Part shown: positions 1-64,000 of the stretch, piece by piece
How the letters are laid out: every line of letters begins with the position of its first letter
Numbering within the stretch: position 1 is the stretch's first letter
Origin: Bacteroidota bacterium
GTDB lineage: Bacteria > Bacteroidota > Ignavibacteria > Ignavibacteriales > Ignavibacteriaceae
Assembly: GCA_021824145.1 (NCBI GenBank)
Contig: JAKALM010000001.1
Span: 248,001-312,000 of the forward strand
DNA: 64,000 nucleotides
Direction of reading: 5' to 3'
Made by a program: the position numbers and the translations under genes
The notes under the pieces: model-generated
Databases searched by the model: none
What the model saw: the letters and a program-made list of their open reading frames with translations, nothing else
Told to the model about the DNA's origin: nothing

Positions 1-355
1 TTCTACTCGCGTTAGCAGGCCAATTAAAGAAATTTCAAAAGAAGCTTCAGAGTTTTTAACTAATTATGATTGGCCCGGAAATATTAGAGAATTAGAAAAC
101 GCAATTGAAAGAGCAATCGTAATTGGCAAAAAAAATGAAATTGAAGTTGAAGATCTTCCTTTCCAAATTGCTTCAATTCAAATTGATTTAGATGACGACA
201 AAAAAAGTCTTTCAGCAATCGAGAAAAGACACATCTTAAAAATTCTGAATGAAAACAAATGGAATATATCCAAGGCTGCAAGTATTTTAGAAATTGATAG
301 AGTTACATTATACAACAAGATTAATAAATTTAATCTACATCGAATTTCTAAATAA
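1..355 (+). CDS. sigma-54-dependent response regulator, C-terminal part (partial)
   Basis: Only the last ~117 codons are in the window; the gene enters from the left edge in frame 2. The visible part carries the end of an AAA+ sigma-54 activator domain, recognisable from the WPGNIRELENAIERAIV segment that closes these ATPase domains. After it come a short acidic linker and a Fis-type helix-turn-helix (about the last 45 residues, with NISKAASILEIDRVTLYNKI). Such proteins bind enhancer-like sites and remodel sigma-54 RNA polymerase. The N-terminal domain is outside the window, so whether it is a phosphorylated NtrC-type regulator or another activator cannot be said. It converges on kbl. Confidence 0.9.
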   Translation, partial: STRVSRPIKEISKEASEFLTNYDWPGNIRELENAIERAIVIGKKNEIEVEDLPFQIASIQIDLDDDKKSLSAIEKRHILKILNENKWNISKAASILEIDRVTLYNKINKFNLHRISK

Positions 356-364
356 TTCACAAAA

Positions 365-383
365 ATTTTGGAAGCTTTCAAAA
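365..383. terminator. possible bidirectional terminator hairpin
   Basis: A short inverted repeat (stem of seven pairs including one G-U, loop AGCT) lies in the 36-base gap between two convergent genes and is flanked by A- and T-rich runs. It could end both transcripts. The stem is weak, so this is tentative. Confidence 0.3.
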
Positions 384-391
384 ATCGTATT

Positions 392-1576
392 TTAAATTCC
401 GAATTCGTCTTTAACTTCTTTGAACATTTGGATTGCGAAGTCTAAATCTTCTTTAGAATGCGCAGCAGAAATTTGAACTCTAATTCTTGCGGCACCTTTG
501 GGTACAACCGGATAGAAGAATCCAATTACATAAATCCCTTTTTCAAGAAGTCTAGCAGCCATCTTTTGTGAAAGTGCAGCATCGCCAATCATAATAGGTA
601 CAATTGGATGCACACCTTGCTTAATATTTAATCCAGCTTTTGAAATTCCATCCCGGAAATATTTTGTATTTTCTTCCAGCTTATCTCTAAGATGGGTAGA
701 AGATTTTAGTAGATCTAAAACTTTTAATGATGCTGCAATTATACTTGGTGCGACAGTATTCGAAAATAAATATGGACGCGAGCGCTGACGAAGCATATCA
801 ATAATTTCTTTTCTTCCGCTTGTATAACCGCCGCTAGCACCGCCAAGTGCTTTCCCTAATGTTCCTGTAATTATATCAACTCGACCAAGAACATCGTTAT
901 ATTCATGAGTCCCTTTACCTCGTCTCCCCATAAATCCAACTGCATGAGAATCGTCTACCATTACCATTGCATTATATTTATCTGCCAGATCGCAAATGTC
1001 TTTTAACTTTGCAACAAATCCGTCCATAGAAAAAACGCCATCGGTTGCAATCAATCTAAATCGATTTGATTGGCTCACTTTTAATTTTTCTTCAAGATCA
1101 TTCATGTCGCTGTTTTTATATCTTAAACGCTGCGCTTTGCACAAGCGAATACCATCAATAATGCTTGCATGATTTAACTCATCGCTGATAACAACATCTT
1201 CTTCTGAAAGAATAGTTTCAAAAAGTCCGCCATTAGCATCGAAGCATGAAGTATAAAGAATAGTGTCTTCCGTTTCCAAAAAATCTGAAATTTTTTGTTC
1301 AAGCTCTTTATGAATTTCTTGAGTTCCGCAAATAAAACGAACTGAAGAAAGTCCGTAGCCCCATTTGTCGTAGCTTTCTTTAGCAGCTTTAATTATTTCG
1401 GGATGATTTGCCAAACCGAGATAATTATTTGCACACATATTTAAAACTTTGATTCCATCTTTAACTTCTATTCTGGCGCTTTGCGGCGAAGTTATTACTC
1501 TTTCGCGTTTAAGTAATCCTTCTCGTTCAATTTGATTTAATTGCTGAGAATAAAAATTTTTAATTTCGCTTTTCAT
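392..1576 (-). CDS. kbl: 2-amino-3-ketobutyrate CoA ligase (glycine C-acetyltransferase)
   Basis: This PLP enzyme cleaves 2-amino-3-ketobutyrate with CoA to glycine and acetyl-CoA, the second step of threonine breakdown after threonine dehydrogenase. The 394-residue length is normal for the alpha-oxoamine synthase family. Visible family marks are the [11 protein letters not shown] segment (about 207-217) and the PLP lysine in [15 protein letters not shown], Lys242 by count. It lies about 100 bases downstream of tdh on the same strand, so the two very likely form a tdh-kbl operon; this pairing separates it from the related AONS/BioF and ALAS enzymes. It probably acts in the cytoplasm. Confidence 0.95.
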
Positions 1577-1683
1577 TTTAATTACCTTTCACAGAAATAT
1601 TTTTTTACATTTTACTTTTGGCAAAAATTTCAAATTGATTATTGATAAAATTGTTTTCTCATCAACAATTAATATTGAAAAAA

Positions 1684-2718
1684 TTATAACCAGTTTAGAA
1701 TAATTTTTCCTGAATTGCCGGATCTCATTAATTCAAATCCTTCGTTAAAATGTTCAAAGTGAAAATGATTTGTAATAATTGGAGAAATATCTAAACCAGT
1801 TTGAATCATGACCGTCATCTTATACCAAGTTTCAAACATTTCTCTTCCGTAAATTCCTTTTAAAGTTAATCCGTTGAATACAACAGTTTCCCAATTTATC
1901 CCCGCGTTTGATGGCAGAATACCAAGCAAAGCAACTTTACCGCCATGACACATAACAGACAACATACTTTTTAAAGCTTCAATATTTCCAGACATTTCTA
2001 ATCCAACATCGAAACCTTCTTTCATTCCTAATTCATTAATTACATCTGTTAACTTTTCTTTCTTAACATCAACGGTTCTTGTTACGCCCATTTTTTTAGC
2101 AAGCTCTAGCCTATTTGGATTTACATCTGTAATAACAACATAACGGGCGCCAGAATGTTTTGCGATTGCTGCCGCCATAATTCCTATTGGTCCGGCACCG
2201 GTAATTAAAACATCTTCGCCAAGCAAATCAAATGATAGAGCAGTGTGTGTGGCATTTCCAAATGGATCGAAGATTGAAAAAATATCTTCTGGAATAGAAG
2301 GATCGCAGTGCCAAACATTTGAAACTGGAATACTTAAATATTCTGCAAAACATCCGGGGCGATTTACGCCAACGCCTTTTGTATTTGGGCAGAGATGTCT
2401 TCTTCCCGCTCGGCAGTTACGGCAATGTCCGCATACAATATGACCTTCTCCGCTGACCAGCTCACCAATTTTAACATCATGAACATTACTGCCAATTGCT
2501 TCAATTGTCCCAACATATTCATGCCCAACAACCATCGGAACAGGAATTGTTTTTTGTGCCCATTCGTCCCAATTGTAAATATGAACATCAGTTCCGCAAA
2601 TTGAAGTTTTGTGAATTTTAATTAATACATCATTTATACCTATTTCTGGAACTGGAACTTCATCAAGCCATAAACCAGGTTCAGCAAATTTTTTTACAAG
2701 TGCTTTCATCTTTTTCAT
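1684..2718 (-). CDS. tdh: L-threonine 3-dehydrogenase
   Basis: This zinc-dependent medium-chain dehydrogenase oxidises L-threonine to 2-amino-3-ketobutyrate with NAD+, supplying Kbl. The 344-residue protein shows the catalytic-zinc region (Cys41 in [20 protein letters not shown] with His66/Glu67), the four-cysteine structural-zinc loop (Cys96, 99, 102, 110) and the Rossmann GAGPIG motif near residue 175. The [16 protein letters not shown] stretch is closely typical of bacterial Tdh. The start may be the first or the fourth residue (MKKM-KAL); the family usually begins MKAL. It is the upstream gene of the tdh-kbl pair. Its role is threonine catabolism, or glycine supply when run forward. Confidence 0.95.
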
Positions 2719-2897
2719 TTTAAATCCTTTTGAAATATAAATTCAGTTTATTGAAGCAATATTAAAAACTATAAAACATTATGATTGTGATATGAAAATT
2801 AGAGATATGAAAATTAAACAACAACCAAATTTTTAAATTAAGCTGAGCTTTAATTTCTGGAAGTACAAAAATTTGCTTAAGATATATTGAAGTAAGT

Positions 2898-3311
2898 TTA
2901 AATAATGGATAAAAGAGCAAATTCAGAATTTAACTGATTTGCTGATGATTCTTTAATCTTTTTCATTTTGTGATTAAACCAATCGCTATTTAAATCATTT
3001 TCAATAGCAGTACTAAGAAGCCATGAAATTTCAATATCAGAAACCATATTATCTGCAAATGCAAGTTTAAGCCCATCTGAAATAAAAGATTCAGCAATTT
3101 TTCTATCCGAAAATTTTATAGGAGTTTCATTTATATATTTATTAGAAAGAAGATTTCTAATTGTGTCTTCAGAAAAATCTTTGGCAAAACCTAATTTGTC
3201 AGCAATACTTTTTAAAATTTTCTTTTCTTGTTCAGTTAATTGTTTATCTTTTTTTGCAACAATTAAAAGCCCTTTTAAATAATTACTTTTATCTAATTGT
3301 GGTAATTCCAT
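2898..3311 (-). CDS. TerB-like small helical protein (hypothetical)
   Basis: The 137-residue protein appears all-helical and soluble. Its first half (KGLLIVAKKDKQLTEQEKKI) resembles the acidic helical repeat of TerB/DjlA-N domains, which carry conserved acidic residues around a possible metal site. The second half repeats the theme (KLAFADNMVSDIEISWL). There is no signal peptide or membrane segment. It stands alone, about 180 bases upstream of tdh on the same strand and divergent from the M14 peptidase. The function is unknown. The TerB assignment is from pattern only and should not be read as tellurite resistance. Confidence 0.6.
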   Translation of the reverse strand: MELPQLDKSNYLKGLLIVAKKDKQLTEQEKKILKSIADKLGFAKDFSEDTIRNLLSNKYINETPIKFSDRKIAESFISDGLKLAFADNMVSDIEISWLLSTAIENDLNSDWFNHKMKKIKESSANQLNSEFALLSII

Positions 3312-3441
3312 TTAAAACTATTTTTTATTTTGTTGTATAAATTATATAAAATTTTTTAAACTCTAATATATTTTGATAGTAAATAATCGAATGTTGTTCC
3401 GTTAAATTAAATTTAATTGAAAATTATTGCTTGGTGAGAAT

Positions 3442-5208
3442 ATGAAACAACTAAACTTCTTTATTTTCATAAATATTTTTTTAATCTTCACAAATGTTGA
3501 ATATTCACAATCGAAAATTAATAACAATTGGAAAACGAAATTTGAAAGATCAAATTATCTTCAAACTGAAAATTATAAAGAAACAATTGAATACTTTAAA
3601 AAAATTGAAAGCCACTCAAACTATGCAAAGTTAACAGTATTTGGAGTTTCGCCGCAAGGAAGAAATTTATACTGCTTAATTGTCTCGAAAGACCATGCAT
3701 TTACACCTGCCCAAGCAAAGAAAACCGGAAAGCCAATTATTTTTATAGAAAATGGAATTCATGCCGGAGAAATTGAAGGGAAAGATGCTTCGATGATTTT
3801 GCTTAGAGAAATTTTAATTACACAAGAAAAACAAAATCTTCTTGATAATGTTATTCTAATGATTGTTCCTATCTTTAATGTTGATGGGCATGAACGTTTT
3901 GGAAAATATAATCGGATAAATCAAAATGGACCAGAAGAAATGGGTTGGCGAACGACAGCGCAAAATTTAAATCTGAACCGTGATTGGATGAAAGCAGATG
4001 CACCAGAAATGCAATCTATGCTAGAATTATTATCTAAATGGCAGCCAGATTTTTTAGTAGATTCTCATACAACAGACGGCGCTGATTATCAATATACAAT
4101 TACCTATGCAATGGAAAAATTTAGAAATATGAATTTTCTAACTCGGCATTGGATTAAAGAAAAATTTATTCCTTTTATGGAAAAGAAAGTTGAGGATGCT
4201 GGTTATTTTGTTGCGCCATATCTAGAATTTAAAGACAGAGATTGGACGAAAGGGATTATCGATTGGGCGGCAACTCCAAGATTTTCCCAAGGTTATTGGG
4301 CACTTCAAAATAGACCAGGATTGCTGATTGAAACACATATGCTCAAGCCGTATAAAGACAGAGTCTTTTCTACAAAAGCAATGTTTGAGGCAGTAATTGA
4401 ATATGCAAATAATCATCCGAAAGAATTAATAGAATTAAATAAAAAAGCAGACGAGAATACCATTGAAAAATATGGAAAACAGAAATCCTATTTACCAGTA
4501 AGCTTTAAATTGTCTGATGAACATTCTACTTTCTTTTTCAGAGGAATAAAATCAATATCAGATTCTAGCTGGATCTCGGGAACGATTAAAACAGTTTATA
4601 CCGGAGAAAAGATTGATCGTGAAATTCCATATTATAATGAAATGGATGTTATTGGTTCAGTCGATGTTCCTAAATCATATTTAATTCCAAAAGAGTGGAA
4701 AGAAATTGTTGATAGAATTAAGCTGCATGGTATCAAAGTAACTAAGCTTAAAACTCCACAAAAATTTATTGTGACAAAATATAAATTTAAAGATATTAAA
4801 CTTGCATGCAGTTCTTATGAAGGCAGACAAACTGTTAATTGCGGCTACGATGAATTTAAAGATACGGTTACTCTGCCAAAAGGAACATTTTTAATTAATA
4901 CAAACCAAAGAATGCTTAGAGTGATAGTAAACTTGTTGGAGCCAAAATCCGAAGATTCATTTCTGAGATGGGGATTCTTCAATTCAATCTTTGAGCGGAA
5001 AGAATATTTTGAAAATTATGTAATGGAAAAAGTCGCATTACAAATGATGAAAGAAAATCCCACACTTAAAAAAGAATTTGAACAAAGATTATTGACAGAT
5101 GAAAAGTTTAGAAAAAATCCGCGCGAAAGACTAAATTTCTTTTATGAACGATCACCTTATTATGATAAGGAATTTAATATCTATCCAATAATGAGGGTTG
5201 AAATGTAA
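3442..5208 (+). CDS. secreted M14-family zinc carboxypeptidase
   Basis: This predicted exported metallocarboxypeptidase has 588 residues. The N-terminus has a signal peptide (lysine, a hydrophobic run to about residue 20, then a polar SQS cleavage region). The catalytic domain shows the zinc motif HAGE (His107, Glu110), the N-x-NRD substrate-binding signature around residues 176-181 and the third zinc ligand His209 in VDSHTTDGADYQ. A later LLIETHMLKPY segment holds a candidate catalytic glutamate. The C-terminal ~200 residues are an added region with no recognised domain. I chose the ATG preceded by GGTGAG; an in-frame TTG lies five codons upstream. It probably degrades peptides in the periplasm or outside the cell. 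Confidence 0.88.
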   Translation: MKQLNFFIFINIFLIFTNVEYSQSKINNNWKTKFERSNYLQTENYKETIEYFKKIESHSNYAKLTVFGVSPQGRNLYCLIVSKDHAFTPAQAKKTGKPIIFIENGIHAGEIEGKDASMILLREILITQEKQNLLDNVILMIVPIFNVDGHERFGKYNRINQNGPEEMGWRTTAQNLNLNRDWMKADAPEMQSMLELLSKWQPDFLVDSHTTDGADYQYTITYAMEKFRNMNFLTRHWIKEKFIPFMEKKVEDAGYFVAPYLEFKDRDWTKGIIDWAATPRFSQGYWALQNRPGLLIETHMLKPYKDRVFSTKAMFEAVIEYANNHPKELIELNKKADENTIEKYGKQKSYLPVSFKLSDEHSTFFFRGIKSISDSSWISGTIKTVYTGEKIDREIPYYNEMDVIGSVDVPKSYLIPKEWKEIVDRIKLHGIKVTKLKTPQKFIVTKYKFKDIKLACSSYEGRQTVNCGYDEFKDTVTLPKGTFLINTNQRMLRVIVNLLEPKSEDSFLRWGFFNSIFERKEYFENYVMEKVALQMMKENPTLKKEFEQRLLTDEKFRKNPRERLNFFYERSPYYDKEFNIYPIMRVEM

Positions 5209-5224
5209 TCTATAAGATTTAATA

Positions 5225-5968
5225 TTAAATCATTTCGTAGATTTTTTCTTCTTTAAAAGAAAACATCTCGGGAAATTTTTCCATTACAGCTAATCCAATC
5301 ATTCGCGCTGCTCTATCGTATGATATTTGTCCGGTATTTATAATCATATGATAGAGGAGAGGATCTTCTATATTTTTATTAAAATATTTGTTAAAATAAT
5401 TTTTTCTGGCAATATCTTCCTTTTTTATAAACTCAATAGCTTCCTTTCTAGAAAGATTATAAATTTCTTCAACGTGAGGAATTCTTGTTTCAATTGGCGC
5501 AACAAGTCTTACATGGAATGTGTTCTTTAATCTTGCAGTTACAACATTTGCGGCTCGCCCGACAATTATAACATTTCCTTTTTGAGCTAGCTGGATTATT
5601 GTGCTTGAAGTTTTGCTTACTAAAATCCATGCGTGAGGATGAATTCCAAATAATTCATTCATGGTGGATTTTAATTCGGAAAGCTTGTCTTCAACCAAAT
5701 ACTTCTCTAGCTTTTGCGGCAAGTGATGATCTTCAAGCACTTTTTCAATCAAATTTTTATCAAACATTGTCCATGGCACAGAGTTCGCTTCGGAATATGG
5801 TTGAAAAAATTCAACTAAAGCTTCGCCCACTTTATCTGCGCCTGCACCTGTTTCCCTAGAGAATGTAATGCATGGCCCTGGTTTTAAATTCTTACGGCTT
5901 TGATCTGAATCTTTTGAATGAGATTCGATATAGAGTTTTGCTTTTTCTAATGCACCCTTTACTATCAT
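5225..5968 (-). CDS. cytidylate kinase-like family protein
   Basis: The 247-residue protein belongs by pattern to the cytidylate-kinase-2 group (P-loop NMP-kinase fold). A modified nucleotide-binding segment, SRETGAGADKVGEALVEF, lies at about residues 37-54, followed by the MFDKNLIEKVLEDHHLP region and an R-x-x-A-R-x-N-Y-like lid (EDIARKNYFNKYF). The start is fixed by an excellent ribosome-binding site, GGAGG seven bases before the ATG; a longer frame with 13 extra residues exists but has no such site. Substrate specificity cannot be inferred; members of this group are distinct from the canonical Cmk. It converges with the M14 peptidase gene, 16 bases away. Confidence 0.8.
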   Translation of the reverse strand: MIVKGALEKAKLYIESHSKDSDQSRKNLKPGPCITFSRETGAGADKVGEALVEFFQPYSEANSVPWTMFDKNLIEKVLEDHHLPQKLEKYLVEDKLSELKSTMNELFGIHPHAWILVSKTSSTIIQLAQKGNVIIVGRAANVVTARLKNTFHVRLVAPIETRIPHVEEIYNLSRKEAIEFIKKEDIARKNYFNKYFNKNIEDPLLYHMIINTGQISYDRAARMIGLAVMEKFPEMFSFKEEKIYEMI

Positions 5969-6212
5969 ATGATCGCCTCCATTTTTTAATGAATTATCAT
6001 TAAGCATTATGAGGAATCAAATTATCTAATTATAATTTAATCAAAATTTTATTTAAGGTGAATATAAAATTGTCTGCACTTTTTTAATGTTCAATTATTT
6101 CTCTCAAAAATTTATTGTAAATTACTTATAGGAAATTTTGTTAATCGGAAAATTTTAATTGTTCTTTCCGGGAAAAAATATAAATAGTCAATACATAAGG
6201 GAGAAATCAATT

Positions 6213-7604
6213 ATGGAATATAGAGTTGAAACAGACAGCATGGGCGAAATTAAAGTCCCAACTGATAAATATTACGGAGCACAAACTGCCCGTTCATTAA
6301 TGAATTTTAAAATTGGCGGAGAAAGATTTCCAAGAGAAATAATTCGCGCTCTTGGGATTTTAAAAAAAGCAGCAGCACTTACAAATAAAGAACTTGGAAT
6401 CTTACCTGCAGATAAAGCAGATCTGATTGTAAAAGCTGCCGATGAAGTAATTGAAGGTAAACTTGATGGACACTTTCCACTCGTTGTTTGGCAAACAGGC
6501 AGCGGTACACAGACTAACATGAATGCAAATGAAGTTATTTCTAATCGTGCTATCGAGCTTTCGGGCGGACGAATGGGAAGCAAAAAACCAATTCATCCAA
6601 ATGATGATGTTAACAAAGCTCAATCCTCCAATGATACTTTTCCAACTGCAATGCACATTGCTGCCGTTGAAGAAATTCATCGCCGTTTGATTCCAATGGT
6701 AACTAAATTGAAAGAAGCATTTGCAGAAAAATCAAATGAGTTTAAAAGTATTATCAAAATTGGAAGAACACATTTGATGGATGCAACTCCACTAACACTT
6801 GGCCAAGAATTTTCTGGTTATGTTCAGCAATTGACAAACGGACTTGAAAGAATTAATTCATGCCTTCCGCATTTGTATGAATTAGCTTTAGGCGGAACAG
6901 CAGTTGGAACCGGATTAAACACTCATCCCGAATTTGCAGTAAAAGCAGCCGCAAAAATTTCTGAACTTACTGGAAAACCATTTGTTTCTGCAAGAAATAA
7001 ATTTGAAGCATTGGCTGCACACGATGCTTTAGTTGAAACGAGTGGAGTTTTAAAAACTTTAGCTGCTTCGTTAATGAAAATTGCCAATGATATTCGTTGG
7101 CTTGGTTCTGGGCCGCGCTCCGGCATAGGCGAATTACTTCTACCTGAAAATGAACCGGGAAGTTCAATTATGCCTGGAAAAGTTAATCCAACACAGTCAG
7201 AAGCAATGACGATGGTTTGTGCTCAGGTTTTTGGAAACGATACAACAGTTACAATTGCTGGTGCAAGCGGTAACTTTGAATTAAATGTTTTTAAACCGGT
7301 TATAATTTTTAATGTGCTGCAGTCAATAAAACTTTTAGCTGATGCTTGTGAAAGCTTTACAGATAATTGTGTTGTTGGAATTCAAGCAAACGAAATTAAT
7401 CTAAAGAAAAATCTTGAAAATTCTTTGATGCTTGTGACTGCTTTAAATCCACACATTGGTTATGATAATGCGGCAAAAGTTGCGAAGAAAGCACACAAAG
7501 AAAATAAAACCTTAAAGGAAGCAGCCATTGAATTGAATCTTCTAACAGCGGAAAAATTTGATGAAGTTGTCCGTCCCGAAAAAATGATTGGGCCGAAAGC
7601 TTAA
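6213..7604 (+). CDS. fumC: class II fumarate hydratase
   Basis: This TCA-cycle enzyme interconverts fumarate and L-malate as a cofactor-free tetramer. The 463-residue length is typical. The N-terminal [19 protein letters not shown] segment separates FumC from aspartase, which reads YGIHSLRA instead. The superfamily signature [11 protein letters not shown] is at residues 316-326, carrying the catalytic serine loop, and the [21 protein letters not shown] block is present. The start is the ATG eight bases after GGGAG; an 18-codon upstream extension was rejected. A second member of the superfamily, the aspartase, lies 11 kb away. Confidence 0.96.
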
Positions 7605-7609
7605 TATGC

Positions 7610-7638
7610 GTAGGACTCGCATCCAAAGCGAGTCTTAC
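7610..7638. repeat. REP-like hairpin after fumC
   Basis: An 11-bp inverted repeat with one G-U pair (GTAGGACTCGC / GCGAGTCTTAC) encloses the seven-base loop ATCCAAA. It is GC-rich against an AT-rich background and begins six bases after the fumC stop. No T-run follows, so a factor-independent terminator is less likely than a dispersed palindromic element or an RNA-stabilising hairpin. Only one copy is seen here. Confidence 0.55.
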
Positions 7639-7684
7639 TTATTCATTATGATCGACACTGAAACTTAAAAAATTAACAATAAAA

Positions 7685-7786
7685 ATGTTTGTAGAACCAG
7701 CCATATACCGTTGGTGCGCATGCGGACTTTCAATCACTCAACTATTTTGCGATGGAATCAAAAATCATATTGAGGGTAAATCTTGA
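7685..7786 (+). CDS. mini CDGSH-type iron-sulfur-like ORF, degenerate
   Basis: A 33-codon frame reads MFVEPAIYRWCACGL, then SITQLFCDG and IKNHIEGKS. It matches the layout of bacterial CDGSH proteins, whose 2Fe-2S cluster is held by C-x-C, a third Cys and a His in CDGSH. Three cysteines and CDG are kept, but SH is replaced by IKNH, moving the histidine by two residues, and the spacer normally found between the N-terminal M-x-x-P segment and the first Cys is missing. An in-frame stop lies 12 codons upstream. No ribosome-binding site is evident. It may be a decayed gene or a very small functional peptide. Its stop overlaps the TTG start of the next gene. Confidence 0.5.
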   Translation: MFVEPAIYRWCACGLSITQLFCDGIKNHIEGKS

Positions 7787-8460
7787 ATAATTGGAATGGA
7801 TTACTTTCGCTTTTCATTGCCTGTATAGAATTTATTCTAATAATAAACCTTCTTGTTTTTGCTGAAAAAAATAAAATCAATTTGCTTATAATTATTTTAG
7901 TTGCATTGTTGATGGGCTATCAGATTTTAGAGTTCTTAATGTGTACTCTGAATCTTAACTACTCTTACATGGTTTATTTTTCTATAGTTATTATTTCATT
8001 TCTTCCACCGCTCAATTTTTATTTCATATTTAAATATTTTGGAATTGATAAATCATATTTGAAGTTAATCTTTTTTCCTTCCATTGCTTTGGCAATCTAT
8101 TATTATTTTGTAATTAATAAATTTGCAGTAACAGCGTGCTCAGTTTTGTATGCATCGTATAACTATCCTTTGGGTTGGTTGTATGCAATATTTTATTATT
8201 TGCCGATACTTGTTGTTATAATTTTCCTTTTAATAATTAAAGACAAACAGAAAAATGATCAAGAAAAGAAAAAAGCTAATACATTATTAGGCGGTTTAAT
8301 TTTTATTTCACTTCCTGTTATTGCTGCATTTGTTTTGTCCATATTTCATAAATATCAACTGCTGGAAGTTATTGAAAGTGTAATGTGTAAATTTGCTTTT
8401 GTTTACGCAATATGTCTTTCATATTTTGCATTGATGAATAAGAGAATTTTAAATGAATGA
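7783..8460 (+). CDS. multi-pass membrane protein, about 7 TM (unknown)
   Basis: The 225-residue protein is almost entirely hydrophobic, with about seven membrane helices separated by short loops and one charged cytoplasmic-type loop (KDKQKNDQEKKK, near residue 160). The arrangement recalls the 7TM sensor modules placed before some histidine kinases, but no signalling domain follows. I take the TTG start because GAGGG lies six bases upstream and the TTG overlaps the stop of the preceding mini-ORF (TTGA), implying translational coupling. The end overlaps the next gene by eight bases. No function can be assigned. Confidence 0.7.
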   Translation: MNNWNGLLSLFIACIEFILIINLLVFAEKNKINLLIIILVALLMGYQILEFLMCTLNLNYSYMVYFSIVIISFLPPLNFYFIFKYFGIDKSYLKLIFFPSIALAIYYYFVINKFAVTACSVLYASYNYPLGWLYAIFYYLPILVVIIFLLIIKDKQKNDQEKKKANTLLGGLIFISLPVIAAFVLSIFHKYQLLEVIESVMCKFAFVYAICLSYFALMNKRILNE

Positions 8461-8785
8461 AGTTATTTTAAATATTTATTTAATTATAAATTCTGGTTTT
8501 GTAAGCGAATTTCGAGCTGTTGCTTATGAGATGGAAGGCGGCGACGATAACAAAATTAAATTTTTAAAAAGTAAAGTAGTTGAAGATTTTCCCCGCTCAT
8601 ATAAATTTGATGCGCCGACAAATAAATTGGGAAAATTCATGAAATATCCAAAATTTGCAAAGCTTGAAAAACAAGGTATGCAGTATCAATTGTTTGAAGA
8701 AATATTTGAAAATTTCAATGTCCCTCAAAATCCATTAATTTGTGTTACGCCGGTTGTTGATGGAAGAATCTTAGCCGAAAACTAA
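8453..8785 (+). CDS. hypothetical protein, 110 residues
   Basis: The start ATG overlaps the end of the membrane-protein gene (ATGAATGA), so the two are probably co-translated. The protein is soluble and mixed alpha/beta, with a first strand EVILNIYLIINSGF, a basic middle and a C-terminal strand ICVTPVVDGRILAEN. No catalytic motif or known family was recognised. The tight coupling suggests a partner of the 7TM protein. It ends about 100 bases before the GH31 gene. Confidence 0.65.
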   Translation: MNEVILNIYLIINSGFVSEFRAVAYEMEGGDDNKIKFLKSKVVEDFPRSYKFDAPTNKLGKFMKYPKFAKLEKQGMQYQLFEEIFENFNVPQNPLICVTPVVDGRILAEN

Positions 8786-8882
8786 TCAAAAAATTTCATA
8801 ATAATGTGAATTCAAAAATTTGAAAGTTCAAGATAAAATTTATGTTTTGGATATTTGAAGTAGAAATTAGAAAGTTTTAAAA

Positions 8883-11324
8883 ATGAGATACCTAATGACT
8901 TTTTTATTAATAATTTCTTCAGTTGCAATGGCTATATCAAAAAATGAATTTGTGGGTAATATTAAATCATACAAAGTAAATTCAAATCAAATCGAATTTA
9001 AGTTAGAAAATGCTCTCCTTAATATTTATGTGGTTGATGATAACATTATTCGGTTTCGATATACTGATAACAAAGAATTTTCTAAAGCTCCTTCTTATGC
9101 GGTTATATCCGATGTAAATAAAAAAACTAAATTTAATTTTGAAGATAAAGGGAAATATTTTCTTCTTTCAACCTCCGAATTGAATGTTGAAATTTCTAAA
9201 TCACCTTGCCGGATTTCCATCTTTGATAAAAAAATGAATCTTATAAATGAAGATGAAAAAAGTTTTGGAGTCAGCTTTGATAATGGAAGAGTAAAATGTT
9301 ATAAAAAGCTTTTTGAAGATGAAAAATTTTTCGGATTAGGTGAAAAAACCGGAAACCTGAACAAACGCGGGAATCAATATACCATGTGGAATACTGATCA
9401 TCCAGCATACGATAACACTTGGGATCCGCTTTATGTTTCAATTCCTTTTTTCATCGGAGAAAGAAATTATAAAGCGTATGGAATTTTCTTTGACAACACA
9501 TATAAATCCTATTTTAATATGGGCGCAAGTAATAATCGATTTTATTGGTTTGGCGCCGACGATGGCGAGATGAATTATTATTTCATTTTTGGTCCTGACT
9601 TGAAAAAAGTAATTTCATCATACACAGAATTAACAGGCAGAATGCAGCTTCCGCCGATGTGGTCGCTTGGCTATCAGCAAAGCAAATGGAGTTATTATCC
9701 CGAATCGACTGTAAGAAGAATTGCACAAACATTTCGCGATAAAAAAATTCCTTGCGATGTAATTTATTTAGATATTCAATACATGAATGGTTACCGAGTT
9801 TTTACGTGGGATAAAAACAGATTTCCTAATCCCGATAAAATGATCAGTGACTTGAAAGATGAAGGTTTTAAAATAATTCCAATTATAGATCCGGGAGTAA
9901 AAGCTGATTCAAATTATTTTGCGGCAAAAGAAGGTTTGAAGAAAAATCTTTTTGTAAAATATCCTGACGGTAAAATTTATGAAGGTGAAGTATGGCCGTC
10001 GTGGGCTTATTTCCCGGATTTCACAATGAAAGCTGCAAGAGATTGGTGGGGAGAAAAACTTTCTTCATTACTTGATCAAGGAGTTGAAGGTTTTTGGAAT
10101 GATATGAACGAACCATCAGTTTGGGGGCAAGCTTTTCCAGACATAGTTCAATTTAATGATAATGGTTTTGAAACAACACACAGAAAAATTCATAATGTTT
10201 ATGCAATGGAAGAAGCGAAAGCAACTTTCGATGCTTATCAAAAGTTTTCACCGAATAAAAGGCATTTCACTTTAACAAGAGCAGGCTTTGCCGGCATTCA
10301 AAGATATTCTGCTGTTTGGACTGGAGACAATGTTTCGAATGAAGAGTCTCTCCGTCTCGCTTGTTTAATGCCGCAAGGTTTAGGATTGAGCGGAATTCCG
10401 TTTGTCGGTTCCGATGCCGGAGGTTTTATTGGAGTTCCATCCTCAAGGCTTTACACTCGCTGGATGGAACTTGGCGCATTCACTCCATTTTTCCGTGGGC
10501 ATTCTGCTATCAATCAAAAAGATAAAGAACCATGGGCATTTGGTGAAGAAGTTGAAGAATGGGTAAGAAACATAATTTCTCTTCGTTATAAACTTTTACC
10601 TTTTTTATATAATGAATTTTATGATGCTTCTGTTACAGGCTTGCCGATTATGCGTCCGATGTTTTTAAATTATCAAAACGATGATGAATGTTATACCGAT
10701 CAAGCACAGTATCAATTTATGGTCGGAGATAATTTGTTAGTCGCGCCTGTTGTTGATGAAACCAGTAATTTTAAAAAATTGTATCTGCCGGAAGGAAAGT
10801 GGTTTGACTGGTGGACAGGAAAAATTTATGATGGAAATCAGTGGATAATTATTGAAGTGCCGATTAATCAAATTCCTCTTTTCATTAAAGAAGGCGGATT
10901 TATTCCAATGCAGCAGGTTGAGCAATTTGTTGAAGAGAAAAAAATGGATGAGCTAAAAGTCATTGTTTTCCCTTCTGCACAAAGCAAATATAATTTTTAT
11001 GAAGATGATGGAATCAGTAACGATTATAAAAATGGAAAATATTCTTTGACCGAATTCAAATCCAAATTAGAAAACAATTCCGGTGCAATTTCAATTAAAA
11101 ATAGTATTGATAATTATAATACTGGAAGAAAAGATTACTTTCTAAAAATTGTTGACACTAAAAATGTTTCTAAAGTTTCAGTTAACGGAATTGAACTAAA
11201 AAAACTCTCTGATAAATCTGAATTAAACAATACAGCAGATGGATTTTATTTCAACAGCAAAGGAAAAATTCTTTATATAAAAGTAAAAGAAGAAAAGAAT
11301 ATTGAAATTAAATACATGTTCTAA
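8883..11324 (+). CDS. exported GH31 alpha-glucosidase
   Basis: The 813-residue glycoside hydrolase family 31 enzyme would release alpha-linked glucose (or xylose) from non-reducing ends by a retaining mechanism. It has an N-terminal signal peptide (about 18 residues), the N-terminal beta-sandwich, a TIM barrel carrying the GFWNDMNEPSVWG nucleophile signature (Asp407) and the candidate acid/base Asp482 in VWTGDNVS, then C-terminal beta domains. HSAINQKDKEPW matches the family active-site His/Arg region in position. It precedes another exported alpha-glucan enzyme, so the pair probably degrades external starch- or glycogen-like polymers. Alpha-xylosidase is a less likely alternative. Confidence 0.9.
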   Translation: MRYLMTFLLIISSVAMAISKNEFVGNIKSYKVNSNQIEFKLENALLNIYVVDDNIIRFRYTDNKEFSKAPSYAVISDVNKKTKFNFEDKGKYFLLSTSELNVEISKSPCRISIFDKKMNLINEDEKSFGVSFDNGRVKCYKKLFEDEKFFGLGEKTGNLNKRGNQYTMWNTDHPAYDNTWDPLYVSIPFFIGERNYKAYGIFFDNTYKSYFNMGASNNRFYWFGADDGEMNYYFIFGPDLKKVISSYTELTGRMQLPPMWSLGYQQSKWSYYPESTVRRIAQTFRDKKIPCDVIYLDIQYMNGYRVFTWDKNRFPNPDKMISDLKDEGFKIIPIIDPGVKADSNYFAAKEGLKKNLFVKYPDGKIYEGEVWPSWAYFPDFTMKAARDWWGEKLSSLLDQGVEGFWNDMNEPSVWGQAFPDIVQFNDNGFETTHRKIHNVYAMEEAKATFDAYQKFSPNKRHFTLTRAGFAGIQRYSAVWTGDNVSNEESLRLACLMPQGLGLSGIPFVGSDAGGFIGVPSSRLYTRWMELGAFTPFFRGHSAINQKDKEPWAFGEEVEEWVRNIISLRYKLLPFLYNEFYDASVTGLPIMRPMFLNYQNDDECYTDQAQYQFMVGDNLLVAPVVDETSNFKKLYLPEGKWFDWWTGKIYDGNQWIIIEVPINQIPLFIKEGGFIPMQQVEQFVEEKKMDELKVIVFPSAQSKYNFYEDDGISNDYKNGKYSLTEFKSKLENNSGAISIKNSIDNYNTGRKDYFLKIVDTKNVSKVSVNGIELKKLSDKSELNNTADGFYFNSKGKILYIKVKEEKNIEIKYMF

Positions 11325-11398
11325 ATATTTTTAAATGGGATAAATTTTGGGATATAAACAGTTTTGGTTTAGTCTCGATTATAATAAAGCAGATTGTT

Positions 11399-13501
11399 AT
11401 GAAATATATAAAAATATCTTTTGTCTTAATTGGAATATTATTCTCAATCATTAATCTAAAAGGTGCCCGATTGTTTATTAGCGATAAAAATAAAACTCGT
11501 TTTGAGGAAAAACCGGCGGTGAGAACCTTTAAAAAAGATTTAAATAAATTTTATTCAAATAAAAGATTAGGTTCGTTTGTCGAGAATGGGAAAACATATT
11601 TTAGATTATTCACACCCGATGCAGAAAAAGTCACGCTTGTTACTTTTCAAAATGCGGAAGATAAAACCGGCGTTGAATATGAAATGCAATCCGATACGAA
11701 CGGTGTTTGGGAAACTTCTATTGAAGGCGAACGTTATGGAATGTTTTATGGATTTAAAGTTTTTAACCCTAAATATCCGTCAACGAAAAACATTTTATGC
11801 CTCGATCCTTATGCAAAAGCCGTAGCTTCATTTAATACTTTTTATACTCCCCGCAAAGCAATTGTAGTGCATGATAAAAATTATGATTGGGGAGACGATC
11901 ATTGGATAGAACGTGACTGGCGCGATTTAATTATCTATGAAATGAATATAAGAGATTTGACTGCCGATCCTTCTTCCGATTCCGATAAACCAGGTACATA
12001 TGAAGGATTAATTGAACACGGAAAACCTGGCGGAATTGATTACATAAAAAAACTTGGTGTTAACACAGTTGAAATTCTACCTTCACAAGAATTTGCAAAT
12101 ATTGAAATTCCATATTTGGACTCATTAAATGGAAGCTACAACACTTGGAATCCTTATGAAAGAAATCATTGGGGATATATGACCGCGGCTTTCTTTGCTC
12201 CGGAATCTTATTATAGTGAAGGTAAACTTGATTGGAATACTTGGAGCGGAACTTCTGCTAAACAAGTAAATGACTTTAAAGATATGGTTAAAGCATTTCA
12301 TAAAGAAGGAATTGCTGTGGTGATGGATGTGGTTTATAATCATATCTCTCAATACGAACTCGGTAATTTAAAAGAAATTGATAAAGATTATTATTTTAGA
12401 TTAGATAAGCGCGGTAACTATACTGCTGAAAGCGGCTGCGGCAACGATCTAAAAACAGAGCGGCCGATGGTTCGCAGAATGATTGTTGAAAGTATTTTAT
12501 ATTGGATGAAAGAATATCATGTTGATGGTTTCCGTTTTGATCTTGGAAAATTAATTGATTGGGAAACAGTTGAAGAAATTTCTTACGAGGCAAAAAAAAT
12601 AAATCCAAAAGTTATTTTAGTATGCGAGCCGTGGGGCGGAGGCTACGATCCGGAAGGATTTTCTTTGCGCGGTTGGGGAAGCTGGAATGATCAAATTAGA
12701 AATGGAATTAAAGGAGAAAATCCTTTTAATGGACTTGGTTGGATTTTCGGAAATTGGTACGGCAATAATAATCCCGCAAGAATTAAAAGTTACGTAAATG
12801 GAACTTTAGTTAGAGATACTTTAGGTTTATTTCAAAAGAAGGAACACTCTGTAAATTATCTTTCTTCTCATGATGGCTATACGTTTGGAGATTTTATAAG
12901 ATTAGGAACCGGTTCAGTTCATTCTAATGATATAATAAAAAATGTTGATTCATTTGTAAAACTCAATCCGCTAGAATTACAACTGAACAAACTTGGCGCG
13001 CTCTTCCTTTTCACTTCGCAGGGAATTACAATGTTTCAAGAAGGCGATGAGTTTGGGAGGACGAAAGTAATTCCTTATAATGAAGAAATTCCGGATACAA
13101 ACAAAGGCAAAATCGATAACAACAGTTACAATAAAGATAATTCAACAAATTACATTAATTTCAAACATGCAGAAATAAATTATGATCTTGTTGATTACTA
13201 CAAAGGACTTATTAAACTGCGCGAAAAATTTCCTGCTTTCCGTAGAGCAGAATATAATGAAGTTAAATTTTATGATGTAAAAGATAATCCGTTTGCGCTT
13301 GGGTATCATTTAAATTATAAAGGCGAACATTTCATAGTCCTTTTTAATGCCGATAGAAATAAAGAAGAAAATTTTGATCTGCCGGAAGGCAATTGGGAAA
13401 TATTGGTTAACCAAGATAAAGCCGGCATAGAGCCGCTTGGAATCATTTCCGGTAATATTGAAATTTCTTCTTCAACTGGAATGGTTTTAAAATTGAAATA
13501 A
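11399..13501 (+). CDS. exported GH13 alpha-glucan debranching enzyme (isoamylase/pullulanase-like)
   Basis: The 700-residue GH13 protein has a signal peptide (about 22 residues), an N-terminal CBM48-like beta-sandwich (about 50-170) and a catalytic barrel. The four conserved regions are present: DVVYNH, GFRFDLGK with nucleophile Asp381, VCEPWGGG with acid/base Glu410, and YLSSHDGYT with the transition-state aspartate. The NHWGYMTAAFFAPESYY segment and CBM48 point to alpha-1,6 debranching enzymes (GlgX, isoamylase, type I pullulanase) rather than simple amylases. Export argues against a storage-glycogen GlgX. It lies 74 bases after the GH31 gene, likely in the same transcript. Confidence 0.87.
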   Translation: MKYIKISFVLIGILFSIINLKGARLFISDKNKTRFEEKPAVRTFKKDLNKFYSNKRLGSFVENGKTYFRLFTPDAEKVTLVTFQNAEDKTGVEYEMQSDTNGVWETSIEGERYGMFYGFKVFNPKYPSTKNILCLDPYAKAVASFNTFYTPRKAIVVHDKNYDWGDDHWIERDWRDLIIYEMNIRDLTADPSSDSDKPGTYEGLIEHGKPGGIDYIKKLGVNTVEILPSQEFANIEIPYLDSLNGSYNTWNPYERNHWGYMTAAFFAPESYYSEGKLDWNTWSGTSAKQVNDFKDMVKAFHKEGIAVVMDVVYNHISQYELGNLKEIDKDYYFRLDKRGNYTAESGCGNDLKTERPMVRRMIVESILYWMKEYHVDGFRFDLGKLIDWETVEEISYEAKKINPKVILVCEPWGGGYDPEGFSLRGWGSWNDQIRNGIKGENPFNGLGWIFGNWYGNNNPARIKSYVNGTLVRDTLGLFQKKEHSVNYLSSHDGYTFGDFIRLGTGSVHSNDIIKNVDSFVKLNPLELQLNKLGALFLFTSQGITMFQEGDEFGRTKVIPYNEEIPDTNKGKIDNNSYNKDNSTNYINFKHAEINYDLVDYYKGLIKLREKFPAFRRAEYNEVKFYDVKDNPFALGYHLNYKGEHFIVLFNADRNKEENFDLPEGNWEILVNQDKAGIEPLGIISGNIEISSSTGMVLKLK

Positions 13502-13640
13502 AGATTTTTTATCGATAATTTTTTAAACAATTAAATTGCTTTACAAGCGATTTCCCTCACACTACTGAATTCTTTTCTTTAAAGCTGCATCATAATAACA
13601 TAATTTGTAAAACATTTTAAAATCTATTTAAGGAAATAAA

Positions 13641-14183
13641 ATGAACGAAAGAGTTTTTAATCAGAATTTTGACAGGCTTCGTTCTGCTGAAAGATTAGAA
13701 AGACTGAGTGTAAATCAAGTGGTGGATAATTGTTTATCCGGCAGTGAAATAAAATCTATTTTAGATATTGGAACAGGAACCGGATTATTCGCTGAAAAAT
13801 TTAGTGAAAGAGGAATTAAGGTTGCTGGTGTAGATGTAAATCCATCTTACATTGAGGAAGCTAAAAAATATTTACCAGATGCTGAGTTTAAAATTGCATC
13901 AGCAGAAAATCTTCCGTTTGAAGATTCATCTTTTGACGCTGTTTTTTTTGGCGTCGTTTTGCATGAAGTAGATGATTTTAATAAAACTTTAGCTGAAGCA
14001 AATAGAGTAAGCCGATTAAAAGCTTTTATTCTTGAGTGGCAATATAAGACTGAAGATTTTGGTCCGCCGCTTGAACACAGATTAAAACCGGAATTTGTGG
14101 AAAAATTATCAAAGGAAAACGGGTTTAAGAATTTTAAAGAAGTTAAATTAGATAAGCTGGTATTGTACGAGTTGACAAAATAG
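13641..14183 (+). CDS. class I SAM-dependent methyltransferase
   Basis: The 180-residue protein has the Rossmann-like methyltransferase core of the UbiE/Methyltransf_11 type. Motif I is ILDIGTGTGLFAEKF (about 46-60), followed by the acidic ribose-binding VAGVDVNP and the post-motif ENLPFEDSSFDAVFFG region. No substrate-specific domain is added, and the neighbours (a GH13 enzyme, then REP-like hairpins) do not suggest a substrate. The start ATG follows AAGGAAAT. It is probably cytoplasmic and has no confident specific role. Confidence 0.85.
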   Translation: MNERVFNQNFDRLRSAERLERLSVNQVVDNCLSGSEIKSILDIGTGTGLFAEKFSERGIKVAGVDVNPSYIEEAKKYLPDAEFKIASAENLPFEDSSFDAVFFGVVLHEVDDFNKTLAEANRVSRLKAFILEWQYKTEDFGPPLEHRLKPEFVEKLSKENGFKNFKEVKLDKLVLYELTK

Positions 14184-14206
14184 AATTATTATCCTCTTAC
14201 TCCAAT

Positions 14207-14261
14207 GGGCTAAAGCCCTTTTCTATTTTTTTATTCTTAGTCCACGCCCTGAAGGGCGTGG
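14207..14261. repeat. pair of REP-like GC-rich palindromes
   Basis: Two hairpins follow the methyltransferase gene. The first is GGGCTAAAGCCC (14207-14218). The second (14242-14261) is an 8-bp perfect stem CCACGCCC / GGGCGTGG with loop TGAA. A T-rich spacer joins them. The GC content contrasts sharply with the surrounding DNA, and two palindromes of this kind side by side look like a dispersed REP/BIME element. They lie between convergent genes (the methyltransferase and hydE), where they could also stop transcription. Confidence 0.6.
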
Positions 14262-14323
14262 CTATTAGAACCTTTACACTATGAGTTATGGAAAATAAAA
14301 CTATAATAAAGTCAAAGTTAACG

Positions 14324-15340
14324 TTATATAATTTTCAACGAATGACCTTGTCCTTCCGCCATATTTCTTCCGGCAGCAAGCAATATGCTGCGCAGCGCGG
14401 GCATTGGATCAACATCTGATTTTTTATTAGGATAAATTGAATATTTATCGCTATAAAATGCTGGGGTAAAATTCGGCATAATAACATTTGCCCCGGCTGC
14501 CAATCCTTTTTCTCTGCCATTTAAATCAATAGTCGCAAGCGCTGTTGTAACCGGGATATGAACATTTTTCAAAACGATTCTTGCAACAGCCATTACTTTC
14601 AAAACTGAATTTACATCGGCTGGCTTTTGCTTTTTGTACGGCGTGTTTGGCGAAGGAATAAATGGACTGAATGAAGCCATGTCCACATCAAGATCACGGC
14701 AAAGAATAATATCATCTGCAATGTCTTCAATAGTTTGATGAGGTAAGCCGATTAAATTTCCACTGCCGATTTGGTATCCTAAAGATTTTAAATAATTCAA
14801 GTGGCCTACTCTATCATAAAGCTTTTGTCCAAAATGGTAAGTCTCGTATAGTTTTGCATTGGCAGTTTCATGCTTTAATAAATATCTGTCGGCGCCGGCT
14901 TCTTTCCAAATTTTGTAATCTTCAAAATCTCTTTCTCCAAGACTTAAAGTAATTGCTGCATCAAACTCACTTTTAATTGATTTGATAATCCGGTAAATAT
15001 CTTCGCCGGAAAAATTAAAATCTTCTCCAGATTGAAGAACGATAGTCTTTATTCCGGTATCGCAAATTTTTTTCGCTGTTTGAAGAATTTCTGTTTCATT
15101 CATTCTGTATCTTGAAAGAGCGCGATTGAATTTTCTTAATCCGCAGTAAAGACAGTTCTGTTCGCAGTTGTTGGAGAATTCTATAATTCCACGAAGATGA
15201 ACTTCGTCGCCGAAATATTTTTTTCTAATTTCATCTGCTTTTTGAAATATTGCGTGGATATCATTTTTATCCTCGGCTTGAAGAAGAGTGATTATTTCTT
15301 CTCTGCGTAAAATTTTTTTATTTAAGATTTTCTGAATCAT
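14324..15340 (-). CDS. hydE: [FeFe]-hydrogenase maturation radical SAM protein HydE
   Basis: HydE takes part in building the 2Fe subcluster of the H-cluster, working on the complex made by HydG. The 338-residue protein has the radical-SAM cluster motif at Cys59, Cys63 and Cys66 (NCEQNCLYCGLRK) in a BioB-like barrel. LRGIIEFSNNC is the usual HydE opening of this motif, and the C-terminal MPNFTPAFYSDKYSIYPNK region also fits. HydG is immediately upstream on the same strand and HydF and the hydrogenase are nearby, which excludes biotin synthase or PylB in practice. It is separated from hydG by 107 bases containing a long hairpin. Confidence 0.94.
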   Translation of the reverse strand: MIQKILNKKILRREEIITLLQAEDKNDIHAIFQKADEIRKKYFGDEVHLRGIIEFSNNCEQNCLYCGLRKFNRALSRYRMNETEILQTAKKICDTGIKTIVLQSGEDFNFSGEDIYRIIKSIKSEFDAAITLSLGERDFEDYKIWKEAGADRYLLKHETANAKLYETYHFGQKLYDRVGHLNYLKSLGYQIGSGNLIGLPHQTIEDIADDIILCRDLDVDMASFSPFIPSPNTPYKKQKPADVNSVLKVMAVARIVLKNVHIPVTTALATIDLNGREKGLAAGANVIMPNFTPAFYSDKYSIYPNKKSDVDPMPALRSILLAAGRNMAEGQGHSLKII

Positions 15341-15387
15341 CTAACAAGATTTTTATTTGAACTTATTTTGGTATTCTTGAACTTGAT

Positions 15388-15439
15388 CTTGAACATGAAC
15401 TTATTATGAAAAAGGTTCAAGCGTAAGTTCACGTTCAAG
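15388..15439. repeat. long inverted repeat between hydG and hydE
   Basis: The 16-base arms CTTGAACATGAACTTA and TAAGTTCACGTTCAAG pair at all but one position, around a 20-base loop that contains another copy of GGTTCAAG. The core TTGAAC is also repeated just outside the arms. On the hydG-hydE mRNA this would form a strong hairpin and could process or attenuate the message. It may instead be a dispersed palindromic element. Confidence 0.55.
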
Positions 15440-15447
15440 GGTAGAAT

Positions 15448-16839
15448 TTACATATAAACATCCCGCTCACCAGCATTCACTTGTGTAATCATCTTTTCAA
15501 TTTTTTTTCTAGTAGTTCCATTGATTCCTTCAATCTCGTTTTTCAAAAAATTTTCTGCGATAGTTTTTGTCTCAACAGTAGCAAAATCATTTAAATATTC
15601 TTGGAAAGTTGCGAGTGCATTCGGCGTACAAATTTTTCCAATGTTGCCGGATTTTGCAAGTTCCATAAATCTATCGCCTGTTCTATTTGAACGATAACAT
15701 GCTGTGCAAAAGCTAGGAAGATAGCCAAGTGAAGTGCAATCGCGTACAACCTCATCAAGGCTGCGGTGGTCTCCTAATTGAAATTGCTGGAGTTCTCGTT
15801 CATCTAAACTTTCCTTCGATTCGCTGTAACTTCCTGGAGATGTTCTGCTGCCAGCACTGATTTGAGAAATTCCGACTGAAAATAATTCTCTTCTAATTTC
15901 CGGCCTTTCGCGTGTTGTTAAAATCATTCCTGTATAAGGAACAGCTAACCGAATTATAGCCACAAGCTTTTTAAAAGATAAATCATCAACTGCGTGCGGC
16001 GGATTTATTGCTGCCGGTGCATTAAGTGCTGGCTCAAGCCTCGGAATAGAGATTGTATGCGGGCCAATTCCGTATTTGAAATCAAGATCAAATGCGTGCA
16101 TAAGCAAAGCAAGCGTTTCAAATTTATAATCTGTTAGTCCAAACAAAGCTCCAATTCCAACATCATCAATACCTGCTTGAAGCGCTCTATCCATTGCGTA
16201 AAGACGCCATGCATAATCTCGTTTTGGGCCTTCTGGATGCATTGTCATGTAAGTATCATAATGGTAAGTTTCCTGGAAGCATTGATAAGTTCCAATCCCA
16301 AAACTTTTTAATGTTTTGAAATCTTCAAACGTTAATGGAGCAATGTTTGCATTAATTCTTCTAATATTATTTCCATTATAATTAATGCTGTAAATTCTAT
16401 TTATTGTTTCCCCAATAAAATCAATTGAAGATTTTTTAGGATGCTCGCCAAACACAACAAGTATTCTTTTATGTCCTTGCTTAACAAGGAATTCAGCTTC
16501 AGCTTCAATTTCTTCAAGTGAAAGAGATTTTCTTTTTAACTTGCGGTTGTCTTTTCTAAACGCGCAATACAAACAGTTGTTAACACAAATATTGGTGATA
16601 TATAATGGCGCGAAAAGGACTAATCTGTTTCCATAAATTTTTTCTTTAACTTCTTTTGCGCGGGAAAAAAGTTCTTCGTAAAGTTCGGGGGAATTAATAT
16701 TTAATAAAGCGGCACTTTCTTTTAAATTTAATCCTTTTGCTTCGGAAGCTTTAAACAAAATATCTTTTTGTAGATCTTCATTGTTAAGCGAATCATCTTT
16801 TATAAGATAATTGATATACTCTTCATTAATAAAATACAT
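15448..16839 (-). CDS. hydG: [FeFe]-hydrogenase maturation tyrosine lyase HydG
   Basis: HydG is a radical SAM enzyme that cleaves tyrosine and provides CO and cyanide ligands as an Fe-Cys-CO-CN synthon for the H-cluster. The 463-residue protein has the N-terminal cluster motif Cys85, Cys89, Cys92 (NICVNNCLYCAFRK) and the diagnostic C-terminal auxiliary cluster motif C-x2-C-x22-C (Cys378, Cys381, Cys404). The C-terminal motif separates it from ThiH. It is the first gene of the hydG-hydE minus-strand unit and diverges from aspA-hydF. Confidence 0.95.
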   Translation of the reverse strand: MYFINEEYINYLIKDDSLNNEDLQKDILFKASEAKGLNLKESAALLNINSPELYEELFSRAKEVKEKIYGNRLVLFAPLYITNICVNNCLYCAFRKDNRKLKRKSLSLEEIEAEAEFLVKQGHKRILVVFGEHPKKSSIDFIGETINRIYSINYNGNNIRRINANIAPLTFEDFKTLKSFGIGTYQCFQETYHYDTYMTMHPEGPKRDYAWRLYAMDRALQAGIDDVGIGALFGLTDYKFETLALLMHAFDLDFKYGIGPHTISIPRLEPALNAPAAINPPHAVDDLSFKKLVAIIRLAVPYTGMILTTRERPEIRRELFSVGISQISAGSRTSPGSYSESKESLDERELQQFQLGDHRSLDEVVRDCTSLGYLPSFCTACYRSNRTGDRFMELAKSGNIGKICTPNALATFQEYLNDFATVETKTIAENFLKNEIEGINGTTRKKIEKMITQVNAGERDVYM

Positions 16840-16937
16840 TTCAACCTCTGGTATTTCTTCATTAAATCTGTTCCGTTGTTGAAGCAGATATATTAACCTT
16901 TTTATTCCAATTAATATACCAGAAGATTTACTTCATT

Positions 16938-16951
16938 TTAATTCGAATTAA
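16938..16951. promoter_or_regulatory. perfect 14-bp palindrome in hydG/aspA divergent region
   Basis: TTAATTCGAATTAA is a perfect palindrome roughly in the first half of the 273-base gap between divergent hydG and aspA. The position suits an operator controlling one or both directions. Its AT-richness means chance is not excluded. No regulator for it is identified in the window. Confidence 0.3.
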
Positions 16952-17112
16952 CCATATCTGCAAAAAGTCTTTCTAAGAATAGAGAAGCATTTCAAAATGA
17001 TGGTTATTGACTAAGCCTCATTAAATAGAAATATAATAATAGAATAGAGCGAATCGGGAAATTTTGTTGGAACACTTTTTGTTTTTTAAGTGGAAAACAA
17101 AATTACTGAACA

Positions 17113-18531
17113 ATGCGCAACGAATGTGACTCAATAGGAAAATTAGAAATTCCAGATGAAGCCTTGTATGGTATTCATTCATTAAGAGCTTTGGATAACT
17201 TTCCGATTACCGGCGAACGGATAAATCTTAATTTGATTAAAGCATATCTTCTTGTAAAAACCGCTGCGTTGGAAACAAATTATAAAATCGGATTATTACC
17301 GAAAGAAAAATATGAACCAATCAGCAAGGCGATTGATTTGCTTTTGCAGGAAACCGAATCTGCAATAAAAAAAGAATCTTTTTCTATTTATGAAAAGATT
17401 ATAGTCGATCCATATCAGGGCGGTGCGGGTACTTCTTTAAATATGAACATCAATGAAGTAATTGCGAATACAGCTTTGCAAATTTCTGGGAAAAAATTTG
17501 GGCAGTATGAATTTATTCATCCGCTTGATGATGTTAATCTTTCACAGTCAACAAATGATACTTATCCTACTGCACTTAAAGTTGCGTCTATTTTCCTTCT
17601 TCGAGAATTAACTGAAGCATTCGCTTCGCTTCAGTCCGCTCTTCAAAAAAAAGAAAATGAATTCAGCGGAATTCTAAAGCTTGGAAGAACTCAGCTTCAA
17701 GATGCTGTTGCAATTACGCTTGGACAGGAATTTGGCGCTTATGCACAGGCAATTGCACGAGACAGATGGCGTTTGTATAACGGTGAAGAAAGATTGCGGT
17801 CAGTAAATTTAGGTGGTACAGCAGTAGGCAATTTTGTTTCAGCTCCTATGGAATATGTTCTTTCAATTAATAATGAATTGAAAAAAATTACCGGGCTTCC
17901 GGTTGCTAAAGCTGAAGATTTGATCGATGCGACTCAAAACTTTGATGTATTTGTTGAAGTTCATGGATTGATAAAAGCAGGAGCATGTTCACTAATAAAA
18001 ATTTGCAACGACTTACGTTTAATGTCTAGCGGCCCTCATGGCGGATTAGGAGAGATTATTTTGCCTGCAATGCAAGCTGGTTCTAGTATAATGCCGGGTA
18101 AAGTAAATCCAGTTATTTTAGAAAATGCAATCCAGGTTGCAGAGCTTGTTAAAGGGCACGATGCTGTTATTTCAAATTTAGCATCCTCCGGAAATTTTGA
18201 GCTCAATGCATTTACTCCGCTTTTGGCTCATTTGTTTTTGAAGTCGATTGAAATGCTGCGAGATGCAATTTATAATCTTTCTGAAAAATGTATTTCCAGA
18301 ATAAAAGCTAATGAAGAAAGATGTAGACATAATCTTCTTCAGTCTGCCGCCGCCGCAGCTTCACTTATAAATATTTTTGGCTATGACTCAATTGCTAAGA
18401 TTGTTAATGAAGCTGAATCTAAAAATATTTCTTTTATTGAATTACTAAAGCAGAAAAAATTGTTAACCGAAAAAGAGCTTTATAATTTACTTGCAAGAGA
18501 ATTAGGTGTAAAAAATGCAGAGCGGACTTAA
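17113..18531 (+). CDS. aspA: aspartate ammonia-lyase
   Basis: Aspartase converts L-aspartate to fumarate and ammonia. The 472-residue protein opens with DSIGKLEIPDEALYGIHSLR, the aspartase form of the segment that reads YYGAQT in FumC, and has the superfamily signature [11 protein letters not shown] at about residue 323 with VILENAIQVAELVKGHD after it. It sits inside the hydrogenase maturation cluster, divergent from hydG, and its end overlaps hydF by 17 bases, so the two are co-transcribed. Family members are tetramers in the cytoplasm. Why an aspartase is tied to HydF is not shown by sequence; an ammonia- or fumarate-related role is speculation. Confidence 0.9.
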   Translation: MRNECDSIGKLEIPDEALYGIHSLRALDNFPITGERINLNLIKAYLLVKTAALETNYKIGLLPKEKYEPISKAIDLLLQETESAIKKESFSIYEKIIVDPYQGGAGTSLNMNINEVIANTALQISGKKFGQYEFIHPLDDVNLSQSTNDTYPTALKVASIFLLRELTEAFASLQSALQKKENEFSGILKLGRTQLQDAVAITLGQEFGAYAQAIARDRWRLYNGEERLRSVNLGGTAVGNFVSAPMEYVLSINNELKKITGLPVAKAEDLIDATQNFDVFVEVHGLIKAGACSLIKICNDLRLMSSGPHGGLGEIILPAMQAGSSIMPGKVNPVILENAIQVAELVKGHDAVISNLASSGNFELNAFTPLLAHLFLKSIEMLRDAIYNLSEKCISRIKANEERCRHNLLQSAAAAASLINIFGYDSIAKIVNEAESKNISFIELLKQKKLLTEKELYNLLARELGVKNAERT

Positions 18532-19762
18532 AACATATCCAGCAGCTGCAAAGTCTGAAAAGAAGCATATTGCAATTATTGGACGAAGGAACGTTGGAAA
18601 ATCTTCGCTTGTAAATGCATTCCTCGGTCAGGAATTATGCATTGTAAGCGAAGTAGCCGGAACAACTACAGATCCAGTGCATAAGGCTATGGAACTTCTG
18701 CCTTACGGGCCAATTGTTTTAGTTGATACCGCTGGTATTGACGATGAAGGTGAGCTTGGAGAAAAAAGAGTAAGTAAGACAATCAAGATGATTGCCTCTG
18801 CAGATTTTGCAATTGTTGTTTTAGATGCTCGTGAAAGAATTTCCCCTAAAGAGTGGGAACTGTTTAATTATCTTTCAAGAATTAATCTACCATTTATAAT
18901 TGCGGTTAATAAAATTGAATTTGGTGTAAATCCAGTATTACTTTCTGAATTAAAATATTTAAAGGCAACGCATTTTGAAATTTCATGTGCTGAGAATGTT
19001 GGTATCGATATTTTAAAATCAAAAGTTATCCGCATGCTGCCGCAGGAAAGCGGGCCTCCGTTAATTAGTGATTTGGTAAATCAAGGAGATGTTGTTGTGC
19101 TTGTTGTACCTATCGATTTAGGCGCTCCGAAAAGCAGATTAATTTTACCTCAAGTTCAAACAATTCGCGAAGCACTGGATGAGGATACAATTGTTGTTGT
19201 TACAAAAGATAAAGAATTGCGTTCCGTTCTTTATGCTTTGAAAAACCCGCCAGATCTTGTAGTTACAGACAGCCAAGCAATTATGAGAGTAGCAGCAGAT
19301 GTACCTGATAATGTTAAATTGACCACCTTTTCTATTTTGATGGCTCGGCATAAAGGTGATTTACCTTTCTTTATTAAAGGATTGAAAGCTGTAGAATCAC
19401 TTAAAGATGGAGATAGAATTTTAATTGCCGAAGCTTGCACTCATCATGAGCAAGCAGATGATATTGGCAGGGTAAAAATTCCAAGATGGCTTAGGCTGCA
19501 CACAAAGAAAAATCTGGAATTCGTTATTGCCAGTGGTACCGAATTTCCTGAAAACATTTCTGATTTTAAATTGATAATTCATTGCGGTGGATGTATGATT
19601 ACAAGAAAAGCAATGCAGTCAAGAATAAAACAAGCAGAGCTTCTTGAAATTCCAGTTGTAAATTATGGTGTTCTTATCTCTTACATGCACGGCGTAATTC
19701 CACGAGTTCTTCTTCCTTTCGATGAAGCTTTGGCTGAGTGGGAAAAAATAAAAATTGATTAA
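18515..19762 (+). CDS. hydF: [FeFe]-hydrogenase maturation GTPase HydF
   Basis: HydF is the scaffold/carrier on which the 2Fe subcluster is finished and from which it is transferred to apo-HydA. The 415-residue protein has an N-terminal Era/TrmE-like GTPase domain with P-loop GRRNVGKSS (about 23-31), switch DTAG and NKIE motifs, then a dimerisation domain and a C-terminal FeS domain. Cluster ligands are Cys308 in CTHH and Cys357/Cys360 in HCGGC, matching the family C-x-H-x(46-53)-H-C-x2-C pattern. The start lies inside the end of aspA after AGGTG. With HydE and HydG it completes the maturation set. Confidence 0.96.
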   Translation: MQSGLKTYPAAAKSEKKHIAIIGRRNVGKSSLVNAFLGQELCIVSEVAGTTTDPVHKAMELLPYGPIVLVDTAGIDDEGELGEKRVSKTIKMIASADFAIVVLDARERISPKEWELFNYLSRINLPFIIAVNKIEFGVNPVLLSELKYLKATHFEISCAENVGIDILKSKVIRMLPQESGPPLISDLVNQGDVVVLVVPIDLGAPKSRLILPQVQTIREALDEDTIVVVTKDKELRSVLYALKNPPDLVVTDSQAIMRVAADVPDNVKLTTFSILMARHKGDLPFFIKGLKAVESLKDGDRILIAEACTHHEQADDIGRVKIPRWLRLHTKKNLEFVIASGTEFPENISDFKLIIHCGGCMITRKAMQSRIKQAELLEIPVVNYGVLISYMHGVIPRVLLPFDEALAEWEKIKID

Positions 19763-20101
19763 AAAAATTCTCTTCAAAACTTTATAATAAAATTGATTAT
19801 TTTTTTTACGCTCTCTCTCGGATAAGAGAAAAAATTCTTTCCAAAAATTTTTCAAAAAAAATAGTTCCAAAATATAATTGATTTCTATTTGGCAACTGAG
19901 TTTCTTTTTTGGCAATGAAATTATCTATTCTTGGAAAATATTAGTTCACTATACTTAATCTTTTATTATTAATTCATTATTTAAATTTTTTATTGATGGC
20001 ATTCATTATGAAAGAACGAATTGCGAGATAATATTCTTAATGTTCTACATATAACTTCAATTAATGATTAAAATTTTTGAATAAAAATCAAAGGATATAA
20101 G
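19763..20101 (+). other. intergenic region before the hydrogenase structural operon
   Basis: These 339 AT-rich bases hold no supported gene. They should contain the promoter of the regulator-hydCBA unit, but I see no convincing -35/-10 pair and no clear -24/-12 element. TTTTGGCAA-type motifs occur twice about 20 bases apart near 19890-19916, of uncertain meaning. A possible minus-strand frame here is low-complexity and was not accepted. Confidence 0.4.
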
Positions 20102-20494
20102 ATGATAACAATAGCAATCATCGATGATGACCCGGATATTCTGGATGCAAGTGGTTTAGTGCTTATGTCTAAAGGCTATAAAGTTGTTACTGCTGCAAAT
20201 CCCGAAGACGGTTATAAAATAGTTAAAGAAAATTCTCCGGATTTAATAATTTTAGATGTAATGATGAATGAACCGGACGATGGATTTTTCCTTGCACAGA
20301 AATTTCGTCGCGAGAAAATTACAACTCCAATAATTATGTATACGTCAATATCAAAAGCATCCGGATTAGATTACGGCGTCAATGAGCTAATACCGGTTGA
20401 TGAGTTTGTTGAAAAACCAATTTCACCAGAACAGCTTATTGAAAAGGTGGAAAAACTTTTGAAGAAAAAGGAGGCTAGAGATGCTAGAATATGA
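20102..20494 (+). CDS. single-domain CheY-like response regulator in hydrogenase operon
   Basis: The 130-residue protein is one receiver domain with no output domain. The acidic pocket is at Asp8-Asp10, the phospho-acceptor is Asp52 (LIILDVMM), the switch Thr/Ser is near 81-82 and the conserved Lys is at 105 (FVEKPIS). It is the first gene of the hydrogenase structural operon, and its end overlaps the next gene by 14 bases. A histidine kinase without a receiver lies after hydA, making it a plausible partner. With no DNA-binding domain, it should act by protein contact or phosphotransfer, not directly as a transcription factor. Confidence 0.88.
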   Translation: MITIAIIDDDPDILDASGLVLMSKGYKVVTAANPEDGYKIVKENSPDLIILDVMMNEPDDGFFLAQKFRREKITTPIIMYTSISKASGLDYGVNELIPVDEFVEKPISPEQLIEKVEKLLKKKEARDARI

Positions 20495-20954
20495 AAAAAA
20501 TTCTCTTACTGAAGAAATAGAAAATTTAGTAAAGCAGTACGGCAGCGATAGACCGGCACTTCTTCAAATTCTTCAATCTGTCCAGAGAAAACATAAATAT
20601 GTTTCTGATTTTGCACAGCAGGAAATAGCCCGCCTGCTTAACATTCATCCCGTCGAAGTTTATAGTGTAATTTCGTTTTATTCTTTTATTTGTTCTGTTC
20701 CCAAAGGAAGAAATATTGTTAGGCTTTGCCGTACGATTTCATGCGATATGGCAGGCAAAGAGAATGTTGAGTCTGCAGTTAAACGGGAACTAGGAATTAA
20801 TTTTGGAGAAACAACAAGTGACAAACGAATTACTTTAGAATATACAAACTGTTTAGGAATGTGCGATCAAGGCCCTGCAATGCTTGTAAACGATCAAGTT
20901 TATACGCATCTTAATCCCGAAACTGCGGTCAATATTCTTAATGGAATAAAGTGA
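20481..20954 (+). CDS. hydC: NuoE-like [2Fe-2S] subunit of [FeFe]-hydrogenase
   Basis: The 157-residue protein has a helical N-terminus and a thioredoxin-like [2Fe-2S] domain like Complex I NuoE. Ligands are Cys83, Cys88 (C-x4-C) and Cys124, Cys128 (C-x3-C). It passes electrons between the flavin subunit and the hydrogenase. A strong ribosome-binding site, AAGGAGG, lies six bases before the ATG, inside the end of the regulator gene. The next gene starts seven bases after its stop. In multimeric hydrogenases this subunit is called HydC or HndA. Confidence 0.93.
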   Translation: MLEYEKNSLTEEIENLVKQYGSDRPALLQILQSVQRKHKYVSDFAQQEIARLLNIHPVEVYSVISFYSFICSVPKGRNIVRLCRTISCDMAGKENVESAVKRELGINFGETTSDKRITLEYTNCLGMCDQGPAMLVNDQVYTHLNPETAVNILNGIK

Positions 20955-20961
20955 GGCGGCA

Positions 20962-22182
20962 ATGGAAACAAAATTAAAAAATAAAAAACGAAGCGGGCCG
21001 GTTCTGTTTTCAGAATATCAAAGAGGAGAAGGGATAAAGAAAGCATTACAACTTGGCAGAGAAAATATTCTTTTCGAATTAAAGACATCAGGATTGAAAG
21101 GTAGAGGCGGTGCTGGGTTTCCAACATCTACAAAATGGATGCTTACAGCTGCAGCCAATGCTGATAAAAAGTTTATAGTATGCAACGCAGATGAAGGTGA
21201 ACCTGGTACATTTAAAGATAGAGTTCTTCTTCTCGAATATCCCGAACTAGTTTTTGATGGAATGGTGATTGCTGGTTTCACAATTGGTGCGGAAACTGGC
21301 ATAGTTTATCTGCGAGGTGAGTACGAGTATATGCTTAAGTCACTTGAAGATTATCTTTCTCAAATGCGTGAGGATAATCTTCTTGGCAAAAATATTTTGG
21401 GCAAAGAGAATTTTAATTTCGATATAAGCATACGCCTTGGTTCCGGTGCTTATGTATGCGGCGAAGAAACAGCATTAATTGAATCACTTGAAGGATTTAG
21501 AGGTGAACCAAGAAACCGCCCACCATATCCTGTTGATACTGGTTACCTTGGTTTTCCAACAGTTGTAAACAATGTGGAAACTTTAGCTTCTGTTTCTCAT
21601 ATTATTTTTAAAGGTGGAGAATGGTTTAAAATATATGGAACTAACAAATCAACTGGTTCTAAATTATTCTCTGTTTCTGGCGATTGTGAGAAGCCTGGTG
21701 TGTATGAACTTCCATGGGGAACAAAGATAAAAGAGTTGCTCGAAATTGTGGGAGCGAAAAATACAAAAGCTGTTCAAGTTGGAGGTGCGTCTGGAATATG
21801 CATCCCTAAAAGTCAATTTGATCGTATACTTGGATATGAAGACGCAGCAACAGGCGGCTCAATCATGATATTTAATGAAAGCCGCGACATGCTGAAAGTT
21901 TTAAAAAATTTTATGGAATTTTTTATTGATGAATCATGCGGGCAATGTACACCTTGCAGAATTGGAAATGTAAAGTTGATGGAAGGTATAGAAAATATTG
22001 AACGCGGAGATTTTACTTTTTCATACATCAACAATTTAAAAGAATTATGCAGAACTATGCAGGTTGCGTCCAAATGCGGACTGGGCCAATCAAGCCCGAA
22101 TTCATTTATATCGATTTTGGAAAACTTCAACAAAGAAATTCTGCATACAAGCGGGAAAGGAAAAGAAAATGTCAAAGCGTGA
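20962..22182 (+). CDS. hydB: NuoF-like NAD(P)H/FMN subunit of [FeFe]-hydrogenase
   Basis: The diaphorase subunit oxidises or reduces NAD(P)(H) through FMN. The 406-residue protein shows the glycine-rich nucleotide site GRGGAGFPTSTKW (about 48-60), GAYVCGEETALIES for FMN binding, and one [4Fe-4S] cluster with Cys326, Cys329, Cys332 and Cys372. It is about NuoF length. It lacks the extra N-terminal thioredoxin-like domain and the C-terminal two-cluster ferredoxin domain found in the ~600-residue HydB of bifurcating enzymes such as Thermotoga HydABC. It overlaps hydA by 14 bases. Confidence 0.93.
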   Translation: METKLKNKKRSGPVLFSEYQRGEGIKKALQLGRENILFELKTSGLKGRGGAGFPTSTKWMLTAAANADKKFIVCNADEGEPGTFKDRVLLLEYPELVFDGMVIAGFTIGAETGIVYLRGEYEYMLKSLEDYLSQMREDNLLGKNILGKENFNFDISIRLGSGAYVCGEETALIESLEGFRGEPRNRPPYPVDTGYLGFPTVVNNVETLASVSHIIFKGGEWFKIYGTNKSTGSKLFSVSGDCEKPGVYELPWGTKIKELLEIVGAKNTKAVQVGGASGICIPKSQFDRILGYEDAATGGSIMIFNESRDMLKVLKNFMEFFIDESCGQCTPCRIGNVKLMEGIENIERGDFTFSYINNLKELCRTMQVASKCGLGQSSPNSFISILENFNKEILHTSGKGKENVKA

Positions 22183-24046
22183 AAATATAAGAATACCGGT
22201 TAGTCAACAGCCGTTTACTGTCAGCAAGCCTGAAGATACAACGACAATTGGAGGAACAGTTACAGTTCAGATAAATGAAAAGAAAATTTCTGTTCCGCTT
22301 GGAACGACAATTTTAGAAGCATGCAGACAAAATCAAATCCATATACCAACTCTTTGTCATCATGAGGATTTATGTATTGCCGGAGTTTGCCGGATTTGTG
22401 TTGTTGATGTTGAAGGAATGAGAACACTTCAAACTGCATGTTCCTTTCCAATAACCACACCTATAAAAATTCATACTTCTACACCGATGGTGCGAAAAGC
22501 TAGAAGACACATTATAGATTTACTTTTGAGTGAACATTATGGTGAATGTTATTCTTGTTTCCGAAATGGGAATTGCGAACTTCAATCTCTTGCTAAAGAA
22601 TACGGTGTTGATGGTTACACTTTTGGTCATACTGATAAGCCGCAGTACAAAGTTGACCGTTCTTCGTCTGCAGTTGTGCGGGATATGAGCAAATGTATTC
22701 TTTGTAAAAGATGCGTACGAACTTGCATTGATTTACAAGAAGTTGGAGTACTTGAAGCAATCAACCGCGGACATGATACACATATCGGAACTTTTCTTGA
22801 CAAACCTCTTGCTGATGTTATCTGCATTAATTGTGGACAATGTATAAACCGTTGCCCTACAGCAGCGTTGAGAGCAAACGATCCTTCGGATGAAATTTGG
22901 GAAGCAATTGATAATCCCCAAAAACATGTTATAATTCAAACAGCTCCATCGCCGCGTGCAGCAATTGGAGAAGAATTCGGAATAGAAGCTGGACATTCTT
23001 TTACTGGCGAATTAAATACCGCATTAAGAAGAATTGGTTTTGACAAAGTTTTCGACACAAACTTCACAGCCGACCTGACAATTATCGAAGAAGGAACAGA
23101 ACTTCTAAATAGATTGAAGAAGGCTATTGTTGATAAAGATTCTTCGGTGAAGCTTCCTCAATTTACTTCTTGTTCGCCTGGATGGATTAAATTCATCGAA
23201 CATTTTTATCCGGAGTATTTGGATTATTTATCAACTGCTAAATCTCCGCAGCAAATGTTTGGTGCAATAATGAAAACCTTTTATGCAAAGCAGACAGGCA
23301 TTGATCCGGCAGATATTGTTACTGTTGCATTGATGCCGTGTTCTGCCAAAAAATTTGAGTGCAATAGGCCTGAGATGAATGCTTCAGGTTTTAAAGACAT
23401 TGATTACGGATTAACAACGCGCGAGATGGCAAAGATGATTCGTGAAGCTGGGATTTATTTACCTGAAATGCCGAAATCTAATTTTGATGAGCCATTTGGT
23501 GATGCTTCTGGTGCGGGATTAATTTTTGGTGCAACCGGCGGTGTAATGGAAGCCGCTCTAAGAACTGTATATGAACTTGTTACAGGTCGAGAAGTTCCAT
23601 TTAAAAATTTAGCCATTGAACCTTGCCGCGGATTTGCTGGTGTTAAACAAGCATCAGTTAGACTTGAAGGCTGCGTTGAACAATATAAATTTCTTGAAGG
23701 AGTGGAATTGAAATTTGTAGTTGCTCACGGAACAGCAAATGCTAAAAAGGTGATGGAGATGCTGCGGAAAGGTGAATTGAGCGATGTTCATTTTGTAGAG
23801 ATAATGGCATGTCCCGGCGGATGTCTTGGCGGTGGCGGCCAGCCTATACCAACAAATGCTGAGATAAGAAAGAAGCGAGCTCAAGCAATATATGCTGAAG
23901 AAGAATCACTTTCAGTTAGGAAATCGCACGAGAATCCTCACATAAAATATATTTATGAAAACTTCTTAACAGAAGGACCATGCGGTAAGCTTTCGCATAA
24001 ACTTCTTCATACTCATTACTTAAAAAGAGGAAAGTTTATTTCGTAA
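22169..24046 (+). CDS. hydA: [FeFe]-hydrogenase catalytic subunit HydA
   Basis: This subunit makes or oxidises H2. In order, the 625-residue protein has a plant-type [2Fe-2S] domain (Cys63, 74, 77, 91), a His-ligated [4Fe-4S] site (His123, Cys127, 130, 136), two [4Fe-4S] clusters (Cys176/179/182/186 and 219/222/225/229), the H-cluster domain and a small-subunit-like tail. H-cluster motifs are TSCSPGW (333-339), MPCSAKKFE with Cys391, and MACPGGCLGGGGQP with Cys548 and Cys552. The first motif is usually TSCCPxW; Ser336 replaces the second Cys. The start is the ATG after GGAAAGG, within the end of hydB; a 35-codon longer frame was rejected. There is no C-terminal [2Fe-2S] extension. Confidence 0.95.
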   Translation: MSKRENIRIPVSQQPFTVSKPEDTTTIGGTVTVQINEKKISVPLGTTILEACRQNQIHIPTLCHHEDLCIAGVCRICVVDVEGMRTLQTACSFPITTPIKIHTSTPMVRKARRHIIDLLLSEHYGECYSCFRNGNCELQSLAKEYGVDGYTFGHTDKPQYKVDRSSSAVVRDMSKCILCKRCVRTCIDLQEVGVLEAINRGHDTHIGTFLDKPLADVICINCGQCINRCPTAALRANDPSDEIWEAIDNPQKHVIIQTAPSPRAAIGEEFGIEAGHSFTGELNTALRRIGFDKVFDTNFTADLTIIEEGTELLNRLKKAIVDKDSSVKLPQFTSCSPGWIKFIEHFYPEYLDYLSTAKSPQQMFGAIMKTFYAKQTGIDPADIVTVALMPCSAKKFECNRPEMNASGFKDIDYGLTTREMAKMIREAGIYLPEMPKSNFDEPFGDASGAGLIFGATGGVMEAALRTVYELVTGREVPFKNLAIEPCRGFAGVKQASVRLEGCVEQYKFLEGVELKFVVAHGTANAKKVMEMLRKGELSDVHFVEIMACPGGCLGGGGQPIPTNAEIRKKRAQAIYAEEESLSVRKSHENPHIKYIYENFLTEGPCGKLSHKLLHTHYLKRGKFIS

Positions 24047-24076
24047 TTCATATATTATATCGAGTAATTTGTATTT

Positions 24077-24103
24077 CTTCCTTCTTTCAAAAGAAGAAGG
24101 AAG
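24077..24103 (+). terminator. hairpin after hydA
   Basis: Ten-base perfect arms CTTCCTTCTT / AAGAAGGAAG enclose a seven-base loop, 30 bases after the hydA stop; the stem can extend by at least one more pair. The T-run comes only about 20 bases later, so termination efficiency is uncertain. It may separate hydA from the kinase gene or only thin its transcription. Confidence 0.5.
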
Positions 24104-24237
24104 AGATTAATTATTAATAATAATTTTTTTCTTATTCGAAATAATTTGAGTAAGATTAAGAACTTGCTTTGCTTAGCAGAGATAAAGTTGATTAGATTAA
24201 AATTATATTCTGATAAACAACAATACAACGGGGGCAG

Positions 24238-25614
24238 ATGATTTCTCTTGTTCCTTCTTGGGCTAATCGTTACGCTGATTACTGGGATACAATCCAGAAG
24301 CGGAATTTATGGCTTATTAATCTTCGCTTTGGCGCAGTTGTAATTCTTACAGGATTTTTAATTTCATCAATCCTTATTCTTAATCTTTCATTTGACAAAA
24401 CTCAATTTATTGCTCTTGTTGTAATTACACTTCTTATTCTATTTTACAATTTAATGCTTAAAAGATTAAGCAGATTTATCAAAACAATTCCCGGCCATTT
24501 TAATCCGCTTCATTTTTCTCTTTTGCAAATGATATTAGATCTTTCTGCCTTAATGTTGATTGTTTATTTTACCGGCAGTATTGAAACGCCTTTATTCATG
24601 TTTTTTGTTTTTCATATGATTATTGGTAGTTTAATTCTTCCTGGGTTTGTAATCTTTTCTATCGCAGGAACAATAGTTTTTGTTTTTAATATTTTAATTT
24701 TTTCTGAATATTTTTTTTTAATTCCACATCATTCGATTTCTGGATTGTTAACAATTCCTTTATATACAAATATTAAATTTATTCTTTCTTATGATGTGAT
24801 ATTTTGTTGTGTAATGTTTATTAGTGTGTTTCTTGCCAATCGAATTGCAAATCAACTTTATACTATTGAACAGAAATTAATTGAGTCGTTAGATAAACTA
24901 AGTGAAGCAGAAGCCGAAAAGCAAAAATATATTGTCGGAATTGTTCATGAAATTAAAACTCCATTAACTGCTGTTCATTCTTATTTGGATATTGTGTTAA
25001 AAAAAATCTTAGGGCCACTAAATAGCAATATTGAAGAGAGATTACTTCGTGCAAGGACAAGGTCAAATGAAGCAATTGAAATGATAAACGATGTCTTAAA
25101 AGTTTCGAAACTTCGATTGCTAGATGAAATTGCAATTGATGAAGTTGAACTAAGCGAGGTAATAGTAAAAATAGTGAAGAAACAAACAATAAATTTACGC
25201 GCTAAACATATAATGCTTAATTTCTTTGACGGCAGAACTTTTAAGAAAAAAATTAAAGGAGACAAATTTTTATTAGAAATAGCTTTTTCAAATCTAATTG
25301 GAAATGCAGTTAAATATGTTGGGACAAATGGATTAATTGAGCTTGATTTACTTGACAACGAAAACGAAATAGAAATTGAAATTGCAGACAGTGGAATAGG
25401 AATACCCGCGGCTGATTTAGATAAAATATTTTCCGATTTTTTTAGGGGCTCTAATATTAAAGATAGAAGTTATGAAGGAACTGGTTTGGGATTATCTATA
25501 GTTAAACAAATAATTGAAAGACACAAAGGAAATATTTCCGTAGCAAGTCCATCTAAACTCCAAATGCCTGGAAGGCCTGGTGCTTCATTTAAAATTAGAC
25601 TTCCTTATATTTAA
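24238..25614 (+). CDS. membrane-bound sensor histidine kinase
   Basis: The 458-residue kinase has an N-terminal sensor of about six membrane helices (residues ~30-200) with little periplasmic sequence, a short coiled linker, a HisKA domain with His237 (VHEIKTPLTAVHSY) and a HATPase domain with N box NLIGNAVKYVG, G1 DSGIGIP and G2 GTGLGLSIVKQI. The buried sensor suggests it reads a membrane or intracellular cue. It follows hydA by 191 bases on the same strand and lacks a receiver, whereas the regulator at the head of the hyd operon lacks a kinase. Pairing the two is inference. Confidence 0.9.
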   Translation: MISLVPSWANRYADYWDTIQKRNLWLINLRFGAVVILTGFLISSILILNLSFDKTQFIALVVITLLILFYNLMLKRLSRFIKTIPGHFNPLHFSLLQMILDLSALMLIVYFTGSIETPLFMFFVFHMIIGSLILPGFVIFSIAGTIVFVFNILIFSEYFFLIPHHSISGLLTIPLYTNIKFILSYDVIFCCVMFISVFLANRIANQLYTIEQKLIESLDKLSEAEAEKQKYIVGIVHEIKTPLTAVHSYLDIVLKKILGPLNSNIEERLLRARTRSNEAIEMINDVLKVSKLRLLDEIAIDEVELSEVIVKIVKKQTINLRAKHIMLNFFDGRTFKKKIKGDKFLLEIAFSNLIGNAVKYVGTNGLIELDLLDNENEIEIEIADSGIGIPAADLDKIFSDFFRGSNIKDRSYEGTGLGLSIVKQIIERHKGNISVASPSKLQMPGRPGASFKIRLPYI

Positions 25615-25629
25615 TAAAAATATTTATTA

Positions 25630-28600
25630 TTAAACGCTTATCAAACCTTTGCGAAGAGATTTTTCGACAGCATTTTTGAAGCTTGTTAAATCGACTGGTT
25701 TGCAGAAAACATATTCAACGCCAAGTTCGTGGTATTCATCAATTGAAGTTCTATCAATATCTCCGCTTAATACCATTATCGGTGGTTTTCCCTTTAATTC
25801 AGCTTTTTTCAATTCCATTACTAATTGATAGCCGTTCATATTCGGCATTAAATGATCTGTTATAACCAACGCCGGTGGCGAAGTGAGAATTTTATCTAAA
25901 GCTTCTTTTCCATCTGAAGCAATTTCAACATTATAGTCTGTTGTTATATTTTTTATAATCTTTGAATATAAAAGTCTATCGGTTTTACTGTCATCTACAA
26001 GCAAAATATTTGCAGAAGCTATTGGTAATGTGAATTTAAAATCTGAACCTTTTCCGAATTCGCTCTCTACCAAAATTGATCCGCCATGTTTTTCTATAAT
26101 TTCTTTAACAAGAGATAAACCAAGCCCGGTACCTTTTTCTCCTTCTGTTCCTTCTGAAGAAAATTTTGCGTCCACTCTAAATAATTTTTTAATATTTTCA
26201 GGTTTAATTCCAATGCCGGTATCTTTTATCGAAAATTCTAGGAATCGCATTCTGGAAGATTTGTTAACGGAAATAAATATTGTACCATATTTAGGTGTGA
26301 ATTTAATTGCATTCGAAAGTAAGTTATTAAAAACTTGGAGTAATAATTCTTTGTCAACAAAAACGAAAATATCATCTTTGATCTTCGAGATAATCTCAAT
26401 ATTTTTTTGGAAGGCAACGCCGCTTAAAGCATTTAGAGAGTTTTCTATTATTTTATGAACTTCAATTTTTTCTGGCTCAAATCTAATTCGGCCTGTCTGA
26501 AGTCTTGTCCAATCCAATAATGAATTAACCAAAGATAACATTGACTTTGATGATTCTCTAATGAATTCTACATATTGTTTTTGTTCTGCAGCAGTAAGAT
26601 CTGAATCGCTTAGTAGTAAATCAGTAAAGCCTAGAATTGAGCTAAATGGTGTACGAAGATCGTGCGAAATTATTGAAATGAATTTATCTTTTGTTTCGTT
26701 AAGTTTAATTAAATTTTCAGTTGATCGAGTAAGTTCTTCTTCAACTTTTTTACGTAAAGATATATCACTTACCAGCCCATAAATTTTTTGAATTTTTCCT
26801 TCATGATTTCTAACTAAATTAATTTTGTTCCGAACCCAAACAATATTTCCATGTTTATTAATAATTCTGAATTCAAATTCGCCAGATAATTGAATTTTAC
26901 TTTTAAAAAGCGTATTTAATTTTTTCTTTATTGATGGAAAATCATCCGGGTGAATAATTTTCAAAATTAATTTTGAATCACTTAATAAATCTGACTGGGA
27001 ATAACCAGTAATTTTTTCAACCGATGCTGTATAAAAAACAGGCCTTATTGTTGAAGCGATTCGTTCAAATGTATAAAGGAAATCATCAATATTCTCGGTT
27101 AAATTTCTGTACTTTTCTTCCGATTCTCTTATTGCCTGTTGTGTTCGTTTTTTTTCAGTAATATCTCTGATAACTAAAACCGCATAGTTCTTTTGTTCGC
27201 TTTCAAAAGAAGAAAGAGAAACTTCAGCAAAGAAGTTTGCATTGTCTTTTCGTTTTCCTAAAAATTCTAGTCTTAAAGGAATATCTTTGTCTTCTCCGAG
27301 TAATTGCAGATAACTGTTTATTTTGGGAATATCATTATCGGCAACTAGATCCAGTAAGTCTTTATCAATTAATTCTTTCTCATCTGTATAGCCAAAAATT
27401 TTTATGAAGGCACCATTCATCAAAGTAATTTTTCTGTCGCACTCAACAACAACGCCTTCCTGGAAGGCATCAAACATTGATTGAAAAACCATCAAGTCTT
27501 TTAAGACATTTTTCTTCTTTGTAATGTCTGAAAAAACGATATTATAATTTGTAACTCTATTATTAAAATAAACTGGGGAAACAGTAGCTCTTAAAAAAAT
27601 CTTTTGTCCTGAATTTGTAATAGCTGAGAATTCTAATCCATTAGCTGCGGAAAGTTCGAAAGATTTTAAATTATTTTTAACGTTTGTAAATGTTTCGGCA
27701 GAAAAAATTTCATTAATGTTTTTATTTATTATAACTTCTTCGGAATAATTTAATTTATTACAAAATGATGGATTCGCATAAATTATATTTCCTAAGTTAT
27801 CGAGAGTACAAATTAATTCTGGAGAATTTGTAACTATATTCCTAAACTTTTCTTCTGAAGCTTTTATTTTTTGTTCATTCGCAACTCTTTCTGTTATATT
27901 GTTGCAAAGTATAATTATGGTATTTTGTGTTTCATCAACGGCAGAAAATTTAGCATCAATAACTTCTTTTTTGCCATCTTTTTTATAAACTGTTAAAGTT
28001 ATTTTCCAAACTTTTAATTTTTTTAACTCTTCCTTTATTCCTTTAAAATATTCTATATCAAAAACGTCGAGCGCTTTACCGAAAAATTTTCCAAAAACTT
28101 CGCTTCGTGAATATCCAAATAATTCTTCAGCAGCTTTATTCCAGAAAAATATATTGCCTTGAAAATCTACAGCGAAAACTGCATCTGTTACTGCATCGGT
28201 AATTTGTTGATATTGTTTTAGCTCTTCAATTTCTCCTTCAAGAATTTTTGTTTCTTTTAAATATTCGGTTATGTCTGTAAAAAAGAAAAAAACAAATTGA
28301 ATTTGATTTTTCCAATTTAAAAGAGGCTCGATTCGGCATTCGAAGATTGCCGGCTCATTATTTAAATTCAATTCAAGTAATAATTTTTCAGATTTTTTAT
28401 TTATTAAAGATGATTCAAAAAATTTGTGGAAATTATTCTTTTTCTGTTCGTCAAATAATTTTGTAATATCTAAATCATTTAATCCGAATACAGATAAATT
28501 CAACTTATCCAAATTCTTTCCAAACGAATATTTAATCTTTCCTTCGCTGTCGGTAACAAAAAGAAGATCATTAATTTTTGTAAGAATATTTTCTATCTGA

Positions 28601-29025
28601 TGAGTTTTTAGATCTTTAGACTCTTGATTTGATGGTGAAATTTTTACGTCTTCAACTAAAAGAATACCCCCGGTAAATTGGTTGTTATCAAATACAGCCG
28701 AACCTTTTACAATTACTTTTATTTCCCCTTTGTCTATAGTTTTAATATTTTTTACTTCTTTTTCGAAACTATTACCGTTTTTAAGCTCATTTAGATCATC
28801 AACTAAATTTATGTTTGGAAAAATATCTACATCTAAAATATTTGTGCCTTCAAGTGAAGAATCTTTAAATTGATAAAGTGAGGCATATTTTAAGAAAACT
28901 TCATTTACAAAATTTATTTTCCAATCAGAGGAAAATGTTAAAATCCCAATTGGTGCCTGAGCAATAATTTTAGGCACAAATAAATCCCGATTTCTTAAAT
29001 GTGAATTTTCTGTAATTTTTCCCAT
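25630..29025 (-). CDS. hybrid histidine kinase with six PAS domains and C-terminal receiver
   Basis: The 1131-residue protein is apparently soluble. Six PAS-like segments start at about residues 10, 150, 275, 395, 520 and 645; the clearest are NIFFWNKAAEELFGYSRSEV and IIYANPSFCNKLNYSEEV. They are followed by a HisKA domain with His788 (IISHDLRTPFSSILGF), a HATPase domain with GTGLGLSLVKEI, and a receiver with Asp1057 (VITDHLMPNMNG). The chain probably integrates several redox, gas or ligand signals and may pass phosphate to a separate Hpt protein or regulator. It converges with the hydrogenase-linked kinase, 15 bases apart. No DNA-binding domain is present. Confidence 0.92.
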   Translation of the reverse strand: MGKITENSHLRNRDLFVPKIIAQAPIGILTFSSDWKINFVNEVFLKYASLYQFKDSSLEGTNILDVDIFPNINLVDDLNELKNGNSFEKEVKNIKTIDKGEIKVIVKGSAVFDNNQFTGGILLVEDVKISPSNQESKDLKTHQIENILTKINDLLFVTDSEGKIKYSFGKNLDKLNLSVFGLNDLDITKLFDEQKKNNFHKFFESSLINKKSEKLLLELNLNNEPAIFECRIEPLLNWKNQIQFVFFFFTDITEYLKETKILEGEIEELKQYQQITDAVTDAVFAVDFQGNIFFWNKAAEELFGYSRSEVFGKFFGKALDVFDIEYFKGIKEELKKLKVWKITLTVYKKDGKKEVIDAKFSAVDETQNTIIILCNNITERVANEQKIKASEEKFRNIVTNSPELICTLDNLGNIIYANPSFCNKLNYSEEVIINKNINEIFSAETFTNVKNNLKSFELSAANGLEFSAITNSGQKIFLRATVSPVYFNNRVTNYNIVFSDITKKKNVLKDLMVFQSMFDAFQEGVVVECDRKITLMNGAFIKIFGYTDEKELIDKDLLDLVADNDIPKINSYLQLLGEDKDIPLRLEFLGKRKDNANFFAEVSLSSFESEQKNYAVLVIRDITEKKRTQQAIRESEEKYRNLTENIDDFLYTFERIASTIRPVFYTASVEKITGYSQSDLLSDSKLILKIIHPDDFPSIKKKLNTLFKSKIQLSGEFEFRIINKHGNIVWVRNKINLVRNHEGKIQKIYGLVSDISLRKKVEEELTRSTENLIKLNETKDKFISIISHDLRTPFSSILGFTDLLLSDSDLTAAEQKQYVEFIRESSKSMLSLVNSLLDWTRLQTGRIRFEPEKIEVHKIIENSLNALSGVAFQKNIEIISKIKDDIFVFVDKELLLQVFNNLLSNAIKFTPKYGTIFISVNKSSRMRFLEFSIKDTGIGIKPENIKKLFRVDAKFSSEGTEGEKGTGLGLSLVKEIIEKHGGSILVESEFGKGSDFKFTLPIASANILLVDDSKTDRLLYSKIIKNITTDYNVEIASDGKEALDKILTSPPALVITDHLMPNMNGYQLVMELKKAELKGKPPIMVLSGDIDRTSIDEYHELGVEYVFCKPVDLTSFKNAVEKSLRKGLISV

Positions 29026-29527
29026 GTAGCAATCATTTATTTATATACTTCTTATTAACAGCAATTATAATGCTAAAAATTCAAGAGTAATTTAAGGAAT
29101 GAACAAATTCTTATTTATATAAAAATAATTCTTCTGTAACTTATTAAATATAAAGAAGATAAGGTATATTCAAACAATAATTATTATAAAAATTATTTAT
29201 TTAAAATGATTTCTATTTGCTAAACTCCAACTTTTAAAGAACAATCCATGTATCATTTTGGATTCGATGTGCAATAATAGCCAATAAAAATTTCAAAGGC
29301 ACTTTAAATCATATGAGTGAAAAATATTGCTCTAAAAAATTTTGTTTACATATATTTTACTTTATTTGGTTTATAGAAAATGCTTGCTTTGGAAAGTTAG
29401 GGAAAGAAAACATATTTATTTTGTCTTGAAATATTTCTTTGACAAGAGAAGAAATTTTATAAATATTAATTGCATTAAATTTTTACTAAATTAAAACATA
29501 AGATTTTTTGAAATCATGGAATTATAA
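29026..29527. other. 502-base divergent intergenic region
   Basis: There is no supported gene. The region separates the hybrid kinase (minus) from mlaE (plus) and should hold both promoters. A TTGACA at 29439-29444 is followed about 17 bases later by AATATT, a modest promoter candidate for mlaE. No RNA gene, strong hairpin or repeat was recognised. Its size is unusual in this compact window. Confidence 0.4.
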
Positions 29528-30301
29528 GTGATCACAAATTTATTACAGAAATTAGGCAAGAGCTCATTAAATTTTTTACAGGAAATTGGACAAGTAACAA
29601 GACTTTTGTTTGGAATAATAAAAAGCTTTACAACCATTCCGCGAAGTAAAAAAATTATTCTTTACCAAATGGAACACATTGGAGTTAATTCGCTTCCGCT
29701 TGTTATGATCATTGCAATATTTACAGGGGCTGTTGCAGCTTGGCAGGCAGCTTATCAATTAAAAGGAATTGCTCCATTATCTTTTTTAGGTTCTTCTACA
29801 AGCAGAGCAATAATTACTGAATTAGGACCAGTATTAACAGGAATTGTAATTGCTGGCAGAGTTGGTGCTTCAATTGCCGCTGAACTTGGTACAATGAAGG
29901 TAACTGAACAAATTGATGCCTTAGAGACCATGGCAATTAGTCCAGTAAGATATTTAGCTATGCCGAGATTTGTTGCTTCGGTAATAATGCTTCCTTTATT
30001 AGTAATTTTTGCCGATACAATTGCTGTCTTTGGTGCATTTATAGTTTCAAATTATTTTTTAGGAGTTTCATTCTCCGTTTTTTTTCTATCTGTAAAAAGA
30101 TTTTTTTTATTTTCTGATTTAATAGCTGGTTTAGTTAAAACAATTTTTTTTGGTGCAGTAACTTCACTTTTAGGATGCCATATTGGATTTAAAACAGAAG
30201 GTGGTGCTGAAGGTGTCGGCTTATCAACAATTCGATCATTCGTCCTTTCATCTGCAATGATATTAATTCTAGATTACTTTTTGTGGATGCTGATCTTTTA
30301 A
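29528..30301 (+). CDS. mlaE: MlaE-family ABC transporter permease
   Basis: The 257-residue permease is of the Mla (phospholipid/lipid) transport family. It has about five or six membrane helices and the conserved MlaE core, including ELGPVLTGIVIAGRVGAS followed by AAELGTMKVTEQIDALETMA. In known systems MlaE works with an ATPase (MlaF) and an MCE protein (MlaD) in lipid traffic between the inner and outer membranes. Neither partner gene is adjacent: a hybrid kinase lies upstream and ilvE downstream. The start is a GTG in ATAAGTGATC with only weak ribosome-site support. The assignment to family is strong; the substrate is inferred. Confidence 0.9.
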   Translation: MITNLLQKLGKSSLNFLQEIGQVTRLLFGIIKSFTTIPRSKKIILYQMEHIGVNSLPLVMIIAIFTGAVAAWQAAYQLKGIAPLSFLGSSTSRAIITELGPVLTGIVIAGRVGASIAAELGTMKVTEQIDALETMAISPVRYLAMPRFVASVIMLPLLVIFADTIAVFGAFIVSNYFLGVSFSVFFLSVKRFFLFSDLIAGLVKTIFFGAVTSLLGCHIGFKTEGGAEGVGLSTIRSFVLSSAMILILDYFLWMLIF

Positions 30302-30425
30302 TTTTATTCCCTCAAATTAAAATTTATTTGTCAATTCAAAACTAATCTTATTTTAAATTTTCATTATTTTTTTGTAAAATGTAATTATTGTTTTATAATT
30401 AAATCAACTTGAAAATAGAGGCGTT

Positions 30426-31511
30426 ATGGAAATAATAAAATATGAATTGATGAGAAGAGAAATGCCCGTAGAAATACCCAAAACATTAGGCTTTGGTAAA
30501 ATTTTTACTGATCATGTCTTTGAAATGGATTATACTTCGGAAAAAGGCTGGCATAATCCAATAATTAAAAAATTAGAAAATCTCTCTGTCCACCCTGGAA
30601 CCATGTTTTTACATTATGCTCAAGGAGTTTTTGAAGGCTTGAAAGCTTTCAAAACAGAAAATGGGGAAGTAGTTATTTTTCGCCCTGATAAACACATTCA
30701 AAGACTTAATAATTCGTCAAGAAGAGTTTGTATTCCGGAAGTTGATCCTGATTTTTTGCTTCAAGCATTAATTGAATTAGTTTCGGTAGAGAAGGATTGG
30801 ATTCCGAATAGATTTGGTGAATCTTTATATATCCGTCCCTTTATTTTTGGCTCAGAACCTTTTCTTGGTGTAAAACCATCTTCAAATTATAAATTGATAA
30901 TTTTACTTTCTCCAGTTGGTGCATATTATCCCGAAGGATTTAAACCAGTAAAAATTCTTGTTCAAGATGAATATGTTCGTGCGGTTAGGAAAGGATTGGG
31001 TGAGTGTAAAACTCCAGCTAATTATGCGGCAAGTCTTTTAGCTGCCGAAGAAGCTAAAGGAAAAGGTTATTCTCAAGTTCTTTGGCTGGATGGAGTTGAA
31101 CAAAAATATATTGAAGAAGTTGGCACAATGAATATCTTTATCAATTTAAAAGATGAAGTTGTTACTCCAAAGTTAAATGGTAGTATTTTGCCAGGTGTTA
31201 CAAGAGATTCCGTAATTCAAATATTAAAAGACTGGAAAATAAATGTTACAGAAAGATTAATAAGTATTGATGAAGTAATCACAGAATATAAAAAAGGAAA
31301 CGTAGTTGGAGTCTTTGGAACAGGAACAGCGGCAATTATTTCTTCAGTTGGATGGTTAACTTACAAAGGCTTTGAAATGAAATTTAATAATGGGCAGCCT
31401 GGCGAACTTGATCTTAAACTGTTTAATGAGCTAACTTCAATTCATTATGGCAAGTCTGAAGATAAACATAATTGGCTTACTCACATTGAAAAGAAAGAAG
31501 TTGAAGTTTAG
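30426..31511 (+). CDS. ilvE: branched-chain amino acid aminotransferase
   Basis: This PLP fold-type IV aminotransferase carries out the last step of leucine, isoleucine and valine synthesis, or the first step of their degradation. The 361-residue length and pattern match the longer group (eukaryotic/actinobacterial type). It has FLHYAQGVFEGLKAF near the N-terminus, the substrate-loop YIRPFIFGSEP, the PLP-lysine region GLGECKTPANYAASLLA and EVGTMNIF with the PLP-contacting glutamate. LPGVTRDSVIQI is also typical. It is monocistronic or terminal, since a clear terminator follows. Confidence 0.94.
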   Translation: MEIIKYELMRREMPVEIPKTLGFGKIFTDHVFEMDYTSEKGWHNPIIKKLENLSVHPGTMFLHYAQGVFEGLKAFKTENGEVVIFRPDKHIQRLNNSSRRVCIPEVDPDFLLQALIELVSVEKDWIPNRFGESLYIRPFIFGSEPFLGVKPSSNYKLIILLSPVGAYYPEGFKPVKILVQDEYVRAVRKGLGECKTPANYAASLLAAEEAKGKGYSQVLWLDGVEQKYIEEVGTMNIFINLKDEVVTPKLNGSILPGVTRDSVIQILKDWKINVTERLISIDEVITEYKKGNVVGVFGTGTAAIISSVGWLTYKGFEMKFNNGQPGELDLKLFNELTSIHYGKSEDKHNWLTHIEKKEVEV

Positions 31512-31537
31512 TCAATTTCGAATTACCTGTTAAAATT

Positions 31538-31570
31538 AAAGGCATTTTATTTAGAGTAAAATGCCTTTTT
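31538..31570 (+). terminator. factor-independent terminator after ilvE
   Basis: Arms AAAGGCATTTTA and TAAAATGCCTTT pair perfectly over 12 bp around a seven-base loop, and the right arm runs into a T-tract. It lies 26 bases after the ilvE stop and isolates the lexA operon promoter downstream. Confidence 0.88.
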
Positions 31571-31634
31571 ATTTAGTTTAAGCCTTCATACCCTATCAGA
31601 AAATCACACAATTTGAAATTTTATAAAAAATAAC

Positions 31635-31663
31635 TTGACAAGTGAACATTCGTACACTATTTT
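31635..31663 (+). promoter_or_regulatory. lexA operon promoter
   Basis: A textbook housekeeping promoter: TTGACA (31635-31640), a 17-base spacer and TATTTT (31658-31663). Transcription should start near 31670, only about six bases before the lexA ATG, giving an almost leaderless mRNA. The spacer is filled by a LexA-like operator. Confidence 0.75.
31642..31657. promoter_or_regulatory. candidate LexA operator (SOS box)
   Basis: GTGAACATTCGTACAC is an imperfect palindrome of form GTGnAC-N4-GTnCAC, placed exactly between the -35 and -10 hexamers of the lexA promoter. Autoregulation by LexA is general, and the core resembles the GAAC-N4-GTTC type of SOS box, with one half-site changed. Binding here would block RNA polymerase. 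The assignment is by position and symmetry. Confidence 0.6.
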
Positions 31664-31675
31664 AGTAGTAAACAA

Positions 31676-32341
31676 ATGAGCACTATTATGAAAAATAAAT
31701 TAACTGATAGGCAGGAAGAAATATTAACCTTCATAAAACAATTTCGAGAAGAGAATGGTTATCCGCCAACTCTAAGAGAAATTGGAAAAAAATTTGGAAT
31801 CTCATCTACATTTGGAGTTAAGCGTCATCTTGATGCATTAGTAAAAAAAGGATATCTAAATATTGAAAGTAATGCTAGCAGAGGAATTTCTTTTCAGAAA
31901 GGTGTTGAAGAAATTCAAGATGAAAAATTTTTTAGAATTCAAGAAGACTATGGCTTTTATAAAATACCGGTTGTGGGCAGAGTTGCTGCTGGTATTCCGA
32001 TTTTAGCTGAAGAAAATATTGAAGGAAGTGTTGTTATCGATTCATCGTTTATGAAAAAATCGGAAGATTGCTTTGCGTTAAAAGTAAAAGGCGACAGTAT
32101 GATTAACGCTGGTATTTTTGAAAATGATTTAGTTATTATTTCTAATAAAAGAGAAATAGTAAACGGAGATATAGTTGTTGCGTTACTGGAAGATGAAGCA
32201 ACAGTAAAAACATATGAAATAAAAAATAAATCGATAAGATTATTGCCACAAAATAACAATTATCAGCCGATTGATATTAAAGATGTTGAAAATTTCAAAT
32301 TAATTGGAAAAGTCATCGGCATTGTAAGATGGTTAAATTAA
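31676..32341 (+). CDS. lexA: SOS repressor LexA
   Basis: LexA represses DNA-damage genes and is inactivated by RecA-stimulated self-cleavage. The 221-residue protein has the winged-helix N-domain (LTDRQEEILTFI; GYPPTLREIGKKFGISS) and the S24 peptidase C-domain. The cleavage site is Ala105-Gly106 in GRVAAGIPI, the nucleophile is Ser141 in KGDSMINAG, and the general base is Lys178; the Ser-Lys spacing of 37 equals that in E. coli LexA. The alternative ATG four codons in (MKNKLT) also fits family starts, and neither has a good ribosome-binding site. It heads a three-gene unit. Confidence 0.95.
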   Translation: MSTIMKNKLTDRQEEILTFIKQFREENGYPPTLREIGKKFGISSTFGVKRHLDALVKKGYLNIESNASRGISFQKGVEEIQDEKFFRIQEDYGFYKIPVVGRVAAGIPILAEENIEGSVVIDSSFMKKSEDCFALKVKGDSMINAGIFENDLVIISNKREIVNGDIVVALLEDEATVKTYEIKNKSIRLLPQNNNYQPIDIKDVENFKLIGKVIGIVRWLN

Positions 32342-32354
32342 TTATGGAGATTTT

Positions 32355-32603
32355 ATGAAAACTGAAATTTTTTCATCAGCAATATATAATAGAAATAAAA
32401 TAACATTTTTATATGGATTAAATAAAATAACTCTCGATCCTTATTTTATTTCGAAAGAAAAAGATGGACGAAAAGTTATTTATGGAAAACTGTTTAATTC
32501 AAGTGAGATAAGAAAATTTGAATATCAAAGAATATCAAATATTAAAGTTTTAAAAAATGTAAAATTTTCACCGATTATTCCAATATTAGCAAAAGCTGTA
32601 TAA
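32355..32603 (+). CDS. stand-alone WYL-like domain protein
   Basis: The 82-residue protein has the strand order and spacing of a WYL domain: AIYNRNKITFLYGL, then LDPYFISKEKDGRKVIYG, then SSEIRKFEYQRISNIKVL, where the last arginine-containing strand corresponds to the R-x-F-x-x-x-R-I element. WYL domains are SH3-like beta barrels that bind nucleic acid or nucleotide ligands and often sit in DNA-damage or defence regulators. Here no helix-turn-helix is attached. It starts 13 bases after lexA with TGGAG upstream, so it is under the LexA promoter. The family call is from pattern only. Confidence 0.6.
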   Translation: MKTEIFSSAIYNRNKITFLYGLNKITLDPYFISKEKDGRKVIYGKLFNSSEIRKFEYQRISNIKVLKNVKFSPIIPILAKAV

Positions 32604-32619
32604 AAATCTGGAGGTAAAA

Positions 32620-33051
32620 ATGTTAGAATTAATGAAACGCAGAACAATTGATTTATTAGTTGAACAATTTTGGAAACAAGGATATCTTACCCTTAGCAGA
32701 AAATATGGAACATATTTACCAGAACCAAATAAAGTCGGTGGTTTTGATGTTGATATTATCGGCAGACAAAAGAAAAATTATGCTATTGGAATTTCATTAA
32801 CATTAGAAGATCTGAATCAAAAAAATATTTTAGATAGATTAAATTTTTTAGCAACACGCCAAACAAAATTTACCAATAAGAGAGTTTTGTTATTTATCGG
32901 AATTGAAACTGAGAATTATAGTATAGCTAAATCTATTATTGAAAGATTAGAACCAGAAGCAATAAAAAACATTCGATTATTCCAAATAAAGGATAAACCT
33001 ATAATTTCTAATAGAAATTTGCAGAATAAAAATAATATGCTTTTTTCATAA
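32620..33051 (+). CDS. hypothetical protein with possible nuclease-like fold, lexA operon
   Basis: The 143-residue protein is preceded by a strong GGAGGT ribosome site and lies 16 bases after the WYL-like gene. The core reads helix, then GGFDVDIIGRQKKNYAIGISL, then helix and strands (RVLLFIGIE). That alpha-beta-beta order recalls PD-(D/E)xK nucleases, with Asp43/Asp45 as the first acid, but the usual E-x-K is G-I-S (57-59), so catalysis by that mechanism is doubtful. It may be a non-catalytic DNA-binding relative or an unrelated fold. No membrane segment is seen. Its role in the SOS context is unknown. Confidence 0.55.
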   Translation: MLELMKRRTIDLLVEQFWKQGYLTLSRKYGTYLPEPNKVGGFDVDIIGRQKKNYAIGISLTLEDLNQKNILDRLNFLATRQTKFTNKRVLLFIGIETENYSIAKSIIERLEPEAIKNIRLFQIKDKPIISNRNLQNKNNMLFS

Positions 33052-33204
33052 AAAACTTTAATAATCGAAGATTTATTTAAATTTTAGTATAAATAAAATT
33101 TACCAATTCTTTTTACCTTTTTTGCAAAAGCACATCTTGATAATTTTTACTGTTTGATTTTGGATAACTTTCAATAAATACGGGTAATACAGTAATTACT
33201 TATC

Positions 33205-33233
33205 TTGACATTAAATAGTCATAAGTTTAATTT
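33205..33233 (+). promoter_or_regulatory. promoter of the uppS-bamA envelope operon
   Basis: TTGACA (33205-33210), a 17-base spacer and TAATTT (33228-33233) form a good sigma-70-type promoter. The predicted start near 33240 leaves a leader of about 23 bases with GAGG before the TTG start of uppS. It would drive the long run of envelope genes downstream. Confidence 0.65.
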
Positions 33234-33262
33234 TACACGCTTTATCATATTTGAGGAATAAT

Positions 33263-34084
33263 TTGGGTAAATCGCAATCGATTTCCGATGCAAAATTACA
33301 GGAAGAATTAAAAATTTCAGGGGAAATTCCGGCTCATATTGCAATTATTATGGATGGAAATGGAAGATGGGCCAGAAAAAGAGGCCTTCCACGAGTTGCG
33401 GGTCATAAACGAGGTGTTGATACAGTTAGAGAAATTACTGAAGCTTGTGCGGAATTAGGAGTAAAGTACCTTACGCTTTTTACATTTTCCACTGAAAATT
33501 GGAATAGGCCTAAAGATGAAGTTTCTACACTTATGCGATTGTTGTTAAGGAGTATTAGGAACAAATGTGATGAACTAATGCAAAATGACATACGTCTAAC
33601 TACGATAGGAGATGTAAAATCTTTACCAGATGAAGTTCAAAAAGAACTTTATGATGCTATTGAAAGAACTAAAAACAATAAAAAAATGATTTTAAACTTG
33701 GCACTTAGTTACAGCGGCAGATGGGAGATATTGGAAGCCGTAAAAAAAATCGCAAAAGATTCTTGCGAAGGTAAAATAAGGCCTGAAGAAATAAATGAAA
33801 AAATAATTGCTGAACATCTAACTACTAATAATTTCCCCGATCCCGATCTTTTAATCAGAACAAGCGGTGAATTTAGAGTGAGTAACTTTTTACTTTGGCA
33901 AATTGCTTATACAGAATTTTTCATATCTGATGTTTATTGGCCTGATTTTAACCGTAAGCATTTATATGAAGCTATAAAAAATTTCCAGAAAAGGGAACGC
34001 AGGTTCGGCAGAGTTAGCGAACAACTTATAAAGAATGACAAAGGCTTAAAGAATGTCTCAAACCTTCCCAAAGAAATTGTTTAA
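33263..34084 (+). CDS. uppS: isoprenyl transferase (undecaprenyl diphosphate synthase)
   Basis: This enzyme makes the C55 lipid carrier used for peptidoglycan and O-antigen by cis-condensation of IPP onto FPP. The 273-residue protein carries HIAIIMDGNGRWARKRGLPR with catalytic Asp31, LTLFTFSTENWNRP and the C-terminal RTSGEFRVSNFLLWQIAYTE region. I take the TTG preceded by GAGGAAT; an in-frame TTG four codons earlier overlaps that ribosome site and was rejected. The end overlaps bamA by 32 bases, an order (uppS-bamA) common in Bacteroidota and relatives. Confidence 0.94.
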   Translation: MGKSQSISDAKLQEELKISGEIPAHIAIIMDGNGRWARKRGLPRVAGHKRGVDTVREITEACAELGVKYLTLFTFSTENWNRPKDEVSTLMRLLLRSIRNKCDELMQNDIRLTTIGDVKSLPDEVQKELYDAIERTKNNKKMILNLALSYSGRWEILEAVKKIAKDSCEGKIRPEEINEKIIAEHLTTNNFPDPDLLIRTSGEFRVSNFLLWQIAYTEFFISDVYWPDFNRKHLYEAIKNFQKRERRFGRVSEQLIKNDKGLKNVSNLPKEIV

Positions 34085-36542
34085 ATATTTTTTACCACTT
34101 ATTTTATTATCAGTTTCAATTTCATTTGCACAGACTGCGCCTACTAGTCTAAAAATATTAGGTATTTCTGTCGAAGGAAATAAAACAGCTGACGCAGCAA
34201 CAATTATTGCAAATAGCGGATTAAAAATTGGTAATGAGATTCAATTACCTGCCGACCAAAATATTATGAATGCAATTAAACAGCTCTGGTCGCTTAATTT
34301 ATTTTCCGATGTAAAAATTTTAATTGACAAACAAGTTGGTGATGGTGTTTTCCTTTTAATAAAAGTAAAAGAATATCCAAGATTTGAGCGCGTTGTTATT
34401 CAAGGCAATGATGCTGTAAGTACTAGTGATATTGAAGCAAAAATTCAGCTGCAGCGCGGGCAAATTCTTAAACCTCAAGAAGAATCTAGAATTAAAACCG
34501 ACATTTTGAAATTATATGAAAAGGATGGCTATTTAAATGCTTCAATTGAAATGTTGCATTTCGTTTATTATACAGCCGATACTACAAAAGATAACATAGA
34601 AGTTGTCTGGCGGAATGAAAAAGATTTGTCAGATGAATATACCGTTAAGTATGATAAAAGTGATAATTCTTATATGAATCTTATTGATAAAATTAAAGAT
34701 AGAATTTTATTGATGATTCGTATTAAGGAAAATCAAAAAGTTGTAGTTCGTAAAATTGAGTTTGAAGGGAACAAAAATTTTACTGCTAGCAAGTTAAAAG
34801 GTGAAATGGATAATATTGAAGAAGCTGTTTGGTGGAAGTTCTGGAGCAGCGCCGAATTTGATCCTAAAAAATTTGAAGATGATAAAAAATCGATTATCAA
34901 ATTTTATCATAAAAATGGTTATCGAGATGCACAAATTATATCCGATTCGTTAATTTATTCCGACAATAAAAAGGATCTTACTATCTTAATCAATGTTTAT
35001 GAAGGGCCACAATATCATATTAGAAATATTACCTGGGAGGGGAACACTGTCTTCCCAGTAAGTGTTTTGAATGAAAGATTAGACTTTAAAAAAGGTGATA
35101 TTTATGATTACGAAAAGTTTGATCAAAACCTTCATGGCAATAAAACACAAACGGATGTTGCTTCGCTTTATCTTGATAATGGATATTTAATGTTTAACGC
35201 AAAACCTACTGAGACTAGAGTTGATGATGATTCAATGGATATTAATATTCGTGTTGATGAAAAAAATCAATTTAAAGTTGGGCAAGTTAGTATTACTGGC
35301 AATGATAAAACAAAAGATAAAGTTATTCGTAGAGAATTATTTACAATCCCTGGAGATTATTTTAACCGTGGATTGTTATTGCGAAGTATCCAGCAGCTTG
35401 CAAATCTTAAATATTTTAACACCGAAAAATTATATGGTCCGGATGGTATAAATACTTCACTGAAAAATGACAGTACAGTAAATGTAATTTTTAATGTTGA
35501 AGAAAAATCAAGCGACTATTTAAATGCCTCCGTTGGATATAGCGGGAGTTTTGGTTTCAGCGGATCTGTTGGAGTTACATTAACCAACTTTGCAATTGAT
35601 CATCCTTTTACGCTGGGTGGTGGGCAAATACTTAGTTTCAATTGGCAATTTGGCGTTAGCAATATTTACAGAACATTTACTTTAGGTTTTACAGAGCCAT
35701 GGTTATTTGATACTCCTACATTAGTGGGATTTGATGTATTCGATACTAGGCAGCAGTATTACTATGATATGAGCCAGACTGGTGCATCGGTTAAAGTTGG
35801 AAGAAGATTGAAATGGCCGGATGATTATTTTTATGTCCAAGGTTCATTTAGATATCAGTATAATGATGTTATAAATGGGCAAGGCTTCTATGTACAAGGA
35901 ATTTCACATCAATATACACTTGGAACAACAATCAGCAGAAAAGATATTGATAATCCAATATTTCCATCTACTGGTTCAAATGTACAATTAGATGCTGAAT
36001 TATCCGGCGGTCCATTTCTTCCAGGAGATTTGAATTATTATAAATTAAATTTCCAATCAGAGTGGTATAAGCGATTATTTAATACAAATAGAATTTCTTT
36101 ATATACAGATGTTGAATTTGGATATATACACGAATTAGATTCAGCAACTAAATTAAAGATCAATCCATTTGAGCGTTACTTTATGGGTGGAAATGGTCTA
36201 GTAATTGCAACAATTCCTTTGCGCGGTTATGATGATAGATCAATTGGCCCACAGTCAGGTGGTGATATTTATACAAAGTATACTGCCGAATTAAGATTTG
36301 CAGTTGCATTAGACCCTGTGCCACTTTATTTGCTGACATTTGCTGAAGCCGGAAATGTTTTTGCAGATATTCAGCATACAGATCCATTTGACTTAAGAAG
36401 ATCTGTTGGTGTTGGTGCTAGAATTATGATTAATCCTATTGGTTTAATTGGCTTTGATTTGGGTTATGGTTTCGATAGAAAATTAGTTAATGGAAATAGC
36501 CCTGCTTGGTTATTTCATTTCCAATTTGGTAAAGGATTTTAA
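34053..36542 (+). CDS. bamA: outer-membrane protein assembly factor BamA
   Basis: BamA is the central Omp85 protein that inserts beta-barrels into the outer membrane. The 829-residue protein has a signal peptide (PKKLFKYFLPLILLSVSISFA, cleaved about residue 26), a set of POTRA repeats to about residue 460 (for example VVIQGNDAVSTSDIEAKI and ISITGNDKTKDKVIRREL-like units), and a C-terminal 16-strand barrel with the expected RGYDDRSIGPQ segment and a terminal Phe (FQFGKGF). It starts within uppS, so translation is coupled. Chaperone genes (Skp-like) follow directly. Confidence 0.94.
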   Translation: MSQTFPKKLFKYFLPLILLSVSISFAQTAPTSLKILGISVEGNKTADAATIIANSGLKIGNEIQLPADQNIMNAIKQLWSLNLFSDVKILIDKQVGDGVFLLIKVKEYPRFERVVIQGNDAVSTSDIEAKIQLQRGQILKPQEESRIKTDILKLYEKDGYLNASIEMLHFVYYTADTTKDNIEVVWRNEKDLSDEYTVKYDKSDNSYMNLIDKIKDRILLMIRIKENQKVVVRKIEFEGNKNFTASKLKGEMDNIEEAVWWKFWSSAEFDPKKFEDDKKSIIKFYHKNGYRDAQIISDSLIYSDNKKDLTILINVYEGPQYHIRNITWEGNTVFPVSVLNERLDFKKGDIYDYEKFDQNLHGNKTQTDVASLYLDNGYLMFNAKPTETRVDDDSMDINIRVDEKNQFKVGQVSITGNDKTKDKVIRRELFTIPGDYFNRGLLLRSIQQLANLKYFNTEKLYGPDGINTSLKNDSTVNVIFNVEEKSSDYLNASVGYSGSFGFSGSVGVTLTNFAIDHPFTLGGGQILSFNWQFGVSNIYRTFTLGFTEPWLFDTPTLVGFDVFDTRQQYYYDMSQTGASVKVGRRLKWPDDYFYVQGSFRYQYNDVINGQGFYVQGISHQYTLGTTISRKDIDNPIFPSTGSNVQLDAELSGGPFLPGDLNYYKLNFQSEWYKRLFNTNRISLYTDVEFGYIHELDSATKLKINPFERYFMGGNGLVIATIPLRGYDDRSIGPQSGGDIYTKYTAELRFAVALDPVPLYLLTFAEAGNVFADIQHTDPFDLRRSVGVGARIMINPIGLIGFDLGYGFDRKLVNGNSPAWLFHFQFGKGF

Positions 36543-36577
36543 ATATTTAAATTTTCAAATAATTAAAGGTATAACAA

Positions 36578-37105
36578 GTGAAAAAATATTTTATAATTTT
36601 GGTATTGATTTTCTTATCAACAAATTTTATTTCAGCGCAAACACAAAAGATTGGTTATGTTGATTCACAAGTAATATTAGCTCAGCTTCCAGCAGCAATT
36701 AAAGCTCAAGGTGATCTTGATGCACTTTCCAATCAGTGGTCTGCACATCTTGATACCATGAGAGCAAATTATCAGCAGGATTTAGCTGATTACCAAAAAA
36801 AAGCAAACACTATGACAGATAAAGAGAAACTAAAAGCTCAGCAAAAACTAGTTGACGAAGAAAATAATATTGTAAATTATAATAAAGAAAAGTTTGCTCA
36901 AGGAACTGGAGAAATTTACAAAAAGCAGGACGAAATTTTTGGCCCAGTTAAAGCTAAAATTTATCAAGCAATTAAAGATGTTGCAAAAAAAGAAGATATG
37001 AAATTCGTTTTCGATAAAGCTGGTGATGTTGTGCTTCTCTATGAAGATCCACAGTACGATTTAACTTATAAAGTTCTTGATATATTAAAAACCAGCGAAA
37101 AATAA
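36578..37105 (+). CDS. skp: OmpH/Skp-family periplasmic chaperone (copy 1)
   Basis: Skp holds unfolded outer-membrane proteins in the periplasm on the way to BamA. The 175-residue protein has a signal peptide ending at FISA-Q, the KIGYVDSQVILAQLPAA opening typical of OmpH, a long charged helical tentacle region (about 55-120) and the closing KFVFDKAGDVVLLYEDP strand. It uses a GTG start after AAAGGTA. A second paralog follows 123 bases later. The two probably arose by tandem duplication and may form homo- or hetero-trimers. Confidence 0.88.
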   Translation: MKKYFIILVLIFLSTNFISAQTQKIGYVDSQVILAQLPAAIKAQGDLDALSNQWSAHLDTMRANYQQDLADYQKKANTMTDKEKLKAQQKLVDEENNIVNYNKEKFAQGTGEIYKKQDEIFGPVKAKIYQAIKDVAKKEDMKFVFDKAGDVVLLYEDPQYDLTYKVLDILKTSEK

Positions 37106-37228
37106 TTTTTGATGAAATTATTTTTTCTCAAGCTGTTTACCTTAATAAATATTTTGTGAGGGAAAAATATCAATTGATACAAATAATAAATTTATCTTTG
37201 GAAAGATTATATTCATGAAGGAGTTGAA

Positions 37229-37750
37229 ATGAAAAGAATAATATTCCCTCTAATATTAATTTTATTTGTATTTATAAGTCATTCATATAGCCAGCTTAAA
37301 ATTGGATATGTCGATTCAAAAACAATTCTTAGTAAACTTCCTGATGCACAAGATGCCAGGCAAAAATTGGATGGATTAATTCGTGATTGGCAAAATGAAT
37401 TAATGAAAATGGAAGATCAAAAAAAAATAAAGGAAGATGATTACGATAAAAGAAAATTGATTATGACTGAACAGATGCGTAATGAACTACAAGATGAAAT
37501 TAAAAAACTTGACCAGCAAATTAGTGATTACAGAGATAAAAAATTTGGAACTAACGGCGAACTTTTCCAGAAACAGGAAGAACTTATGAAACCTGTTCAA
37601 AATAAAGTCTTCAATGCTATTCAAGATGTTGCCAAAGATCAAGATCTTGATTTTGTATTTGATAGAAGCGGACAGATTATGCTTTTGTATGCAAAAGATA
37701 AATACGATATAACTCCATTAGTCATGGATAAACTTAAACTTCAACAATAA
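37229..37750 (+). CDS. skp: OmpH/Skp-family periplasmic chaperone (copy 2)
   Basis: This 173-residue paralog of the preceding gene has the same layout: signal peptide (cleaved near SHSYS-Q), KIGYVDSKTILSKLPDA, coiled-coil tentacles rich in Lys, Asp and Glu, and DFVFDRSGQIMLLYAKD at the end. The sequence has diverged in the helices, so client range may differ. The start ATG follows AAGGAG seven bases upstream. It is five bases before lpxD, so the two are co-transcribed. Confidence 0.88.
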   Translation: MKRIIFPLILILFVFISHSYSQLKIGYVDSKTILSKLPDAQDARQKLDGLIRDWQNELMKMEDQKKIKEDDYDKRKLIMTEQMRNELQDEIKKLDQQISDYRDKKFGTNGELFQKQEELMKPVQNKVFNAIQDVAKDQDLDFVFDRSGQIMLLYAKDKYDITPLVMDKLKLQQ

Positions 37751-37755
37751 AAGAT

Positions 37756-38805
37756 ATGAAAGTTAATTTAGTTGAAGCAGCTGATTTAGTTGGTGGGAAA
37801 ATTTTTGGAAACTATAATGTCGAAATTGAAAATATTGCAAAAATTGAAGAAGCTCAACAAGGAGATTTAACTTTTCTTTATCTTCCTGCATACGAAAAAT
37901 ATTTCTCCAGTACAAAAGCATCTGCAATATTAGTAAAACCTAATTTCAACAAGACAAGAAATGATATTACTTATATTGAAGTAAGTGATCCGAACAAAGC
38001 TTTTTTCAAAATATTAATTCATTACTTTTCACCTGAATTTCATTTATCGGGAATTGATCCAACTTCTTTCATACATCCTTCTGCTGAAATTGGAAAGAAT
38101 GTATCGATAGGAAAAAATGTTGTAATATCTGCCGGATGTAAAGTCGGAGATAATGTAAAAATTTTTCATAACACAGTTTTACTTGATGATGTTTTTGTTG
38201 GTGACGATTCATTGCTTTTTCAAAATGTAAGTGTAAGAGAAAAATGCAGAATTGGGAAGCGAGTTATTATTCATCCGGGAACAGTAATTGGCTCTGATGG
38301 ATTTGGATTTTTTAGTGATGAAAAAGGAGTTTATCATAAAATTCCTCAAATAGGAATTGTTATAATAGAAGATGATGTTGAATTAGGAGCCAATGTAACT
38401 GTTGACCGTGCTTCACTTGGTGCGACAATTATTAAAAAAGGAGTAAAGTTGGATAATCTAGTCCAAGTTGCTCACAATGTGGTAATTGGAGAAAACACAG
38501 TTATATCTGCGCAAACAGGAATTTCTGGAAGCACTAAGATTGGTAAAAATTGTATGATTGCTGGACAAGTGGGAATTGTTGGCCATATAGAAATTTCGGA
38601 CAATGTTATTTTAATTGCGCAGTCTGGTGTTTCAAAAGCAATTACAAAACCAGGGCAGTATTTCGGCTCGCCAGCTAAAGAATTTAAAACCGCATTGAAA
38701 TTAGAAGCTCACGTTAGAAACTTACCAGATTATGCAAATAAATTAAGCGAGATGGAAAATCAAATTAAATTATTAAAGGAAGAAATTAAAAAGCTTTCTA
38801 AATAA
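37756..38805 (+). CDS. lpxD: UDP-3-O-acylglucosamine N-acyltransferase
   Basis: LpxD adds the N-linked hydroxyacyl chain in the third step of lipid A synthesis. The 349-residue protein has an N-terminal uridine-binding domain (GDLTFLYLPAYEKY region), a left-handed beta-helix of hexapeptide repeats (about 105-300, with HPSAEIGKNVSIGKNVVIS), the catalytic-histidine region LVQVAHNVVIGENT and a C-terminal helix ending in a coiled coil. It acts in the cytoplasm on the product of LpxC, encoded next. Confidence 0.95.
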   Translation: MKVNLVEAADLVGGKIFGNYNVEIENIAKIEEAQQGDLTFLYLPAYEKYFSSTKASAILVKPNFNKTRNDITYIEVSDPNKAFFKILIHYFSPEFHLSGIDPTSFIHPSAEIGKNVSIGKNVVISAGCKVGDNVKIFHNTVLLDDVFVGDDSLLFQNVSVREKCRIGKRVIIHPGTVIGSDGFGFFSDEKGVYHKIPQIGIVIIEDDVELGANVTVDRASLGATIIKKGVKLDNLVQVAHNVVIGENTVISAQTGISGSTKIGKNCMIAGQVGIVGHIEISDNVILIAQSGVSKAITKPGQYFGSPAKEFKTALKLEAHVRNLPDYANKLSEMENQIKLLKEEIKKLSK

Positions 38806-38953
38806 TTTAAATACTTTTTGTCTAACTTATGCTGCAACAAATTCAGTTGGCTAATGATTACCAAATTATTGTATTTCAGAACTCATCTTGCTATTTTGGA
38901 AACCTAATTCATAGCGAATTAATTTTTGTATTTAATAAAAATGGACGTGATAA

Positions 38954-40372
38954 ATGTTAGAATTGCAAAGAACAATTGCAAAGGAAGTTTCGTTATCTGG
39001 AATAGGATTGCATACAGGCACTTCTTGTACTATGACCTTTAAACCAGCTCCTGAAAATTACGGAATTAGATTTGTACGAATTGATTTGGGGGGAAATCCT
39101 GAAATTCCAGCTATTGCCGATAATGTTGTTGATGTATCTAGAGGAACAACAATAGGAATTGGAGAAGCAAAAGTTCATACTGTAGAACATGTTTTAGCCT
39201 CGGTGGTAGGGCTCCAAATTGATAATATTATAATTGAGTTAAACGGAATTGAACCCCCAGTTGGCGATGGAAGTTCTATGCCTTATGTTGAACAATTACT
39301 TAAAGCAGGATTTGTTCAGCAAGAAGCTCCAAAAGATTATTTAATTATTGATCAAACTGTGATGTATCACGATGAAGATAGGCAAGTTGATATTGTCGCT
39401 CTTCCACTTGATGGTTATAGGGCAACTGTTATGGTTGATTATCAAAATCCGGCTCTAGGTAGTCAGCACACTGGTTTATTTGATCTCGAAAAAGAATTTG
39501 TAACAGAATTTGCGCCGGCAAGAACTTTTTGTTTTTTAAGTGAAGTAGAACAACTTGCAAATATAGGTTTGATCAAAGGTGGTGATATTGACAACGCAGT
39601 TGTAATTGTTGATATAAATGCTTCACACGATGAACTTGATAAGCTCAGAAATAAGATAGGCATTCAAGAAAAAATTTCCATTGGTAAAAATGGAATTCTA
39701 AATAATAAAGAACTAAGATTTAAAAATGAACCTGTTAGACACAAGCTTCTGGATTTATTAGGTGACCTAGCATTAATTGGTGCGCCTATTAAAGCTCAAT
39801 TACTTGCAGCAAGGCCTGGACATAAAGCTAATGTTGAATTTGCAAAACAAATAAGAAAATTATATCAGCAGAAAAAACTTGTTAAAAAATATCAGTTCGT
39901 TAAAAAAGAAGGAATAGTGTTCGACACCAATGCAATTCAAAGAATTTTGCCACACAGATATCCTTTTTTATTGGTCGATAAAATTATTCATCTTGAATTA
40001 GATAAAAAAGTTATTGGTGTAAAGTCCGTTACTGTTAATGAGCCATTTTTCCAAGGACATTTTCCTGGACAGCCGATTATGCCTGGAGTTTTAATAATTG
40101 AATCTATGGCGCAAACCGGCGGTGTTCTTCTTCTTAATTCGTTTCCTAATCCAGAAGAAAAACTAGTTCTGTTTATGCAGATCAATAATGCAAAATTTAG
40201 GAAACCTGTACTTCCAGGCGATCAACTTTATCTGGAAATTGAAATGACTAATAAAAAGAGCAAAGTAATAATGATGTACGGCAGAGCTTACGTTAATGAG
40301 GTTTTGGTAGCTGAAGCAGAGTTTATGGCTGCAATTGTAGATAGGGAAAAAAATATTGGGGAAGGCAAATAA
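38954..40372 (+). CDS. lpxC/fabZ: bifunctional LpxC / FabZ fusion
   Basis: A fused enzyme of 472 residues. The N-terminal ~310 residues are the zinc deacetylase LpxC (first committed step of lipid A synthesis), with zinc His79 in HTVEHVLAS and the later VRHKLLDLLGDLALIG segment holding the other zinc ligands. The C-terminal ~150 residues are the hot-dog dehydratase FabZ of fatty-acid synthesis, with His334 in LPHRYPFLLVD and Glu383 in VLIIESMAQ. This fusion is characteristic of Bacteroidota/Chlorobi-group bacteria and supports the taxonomic placement. It links hydroxyacyl supply with lipid A demand. Confidence 0.96.
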   Translation: MLELQRTIAKEVSLSGIGLHTGTSCTMTFKPAPENYGIRFVRIDLGGNPEIPAIADNVVDVSRGTTIGIGEAKVHTVEHVLASVVGLQIDNIIIELNGIEPPVGDGSSMPYVEQLLKAGFVQQEAPKDYLIIDQTVMYHDEDRQVDIVALPLDGYRATVMVDYQNPALGSQHTGLFDLEKEFVTEFAPARTFCFLSEVEQLANIGLIKGGDIDNAVVIVDINASHDELDKLRNKIGIQEKISIGKNGILNNKELRFKNEPVRHKLLDLLGDLALIGAPIKAQLLAARPGHKANVEFAKQIRKLYQQKKLVKKYQFVKKEGIVFDTNAIQRILPHRYPFLLVDKIIHLELDKKVIGVKSVTVNEPFFQGHFPGQPIMPGVLIIESMAQTGGVLLLNSFPNPEEKLVLFMQINNAKFRKPVLPGDQLYLEIEMTNKKSKVIMMYGRAYVNEVLVAEAEFMAAIVDREKNIGEGK

Positions 40373-40376
40373 TAAA

Positions 40377-41153
40377 ATGAACAAAATTCATCCAACTGCT
40401 ATTGTTAGCAGCAAAGCAAAATTAGGCAATAATAATACAATACTTCCTTATACCATTATTGAAGATAATGTTGAAATAGGAGACGACTGTTTAATCGGTC
40501 CACACGCTGTTCTTTATAATGGAGCTAGAATTGGAAATAGAGTTAAGATACATCAATCGGCTTCCGTCGCGCATGTTCCCCAAGATTTAAAATTTGGTAA
40601 CGAAGAAACTTTCTTTTATGTTGGTGATGATACCGTTATTCATGAGTTTGTAACGCTTCACCGGGGAACAAAGGATACAGGCTTTTCTAAAATCGGCAGC
40701 AACTGTCTTTTAATGGCTTATTCGCATGTTGCTCACGATTGCATTATTGGTAATAACTGCATTTTAGCTAACGGTGTTCAGGTTGCTGGTCATGTTACTA
40801 TTGAAGATTATGTAATTATTGGCGGTATGACGCCAGTTCATCAATTCTGCATAGTTGGACAGCACAGTATGACAGGCGGTGGATTTAGAATTGTACAAGA
40901 TCTTCCGCCTTATATTCTTGCAGCAAACGAACCACTAAGGTTTGAAGGTTTAAATATTATTGGATTGCGCAGGCGCGGTTTTGCCAACGAAGACATTATG
41001 GCTTTAAAAAAAGCATATGGCTATATTTACAGCAAATCATTGAATGTTAGTCAAGCTAAAGAAATAATTAAAAAAGAATTGGGAGACAATAAATACGTAA
41101 AAAATGTTTTAGAATTTTTATCAAAAAGTAAAAGAGGTCTTGTAGGTAAATGA
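40377..41153 (+). CDS. lpxA: acyl-ACP--UDP-N-acetylglucosamine O-acyltransferase
   Basis: LpxA performs the first acylation of lipid A synthesis. The 258-residue protein is a left-handed beta-helix trimer type, with hexapeptide repeats from KIHPTAIVSSKAKLG onwards, the catalytic histidine region MAYSHVAHDCIIGNN and a C-terminal helical domain (GLRRRGFANEDIMAL). The start is the ATG four bases after the lpxC/fabZ stop; a seven-codon extension from an upstream TTG was rejected. The stop overlaps the next start as ATGA. Confidence 0.95.
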   Translation: MNKIHPTAIVSSKAKLGNNNTILPYTIIEDNVEIGDDCLIGPHAVLYNGARIGNRVKIHQSASVAHVPQDLKFGNEETFFYVGDDTVIHEFVTLHRGTKDTGFSKIGSNCLLMAYSHVAHDCIIGNNCILANGVQVAGHVTIEDYVIIGGMTPVHQFCIVGQHSMTGGGFRIVQDLPPYILAANEPLRFEGLNIIGLRRRGFANEDIMALKKAYGYIYSKSLNVSQAKEIIKKELGDNKYVKNVLEFLSKSKRGLVGK

Positions 41154-41914
41154 AGTGGAACTTCATAAATACAGGATTTAATTCTGGCAAATTTAACATG
41201 TCTTTTGATATGGAACTTGCTCGTATTTGCAAACCTGATGAAGCTTTTCTAAGATTATACAGATGGGAACCTTATTGCATTTCGCTTGGCGCAAATCAAA
41301 GTATTGAATCAATAAATGTTGAGAAAGTAAATTCCGATAAATTAGATATTGTTCAGCGCCCGACTGGCGGGAGGGCAATTCTTCATGCTGAAGAGTTAAC
41401 TTATTCTATAATTATGCCTTTAGACATTCAATCTTCTGCAAAAAACATTTATCAAGAAATTAATTTTGCTTTGGCTAAAGGACTTTCAATTTATGACGAG
41501 AAATTAAACTTTATAGAACTTCATAACGAACAGCCAAACTTTAGAGATGTTTATAAGCAAGAAAAAAGTGTTTTATGCTTTGCTACTCCAGCAAAAAGTG
41601 AACTTAAGTTTGAAGGAAGAAAGATTGTTGGAAGTGCTCAGCGCAAACTTGGAAATATAATTTTACAGCATGGTTCAATTCTGTGCGGAGGTTATCATAA
41701 AAAAATTGTTGATTACATAATAACTACTCCAGAAAATTATTTAACTATTTCCGAATCATTAAATTCAACAGCAGATATTAAATCGATTACTGAAAAAGAA
41801 GTTAATTATGATGTTTTAAGTAAATCAATAACTGCTGGATTTGAATCGTATTATGAAATGAAATTTGAATCAATCAATATAGAAGAAAAAATAGCTGATT
41901 TTAATTTTGTATAA
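41150..41914 (+). CDS. lipoate-protein ligase A / LipM-type octanoyltransferase
   Basis: This cytoplasmic transferase for lipoyl-domain proteins belongs to the BPL/LplA/LipB fold. The 254-residue protein has the substrate motif QRPTGGRAILHAEELTYS (69-86), Cys143 in LCFATPAKSEL and Lys158 in GRKIVGSAQRK, followed by LQHGSI. The Cys in this place is the acyl-carrying residue of LipM octanoyltransferases, so an octanoyl-ACP route is more likely than ATP-dependent lipoate ligation; LipL or LplA remain possible. It is coupled to lpxA by a four-base overlap although the pathways differ. Confidence 0.82.
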   Translation: MKWNFINTGFNSGKFNMSFDMELARICKPDEAFLRLYRWEPYCISLGANQSIESINVEKVNSDKLDIVQRPTGGRAILHAEELTYSIIMPLDIQSSAKNIYQEINFALAKGLSIYDEKLNFIELHNEQPNFRDVYKQEKSVLCFATPAKSELKFEGRKIVGSAQRKLGNIILQHGSILCGGYHKKIVDYIITTPENYLTISESLNSTADIKSITEKEVNYDVLSKSITAGFESYYEMKFESINIEEKIADFNFV

Positions 41915-41974
41915 TTTTATTTCAACTTTTAATTAAAGTCGAAATTATTTCACAAATCAAATTTTGAGAAGCTT

Positions 41975-42790
41975 ATGAGCACCGAAAAAGAAATCAAAAG
42001 AGTGACAACAAAAACTTTAGCTTTCTTGAAAAAGAAAGGAATAAAAATTTCTGTTTTAACTGCTTATGATTTTATCACTGCCAGCATTCTGGACCAAGCT
42101 GGAATTGAAATTATTTTAGTTGGTGATTCATTGGGCAACGTTTTCCAGGGAAATGAAACTACTTTGCCTGTTACAATGGACGAAATGATTTATCATACAA
42201 AAGCCGTTACGAAAGGTGTAAATAGAGCAATGGTTGTTGTTGATATGCCTTTTATGTCTTATCAGTTAAGTATAGATGAAGGATTTAGAAATGCTGGAAG
42301 AATAATGAAAGAAACTTCTGCTAGCGCTGTAAAACTTGAAGGCGGAGTTCGAGTTGCAGATACAATAAAAAAAATAACTGAAGCCGGAATTCCAGTAATG
42401 GGGCATATTGGTTTAACACCGCAAAGTATTCATCAATTTGGCAGTTACAGAGAACGCGGAAAAGATGTTGAAGAAGCAAATGAAATTTTGCGCGATGCGA
42501 AAGCTGTTGAAGATGCTGGTGCTTTTGCTATTGTGTTAGAAAAAATTCCAGCCTCACTTGCGAAAAAAATTACTGGTAGTTTAACAATTCCAACAATTGG
42601 CATTGGTGCTGGTGTTCATTGCGATGGGCAAGTTCTTGTTACGCCAGATATGCTTGGACTTAATGTTGATTTTCATCCAAGATTTGTAAGGCATTATGCA
42701 AATCTTGCTGAAGAAATTTCAACTGCTGTTAAAAAATATATTGATAATGTTAAGAATAAAGAATTTCCTTCCGATGAAGAAAGTTACTAA
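41975..42790 (+). CDS. panB: 3-methyl-2-oxobutanoate hydroxymethyltransferase
   Basis: PanB is the first committed enzyme of pantothenate (vitamin B5, hence CoA) synthesis; it transfers a hydroxymethyl group from methylene-THF to ketoisovalerate. The 271-residue length is typical. Visible marks are [34 protein letters not shown] with the Mg-binding Asp, [25 protein letters not shown] and [14 protein letters not shown]. panC is not nearby. It lies 60 bases after the LipM-like gene. Confidence 0.95.
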
Positions 42791-42830
42791 TGTTTATCTT
42801 ACTTGCGGATTATAGAATTTAATTAAGGAT

Positions 42831-43964
42831 ATGAAGAAACAACTTTTTCTTTTTTCAGCATTAATATTTTTATCAGCTCAAATTATCTTTCCTAAAATTA
42901 TTTCCAATAAATTTCTTGATGGCGCCTCTATTACAGGGATTACTCACTATGGCAATTTTATTTGGATTTCCACATATGGTCAAGGGATTTTTAGATATTC
43001 TTTGAGTGAGGATAAATGGTATAATTATTCTACAAAAGAAAATAATATTGAGAATGATTTCTTTTATTCAATTGCTGCAAGCAAAAATTATATTTGGGCT
43101 GGTGCAGTTGATGGAATATATACGCTTGATATTAGAAAAGATCAATGGCGAAAAAGAAAATTTGCGCTTGGCGGTGAAATGGGAAATTGGATTCGTTCTT
43201 TATGCTACGATCCTGAACAAAATGTTTTGTGGATAGGAAGGTTTCAAAACCTTACACGGTTAGATGTTTCAAGGCAGCGTTACATAGATAGAATGTTGAT
43301 GCAGAATAACGATGCAAAGACGAATACAATTAAAGTGATAAAGATGGATGGAGACAGTTTAATTTGGTTTGGTACTGAATCCGGCGTTTTTATGTACAGA
43401 AAAAAAATGAGCATGGACGAAAGAGATTCATGGCAATTCATAAACAACAAAGATGGCGGATTTTTAGATCAGGGTGATGCAGTTTCAATTACTGACATCC
43501 TTTTTGAACCCTCTGCGATATGGTTTGGAACTGATGAATTCATAACTGTGAAAGATCCAAACTTTAATGTTGGCGGAATTTATATCTATAACAGAAAAAG
43601 TAAATGGGAAAGAATTTCTACCAACAACGGTTTGCCAGCTGATGGCATTTATTGCTTAGCAAGAACCGGAAATAAAATTTGGGCTGGAGTTTATTCATTT
43701 GATAAACGTGAGAAAAAAGATTACGGCAGAGGACTTGTGTTGATAGATAGAAACACTCTAAAAGTTACTCCTGTTGATTTAAATGAAATAGATATTAGCT
43801 CATCAAAAATTACATGCCTTTATTTTGATGGATCCAATATGTGGATTGGAACCGATAATGGATTAAGCAAAATTGTAATTGAAAATCCTTTAGCTAGATG
43901 GATGCTCAAAAAAACAGAAGCTCCAATACAAGAAAATTTAAGGAAAAGAAAATTAAAGAGATAG
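42831..43964 (+). CDS. exported beta-propeller protein (hypothetical)
   Basis: The 377-residue protein has a signal peptide (KKQLFLFSALIFLSAQIIF) and a run of propeller-blade repeats with W-I/W-A-G/T motifs: NFIWISTYGQGIFRYSL, NYIWAGAVDGIYTLDI, VLWIGRFQNLTRLDV, LIWFGTESGVFMYR and MWIGTDNGLSKI. These resemble the two-component-regulator propeller repeats, but no kinase or DNA-binding domain is attached. It probably resides in the periplasm as a binding or assembly protein. No catalytic residues stand out. It follows panB by about 40 bases. Confidence 0.72.
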   Translation: MKKQLFLFSALIFLSAQIIFPKIISNKFLDGASITGITHYGNFIWISTYGQGIFRYSLSEDKWYNYSTKENNIENDFFYSIAASKNYIWAGAVDGIYTLDIRKDQWRKRKFALGGEMGNWIRSLCYDPEQNVLWIGRFQNLTRLDVSRQRYIDRMLMQNNDAKTNTIKVIKMDGDSLIWFGTESGVFMYRKKMSMDERDSWQFINNKDGGFLDQGDAVSITDILFEPSAIWFGTDEFITVKDPNFNVGGIYIYNRKSKWERISTNNGLPADGIYCLARTGNKIWAGVYSFDKREKKDYGRGLVLIDRNTLKVTPVDLNEIDISSSKITCLYFDGSNMWIGTDNGLSKIVIENPLARWMLKKTEAPIQENLRKRKLKR

Positions 43965-44110
43965 AAAAATCAATTAAAAAATTTTATTCATTATTCTAAG
44001 GTTAAGCTCTTATATTACAATTTAGAATTCAAAGCACACACATTTCCTTCTTTTCAGAAATCTTATTTATCTTTATCTTTACAATAAAGTTTATCAATAA
44101 AAGGTTCTAA

Positions 44111-45106
44111 ATGATTAAAATTTCTGCCAAAAGACTTAATACATTAAAAGCTGGTTTTAAGAATTTAAAGATTGCTGTAATTGGCGACATGATGCTTGAT
44201 TGTTATTTCTGGGGCGATGTAAAAAGAATTTCTCCTGAAGCGCCAGTTCCAATTGTCGAAGTTGAAAATGAATTTTACAGATTTGGCGGCGCTGCAAATG
44301 TTGCTCTAAATATTTTAAAACTTGGTGGAATTCCACATCCAATCGGTGTAATTGGAAGCGATAATTATGGAGCAATTTTTTCTTCTCTTGTTAATGAAAC
44401 CGGAATTACAGATGCTGGAATTGTTACTGATGATTCAAGGCCTACAACAACTAAGACTCGTGTAATTGCCGATCATCAGCACATGGTAAGAATTGACAAG
44501 GAAAGTAAACAATATTTAAACAAGGAAGTTCAAAACAAAGTTTATAAATATCTTGAAACACACATTAAAGAATTGAATGGAATTATACTACAAGATTATA
44601 ACAAAGGAGTACTTACTCCTTGGTTAATTGAAAAAATAATTTCACTTGCAAACAAGAATAAAGTACTTGTAACGGTTGATCCAAAATTTAATAATTTTTT
44701 CTTATATAAAAATGTTACGGTTTTTAAGCCAAATAGAAAAGAAGCTGAAGATGTACTTGGAATAAAAATTAAAAATGATGAAGACATTTCTGAAGTTGGA
44801 CAAAAACTTTTAGAAAAATTAAATGCAAAAAATGTTCTTCTTACTTTAGGCGAAGGCGGTATTGCAGTTTTTGAAAAAGGTAAAACTGAAAAACGAATGC
44901 CAACAAAAGCTAGGAAAGTAGCTGATGTTTCGGGCGCTGGAGACACAGTGATTTCTACTTTAACTATGGCAATTGCGTCAGGTGCAAACATACTTGAAGC
45001 TTCTTATCTTGCAAATTATGCCGGCGGTTTGGTTTGTGAAGAAGTCGGCATTGTTCCAATTGAAATTGATAAATTATTTAATACAGTTGCAGAAGAAATT
45101 AAATGA
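44111..45106 (+). CDS. rfaE1: D-glycero-beta-D-manno-heptose-7-phosphate kinase (HldE kinase domain)
   Basis: This PfkB-family kinase phosphorylates heptose 7-phosphate at C1 in ADP-heptose synthesis for the LPS inner core. The 331-residue protein has DMMLDCYFWGDVKRISPEAPVP, the GGAANVALNILKLGG motif and the catalytic DVSGAGDTVIS anion hole near residue 278. In E. coli the activity is the N-terminal half of HldE; here it is a separate gene whose stop overlaps the next start by four bases, which carries the other half. It supports an LPS with heptose. Confidence 0.92.
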   Translation: MIKISAKRLNTLKAGFKNLKIAVIGDMMLDCYFWGDVKRISPEAPVPIVEVENEFYRFGGAANVALNILKLGGIPHPIGVIGSDNYGAIFSSLVNETGITDAGIVTDDSRPTTTKTRVIADHQHMVRIDKESKQYLNKEVQNKVYKYLETHIKELNGIILQDYNKGVLTPWLIEKIISLANKNKVLVTVDPKFNNFFLYKNVTVFKPNRKEAEDVLGIKIKNDEDISEVGQKLLEKLNAKNVLLTLGEGGIAVFEKGKTEKRMPTKARKVADVSGAGDTVISTLTMAIASGANILEASYLANYAGGLVCEEVGIVPIEIDKLFNTVAEEIK

Positions 45107-45582
45107 ATGAACTAAAGACTATTGAAGAAATAAAATCCATTAGAAAAAAATTAAAAGCGGAACAAAAGAAAGTAGTTTTTACAAACGGTTGTTTCGATCT
45201 CATTCATGCCGGCCATGTTGATTATCTTTCTAAAGCAAAAGCATTAGGAGATATATTGATTGTAGGCTTAAACAGTGATTCGTCAATTAAAAGAATTAAG
45301 GGGGACAAGCGGCCTATTTTAAATGAACAGGAAAGAGCATTTATAATTTCCAATCTAAAACCGGTGGATTTTATAGTGATATTCGACGAAGATACGCCAG
45401 CAAAATTGATAGATGAAGTTATTCCAGATGTTTTAGTTAAAGGTGCCGATTGGTCAATTGATAATATAATTGGAAGAGAAATAGTTGAAGCAAACGGTGG
45501 GGAAGTAAGAACCATTGAATTTGTAAACGATCAGTCAACTTCAAAGATTATAAATTCCATTTTAAATAAATATAAAAATTAA
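45103..45582 (+). CDS. rfaE2: D-beta-D-heptose 1-phosphate adenylyltransferase (HldE cytidylyltransferase-like domain)
   Basis: This nucleotidyltransferase uses ATP to activate heptose 1-phosphate to ADP-heptose. The 159-residue protein shows VVFTNGCFDLIHAGHVDYL with the H-x-G-H motif, the SIKRIKGDKRPILNEQERA segment and a closing D-x-S-T-S-K-I (NDQSTSKII) motif equivalent to ISTTK. It is the partner half of the split HldE and overlaps rfaE1 by four bases. Confidence 0.93.
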   Translation: MNELKTIEEIKSIRKKLKAEQKKVVFTNGCFDLIHAGHVDYLSKAKALGDILIVGLNSDSSIKRIKGDKRPILNEQERAFIISNLKPVDFIVIFDEDTPAKLIDEVIPDVLVKGADWSIDNIIGREIVEANGGEVRTIEFVNDQSTSKIINSILNKYKN

Positions 45583-45646
45583 TACGTTTGTATATAGCTG
45601 TTAAACTTTAATCATTCAGTAATAGAATAATTTATTCATTCTCATC

Positions 45647-48600
45647 TTGACTGAAAACAAGAAAAAAATATTAAAGAAAAGAACACTATTTCATAAAATA
45701 GTAAATGTATTTCTATATTCTGGAATTGTATTGTTAATTCTCTTCTTAATATTTTTTGGATTCAGTCAAACATCAACTTTTCGTGAAATAGTTCGGGAAA
45801 ATGTAATAAAAATTGCCAATAAAGAACTAAACGGAAAATTAAACATCGGCAAAATTGACGGGACAATATTTACTTCGCTCGTTTTAAGAAATACAGTTGT
45901 AAATATGGGCAGTGACACATTATTAAATGCTGGTGTTATTGAAGTAAAAACCAGCCCTTTGCAATTATTCTTAAAAAGAATTTACATTAGAAAAATTGAA
46001 ATTTCAGATACTAAAATTGCGCTTTTTGCTGATAGTACTGGTGAATTAAATATTTCTAAATTAATACCGCCAACACCAAAGGACACAATTCATTCAAAAT
46101 TTCCATTTAAAATTATTGCTCCGGATGTAAAACTTAGAAATGTAAATTTTTCGATTCAAGATTATAAGCATGTTGGCAGTGTACAATCTTATGAGACGTT
46201 AAATTCAAAAGATCTTAGATTAAATAATATAAATCTTTCTTTAAGCGCTTTGGCCGATATTTCCGAAAACGAATATGAAGTAAGGATTAATAATTTTTCT
46301 TTTGAACCTAACTTAAAAAAATTTCAATTGAAAAATTTTTCAGGTGAAATCATTGTTGACACTAGCGCGATTTATGTTAACGATTTAAATTTCGTTACGA
46401 ACAATACAGATTTAATCTTTAAAGCCAAAATTAATAATTTTAACATATTTGATAGTACTGCATTTTCGAAATTAAATTCTGCAGATATTAATGTTAACCT
46501 AAAAACAGATAAATTTAATTTTGATGATGTATCTTCTTTTGTCCCTGCAATGGCAATTTTAAAGGGAAGTATCTCTGCTAATATTAATGCATCTGGCTCT
46601 TTAAAAGATTTAAATCTAAACAAAGCCGAAATAAATTATTTAGACACTCGGCTTGAACTAAAAGGAAAAATTAAAGATGTAACAGATTTAAATAAAATGT
46701 TTATTGATGCAAGTTTCTATAATTCTAAAATTAGGGAATCAGATGCTGATAAGTTATTACCCTCAATAGGAATTCCAGTATATAAAGAAATTGGAACAGT
46801 CGTTTTTGATACACTTATATATCGAGGCAATCCATTAAATTTTTATGTTAAAGCATTCTTAAAGACCGAAAAAGGTAATGCAGAAATTAATGGCTCAATG
46901 GACTTTAGGAATTCTGCTGCAGCATATAACATAAACTTTGCAACTCGAAATTTGGATTTGTCGCCTTTTACAGGGTTAAGCACAAATCTAATTTCAAGAG
47001 GTTCAATAATAGGAAGTGGGTTTTCACCAGAAAATATGAATAATGTTATAAGATTTGTTGGTGATGGTTCCACTATTATCGGCAATAAAATAGATACCTT
47101 GCGGTTTTCCTCAAATTCAATGAACAGAAATATGGGCTTTAATTTTTTAGTTAAGTCTGATACTTCAACAGCTAAACTTTCTGGGAATTTTAATTTTTTT
47201 GCAAAGGATAAACCTTCATACAATATTAATGGTGAAATTAAAAAGTTAGATATAGCAAACATTACTAAAGATACTTCTTTAAGTAGTGATCTTAATTTAA
47301 AATTGAACGGGAGCGGCGATAATTTTGACTTGGATAAATTGAATTTATATTTGGTTCTAGATTTAGAAAAGTCAACAATTCATCATGTTAATATCGATAG
47401 CGCAAGAGCCATTGCGGATATTCGAAGCAGCGATAATGGAGAAAGAGTTATAAATTTAATTTCTGATCTTGCGGATTTAACTGTTACTGGTAATTTTTCT
47501 GTAAAGCAATCTATTAATTTACTTTCTAAAGAAAGCAACTTAATTGCAAACGCAATTAAAAATAAAATAAATGAGATTAAATATCCCGACTCCGTTTTTA
47601 ACAAACAGGAAGTACTTGGTATTAGCGTAAAGTCGAATAAAAAAACTAAACCTACTCCGAAATATGAAAATTCTAATTTAAAATATTATGTCGAATTTAA
47701 GAATTTAGATCTTTTATCAGCTTTTCTTGGCGACAACCATTTAGATCTTGACGGCGATATCAATGGAGAATTTAATGACTTAAACGGAAATATTTCAACA
47801 ACTCTCAATACGAATTTAAATTATTTAAAGTTTTGGGGACCAAGCAATGTCTTTTTCTTTTCAAACTTGAAATTAAAACTTGGATTGAAAAATAATATTG
47901 ATTCAACTGCACTCAATAATATAACTTCAAATGTTCATCTAACTGCAGATAGAATATTTAACGGGAAAGATTTTAATAATTTGATGCTTGATCTAAATCT
48001 TAAAAATAATAATGTAGGTATCAATTTTGACGGAACAATGCAGAATATTGCTTCAGCAAAAATTTTAGGAAAAATTAATTTTATAAATAGCAGTATTTTA
48101 CTAAACCTTGATACTTTGGCGTTAAGGTATAATGATTTTAGAATTGCAAATCGAGATAACATTAAAATAGAATATTCTAATGATAGAATTGCAATTAATA
48201 ATTTTAATTTGAATAGGAATAAAACAGAAATAAAAATTAAGGGTGTTCTTAATAGAAGTGGGAGTCAAGAATTAAATATTGATTTAACTGGAATCAATGG
48301 AAAGGATTTGTGCACAAATCTTTTTGAGTTAAAGCCAGAAAACAGCATTGATGCAAGAATTCACCTAAATGCAAATATTAAAGGAAATTTTGATTATCCG
48401 GTTGGCACAATAAATTTTGGCGCTGACAGCGTTGTATATAAAAATAAATATTTTGGATCGCTTTCAGGAGTTTTAAATTATTCTGATCAAAATCTTTCAA
48501 TCTACACTCAGTTTTTAAACTCAGATATTTTAACAAACGAACAAACCAGTAAACTAAAACCTTCGCTTTTAATAAGTGGAAATATCCCTATTGATCTTTC

Positions 48601-50209
48601 ATTTACAGGCGGAGGAGATAGATTTATAAAGTCCAAACAAGTTGATATCAATGTTACTGCTGATGATTTTGATTTGAGTCCTTTAGGCAATGCTGTACCT
48701 GGAATTCAAAAATTAACAGGTAAAATGATGGCAAATTTGAAAATTGCAGGAACGCCAGATAATCTTGATCCATCCGGTGACGTTGCGATTCGTGATGTGG
48801 ATTTTTTAGTTAATGCAAATAATATGGAATATACAGCTGGAATTAAATTCCTGATAAAGAATCAAACTTTAACTCTTGATAGTTTGTTAATTGCAAATGC
48901 TCCAGGGACTGTTGGAGGAGGAAGAATTGTTGGCGGAGGAATAGCAAATTTGAAAAACTTTAAATTGACTTCTGCTCATACTAAAATATCGGGAAGTTTA
49001 AAAGTATTAAGCAATGAGTCTAAAGCAGTTAGTCCATTAGTTTATGGCGATTTAGTAATCCAAACTGACGGCGATGTTGAATATACTTTGAATGATAATA
49101 AATCTTTACTTAATGCTCCAATCATTGTTAAAGAAGCGATGTTAACTTTTCCACCAACTCAATCAGCATATCAAACTTCGGGCAATAATTTTATTTATAA
49201 ATACAACACAGATACTTTGAAACAGAACAGGATTCAAACTGATTTTGAAAATCTTGTACGACTTTCAAAAGAAAATAATAATAGCAATTCTTCTGAGCAA
49301 AACAGCACTAAATTATCTTTCGATTATAAGATACTTGTTAAGGTTCAAAACGAAGCTGCATTAAAGTTTATTTTAGCAAAAGAGTTCAATCAAAACCTAA
49401 CAGCAATTTTGAAAGGAAACATTGAGTTAGATCGAATTAATGGCAGAACCACTTCTCAAGGCGAATTATCTTTACTTGATGGTTCAACTTTTCAATTTAT
49501 AAAAACTTTTGAAGCTTCTGGCACTATAAGATTTGAAAGCGAGTTAAGTAATCCGTTCTTGAATATAGTTTCAGTTTACAAAAATTATTATACGCCACCT
49601 GAACCTGATGCAAAAGAAGAACCGGTTGAGGTTAGAATTAAATTAAATGGTCCCTTAAGTGATTTGTCAAAGAATTTTACTCAAGACAAGAATAATATCG
49701 GAATTTATGTGGGCTCTGATGATATTACAAATGATAAACCTGATCCGACAAAAGATGTTTCCGATGTTGTCATGTTTATTTTAACTGGAAAATTTTCTTC
49801 TGATTTAACTGCTCAGCAACAAACCCAAGCTGTTACACAATCTGGGTATGTGAAATCTTCAGATTCATTTTGGTCTGGTGCAGCACAAAGTACAGTAAAT
49901 TCAGTTGCTGGCTCATTATTGGGTGGAGTATTAAATCGATATTTGGGCGATTATGTTAAAGGAGTTGAACTAAGAAGTGTAGGTTCAACTACTAAATTTA
50001 ATTTAGTCGGAAAGGTTAAGGATTTCAGGTACACAATTGGTGGTTCGACAGATGTTTTTTCTGATCTTAGCCAAGCGAATGTTATGATAGAATATCCAAT
50101 CTTTAAAAACTTTCTTTTGCGGATTCAAAGAAAAGAAGCAATTACACAAACCAGCATTTCTAACGAAATGATTAATGAACTTGGATTAAAATACAGGTTT
50201 GAATTTTAA
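45647..50209 (+). CDS. TamB-like translocation/assembly module protein
   Basis: A very large 1520-residue protein with one N-terminal membrane anchor (FLYSGIVLLILFLIFFGF, about 22-40), a long periplasmic region of repeated beta strands rich in Asn, Asp and Lys, and the C-terminal TamB/DUF490 domain (SSDLTAQQQTQ... SLLGGVLNRYLGDYV, then a final Phe). AsmA/TamB-type proteins span the periplasm as beta-taco bridges in lipid transport or barrel assembly. The start used is a TTG without a clear ribosome site, and no better start precedes the anchor. The stop overlaps rnr (TAATG). No separate TamA is seen; BamA is in the same cluster. Confidence 0.85.
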   Translation: MTENKKKILKKRTLFHKIVNVFLYSGIVLLILFLIFFGFSQTSTFREIVRENVIKIANKELNGKLNIGKIDGTIFTSLVLRNTVVNMGSDTLLNAGVIEVKTSPLQLFLKRIYIRKIEISDTKIALFADSTGELNISKLIPPTPKDTIHSKFPFKIIAPDVKLRNVNFSIQDYKHVGSVQSYETLNSKDLRLNNINLSLSALADISENEYEVRINNFSFEPNLKKFQLKNFSGEIIVDTSAIYVNDLNFVTNNTDLIFKAKINNFNIFDSTAFSKLNSADINVNLKTDKFNFDDVSSFVPAMAILKGSISANINASGSLKDLNLNKAEINYLDTRLELKGKIKDVTDLNKMFIDASFYNSKIRESDADKLLPSIGIPVYKEIGTVVFDTLIYRGNPLNFYVKAFLKTEKGNAEINGSMDFRNSAAAYNINFATRNLDLSPFTGLSTNLISRGSIIGSGFSPENMNNVIRFVGDGSTIIGNKIDTLRFSSNSMNRNMGFNFLVKSDTSTAKLSGNFNFFAKDKPSYNINGEIKKLDIANITKDTSLSSDLNLKLNGSGDNFDLDKLNLYLVLDLEKSTIHHVNIDSARAIADIRSSDNGERVINLISDLADLTVTGNFSVKQSINLLSKESNLIANAIKNKINEIKYPDSVFNKQEVLGISVKSNKKTKPTPKYENSNLKYYVEFKNLDLLSAFLGDNHLDLDGDINGEFNDLNGNISTTLNTNLNYLKFWGPSNVFFFSNLKLKLGLKNNIDSTALNNITSNVHLTADRIFNGKDFNNLMLDLNLKNNNVGINFDGTMQNIASAKILGKINFINSSILLNLDTLALRYNDFRIANRDNIKIEYSNDRIAINNFNLNRNKTEIKIKGVLNRSGSQELNIDLTGINGKDLCTNLFELKPENSIDARIHLNANIKGNFDYPVGTINFGADSVVYKNKYFGSLSGVLNYSDQNLSIYTQFLNSDILTNEQTSKLKPSLLISGNIPIDLSFTGGGDRFIKSKQVDINVTADDFDLSPLGNAVPGIQKLTGKMMANLKIAGTPDNLDPSGDVAIRDVDFLVNANNMEYTAGIKFLIKNQTLTLDSLLIANAPGTVGGGRIVGGGIANLKNFKLTSAHTKISGSLKVLSNESKAVSPLVYGDLVIQTDGDVEYTLNDNKSLLNAPIIVKEAMLTFPPTQSAYQTSGNNFIYKYNTDTLKQNRIQTDFENLVRLSKENNNSNSSEQNSTKLSFDYKILVKVQNEAALKFILAKEFNQNLTAILKGNIELDRINGRTTSQGELSLLDGSTFQFIKTFEASGTIRFESELSNPFLNIVSVYKNYYTPPEPDAKEEPVEVRIKLNGPLSDLSKNFTQDKNNIGIYVGSDDITNDKPDPTKDVSDVVMFILTGKFSSDLTAQQQTQAVTQSGYVKSSDSFWSGAAQSTVNSVAGSLLGGVLNRYLGDYVKGVELRSVGSTTKFNLVGKVKDFRYTIGGSTDVFSDLSQANVMIEYPIFKNFLLRIQRKEAITQTSISNEMINELGLKYRFEF

Positions 50210-52326
50210 TGAAGAAAAAAATAATAGCGTTCTTTAAAAAAAATCCTGGAAGAGAATTTAAAAGCAAAGACATAGCAAAAAAGCTTGGCATAAATTCCGA
50301 TCATGAATATAGTTCGTTGAAAGCAGTTTTGCATAACCTTTTTGAAGAAAAATATTTATCGAAAAGTGGAAAGCGATTTAGGCTTGCTGGTTCATCAAAA
50401 AATATTAATCAAACTCTCAGCTCCAATCGAGTAACGGGTGAATTACAAATAGTGAATGGAAGTTTTGGATTTGTTGTCTTTAAAGATTCTAAAATTGGCG
50501 ATGTATTTATAGCTTCCAGAAATCTTGGTAATGCATTTAATGGCGATACAGTTGAAGCTGTTTTATTTTCGGGACGAAAAGGGAAAAATATTGAAGGACA
50601 AATTGTTAAAGTTGTCAAACGAAAACGAGAGGAAATAGTAGGTACACTTAAAAAATCAAAATCATTTTATTTAATTGAACCAGATGATCCTGGTATTTAC
50701 CGAGATATTTATATTGATAAATCAAATTTGGCTGGTGCAATTGAGGGCGATAAAGTAGTTGCTGGAAAAATCGAATGGGATAGTTCAATGCAAAATCCCG
50801 AGGGGAAAATAATTGAAGTAATTGGTAGAGCTGGTTCTCTGGATGCTGAAATAGTTTCGATAGCGAGAGAATTTGATCTCATATATAAATTTCCACCAAA
50901 AGTTTTGCACGAAGCAAGTGAAATTAAAGAACAAATAGAACCCGATGAGATCAAGAGAAGAATAGATTTCCGGAACAAAATTGTTTTTACTATTGATCCG
51001 GAAGACGCAAAAGATTTTGATGATGCTTTGTCCATTGAACAATTAGATAACGGCAACTTTTCAGTTGGAATTCATATTGCAGATGTCGGGCATTATATTC
51101 ATGCTGGTTCAAGTATTGACAAACAGGCAAAAGCAAGAGGTAATAGTGTTTATCTTGTTGGAAAAGTTATTCCGATGCTTCCGGAAAAACTTTCAAATAA
51201 TATTTGTTCGCTTGTGCCTGGGGAAGACAGATTAACTTATTCAGTAATTGTTGAATTAACAGCTCGCGGAAGAATTGTAGATTATCAAATTGTAAAAACT
51301 ATTATTAATAGCAAGCATCGTTTTAATTACGATGAAGTACAAACAATTATTTCCGGTGAAGAAAATAAATTTAAAAATGAAATACTTAAGTTAAACAAGC
51401 TTGCACAAACACTTCGCAAAAAAAGATTGAAAGAAGGAAGTATTGAATTTTTTACTTCCGAAGTTAAATTTGAACTTGACAAAGAGGGAAATCCTGTTAG
51501 AATCTTTAAAAAAGAAATTAAAGAAAGCAATATGCTTGTAGAAGAATTTATGCTGCTTGCAAACAAGATAACCGCAAAGCATATTGGTGCGCCAGAAAAA
51601 GGCAATGTTAAACCTTTTGTTTACCGTGTACATGATTTACCGGATTCCGAAAAGATTATTGAATTTTCAAAATTTGTTAAGTCGCTTGGTTATTCATTCG
51701 ATCCAAACGCCTCTTCAAAATCAAATCAGTTTCAGTTATTAATTCAAAATGTAAGAGGAACTGAAGAAGAATCTTTAATAAATGAATTAGCAATTCGTTC
51801 AATGGCAAAAGCTATTTATTCTGTAAATAATATTGGGCATTATGGATTAGGATTCAAGTATTACACTCATTTTACTTCGCCGATAAGAAGATATTCTGAT
51901 TTGCTTGTCCATAGGCTTTTATTTAAATATGTTGATAACGGAAATCATACGAATTATCAATTAAGTGAGCTTGATGAAATATGCGATCATATTTCTAACT
52001 GCGAAAGAGTAGCAGTAGATGCAGAAAGACTTTCTGTGAAATTAAAACAAACTGAATATTTGCAAAATCATCTTGGTGAAGAATTTAATGCAATAATTTC
52101 GGGACTTACACATTTTGGAATTTTTGTTAAAATTGTTGATATATTAGCTGAAGGTTTAATAAGATTACGGGATTTAGAGGGAGATTTTTATGTTTATGAT
52201 GAAAAAAAATATGCATTTATTGGGAGAGCCACAAAGAAACAATTTCGCTTAGGAGATCATTTGAGAGTTAAATTAATTCGTGTAGACTTAGAAAAAACAG
52301 AATTGGATTTTATTATATCAGAATAA
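50209..52326 (+). CDS. rnr: ribonuclease R
   Basis: This processive 3'-5' exoribonuclease of the RNB family degrades structured RNA. The 705-residue protein has an N-terminal winged-helix RNase R domain (REFKSKDIAKKLGI), cold-shock OB domains, the RNB catalytic domain starting with TIDPEDAKDFDDALS (about 261-275, holding the metal-binding aspartates) and YTHFTSPIRRYSDLLVHR, then a C-terminal S1 domain (AIISGLTHFGIFVKI). The short lysine-rich tail of E. coli RNase R is missing. Its start overlaps the tamB stop, so the two are translationally coupled. Confidence 0.94.
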   Translation: MKKKIIAFFKKNPGREFKSKDIAKKLGINSDHEYSSLKAVLHNLFEEKYLSKSGKRFRLAGSSKNINQTLSSNRVTGELQIVNGSFGFVVFKDSKIGDVFIASRNLGNAFNGDTVEAVLFSGRKGKNIEGQIVKVVKRKREEIVGTLKKSKSFYLIEPDDPGIYRDIYIDKSNLAGAIEGDKVVAGKIEWDSSMQNPEGKIIEVIGRAGSLDAEIVSIAREFDLIYKFPPKVLHEASEIKEQIEPDEIKRRIDFRNKIVFTIDPEDAKDFDDALSIEQLDNGNFSVGIHIADVGHYIHAGSSIDKQAKARGNSVYLVGKVIPMLPEKLSNNICSLVPGEDRLTYSVIVELTARGRIVDYQIVKTIINSKHRFNYDEVQTIISGEENKFKNEILKLNKLAQTLRKKRLKEGSIEFFTSEVKFELDKEGNPVRIFKKEIKESNMLVEEFMLLANKITAKHIGAPEKGNVKPFVYRVHDLPDSEKIIEFSKFVKSLGYSFDPNASSKSNQFQLLIQNVRGTEEESLINELAIRSMAKAIYSVNNIGHYGLGFKYYTHFTSPIRRYSDLLVHRLLFKYVDNGNHTNYQLSELDEICDHISNCERVAVDAERLSVKLKQTEYLQNHLGEEFNAIISGLTHFGIFVKIVDILAEGLIRLRDLEGDFYVYDEKKYAFIGRATKKQFRLGDHLRVKLIRVDLEKTELDFIISE

Positions 52327-52339
52327 TTAAAGGCACAAA

Positions 52340-55300
52340 ATGAGGAAGACAATATTCAATATTATTTTGATTTTCACTTTTATTCAGATTTCCTTATTTG
52401 CACAATTTGGCCAGAACAAAGTTCAGTACAAAGACTTTACCTGGTATTATATTCAAACTCAACATTTTGATATTTATTTTTCTACTCACGGATCTAAACT
52501 TGCAGAGTTTGCAGCAAAAACCGCCGAAGATGCTTTGAAGTCGATTGAAAAAAGCTTCAACTATAAAATCAACAATAGAATTACTATAATTATTTACAAT
52601 TCAACTAATGATTTTCAGGAAACAAATGTTACAGATGAATATTTAAGTGAAGGTATAGAAGGCTTTACTGAAATATTCAAAAATAGAGTTGTTGTTCAGT
52701 TTATGGGTTCATATCCGGAGTTTAGGCATTTAATTCATCACGAACTAACTCATGCTGTAATGAATGATTTTTTTTACGGCGGCTCACTTCAAAATATTGT
52801 TTCGAATAATATTTCTTTAAATCTTCCCCAATGGTTTAACGAAGGAATGGCGGAATATCAATCGCTTGGCTGGGATATAAATACCGATATGTTTATTCGT
52901 GATGCAATCATAAATGATTATCTTCCTGATGTTCAAGGATTAAGCGGTTACATTGCTTATCGTGGCGGCGAATCAATATTCCATTACATTGCAAATAAGT
53001 ATGGTAGCGAAAAGATTGGTGAGTTAATGAATAAAATAAAGGGAACTGGAAGTTTGGAAGAAGGTTTAAGAAGTTCAATTGGGTTAACATTAAAACAATT
53101 CAACGAACGATGGAAAAAATATTTAAAGAAAGTTTATTTCCCGGATATTGCATTAAGAAAAGATCCTGATGAATTTGCTAAAAGATTAACCGATCCCGAA
53201 GAAGGCGGTGGATTTTATAATACAAGTCCATCAATTTCACCACAAGGTGATAAGATTGCCTTCATTTCAAATCGCAATTACTATTTTGATGTATTTATAA
53301 TGAATGCTATAGATGGAAAAATTATTAAGAGATTGGTAAAGGGAAATAGAAGCCCTGATTTTGAACAACTTAACGTAGTAACCCCAGGACTAAGCTGGTC
53401 GCCAGATGAAACAAAGATTGCACTATCAGCAAAAAGCGATGGAGATGATATAGTTTATATAATTAATGTCGATTCTGAAGATAAAGTAACGTTACCAATT
53501 AAACTTGATGGGATTAAAAGTTTATCATGGTCTCCGGATGGAAAATATCTTGCTTTTATCGGGCATACTGCAATTCAATCAGATGTTTACATTTACAATT
53601 TTGAAACAAAAAAATTAACAAATTTAACTAATGATGTTTTTGCTGATAACGATCCATCGTGGTCGCCTGATAGCAAAAATATTTTCTTTTCTTCGGATAG
53701 AGGAGATTATTTATCTAAAGCTTCTTTGCCAGATACATTTAAAATTTACGATTATCCCAATACACATTCTGATATTTATTCGATAAATATAGATACCCAT
53801 AAAGTTGAAAGACTAACAGACATGCCACACAGCAATCAATTTGCCCCAATTGTTAGTCCGAACGCAAAGAATTTGTTATTTATTTCAGATTTAAATGGAA
53901 TCAACAATATATATAAGAAAAGAATTGTATTGGAAGAAAAAGATACTTCTAAAAATGTTGACGAAATATCAGCTGTTCCAATTACTAATTCCCTTAACGG
54001 ACTTTACCAATTATCAATTTCTAAGGATGGAAAAAAATTAGTCTTTTCAACTTTATATAAAGGTTCATATAATCTTTTTCTGCTAAATAATCCATTTGAA
54101 ATTACATTAGATACAAATAAACTTGTTCCAACTATTTATGTTTCTAGTTTGAACAGTAAGGAAAGTATGATTAGAGAATTATCAAACATGGCTATTCATC
54201 AAGTGGATTCATTAAAATCAAATATTGTTGAAATGGATTCAACAGACAAAGCAAATGCTTCTAATGTTTATGGTGACTCAGTACAAATTGATTTTAATAA
54301 TTATGTCTTTGGCGAAAAGCGAACTGAAGTTAACACAAAAAATATCGATTCAACAAATGCAAAATTTAAGCTAACGGATAATCTTGATAAGAATGGAGAC
54401 TATTTAGTTAATAGGTATAAAATTACTTTTTCTCCTGATATTGTTTATGCTAATGCTGGCTATAGTTCGTTGTATGGATTATTAGGCACAACAGTTCTAT
54501 CATTTAGTGATGTTTTAGGTAATTATAGAATTATAGGACAAACTAGTCTTCAAATAGATTTAAAAAATAGCGATTATGGGCTTGCATATTTTTATTTGAA
54601 ACAAAGATTAAACTACGGCATTGAAACTTTTCACACGGCAAGGTTTGTGTATCTTGATAGGCCTGACGGAACTGATCTTTTTAGATTTAGAAATTATGGC
54701 GCCGTTGTTTCACTCAGTTATCCACTAAATCAGTTTTATAGATTTGAAGGCGGACTAAGCTGGCTAAATGTAACTATGGAAAATTTGGATAATCCTGACG
54801 ACCCATATCAAAAAGCAACGTACATTGTTCCAACTTTAAGTTTTGTGCATGATAATTCGCTCTTTGGTTACACTGCTCCAATTGATGGAACAAGATATCG
54901 ATTTGACTTACTTGGGAATCCTGGAATTACAGGAAAAGACCTTACATTTTATTCTTTGCTTGGTGATTATAGAACATATTTCAGATTTTGGACTGATTAT
55001 TCTTTTGCATTTAGATTATCAAGCGGATATTCTTGGGGAACAAATCCACAAAGATTTTTCTTAGGTGGAATTGATAATTGGATAAATAGATCTTTTGCAA
55101 ACAATACAATTCCGTTAAACTCTCCTTCAGATTTTGCTTTCTTGACTGCAGCGCTTCCATTAAGAGGTTATGACTATGCACAAGAAATTGGAACAAAATA
55201 TGGACTAATGAATATGGAGTTGAGGTTTCCATTAATTAAATATTTGGTTACTGGTGCTTTGCCGATACTTTTCAGCAATATTATGGGCGTAGCTTTCGTC

Positions 55301-55516
55301 GATGCTGGTGCTGCATGGAATCAAAACAATACATTACGGCTTTTTAACAGAGATACAAATGGAAATTTAATTTCGCAGGATTTATTAACCGGAACTGGTT
55401 TTGGTGCAAGAATATTTCTACTCTATTTCTTAGTAAGATTTGATGTTGCGTGGGCATATAATTTTAATTCTTTTTCTCAGCCAAAATTTTATATCTCTCT
55501 AGGCGCTGATTTTTAG
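52340..55516 (+). CDS. exported HExxH peptidase-TolB propeller-outer-membrane barrel fusion
   Basis: The 1058-residue protein has three parts after a signal peptide ending at about residue 21. Residues ~35-270 are a gluzincin (peptidase MA-like) domain with HELTH (134-138) and the downstream EGMAEY glutamate (Glu172). Residues ~285-600 hold WD40/TolB-type repeats such as SPSISPQGDKIAFISNRN and DPSWSPDSKNIFFSSDRG. Residues ~690-1058 form an Omp85/surface-antigen-like barrel, with LRGYD and an aromatic terminus (ADF). All zinc ligands are intact, so proteolytic activity is plausible, perhaps at the inner face of the outer membrane. It lies 14 bases after rnr. Substrate unknown. Confidence 0.8.
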   Translation: MRKTIFNIILIFTFIQISLFAQFGQNKVQYKDFTWYYIQTQHFDIYFSTHGSKLAEFAAKTAEDALKSIEKSFNYKINNRITIIIYNSTNDFQETNVTDEYLSEGIEGFTEIFKNRVVVQFMGSYPEFRHLIHHELTHAVMNDFFYGGSLQNIVSNNISLNLPQWFNEGMAEYQSLGWDINTDMFIRDAIINDYLPDVQGLSGYIAYRGGESIFHYIANKYGSEKIGELMNKIKGTGSLEEGLRSSIGLTLKQFNERWKKYLKKVYFPDIALRKDPDEFAKRLTDPEEGGGFYNTSPSISPQGDKIAFISNRNYYFDVFIMNAIDGKIIKRLVKGNRSPDFEQLNVVTPGLSWSPDETKIALSAKSDGDDIVYIINVDSEDKVTLPIKLDGIKSLSWSPDGKYLAFIGHTAIQSDVYIYNFETKKLTNLTNDVFADNDPSWSPDSKNIFFSSDRGDYLSKASLPDTFKIYDYPNTHSDIYSINIDTHKVERLTDMPHSNQFAPIVSPNAKNLLFISDLNGINNIYKKRIVLEEKDTSKNVDEISAVPITNSLNGLYQLSISKDGKKLVFSTLYKGSYNLFLLNNPFEITLDTNKLVPTIYVSSLNSKESMIRELSNMAIHQVDSLKSNIVEMDSTDKANASNVYGDSVQIDFNNYVFGEKRTEVNTKNIDSTNAKFKLTDNLDKNGDYLVNRYKITFSPDIVYANAGYSSLYGLLGTTVLSFSDVLGNYRIIGQTSLQIDLKNSDYGLAYFYLKQRLNYGIETFHTARFVYLDRPDGTDLFRFRNYGAVVSLSYPLNQFYRFEGGLSWLNVTMENLDNPDDPYQKATYIVPTLSFVHDNSLFGYTAPIDGTRYRFDLLGNPGITGKDLTFYSLLGDYRTYFRFWTDYSFAFRLSSGYSWGTNPQRFFLGGIDNWINRSFANNTIPLNSPSDFAFLTAALPLRGYDYAQEIGTKYGLMNMELRFPLIKYLVTGALPILFSNIMGVAFVDAGAAWNQNNTLRLFNRDTNGNLISQDLLTGTGFGARIFLLYFLVRFDVAWAYNFNSFSQPKFYISLGADF

Positions 55517-55528
55517 TAAATTAAAATT

Positions 55529-55555
55529 AAAGAATCATTAATTGGATTATTCTTT
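55529..55555. terminator. possible bidirectional terminator between convergent genes
   Basis: Seven-base arms AAAGAAT / ATTCTTT with a 13-base loop lie between the fusion-protein stop and the end of the zinc-ribbon gene, and the right arm runs into a T-run that already belongs to the latter gene. The stem is weak. Confidence 0.3.
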
Positions 55556-55798
55556 TTTAGTTGCAGTAATATTTGGCTGTTTTGTAGAATCTTTTTTTGA
55601 GGTTGTTTTTAATGTTTTATTTTTATAATCAGTCTGATAGAAACCGCTTCCTTTAAAGATTGGTCCAGCGCCTGGGCCAATTAATCTTTTAACTTCTCCT
55701 TTACAATTAGGACATGATTTTATTGGTTCTGCACTCATTGATTGAAAAACTTCAAAAATATGGCCACATTTATTACATTTATATTCATACGTTGGCAT
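55547..55798 (-). CDS. FmdB-family zinc-ribbon regulatory-like protein
   Basis: The small 83-residue protein begins MPTYEYKCNKCGHIFEVFQS, the signature of FmdB/CxxC-type zinc ribbons. It has two CxxC pairs (KCNKC, SCPNC) and the usual GPIFKGSGFYQTDY segment. The C-terminal ~25 residues are polar and probably disordered. The start is the ATG with GAGGTTGAT upstream; a ten-codon extension was rejected. Members are widespread, and their DNA-binding or regulatory role is largely presumed. Confidence 0.9.
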   Translation of the reverse strand: MPTYEYKCNKCGHIFEVFQSMSAEPIKSCPNCKGEVKRLIGPGAGPIFKGSGFYQTDYKNKTLKTTSKKDSTKQPNITATKKE

Positions 55799-55928
55799 AT
55801 CAACCTCAAAAATTTTAAAAAGAAACATAATGAAAAATTCTAAAAATTTCTATAAATTAACTTTGTAAGTTATCTTAAATACATAATTGGATTGATCAGT
55901 CTATATTTAAAAATCTTCTAATAAAACT

Positions 55929-56588
55929 GTGAAAAAAATTTTATTTGCTCTTCTCTTAACAATATCTTTTAACGGATGTCTAAATTATATTCAAGATGTA
56001 CAGCTTTATGCCGATGGTTCTGGCTCAATGCATATTATATTTTGGACTAAAATGCCCGACAATGAAAGTGCAAAAATTTTAGATAAAATAGGCATATTTA
56101 ATCCGGATTCAATTAGAAGCGAGTTCACTTCTAAATTTTCTTCTATTAAGAATGTAAAAGTATATTCAGATACCACCGACAGCACAACTCATGCTGTAAT
56201 AAATTTAACTTTTACAAATATTGATTCGCTAAATCAAACTAAGGCATTTGCTAATTCAAATTTTTCTTTGAAAGATGGTGCCGAAGGCCAAAAAATATTT
56301 TCGCAATTTATTCCCCCAATTGCAACTGGATTTGGAATCAATGGAAATGCGTTTCATGTTACATATAAGTATACGTTCGGCGGTGATATAATAGCAGATA
56401 ATGCTGTTTCTAAAGATGGAAGAACTCTAATTTGGGATTATACTTTGGATCAAATTGGAAGTGGAAAAACAATTTCGGTTACATTCCGCCCATTTAAATT
56501 GAAAGAAACACCCCCATGGATTTATGCAATCTCTGGTCTAGTTTTATTAATTGTGATAATATTTTTGCTTAAAAAGAAAAAAGACTAA
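55929..56588 (+). CDS. LppM-like lipoprotein with C-terminal membrane anchor
   Basis: The 219-residue protein has a lipoprotein-type signal (FALLLTISFNGC, Cys17), a periplasmic domain rich in beta strands (VQLYADGSGSMHIIFWTKMP; RTLIWDYTLDQIGSGKTISV) and a C-terminal helix followed by KKKKD. The two-ended anchoring and strand pattern resemble LppM/DUF3153-type proteins, but this is tentative. It uses a GTG start. It stands alone between the zinc-ribbon gene (divergent) and the prs promoter. Confidence 0.65.
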   Translation: MKKILFALLLTISFNGCLNYIQDVQLYADGSGSMHIIFWTKMPDNESAKILDKIGIFNPDSIRSEFTSKFSSIKNVKVYSDTTDSTTHAVINLTFTNIDSLNQTKAFANSNFSLKDGAEGQKIFSQFIPPIATGFGINGNAFHVTYKYTFGGDIIADNAVSKDGRTLIWDYTLDQIGSGKTISVTFRPFKLKETPPWIYAISGLVLLIVIIFLLKKKKD

Positions 56589-56641
56589 CCAATTCTCTTG
56601 ATTTTTTACAAATTATCACATTTTTTCTAAATTGTGTTTTA

Positions 56642-56670
56642 TTGACTTGCCAAGGGGTTTTAATTATATT
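56642..56670 (+). promoter_or_regulatory. promoter of the prs-rplY-pth unit
   Basis: TTGACT (56642-56647), a 17-base spacer and TATATT (56665-56670) form a strong sigma-70-type promoter about 47 bases before the prs ATG. It is among the best promoters visible in the window, fitting a highly expressed housekeeping unit. Confidence 0.75.
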
Positions 56671-56716
56671 AGACGCTGTAATTTTTTAATTATTGTAAGT
56701 TAGTTAGCATTAGTTT

Positions 56717-57664
56717 ATGGCATCTAGTGATTATAAGATTTTTTCAGGTAGCTCCAACTTACCTTTGGCAGAAAAAATTGCCGTTAAATTGGAAATGTCT
56801 TTAGGTGCTGTAGAGTTAAAGCGTTTTAGTGATGGTGAAATTTGGGTTAAATTCGGAGAAAATATTAGAGGATCGGATGTTTTCATTATCCAGTCCACAA
56901 ATCCTCCTTCAGATAACCTAATTGAACTACTTATTATGGTTGACGCAGCTAAAAGAGCTTCTGCTAAAAGAATTACAGCTGTAATTCCCTATTTTGGATA
57001 TTCAAGACAAGATAGAAAAGATCAGCCTCGCGTTTCAATTTCGGCAAAGCTTGTTGCTAACTTAATTACTGTTGCCGGTGCAGATAGAGTAATGACGATG
57101 GATTTGCATGCTTCTCAAATCCAAGGTTTCTTTGATATTCCGTTTGACCATTTATATGGTTCATCTGTTTTTAGTGGAAAATTTGATCAACTAAAAAATA
57201 ATCTTGTAGTTGTTTCGCCAGATGTTGGTGGAATTAAAATGGCACGTTCATATGCAAAACGTCTTCAGGCAGATTTGGTTGTAATAGATAAAAGAAGACC
57301 AAAACAAAATCTTGCTGAAGTTGTTCATATTATTGGAAATGTAGAAGGTAAAGACGTTTTATTGGTTGATGACTTAATAGATACTGCAGGTACTTTTGTC
57401 GGCGCAATTGAGGCTCTGAAAAATAAAGGTGCACAAAAAATTTATGGAGCTATTACGCATCCATTGCTGTCGGGTCCTGCCATTGAGAGGATTAACAATT
57501 CTCAATTAACAAAGCTTTTTGTATCCGATTCAATACCGTTAAGCAAAAATGCGGATACAAGTAAAATTGAAGTTATATCTGCTGCCGGTATATTTGCCGA
57601 AGCAATTAGAAGAACATATAATAACGAATCAATAAGTTCACTTTTTGATATAGATAAAGGTTAA
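56717..57664 (+). CDS. prs: ribose-phosphate pyrophosphokinase
   Basis: PRPP synthase makes phosphoribosyl diphosphate from ribose 5-phosphate and ATP for nucleotide, His and Trp synthesis. The 315-residue length is typical. Visible marks are RFSDGEIWVKFGENIRGSDV, the YFGYSRQDRKDQPR ATP loop, MDLHASQIQGFFDIPFDHL, the catalytic KRR region (VVIDKRRPK) and the PRPP loop VLLVDDLIDTAGTF. It heads prs-rplY-pth. Confidence 0.97.
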   Translation: MASSDYKIFSGSSNLPLAEKIAVKLEMSLGAVELKRFSDGEIWVKFGENIRGSDVFIIQSTNPPSDNLIELLIMVDAAKRASAKRITAVIPYFGYSRQDRKDQPRVSISAKLVANLITVAGADRVMTMDLHASQIQGFFDIPFDHLYGSSVFSGKFDQLKNNLVVVSPDVGGIKMARSYAKRLQADLVVIDKRRPKQNLAEVVHIIGNVEGKDVLLVDDLIDTAGTFVGAIEALKNKGAQKIYGAITHPLLSGPAIERINNSQLTKLFVSDSIPLSKNADTSKIEVISAAGIFAEAIRRTYNNESISSLFDIDKG

Positions 57665-57682
57665 TTTAGTTTTGGAGAAAAA

Positions 57683-58321
57683 ATGGAAAAAGTAATTTTA
57701 ACAGCCAACGTAAGAAAAAATATTACAAAATCTTTGCGAAATGATTTGCGGCGTAATGGAAGAATACCTGGAATATATTATTCTAAACATGGCAGCCCAA
57801 TTCCAGTTGATGTTAATGAAAAAGAAATAAACCCTCTAGTTTATACAACTGAAACTCATTTAATATCCTTAAAGTTGGATACAAACGAAGAGTTTGATTG
57901 TATAATTAAAGATGTACAATTCGATCCTTTAACTGACAAAATTATACATGTTGATTTGTTAGGATTGACTTCTGGCGAAACTTTCCAATTAGAAGTTCCA
58001 ATCCAATTTCATGGAAACCCAGTTGGAGTTAAAGAAGGTGGCGTTCTCCAAACATTATTACATAAATTAGATATTGAATGTTTACCAAAAGATATTCCAC
58101 AACACATTGATATAAATATTCAAGATTTAAAACTTGGAGATTCAATTCACGTTAAAGATTTAGTTATTGAAAATATCGAGATATTAAATCCTTCTGATAC
58201 AGTTATAGTTGCAATAACCCATCCTAAAGCTGAAGTAGAAGTTTCTGCTGAAGCTGCGGCAGAAGCTCCAACAGAGCCTGAGGTTATAGGCAAAGCAAAG
58301 CCTGAAGAGGAAGAAAAATAA
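57683..58321 (+). CDS. rplY: 50S ribosomal protein L25/Ctc
   Basis: L25 binds 5S rRNA. The 212-residue protein is the long Ctc/TL5 form, with an N-terminal L25 domain (NGRIPGIYYSKHGSPIPV) and the C-terminal beta domain (LPKDIPQHIDINIQDLKLGDSIHV), plus an Ala/Glu-rich acidic tail of about 30 residues. GGAG precedes the ATG. It lies between prs and pth, the common arrangement in many bacteria. Confidence 0.95.
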   Translation: MEKVILTANVRKNITKSLRNDLRRNGRIPGIYYSKHGSPIPVDVNEKEINPLVYTTETHLISLKLDTNEEFDCIIKDVQFDPLTDKIIHVDLLGLTSGETFQLEVPIQFHGNPVGVKEGGVLQTLLHKLDIECLPKDIPQHIDINIQDLKLGDSIHVKDLVIENIEILNPSDTVIVAITHPKAEVEVSAEAAAEAPTEPEVIGKAKPEEEEK

Positions 58322-58332
58322 TTTAGCATAAC

Positions 58333-58914
58333 GTGCGTGCTATTTTAGGGATAGGGAATCCAGGCAATAGATATAAGAAAAATAGGCATAATGCCGGTTT
58401 TATGTTGCTTGATTTTTTTGCAACAACACATTCTCTTTCATTTATCCCATCAAAAAGTGATTTTTATTATTGTGAAAATCAAATCTTGGATTCAAAATTT
58501 TTGCTTGTAAAACCTTCAACATTTGTAAACAACAGTGGTTTATCAGCTCTATACATTGTTGAAAATTATGGATTAGAATTACATGATTTACTGGTAGTTC
58601 ATGATGATATAAACCTTGAAATAGCAAAAATTAAAATAAAAATTTCAGGAGGCGATGGTGGGCATAACGGTTTAAGTTCAATAATATATCATTTAGCTTC
58701 TGATAAATTTCCAAGATTACGCATTGGTGTTGGTGGTAATTTTGAAAAGGGCAATATGGCAAATTATGTCCTTTCAAATTTTGAAAAGGATGAATTATTG
58801 AAATTAGACAGTTCGTTCAAATTTTCTTCTTTTTTAATCGAACAATTTATAATTGGTGGTATTAAACAGCTTTTGGATGCTAATAGTAAAGGTATTGAAC
58901 CAAATAAGATTTGA
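58333..58914 (+). CDS. pth: peptidyl-tRNA hydrolase
   Basis: Pth releases peptides from peptidyl-tRNA dropped by ribosomes. The 193-residue protein has ILGIGNPGNRYKKNRHNAGFMLLD, containing the catalytic-His region (RHNAG), VVHDDINLEIAKIKIK with the active-site Asp, and GGDGGHNGLSSI. It starts with GTG eleven bases after the rplY stop, and an ATG alternative is absent. It ends the prs-rplY-pth unit, about 190 bases before the rpsF leader. Confidence 0.95.
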   Translation: MRAILGIGNPGNRYKKNRHNAGFMLLDFFATTHSLSFIPSKSDFYYCENQILDSKFLLVKPSTFVNNSGLSALYIVENYGLELHDLLVVHDDINLEIAKIKIKISGGDGGHNGLSSIIYHLASDKFPRLRIGVGGNFEKGNMANYVLSNFEKDELLKLDSSFKFSSFLIEQFIIGGIKQLLDANSKGIEPNKI

Positions 58915-59053
58915 TATCTTAATAAAACTAAATTATTTGAAAGAATTCAAACTTAATTCATTTTTAAAATTAAATATGAAATTTACTTGTAATTACGATT
59001 CTAATTAAATAAATTTCAACTCGTTTTTTGAAATAAATATTAAATAACCCCTG

Positions 59054-59096
59054 CTCTCATCGTGAATGAGGGCCAATAGTCCAAAGGAGGTGACTA
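59054..59096 (+). promoter_or_regulatory. structured leader of rpsF (candidate r-protein autoregulatory site)
   Basis: Two adjacent hairpins precede rpsF. The first has seven-base arms CTCTCAT / ATGAGGG (one G-U) with loop CGTGA. The second pairs TAGTC with GACTA, and its loop presents the ribosome-binding site AAAGGAGG. The bases ACCGA lie just before the ATG. S6:S18 is known to regulate its own operon through an rpsF leader hairpin containing CCG. This leader could serve that role, but I could not match the published consensus exactly. Confidence 0.35.
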
Positions 59097-59102
59097 GACC
59101 GA

Positions 59103-59525
59103 ATGAAAAATAATGTGTACGAAAGTGCTGTAATAATAAATGCTGCGCTTGATGATGAACAGATTGACGCCATCATTTCTAGAATAAAAGAAACAATTGT
59201 AAATAATGGCGGCGAAATCAGAGAAGTTGAGAATTGGGGAAGAAAAAGATTAGCCTACATGGTGCAAAAAAGTAAAATTGGTTATTATGTTATTTACCGA
59301 TTTAATTCTCCTTCCAACATTATATCAAAACTGGAAAGATCTTATTCGCTTGATGAGCATATTCTAAGATATTTAACAATTAAATTAGATAGTGATGCGG
59401 TTGAATATCTTGAAAAGAATAAAGTTAATCCTATTATTGAAGATAATGAAGCTCCTTCTACCGAAAAAACTGAAGTTACGGCAACCGAAGAAACGGAAGA
59501 AGAATTAGATGAAAATGACAAATAA
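59103..59525 (+). CDS. rpsF: 30S ribosomal protein S6
   Basis: S6 binds the platform of the 30S subunit together with S18. The 140-residue protein has the ferredoxin-like core (NVYESAVIINAALDDEQIDA; VENWGRKRLAYMVQKSKIGYYVIYRF) and an unusually long acidic tail of about 35 residues rich in Glu and Thr. Such tails occur in several phyla. It is the first gene of rpsF-ssb-rpsR-rplI. Confidence 0.96.
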   Translation: MKNNVYESAVIINAALDDEQIDAIISRIKETIVNNGGEIREVENWGRKRLAYMVQKSKIGYYVIYRFNSPSNIISKLERSYSLDEHILRYLTIKLDSDAVEYLEKNKVNPIIEDNEAPSTEKTEVTATEETEEELDENDK

Positions 59526-59559
59526 TTAACAACTTAAGATAAAGTATGGAGGAAACACC

Positions 59560-60039
59560 ATGGCTGATTTGAAAATGCCTGAAATTAATTATGTTATTGT
59601 TGCCGGAAATTTAACAAAAGATCCAATCTTCCGGCAAACTACAAACAGCACACCTGTTGTTAATTTTTCAATAGCTTCGAATAGAAAATACCGTGATAGT
59701 TCGAACAATTGGCAGGAAGACGTTTGCTATGTTGGCATTGTTGCCTGGAACAAATTAGCTGAAAGCTGCCGTGATAGATTAAAAAAAGGTTCTGCAGTTT
59801 TAGTTGATGGTGAATTGCAAAGCAGAAGCTGGAAATCAGACGAAGGACACAATAGAAGTATTGTAGAAATTAAAGCCAGACGAATTCAGTTTTTAAATAA
59901 GAGAGCAAAGCTTAATGGTGATGGTCAATTTGAAGAAGAAGATGTTGTTTCTGATGATGAAGGCATTGAAGGAATTGATTACACTGACGATTCCTTTGAC
60001 AAGTTTCTCTCTAGTGAAGAATCAGATTTATTAAAGTAA
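59560..60039 (+). CDS. ssb: single-stranded DNA-binding protein
   Basis: The 159-residue protein has an OB-fold SSB domain ([38 protein letters not shown]) and an acidic C-terminus. The end is [13 protein letters not shown], without the canonical DDDIPF tip that recruits partner proteins. Its place between rpsF and rpsR is the standard one, so it is likely the main SSB, or one of two. GGAGG precedes the ATG. Confidence 0.92.
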
Positions 60040-60052
60040 TTTGGTGAAAAAA

Positions 60053-60283
60053 ATGAAAAAAGAAGTAAAAACAAAAAAAGTATGCAGATTTACTGAGAAT
60101 AAAGTTACTTATATAGATTATAAAGATGTAAAACTGCTTCAAAAATATGTTACCGAACAGGGAAAGATAATTCCTAAAAGAATTACTGGAACTAGTTCAA
60201 AATATCAAAGACAATTATCGATTGCAATAAAACGTGCTAGACATATGGCATTATTGCCCTACGTCTCCGATACAGTTAGATAA
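60053..60283 (+). CDS. rpsR: 30S ribosomal protein S18
   Basis: S18 forms a heterodimer with S6 on the 30S platform. The 76-residue protein has [20 protein letters not shown] and [29 protein letters not shown] single Cys (VCRF) remains of the zinc site of some S18 proteins. I favour the ATG preceded by GGTGA; in-frame TTG and GTG lie four and three codons upstream. Confidence 0.94.
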
Positions 60284-60301
60284 TATAACCGAGGAGAAGA
60301 A

Positions 60302-60745
60302 ATGAAAGTAATACTAAGACAAAACTATGAATCACTTGGACAAGTTGGGGACATAGTTGAAGTAAAAGAAGGTTTTGCAAGAAATTTTTTAATTCCCCGT
60401 AAGATTGCATACACTGCATTAAAAGGAAATTTAATTGCTTTAGAAGAAGAAAAGAAAAATATTGATAAAAAACTTCAGCAGGAAGTTCAATCTGCAGAAA
60501 AACTTGCAGTAGAGTTAGAAAAAGTATCAGTAACAATTCCAGTGCAAGTTGGCGAGGAAGATAAAATTTTTGGTTCGGTTACAACTCAAATGATAGCTGA
60601 TTCCTTAAAAGAAAATGGCTATGAAATTGATAAGAGAAAAATTGAAATAGAAGAACCAATTAAATCATTGGGAATCTATAGCATTAGTATAAAACTTCAC
60701 GCAAATGTAAATGCTAATGTTAAGGTTTGGGTTGTCCGAGAATAA
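60302..60745 (+). CDS. rplI: 50S ribosomal protein L9
   Basis: L9 is an elongated 50S protein near the L1 stalk. The 147-residue protein begins MKVILRQNYESLGQVGDIVEV and has GFARNFLIPRKIAYTA, the N-domain signature, then a long helix and a C-terminal RNA-binding domain (EDKIFGSVTTQMIADSL). GAGGAGA precedes the ATG. A terminator follows and closes the S6 operon. Confidence 0.96.
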   Translation: MKVILRQNYESLGQVGDIVEVKEGFARNFLIPRKIAYTALKGNLIALEEEKKNIDKKLQQEVQSAEKLAVELEKVSVTIPVQVGEEDKIFGSVTTQMIADSLKENGYEIDKRKIEIEEPIKSLGIYSISIKLHANVNANVKVWVVRE

Positions 60746-60770
60746 AATAATTGTAATTGCCTATATACTA

Positions 60771-60800
60771 AAAAAGGAAAGCATTAAGCTTTCCTTTTTT
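60771..60800. terminator. bidirectional terminator between rplI and rpmB
   Basis: A perfect 12-base stem, AAAAAGGAAAGC / GCTTTCCTTTTT, with loop ATTAA lies between two convergent genes. The A-run on one side and the T-run on the other let it work in both directions. Confidence 0.88.
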
Positions 60801-60822
60801 ACTTTTAAAACTTATAAAAATT

Positions 60823-61062
60823 TTATCTGGCTCTAACCTGCTTTTCTTTTACTAATTTTGCTATTTCTGATGTTCCCTGACGAGCAATGTTTTTTATAGC
60901 TTTAGCAGATAATTTTATAGTCACAAATCTATTTAACTCTTGTACCCAAATTCTTTTTTTCTGAAGATTTGGCAAAAATCTTCTTTTTCTTCTATTATGA
61001 GCATGAGAAACATGATTCCCGGATACAGGGCCAATTCCTGTTACCTGACATCTTCTAGACAT
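60823..61062 (-). CDS. rpmB: 50S ribosomal protein L28
   Basis: The 79-residue L28 begins [21 protein letters not shown] and continues [17 protein letters not shown], both family hallmarks. Only one Cys is present, so it is not the four-Cys zinc form. AAGGAG precedes the ATG. The gene is monocistronic on the minus strand, converging on the S6 operon. An upstream TATATTTG resembles the TAnnTTTG promoter of Bacteroidetes, but a matching upstream element is not clear. Confidence 0.95.
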
Positions 61063-61321
61063 TTAATTCTCCTTGAAATCTTTCCAATGATTTTAAACTA
61101 AAGTACAAATATAATAAAATATCTTTGAAAAAATACTCGAATAATTAATTTATTTTGAAGTTTTTAGACACTTAAAAAACACTGATAATTATTATTGTTG
61201 ACAATTAAAGATTACTTTTTAGTTTAGAATCATAGTTTCTTGGAAAAATGAACTTTAATGTTTTTGTAAAAAATCTTATGAAAATTTTAATTTTTTGCCT
61301 AAACAACACAAGGAATATAAA

Positions 61322-61933
61322 ATGGAATTTTATGAACTTCATCCACAAAATCCTCAGCTGCGATTTATAAATAAGGCAGTTGAAATTTTAAAAAAAGGTG
61401 GAATTATAATATATCCAACTGATACGGTTTATGGTATTGGCTGTGATATATTTAATAAAGATGCGCTTGATAGAATTTTTCAAATTAAAAATGACAGTAA
61501 TTCAAAATTATTTAGCTTTGTTTGTTCAAGTTTAAAAGATATTTCCAATTATGCTAAAGTTTCTGATTATGCCTATAGGACTATGAAATATCTTCTACCT
61601 GGTCCTTATACATTTATTTTGCCGGCAGCGAAATTAGTCCCTAAAAAACTTTGGAGTAAAAGAAAAACAGTCGGTATTCGTGTACCAAATCATTTAATAA
61701 CTCTTAAACTTGTTGAAGAACTAGGAAATCCAATTATCAGCACAAGCACAACAAACAGAAAAGGAGAAATTTTGATAGATCCTATTGAGATTAAAAATAT
61801 TTTTAGTTCTCAAGTAGATTTAATGCTTGCTTCGGGGAATCTTAAGAACAATCCATCCAGTGTTGTAGATTTGAGTTCAGATATACCAGATATCTTAAGA
61901 AAAGGTGCTGGTGATGTCAGCATTTTTGAATAA
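61322..61933 (+). CDS. yciO: YciO/TsaC-family (YrdC fold) protein
   Basis: The 203-residue protein has the YrdC fold seen in threonylcarbamoyl-AMP synthases. GGIIIYPTDTVYGIGCDI and VGIRVPNHLITLKLVEELG are conserved. Its opening (FYELHPQNPQLRFINKAVEIL) and ending (LRKGAGDVSIFE) follow E. coli YciO. The K-x-R ligand motif of true TsaC reads KNDSNSK here, again as in YciO. Activity in t6A synthesis is therefore uncertain; if the genome has no other copy it may still do that job. The start is the ATG after AAGGAAT; a nine-codon TTG extension was rejected. Confidence 0.8.
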   Translation: MEFYELHPQNPQLRFINKAVEILKKGGIIIYPTDTVYGIGCDIFNKDALDRIFQIKNDSNSKLFSFVCSSLKDISNYAKVSDYAYRTMKYLLPGPYTFILPAAKLVPKKLWSKRKTVGIRVPNHLITLKLVEELGNPIISTSTTNRKGEILIDPIEIKNIFSSQVDLMLASGNLKNNPSSVVDLSSDIPDILRKGAGDVSIFE

Positions 61934-61957
61934 AAGATTTTTACTTAAACAATTTTC

Positions 61958-62731
61958 TTACTTTTTCCTGTGCACATAAGCCACTGAAGCTTGTTGAATT
62001 GGGGTTAAAATAATTTCACTTATGTTTACATTTTCAGGCTGAGTTGCACAAAATAAAATTGTACGTGAAATATCTTCTGCTGATAAAGGCGTAACACCTT
62101 CGTATACTTTATTTGCCCGTTCAACATTCCCGGAAAATCTTATATTGCTGAAATTTGTTAAAACCATTCCAGGGTCTACCGTGGTTACTCTAATATTTTT
62201 ATCAATGGTTTCCATTCTTATTGCTTGAGTAAGTGCATTTACTGCAAATTTAGTTGCGCAATAAACATTTCCATTTGGATAAACTTCGTGTCCTGCAGTT
62301 GAACCAATATTTATTACATGTCCGCTCATTCTTTGAATCATTAACGGAAGAATTTGGCGAGTTACGTAAAGTAATCCTTTAACATTTGTATCAATCATTT
62401 CATCCCAATCTGAAATTTCACCATCTGCAATTTTGCTGTATCCACGAGCTAATCCTGCATTGTTAATAAGAATATCTATCTTTTTCCATTCATCAGGTAA
62501 AGCTTCAATTGCTTTATTTACTTCAGATGAGTTTCTAACATCAAGCATAAATGAATAAACTTTAACTCCATATTTTTCAGTTAGTGATTTGCCGATTTCA
62601 TTAATTTTATCAATTCGTCGTGCAGAAAGAATTAAATTAGAACCTTCTTTTGCAAAATCTTCAGCGCATGCTTTGCCTATTCCAGATGAAGCACCTGTAA
62701 TAAAAGTAATTTTATTGTTTAAATTGCCCAT
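61958..62731 (-). CDS. short-chain dehydrogenase/reductase (YdfG-like)
   Basis: The 257-residue classical SDR has the cofactor motif TGASSGIGK (12-20), NNAG, the catalytic Ser in NIGSTAGHE and YCATK. The IRVTTVDPGMVLTNFSNIRF segment and overall length are like YdfG-type NADP-dependent 3-hydroxy acid (serine/allo-threonine) dehydrogenases. ARR after the second strand favours NADP. The true substrate is not determined. It lies 32 bases downstream of the small membrane protein gene on the same strand. Confidence 0.88.
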   Translation of the reverse strand: MGNLNNKITFITGASSGIGKACAEDFAKEGSNLILSARRIDKINEIGKSLTEKYGVKVYSFMLDVRNSSEVNKAIEALPDEWKKIDILINNAGLARGYSKIADGEISDWDEMIDTNVKGLLYVTRQILPLMIQRMSGHVINIGSTAGHEVYPNGNVYCATKFAVNALTQAIRMETIDKNIRVTTVDPGMVLTNFSNIRFSGNVERANKVYEGVTPLSAEDISRTILFCATQPENVNISEIILTPIQQASVAYVHRKK

Positions 62732-62763
62732 ATAAAAAAATACTCCGGGTTTTATTTGAAAAT

Positions 62764-63288
62764 TTATTTTCGTTCAATTGTTGGTATAGCTTTTTTTATT
62801 CTCTTTGTTAAAATATTTATATAACCAAGCAGCAAAATTAAAACAAAAAGCATAAAAATTAATTTTTGATTATAAGATAAATTTTCTTGATTAAGTAATT
62901 TAGTCCATTCTGTTGAAAATGATGAATCTAGTATTATTGATAATATTCCAATAAAAGCTGCGAATATAAGATAGCCAATATTAATTAATTGAAATATAAT
63001 TATCGAACTTCGTAAATGGTCATTTGCGGTCTTATTTAGCCATATAAAAGTGATTTCTATGAATAGAATATTAGCTATAAATGGTGTAATCAAAACTAAT
63101 AAATAAGTATAGAAACTATTTTGATTATTCATAGGAAAACTTATTTGAAGACTAATTCCATTAAAGGCTAAACTTATATTTTGTTTAATTAATAATAAAG
63201 CTGAAATACCTTTTACAAGTTCATTCAAATAAAGTACAGCAATTAATCCAGTTATAGTACCTAAAATAATCGCAAAAGTTTTATTCAT
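62764..63288 (-). CDS. small multi-pass membrane protein (hypothetical)
   Basis: The 174-residue protein has about four membrane helices (residues ~5-22, 60-85, 97-120, 140-158) and a basic C-terminus (TKRIKKAIPTIERK). A polar loop of about 30 residues after the first helix has a strand pattern (LAFNGISLQISFPMNNQ). No family recognised. It sits between the partial protein upstream and the SDR downstream, probably in one transcript. Confidence 0.6.
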   Translation of the reverse strand: MNKTFAIILGTITGLIAVLYLNELVKGISALLLIKQNISLAFNGISLQISFPMNNQNSFYTYLLVLITPFIANILFIEITFIWLNKTANDHLRSSIIIFQLINIGYLIFAAFIGILSIILDSSFSTEWTKLLNQENLSYNQKLIFMLFVLILLLGYINILTKRIKKAIPTIERK

Positions 63289-63304
63289 AATTTACCTTTT
63301 CAAT

Positions 63305-64000
63305 TTATCTTTCAATCCAGCTTGGCCTTTTGGTTTTGAAATTCGGTGCAATTATCTGATTTGAATATTCTTTAGAAACAACATTTCCCCAATTCCCATT
63401 CTCAGATTTTCCTTCCCATGAATCTTGCAAATTATCATCATTAGTATCAATGTTAAAATTATTATTGTCAATTGTAAACTGAGAAGAAATATTAACTCCG
63501 GCAGCACCATTGGGATTGAAGTTAATTACTTTTACGAAGAAAGTATTTTTACCACTCTTTAAATATTTTTTTACATCCAGCAGTTTTATTCTTTTATGCT
63601 CAACAGTTAGTGAAAGTGTTCTGCGGGCATAAACTTCATCTACAAATTTATTGTTGATATAAAGTTGAGCATACGTATCGCCCATTAATTGAATGTAAGC
63701 TTCTTGTGGAATTTCTTTTAATTCAATTGTCTTTTTAAATTCTGCATTAGATGCAAATGAATCATCGTTCACTTTTACATAAATCCATTTTGATTGAATA
63801 AGCGGGGAGTATAAATTTTTATCTCCACTATTTAATGAATCATTTACTTCTTCAAAGTATGATTCAAGCCGATTGAACTTATCATCTATTAGATTAAGAT
63901 TTGCTTTCTCGTAATATCTCAACCAAAGATTATCATATTCTTTATTTAATTTTTTAAGTGAAGAAATATTATCGGATAAACGGCTTATTAAATTTTTGAT
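63305..64000 (-). CDS. C-terminal part of large protein with coiled coil and carbohydrate-binding-like domain (partial)
   Basis: The frame is open to the right edge, so at least 231 C-terminal residues are visible and the start is outside the window. The first ~75 residues look like coiled coil (ISSLKKLNKEYDNLWLR; KFNRLESYFEEVNDS). The rest resembles a galactose-binding-like beta-sandwich as found attached to glycosidases: AYIQLMGDTYAQLYINNKFV, YLKSGKNTFFVKVINFNPNG. It may be the tail of an exported sugar-active or surface protein. No catalytic motif is visible in this part. Confidence 0.6.
   Translation of the reverse strand: MKNLISRLSDNISSLKKLNKEYDNLWLRYYEKANLNLIDDKFNRLESYFEEVNDSLNSGDKNLYSPLIQSKWIYVKVNDDSFASNAEFKKTIELKEIPQEAYIQLMGDTYAQLYINNKFVDEVYARRTLSLTVEHKRIKLLDVKKYLKSGKNTFFVKVINFNPNGAAGVNISSQFTIDNNNFNIDTNDDNLQDSWEGKSENGNWGNVVSKEYSNQIIAPNFKTKRPSWIER

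Follow-up and report, generated by a model that had tools for sequence, protein, structure and literature searches.

A conserved lexA operon of Ignavibacteriales with a stand-alone WYL protein and a putatively inactivated nuclease-like protein

The DNA analysed here (hereafter, the window; 64,000 nt in total) comes from a genome of the order Ignavibacteriales and contains lexA, encoding LexA1, followed by two small genes named wyl and g3, which raises the question of what these neighbours contribute to the response to DNA damage. Genes that travel with lexA have in several cases proved to encode core damage-response proteins such as division inhibitors. In some lineages, they turned out to be mutasome subunits (PMC6511836). 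Previous work has described a lexA operon that includes the small, separately encoded ImuB-C, the involvement of WYL domains in responses to damage, and, in Pif1, a WYL domain without a helix-turn-helix (HTH); a lexA-wyl-g3 operon was not found described in the open-licence literature on WYL, LexA/SOS, and Ignavibacteria. As far as we have seen, a stand-alone WYL protein together with a putatively inactivated nuclease-like protein under LexA is a new combination, and the operon suggests a component of the response to DNA damage that has yet to be described.

Operon structure and conservation within the order

The preliminary description of this locus had placed lexA and the genes for 82- and 143-residue proteins behind one promoter, an arrangement that was confirmed from the open reading frames (ORFs), with the promoter recognized by eye (Table 1). 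In the ORF list, all three genes lie on the same strand with short intergenic gaps (lexA-wyl: 13 bases; wyl-g3: 16 bases), and g3 is followed by uppS and bamA. By eye, the ribosome-binding site of g3 (GGAGG; 32606-32622) looks strong.

Table 1 Features of the lexA-wyl-g3 operon and of the DnaE2-type genes discussed in the text.
Feature	Position	Strand	Description	Basis
lexA promoter	31635-31663	+	TTGACA (31635-31640), 17-base spacer, TATTTT (31658-31663)	By eye
Predicted operator O1	31642-31657	+	GTGAACATTCGTACAC; inside the promoter spacer, between -35 and -10	Site conservation
Predicted operator O2	31668-31683	+	GTAAACAAATGAGCAC; one mismatch, covers the start codon of lexA, spaced 26 bp from O1	Pair conservation
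lexA (LexA1)	31676-32341	+	Predicted canonical LexA, 221 aa	TIGR00498, PF00717, PF01726; cleavage site A105-G106, Ser141/Lys178
wyl	32355-32603	+	Predicted basic protein of 82 aa, a single stand-alone WYL domain (Sm-like barrel)	Profiles, model, structural matches
g3	32620-33051	+	Predicted basic protein of 143 aa with a PD-(D/E)xK-like fold that lacks the catalytic Glu and Lys	Model, structural matches, alignment
DnaE2 C-half, own genome	L164:7451-9193; C26:69453-71192	- (L164)		ORF reading, operator at start
Split DnaE2 halves	L209:5118-6722 and 6724-8388 (G001); further in L210, L211			ORF reading

Among the 164 genomes of the order, wyl was detected in 147, g3 in 142, and a LexA-type protein in 159. 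We fetched 90 loci, of which 89 contain wyl and cover 89 of the 147 wyl-positive genomes (leaving out the other 58; locus L002 was also left out), and one, L120, was picked for its lone g3. The conservation of the triplet, which the preliminary description had suggested testing, was borne out: in all 89 loci the gene immediately before wyl is a co-oriented lexA, and in 87 g3 comes directly after wyl, including two (L062 and L108) in which a contig end cuts g3. The gene is missing after wyl at a contig end in L027 and in L079 (genome G077), where the contig continues. Because the loci are related, the agreement among them is not independent. Two lexA-wyl starts were set too far upstream by the longest-ORF rule, giving overlaps of up to 101 bases, and the alignments used below omit near-identical sequences as well as L062, L108, L027, and L071 (alignment A1 also omits L107).

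Only one of the 17 wyl-negative genomes (G029) has a lexA as strong as that of the operon (5e-60), located at a contig end, and the other 16 have a weaker LexA-type match or none (list compiled by eye). Completeness reaches at least 99% in four of the 17 (G144, G147, G156, and G157), and many of the others are incomplete assemblies. Since almost all of these genomes are without an equally strong lexA, wyl tracks the lexA of the operon. The parts are nevertheless not inseparable, because G077 keeps lexA-wyl without g3 and G147 keeps g3 only. In the latter genome, g3 (L120:1992-2381) stands alone ahead of uppS-bamA, neither lexA1 nor wyl was found there, and no operator lies upstream of it, the closest site having at least 4 mismatches. 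Given this isolated occurrence, g3 may have a role of its own.

Within the class, wyl was not found outside its own order (391 genomes searched; 86 with wyl, all from Ignavibacteriales), and g3 was found in 41 of 395 genomes of the phylum, comprising 39 of the same order and two marginal matches (E 0.007 and 0.009). In contrast to the Ignavibacteriales operon, neither wyl nor g3 was found at 19 loci of lexA type belonging to other orders of the class; these loci come from 16 of 26 genomes, the remainder having matches to the peptidase part only or, in G260, none. Some of the lexA neighbours in these orders resemble DinB, SRAP, or DUF72 genes by eye. Because the pair was confined to the order in our searches, apart from the two marginal g3 matches, and is present in its three sampled families, it looks like an invention of Ignavibacteriales. 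Within the range searched, both protein families are unknown elsewhere, and across the three families of the order they stay with lexA. Neither protein matched any of 50,697 phage records, a PHROG search returned a single match for wyl (E 0.3) and none for g3, and PADLOC gave no match for g3 at E <=1; with no phage-record match for either protein and no PADLOC match for g3, an origin from phages or defence systems was rejected.

Predicted operators and the LexA1 regulon

LexA1 matches TIGR00498 at 5e-63 (212 bits against a curated cut-off of 111) in addition to PF01726 and PF00717, and the Ala-Gly cleavage site and the Ser/Lys dyad are kept in 90 of 90 aligned sequences. Judged by sequence, it is a canonical LexA with a DNA-binding domain and an S24 peptidase. 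A Gram-positive-like box (GAAC-N4-GTTC) was tried first on the regions upstream of lexA and occurs with at most one mismatch in 23 of 89 (3.6 in shuffled regions; all promoter shuffles were of single bases). The pattern GTGNACNNNNGTNCAC, which is post hoc because it was derived from the matches of this box, is present with at most two mismatches in 89 of 89 regions, compared to about 2.5 per 89 shuffled ones. Within the window, a lone site with one mismatch does not reach significance. The O1-O2 pair at a spacing of 26, with at most two mismatches in total, was found in 78 of the 89 loci and consists of the palindrome GTGnnCn4GnnCAC, and 30 rounds of shuffling produced no region with a score below 5. 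In the best 12 of the 89 loci, TATATT or TATTTT follows immediately 3' of O1. LexA1 is expected to bind its own promoter at these predicted operators, as judged from their conservation. A further observation by eye concerns the region 31668-31690, where O2 covers the lexA start: if transcription begins a few bases past the -10 element, the lexA message would be almost leaderless.

The exact palindrome (GTGNNCN4GNNCAC) occurs at three places in the own genome, namely at lexA (O1), at the start of a DnaE2-like gene, and at one other place that we take for chance. A tighter pattern, GTGNNCATNNGNNCAC, has sites in 12 of 14 further genomes searched. Across these 15 genomes, an exact operator stands ahead of a DnaE2-like gene in eight (own, G006, G018, G034, G060, G109, G140, and G161) and ahead of a Y-family polymerase in three (G017, G018, and G109), two of which share the site with DnaE2. 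Most of the remaining sites are at lexA, and those in L139, L142, L151, L156, L157, and L161 look like chance. Because the same operator precedes translesion polymerase genes, we regard it as the SOS box of LexA1, and the tandem operators at lexA together with these polymerase sites uphold the LexA control that had been proposed for the operon. Palindromic autoregulatory operators and polymerases in the regulon are also features of lexA operons elsewhere and of the non-canonical LexA of Bacteroidetes. In genome G096, exact matches to the tighter pattern occur just twice, both at lexA; with exact operators only at the operon's own promoter, the wyl-g3 pair may be the main LexA1 output in this genome. 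The operator motif lets the SOS regulon of Ignavibacteriales be mapped.

Folds and conserved residues of the two proteins

The AlphaFold2 model of wyl has a mean pLDDT of 89, and its best PDB matches in Foldseek are BrxR, PafBC, CapW, and DriD (best E 0.002, probability 1.00). In VIA, wyl aligned with ssDNA-bound DriD over 73 residues (Z 12.5, rmsd 1.4), and among the matches listed, the first 14 rows are WYL regulators, followed by Hfq at 8.5. Sequence comparisons gave signals of varied strength: Pfam WYL is matched by 32 of 68 wyl members at E <=1 (best 4e-4), with the window protein below the gathering score (13.3 vs 21.8 bits, E 0.088); DUF5609 is matched by 7 of 68 (best 0.0035); and the PADLOC matches are WYL (5.5e-4) and AbiEii (0.0029). 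A profile of HTH-WYL regulators from the same order (L175 omitted; L177 without an ORF at its centre) aligned with the wyl profile at E 2e-5, as calculated for one comparison, and a probability of 78. All matches of the wyl and g3 profiles in a sequence search of the PDB had E >1. The structural model clearly indicates that wyl carries a WYL (Sm-like) fold over nearly the whole chain, so that the WYL-like identity suggested in the preliminary description is sustained by the Pfam and PADLOC matches, the profile-profile alignment, and a confident model with WYL regulators as its best matches.

The suggestion of a minimal WYL protein without a DNA-binding domain also held, in that wyl is one domain of 82 aa in which neither an HTH nor a WCX part was found. 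It has the Sm-like fold in common with DriD and PafBC and with the defence regulators BrxR and CapW, and the DNA-damage setting with DriD and PafBC; unlike these regulators, it is without an HTH, a three-helix bundle, and WCX, and is encoded in a lexA operon. Architectures with an HTH before the WYL domain cover >90% of WYL sequences, according to an excerpt of PMC6789036. Pif1 helicase has a WYL domain that, like wyl, is without an HTH and that is described in an excerpt of PMC9964779 as an accessory ssDNA-binding module, although it is fused to the helicase and has conserved arginines, whereas wyl is a separate protein.

The idea that wyl is a sensor of ssDNA of the kind already known was not supported. 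In PafB, ssDNA binding requires R211 and R214 (changed together) and Y196, as given in an excerpt of PMC11804915. These residues were mapped onto wyl through its HTH-WYL relatives, with no PafB sequence in the alignment, and two of the three are changed: the position of the WYL tyrosine is residue 41 (Val in 53 and Tyr in 5 of 68), Arg211 corresponds to Glu56 (Glu/Asp in 61 of 68), and Arg214 to Lys/Arg59, which is kept in 64 of 68. The F-R-x-x-R loop of the relatives (the beta4/beta5 loop in PafB) accordingly reads F55-E56-x-x-R/K59 in wyl, and the W-Y-L triad is replaced by K-V-I (K40 in 68, V41 in 53, and I42 in 41 of 68). Because two of the mapped residues are changed, it should not be assumed that wyl binds ssDNA in the established manner; wyl could bind it through another surface. 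The mean net charge is +7 (68 members). The C-terminal tail, F71-S-P-I-I-P (FSPIIPI, 32565-32588), has lower model confidence and conserves F71 and P73 in 67 of 68 members each, making it a candidate docking segment for a partner.

The model of g3 has a pLDDT of 88.6, and its best Foldseek match is the C-terminal domain of NucS/EndoMS (2vld; E 0.01, probability 0.99), with XisH, Hjc, and Bax1 among other matches that are interspersed with unrelated rows. The best VIA match is SdaI (Z 8.2), followed among many other nucleases by NucS (7.6 over 103 residues), values that the tool rates as middling. Many of the structural matches listed are proteins that we take, from their names or known folds, to be PD-(D/E)xK nucleases. 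Pfam nuclease families were matched by few of the 75 g3 members (AHJR-like: 5, best 0.0074; MTES_1575: 2, 0.13), and unrelated families matched equally well (TP0453: 0.001; Pribosyltran: 0.0044; two members each); NCBIfam gave one-member matches only, with E 0.009 or worse. With the columns of the D...ExK motif assigned by eye, Asp45 is kept (D in 73 and E in 2 of 75), the position of the catalytic Glu is occupied by Gly in 74 members and by Ala in one, and that of the catalytic Lys contains no Lys in any of the 75. Further conserved residues are Arg27 (75/75) and Asp11 (73/75), the loop R27-K-x-G-T-Y-L-P-x-P belongs to the best-conserved segments, and the mean net charge is +8 (75 members). 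g3 is best interpreted as a non-catalytic protein with a nuclease fold. The degenerate PD-(D/E)xK identity anticipated for the 143-aa protein is thus supported with less force, both motif residues, Glu and Lys, being missing in 75 of 75, and the predicted fold is less firmly supported than the WYL fold of wyl.

NucS joins a barrel with a PD-(D/E)xK-type domain, according to an excerpt of PMC8228993, and wyl and g3 could be likened, by analogy only, to a split NucS (barrel plus RecB-like domain). Unlike NucS, g3 is a separate chain without the catalytic Glu and Lys, and its VIA Z does not single out NucS; no NucS chain is present among the best 50 VIA matches listed for wyl, an absence that carries no weight against the likeness.

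Proposed role of the pair and competing explanations

The operon, its operators, part of the regulon, the WYL fold, the loss of the catalytic motif, and the conservation are supported by the computation. We prefer the reading, with a probability of roughly 0.45, that this is one LexA-autoregulated SOS operon in which wyl and g3 are effectors, probably forming a non-catalytic complex that binds nucleic acid where forks are damaged or have stalled; its induction by damage, its DNA binding, the complex itself, and the site of action are what we infer. LexA1 dimers on O1 and O2 would repress the operon, and RecA on ssDNA would trigger self-cleavage of LexA1, such that LexA1, wyl, and g3 would rise together. 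The two small proteins would then bind nucleic acid jointly at such forks without catalysis, and their complex might protect or mark a DNA structure and in this way tune repair and the duration of the RecA/LexA signal. Tentatively, and with somewhat less than an even chance of being right, we propose that a dedicated inactivated nuclease in complex with a stand-alone WYL barrel, produced together with LexA and targeting either damaged DNA or the RecA/LexA switch, is a new type of SOS component. PafBC and DriD use the fold found in wyl to sense DNA damage independently of LexA. Should wyl and g3 act together, WYL and LexA damage responses would be joined in one operon, and a nuclease fold would be used without catalysis.

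The distribution of translesion polymerases bears most directly on a different role, that of wyl as a mutasome subunit like YolD, UmuD', or stand-alone ImuB-C, with its barrel docked on the tail of a Y-family or DnaE2 polymerase and with g3 as a further accessory. YolD and stand-alone ImuB-C are small, stand-alone, and LexA-controlled, as wyl is predicted to be, YolD is placed in a WYL-like superfamily, and the wyl operator also stands ahead of DnaE2-like and Y-family genes. Across the order, a Y-family polymerase was found in 139 of 164 genomes and a DnaE2 C-half at 6e-188 or better in 97 of 164 (counted by eye). However, G009 (100% complete) and G096 (99%) have wyl and g3 without a Y-family match, and each gave one match to the DnaE2 query, at the level of DnaE1 only, which indicates that the pair does not depend on Y-family or DnaE2-type polymerases and lowers the mutasome as the sole role of wyl. 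Five other near-complete genomes with the pair and no Y-family match (G052, G098, G116, G121, and G126) do match DnaE2, in G098 over part of the protein. The reverse is seen in the four wyl-negative genomes of high completeness named above, all of which contain a Y-family polymerase. YolD (PF08863) is absent from the 17 families matched at E <=1 by the 68 wyl members, in a search whose filters drop most matches above 0.1, and wyl is followed by g3 rather than by a polymerase in the loci read. We therefore consider a mutasome subunit unlikely.

It is likewise improbable that wyl and g3 are co-regulators, in which case wyl would sit on LexA1 or on the RecA filament as a sensor part and alter cleavage or operator binding, with g3 as the DNA anchor. 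Such a role would agree with the adjacency of lexA1 and wyl in every wyl locus fetched, with a presence of wyl that tracks lexA1 more closely than the polymerases, with the restriction of exact tighter-pattern sites to lexA in G096, and with the control of the damage regulators PafBC and DriD by WYL domains (excerpts of PMC11804915 and PMC12340889). Nevertheless, LexA1 retains the residues it needs to function by itself, wyl is without an HTH or WCX part, and G147 retains g3 without lexA1 or an upstream operator. Turning to cell division, the lexA neighbours in several phyla are division inhibitors, and small genes of the SulA/YneA type are usual beside lexA. That wyl or g3 is such an SOS inhibitor is very unlikely, given that none of our search results pointed that way and that both are basic with folds of nucleic-acid-binding type. 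In addition, hydropathy over 19 residues (Kyte-Doolittle) peaks at a mean of about 1 in each of the two window proteins, which is less than a membrane helix usually requires. We also give very little chance to an alternative in which g3 is catalytically active through a rearranged centre and wyl serves as its ssDNA sensor, the two forming an SOS-controlled nuclease for repair or defence. The PD-(D/E)xK-like fold and the retention of Asp45, Arg27, and Asp11 would suit such an enzyme, but the replacement of Glu by Gly or Ala and the loss of Lys throughout the alignment argue against it, as do the phage and PADLOC searches. Compared to these explanations, a non-catalytic effector pair in a LexA-autoregulated operon remains our preferred reading.

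Some observations on the polymerase genes were made alongside. In G001, G075, and G004, two separate ORFs encode the halves of a DnaE2-type polymerase, an N-half of 528-552 aa that contains PHP and palm (by eye) and a C-half of 552-556 aa. In the own genome, G034, and G042, a C-half of 560-580 aa has the operator at its start, with no N-half in the stretch read. The domains of the C-half are fingers, HhH, and a weak OB match. In G001 (L209:2036-8388), a second LexA paralogue heads a DUF72-like gene (by eye), a Y-family polymerase, and two DnaE2 halves; there is no exact LexA1-type operator within the 10.5 kb read around it, and this cluster is possibly a second SOS circuit.
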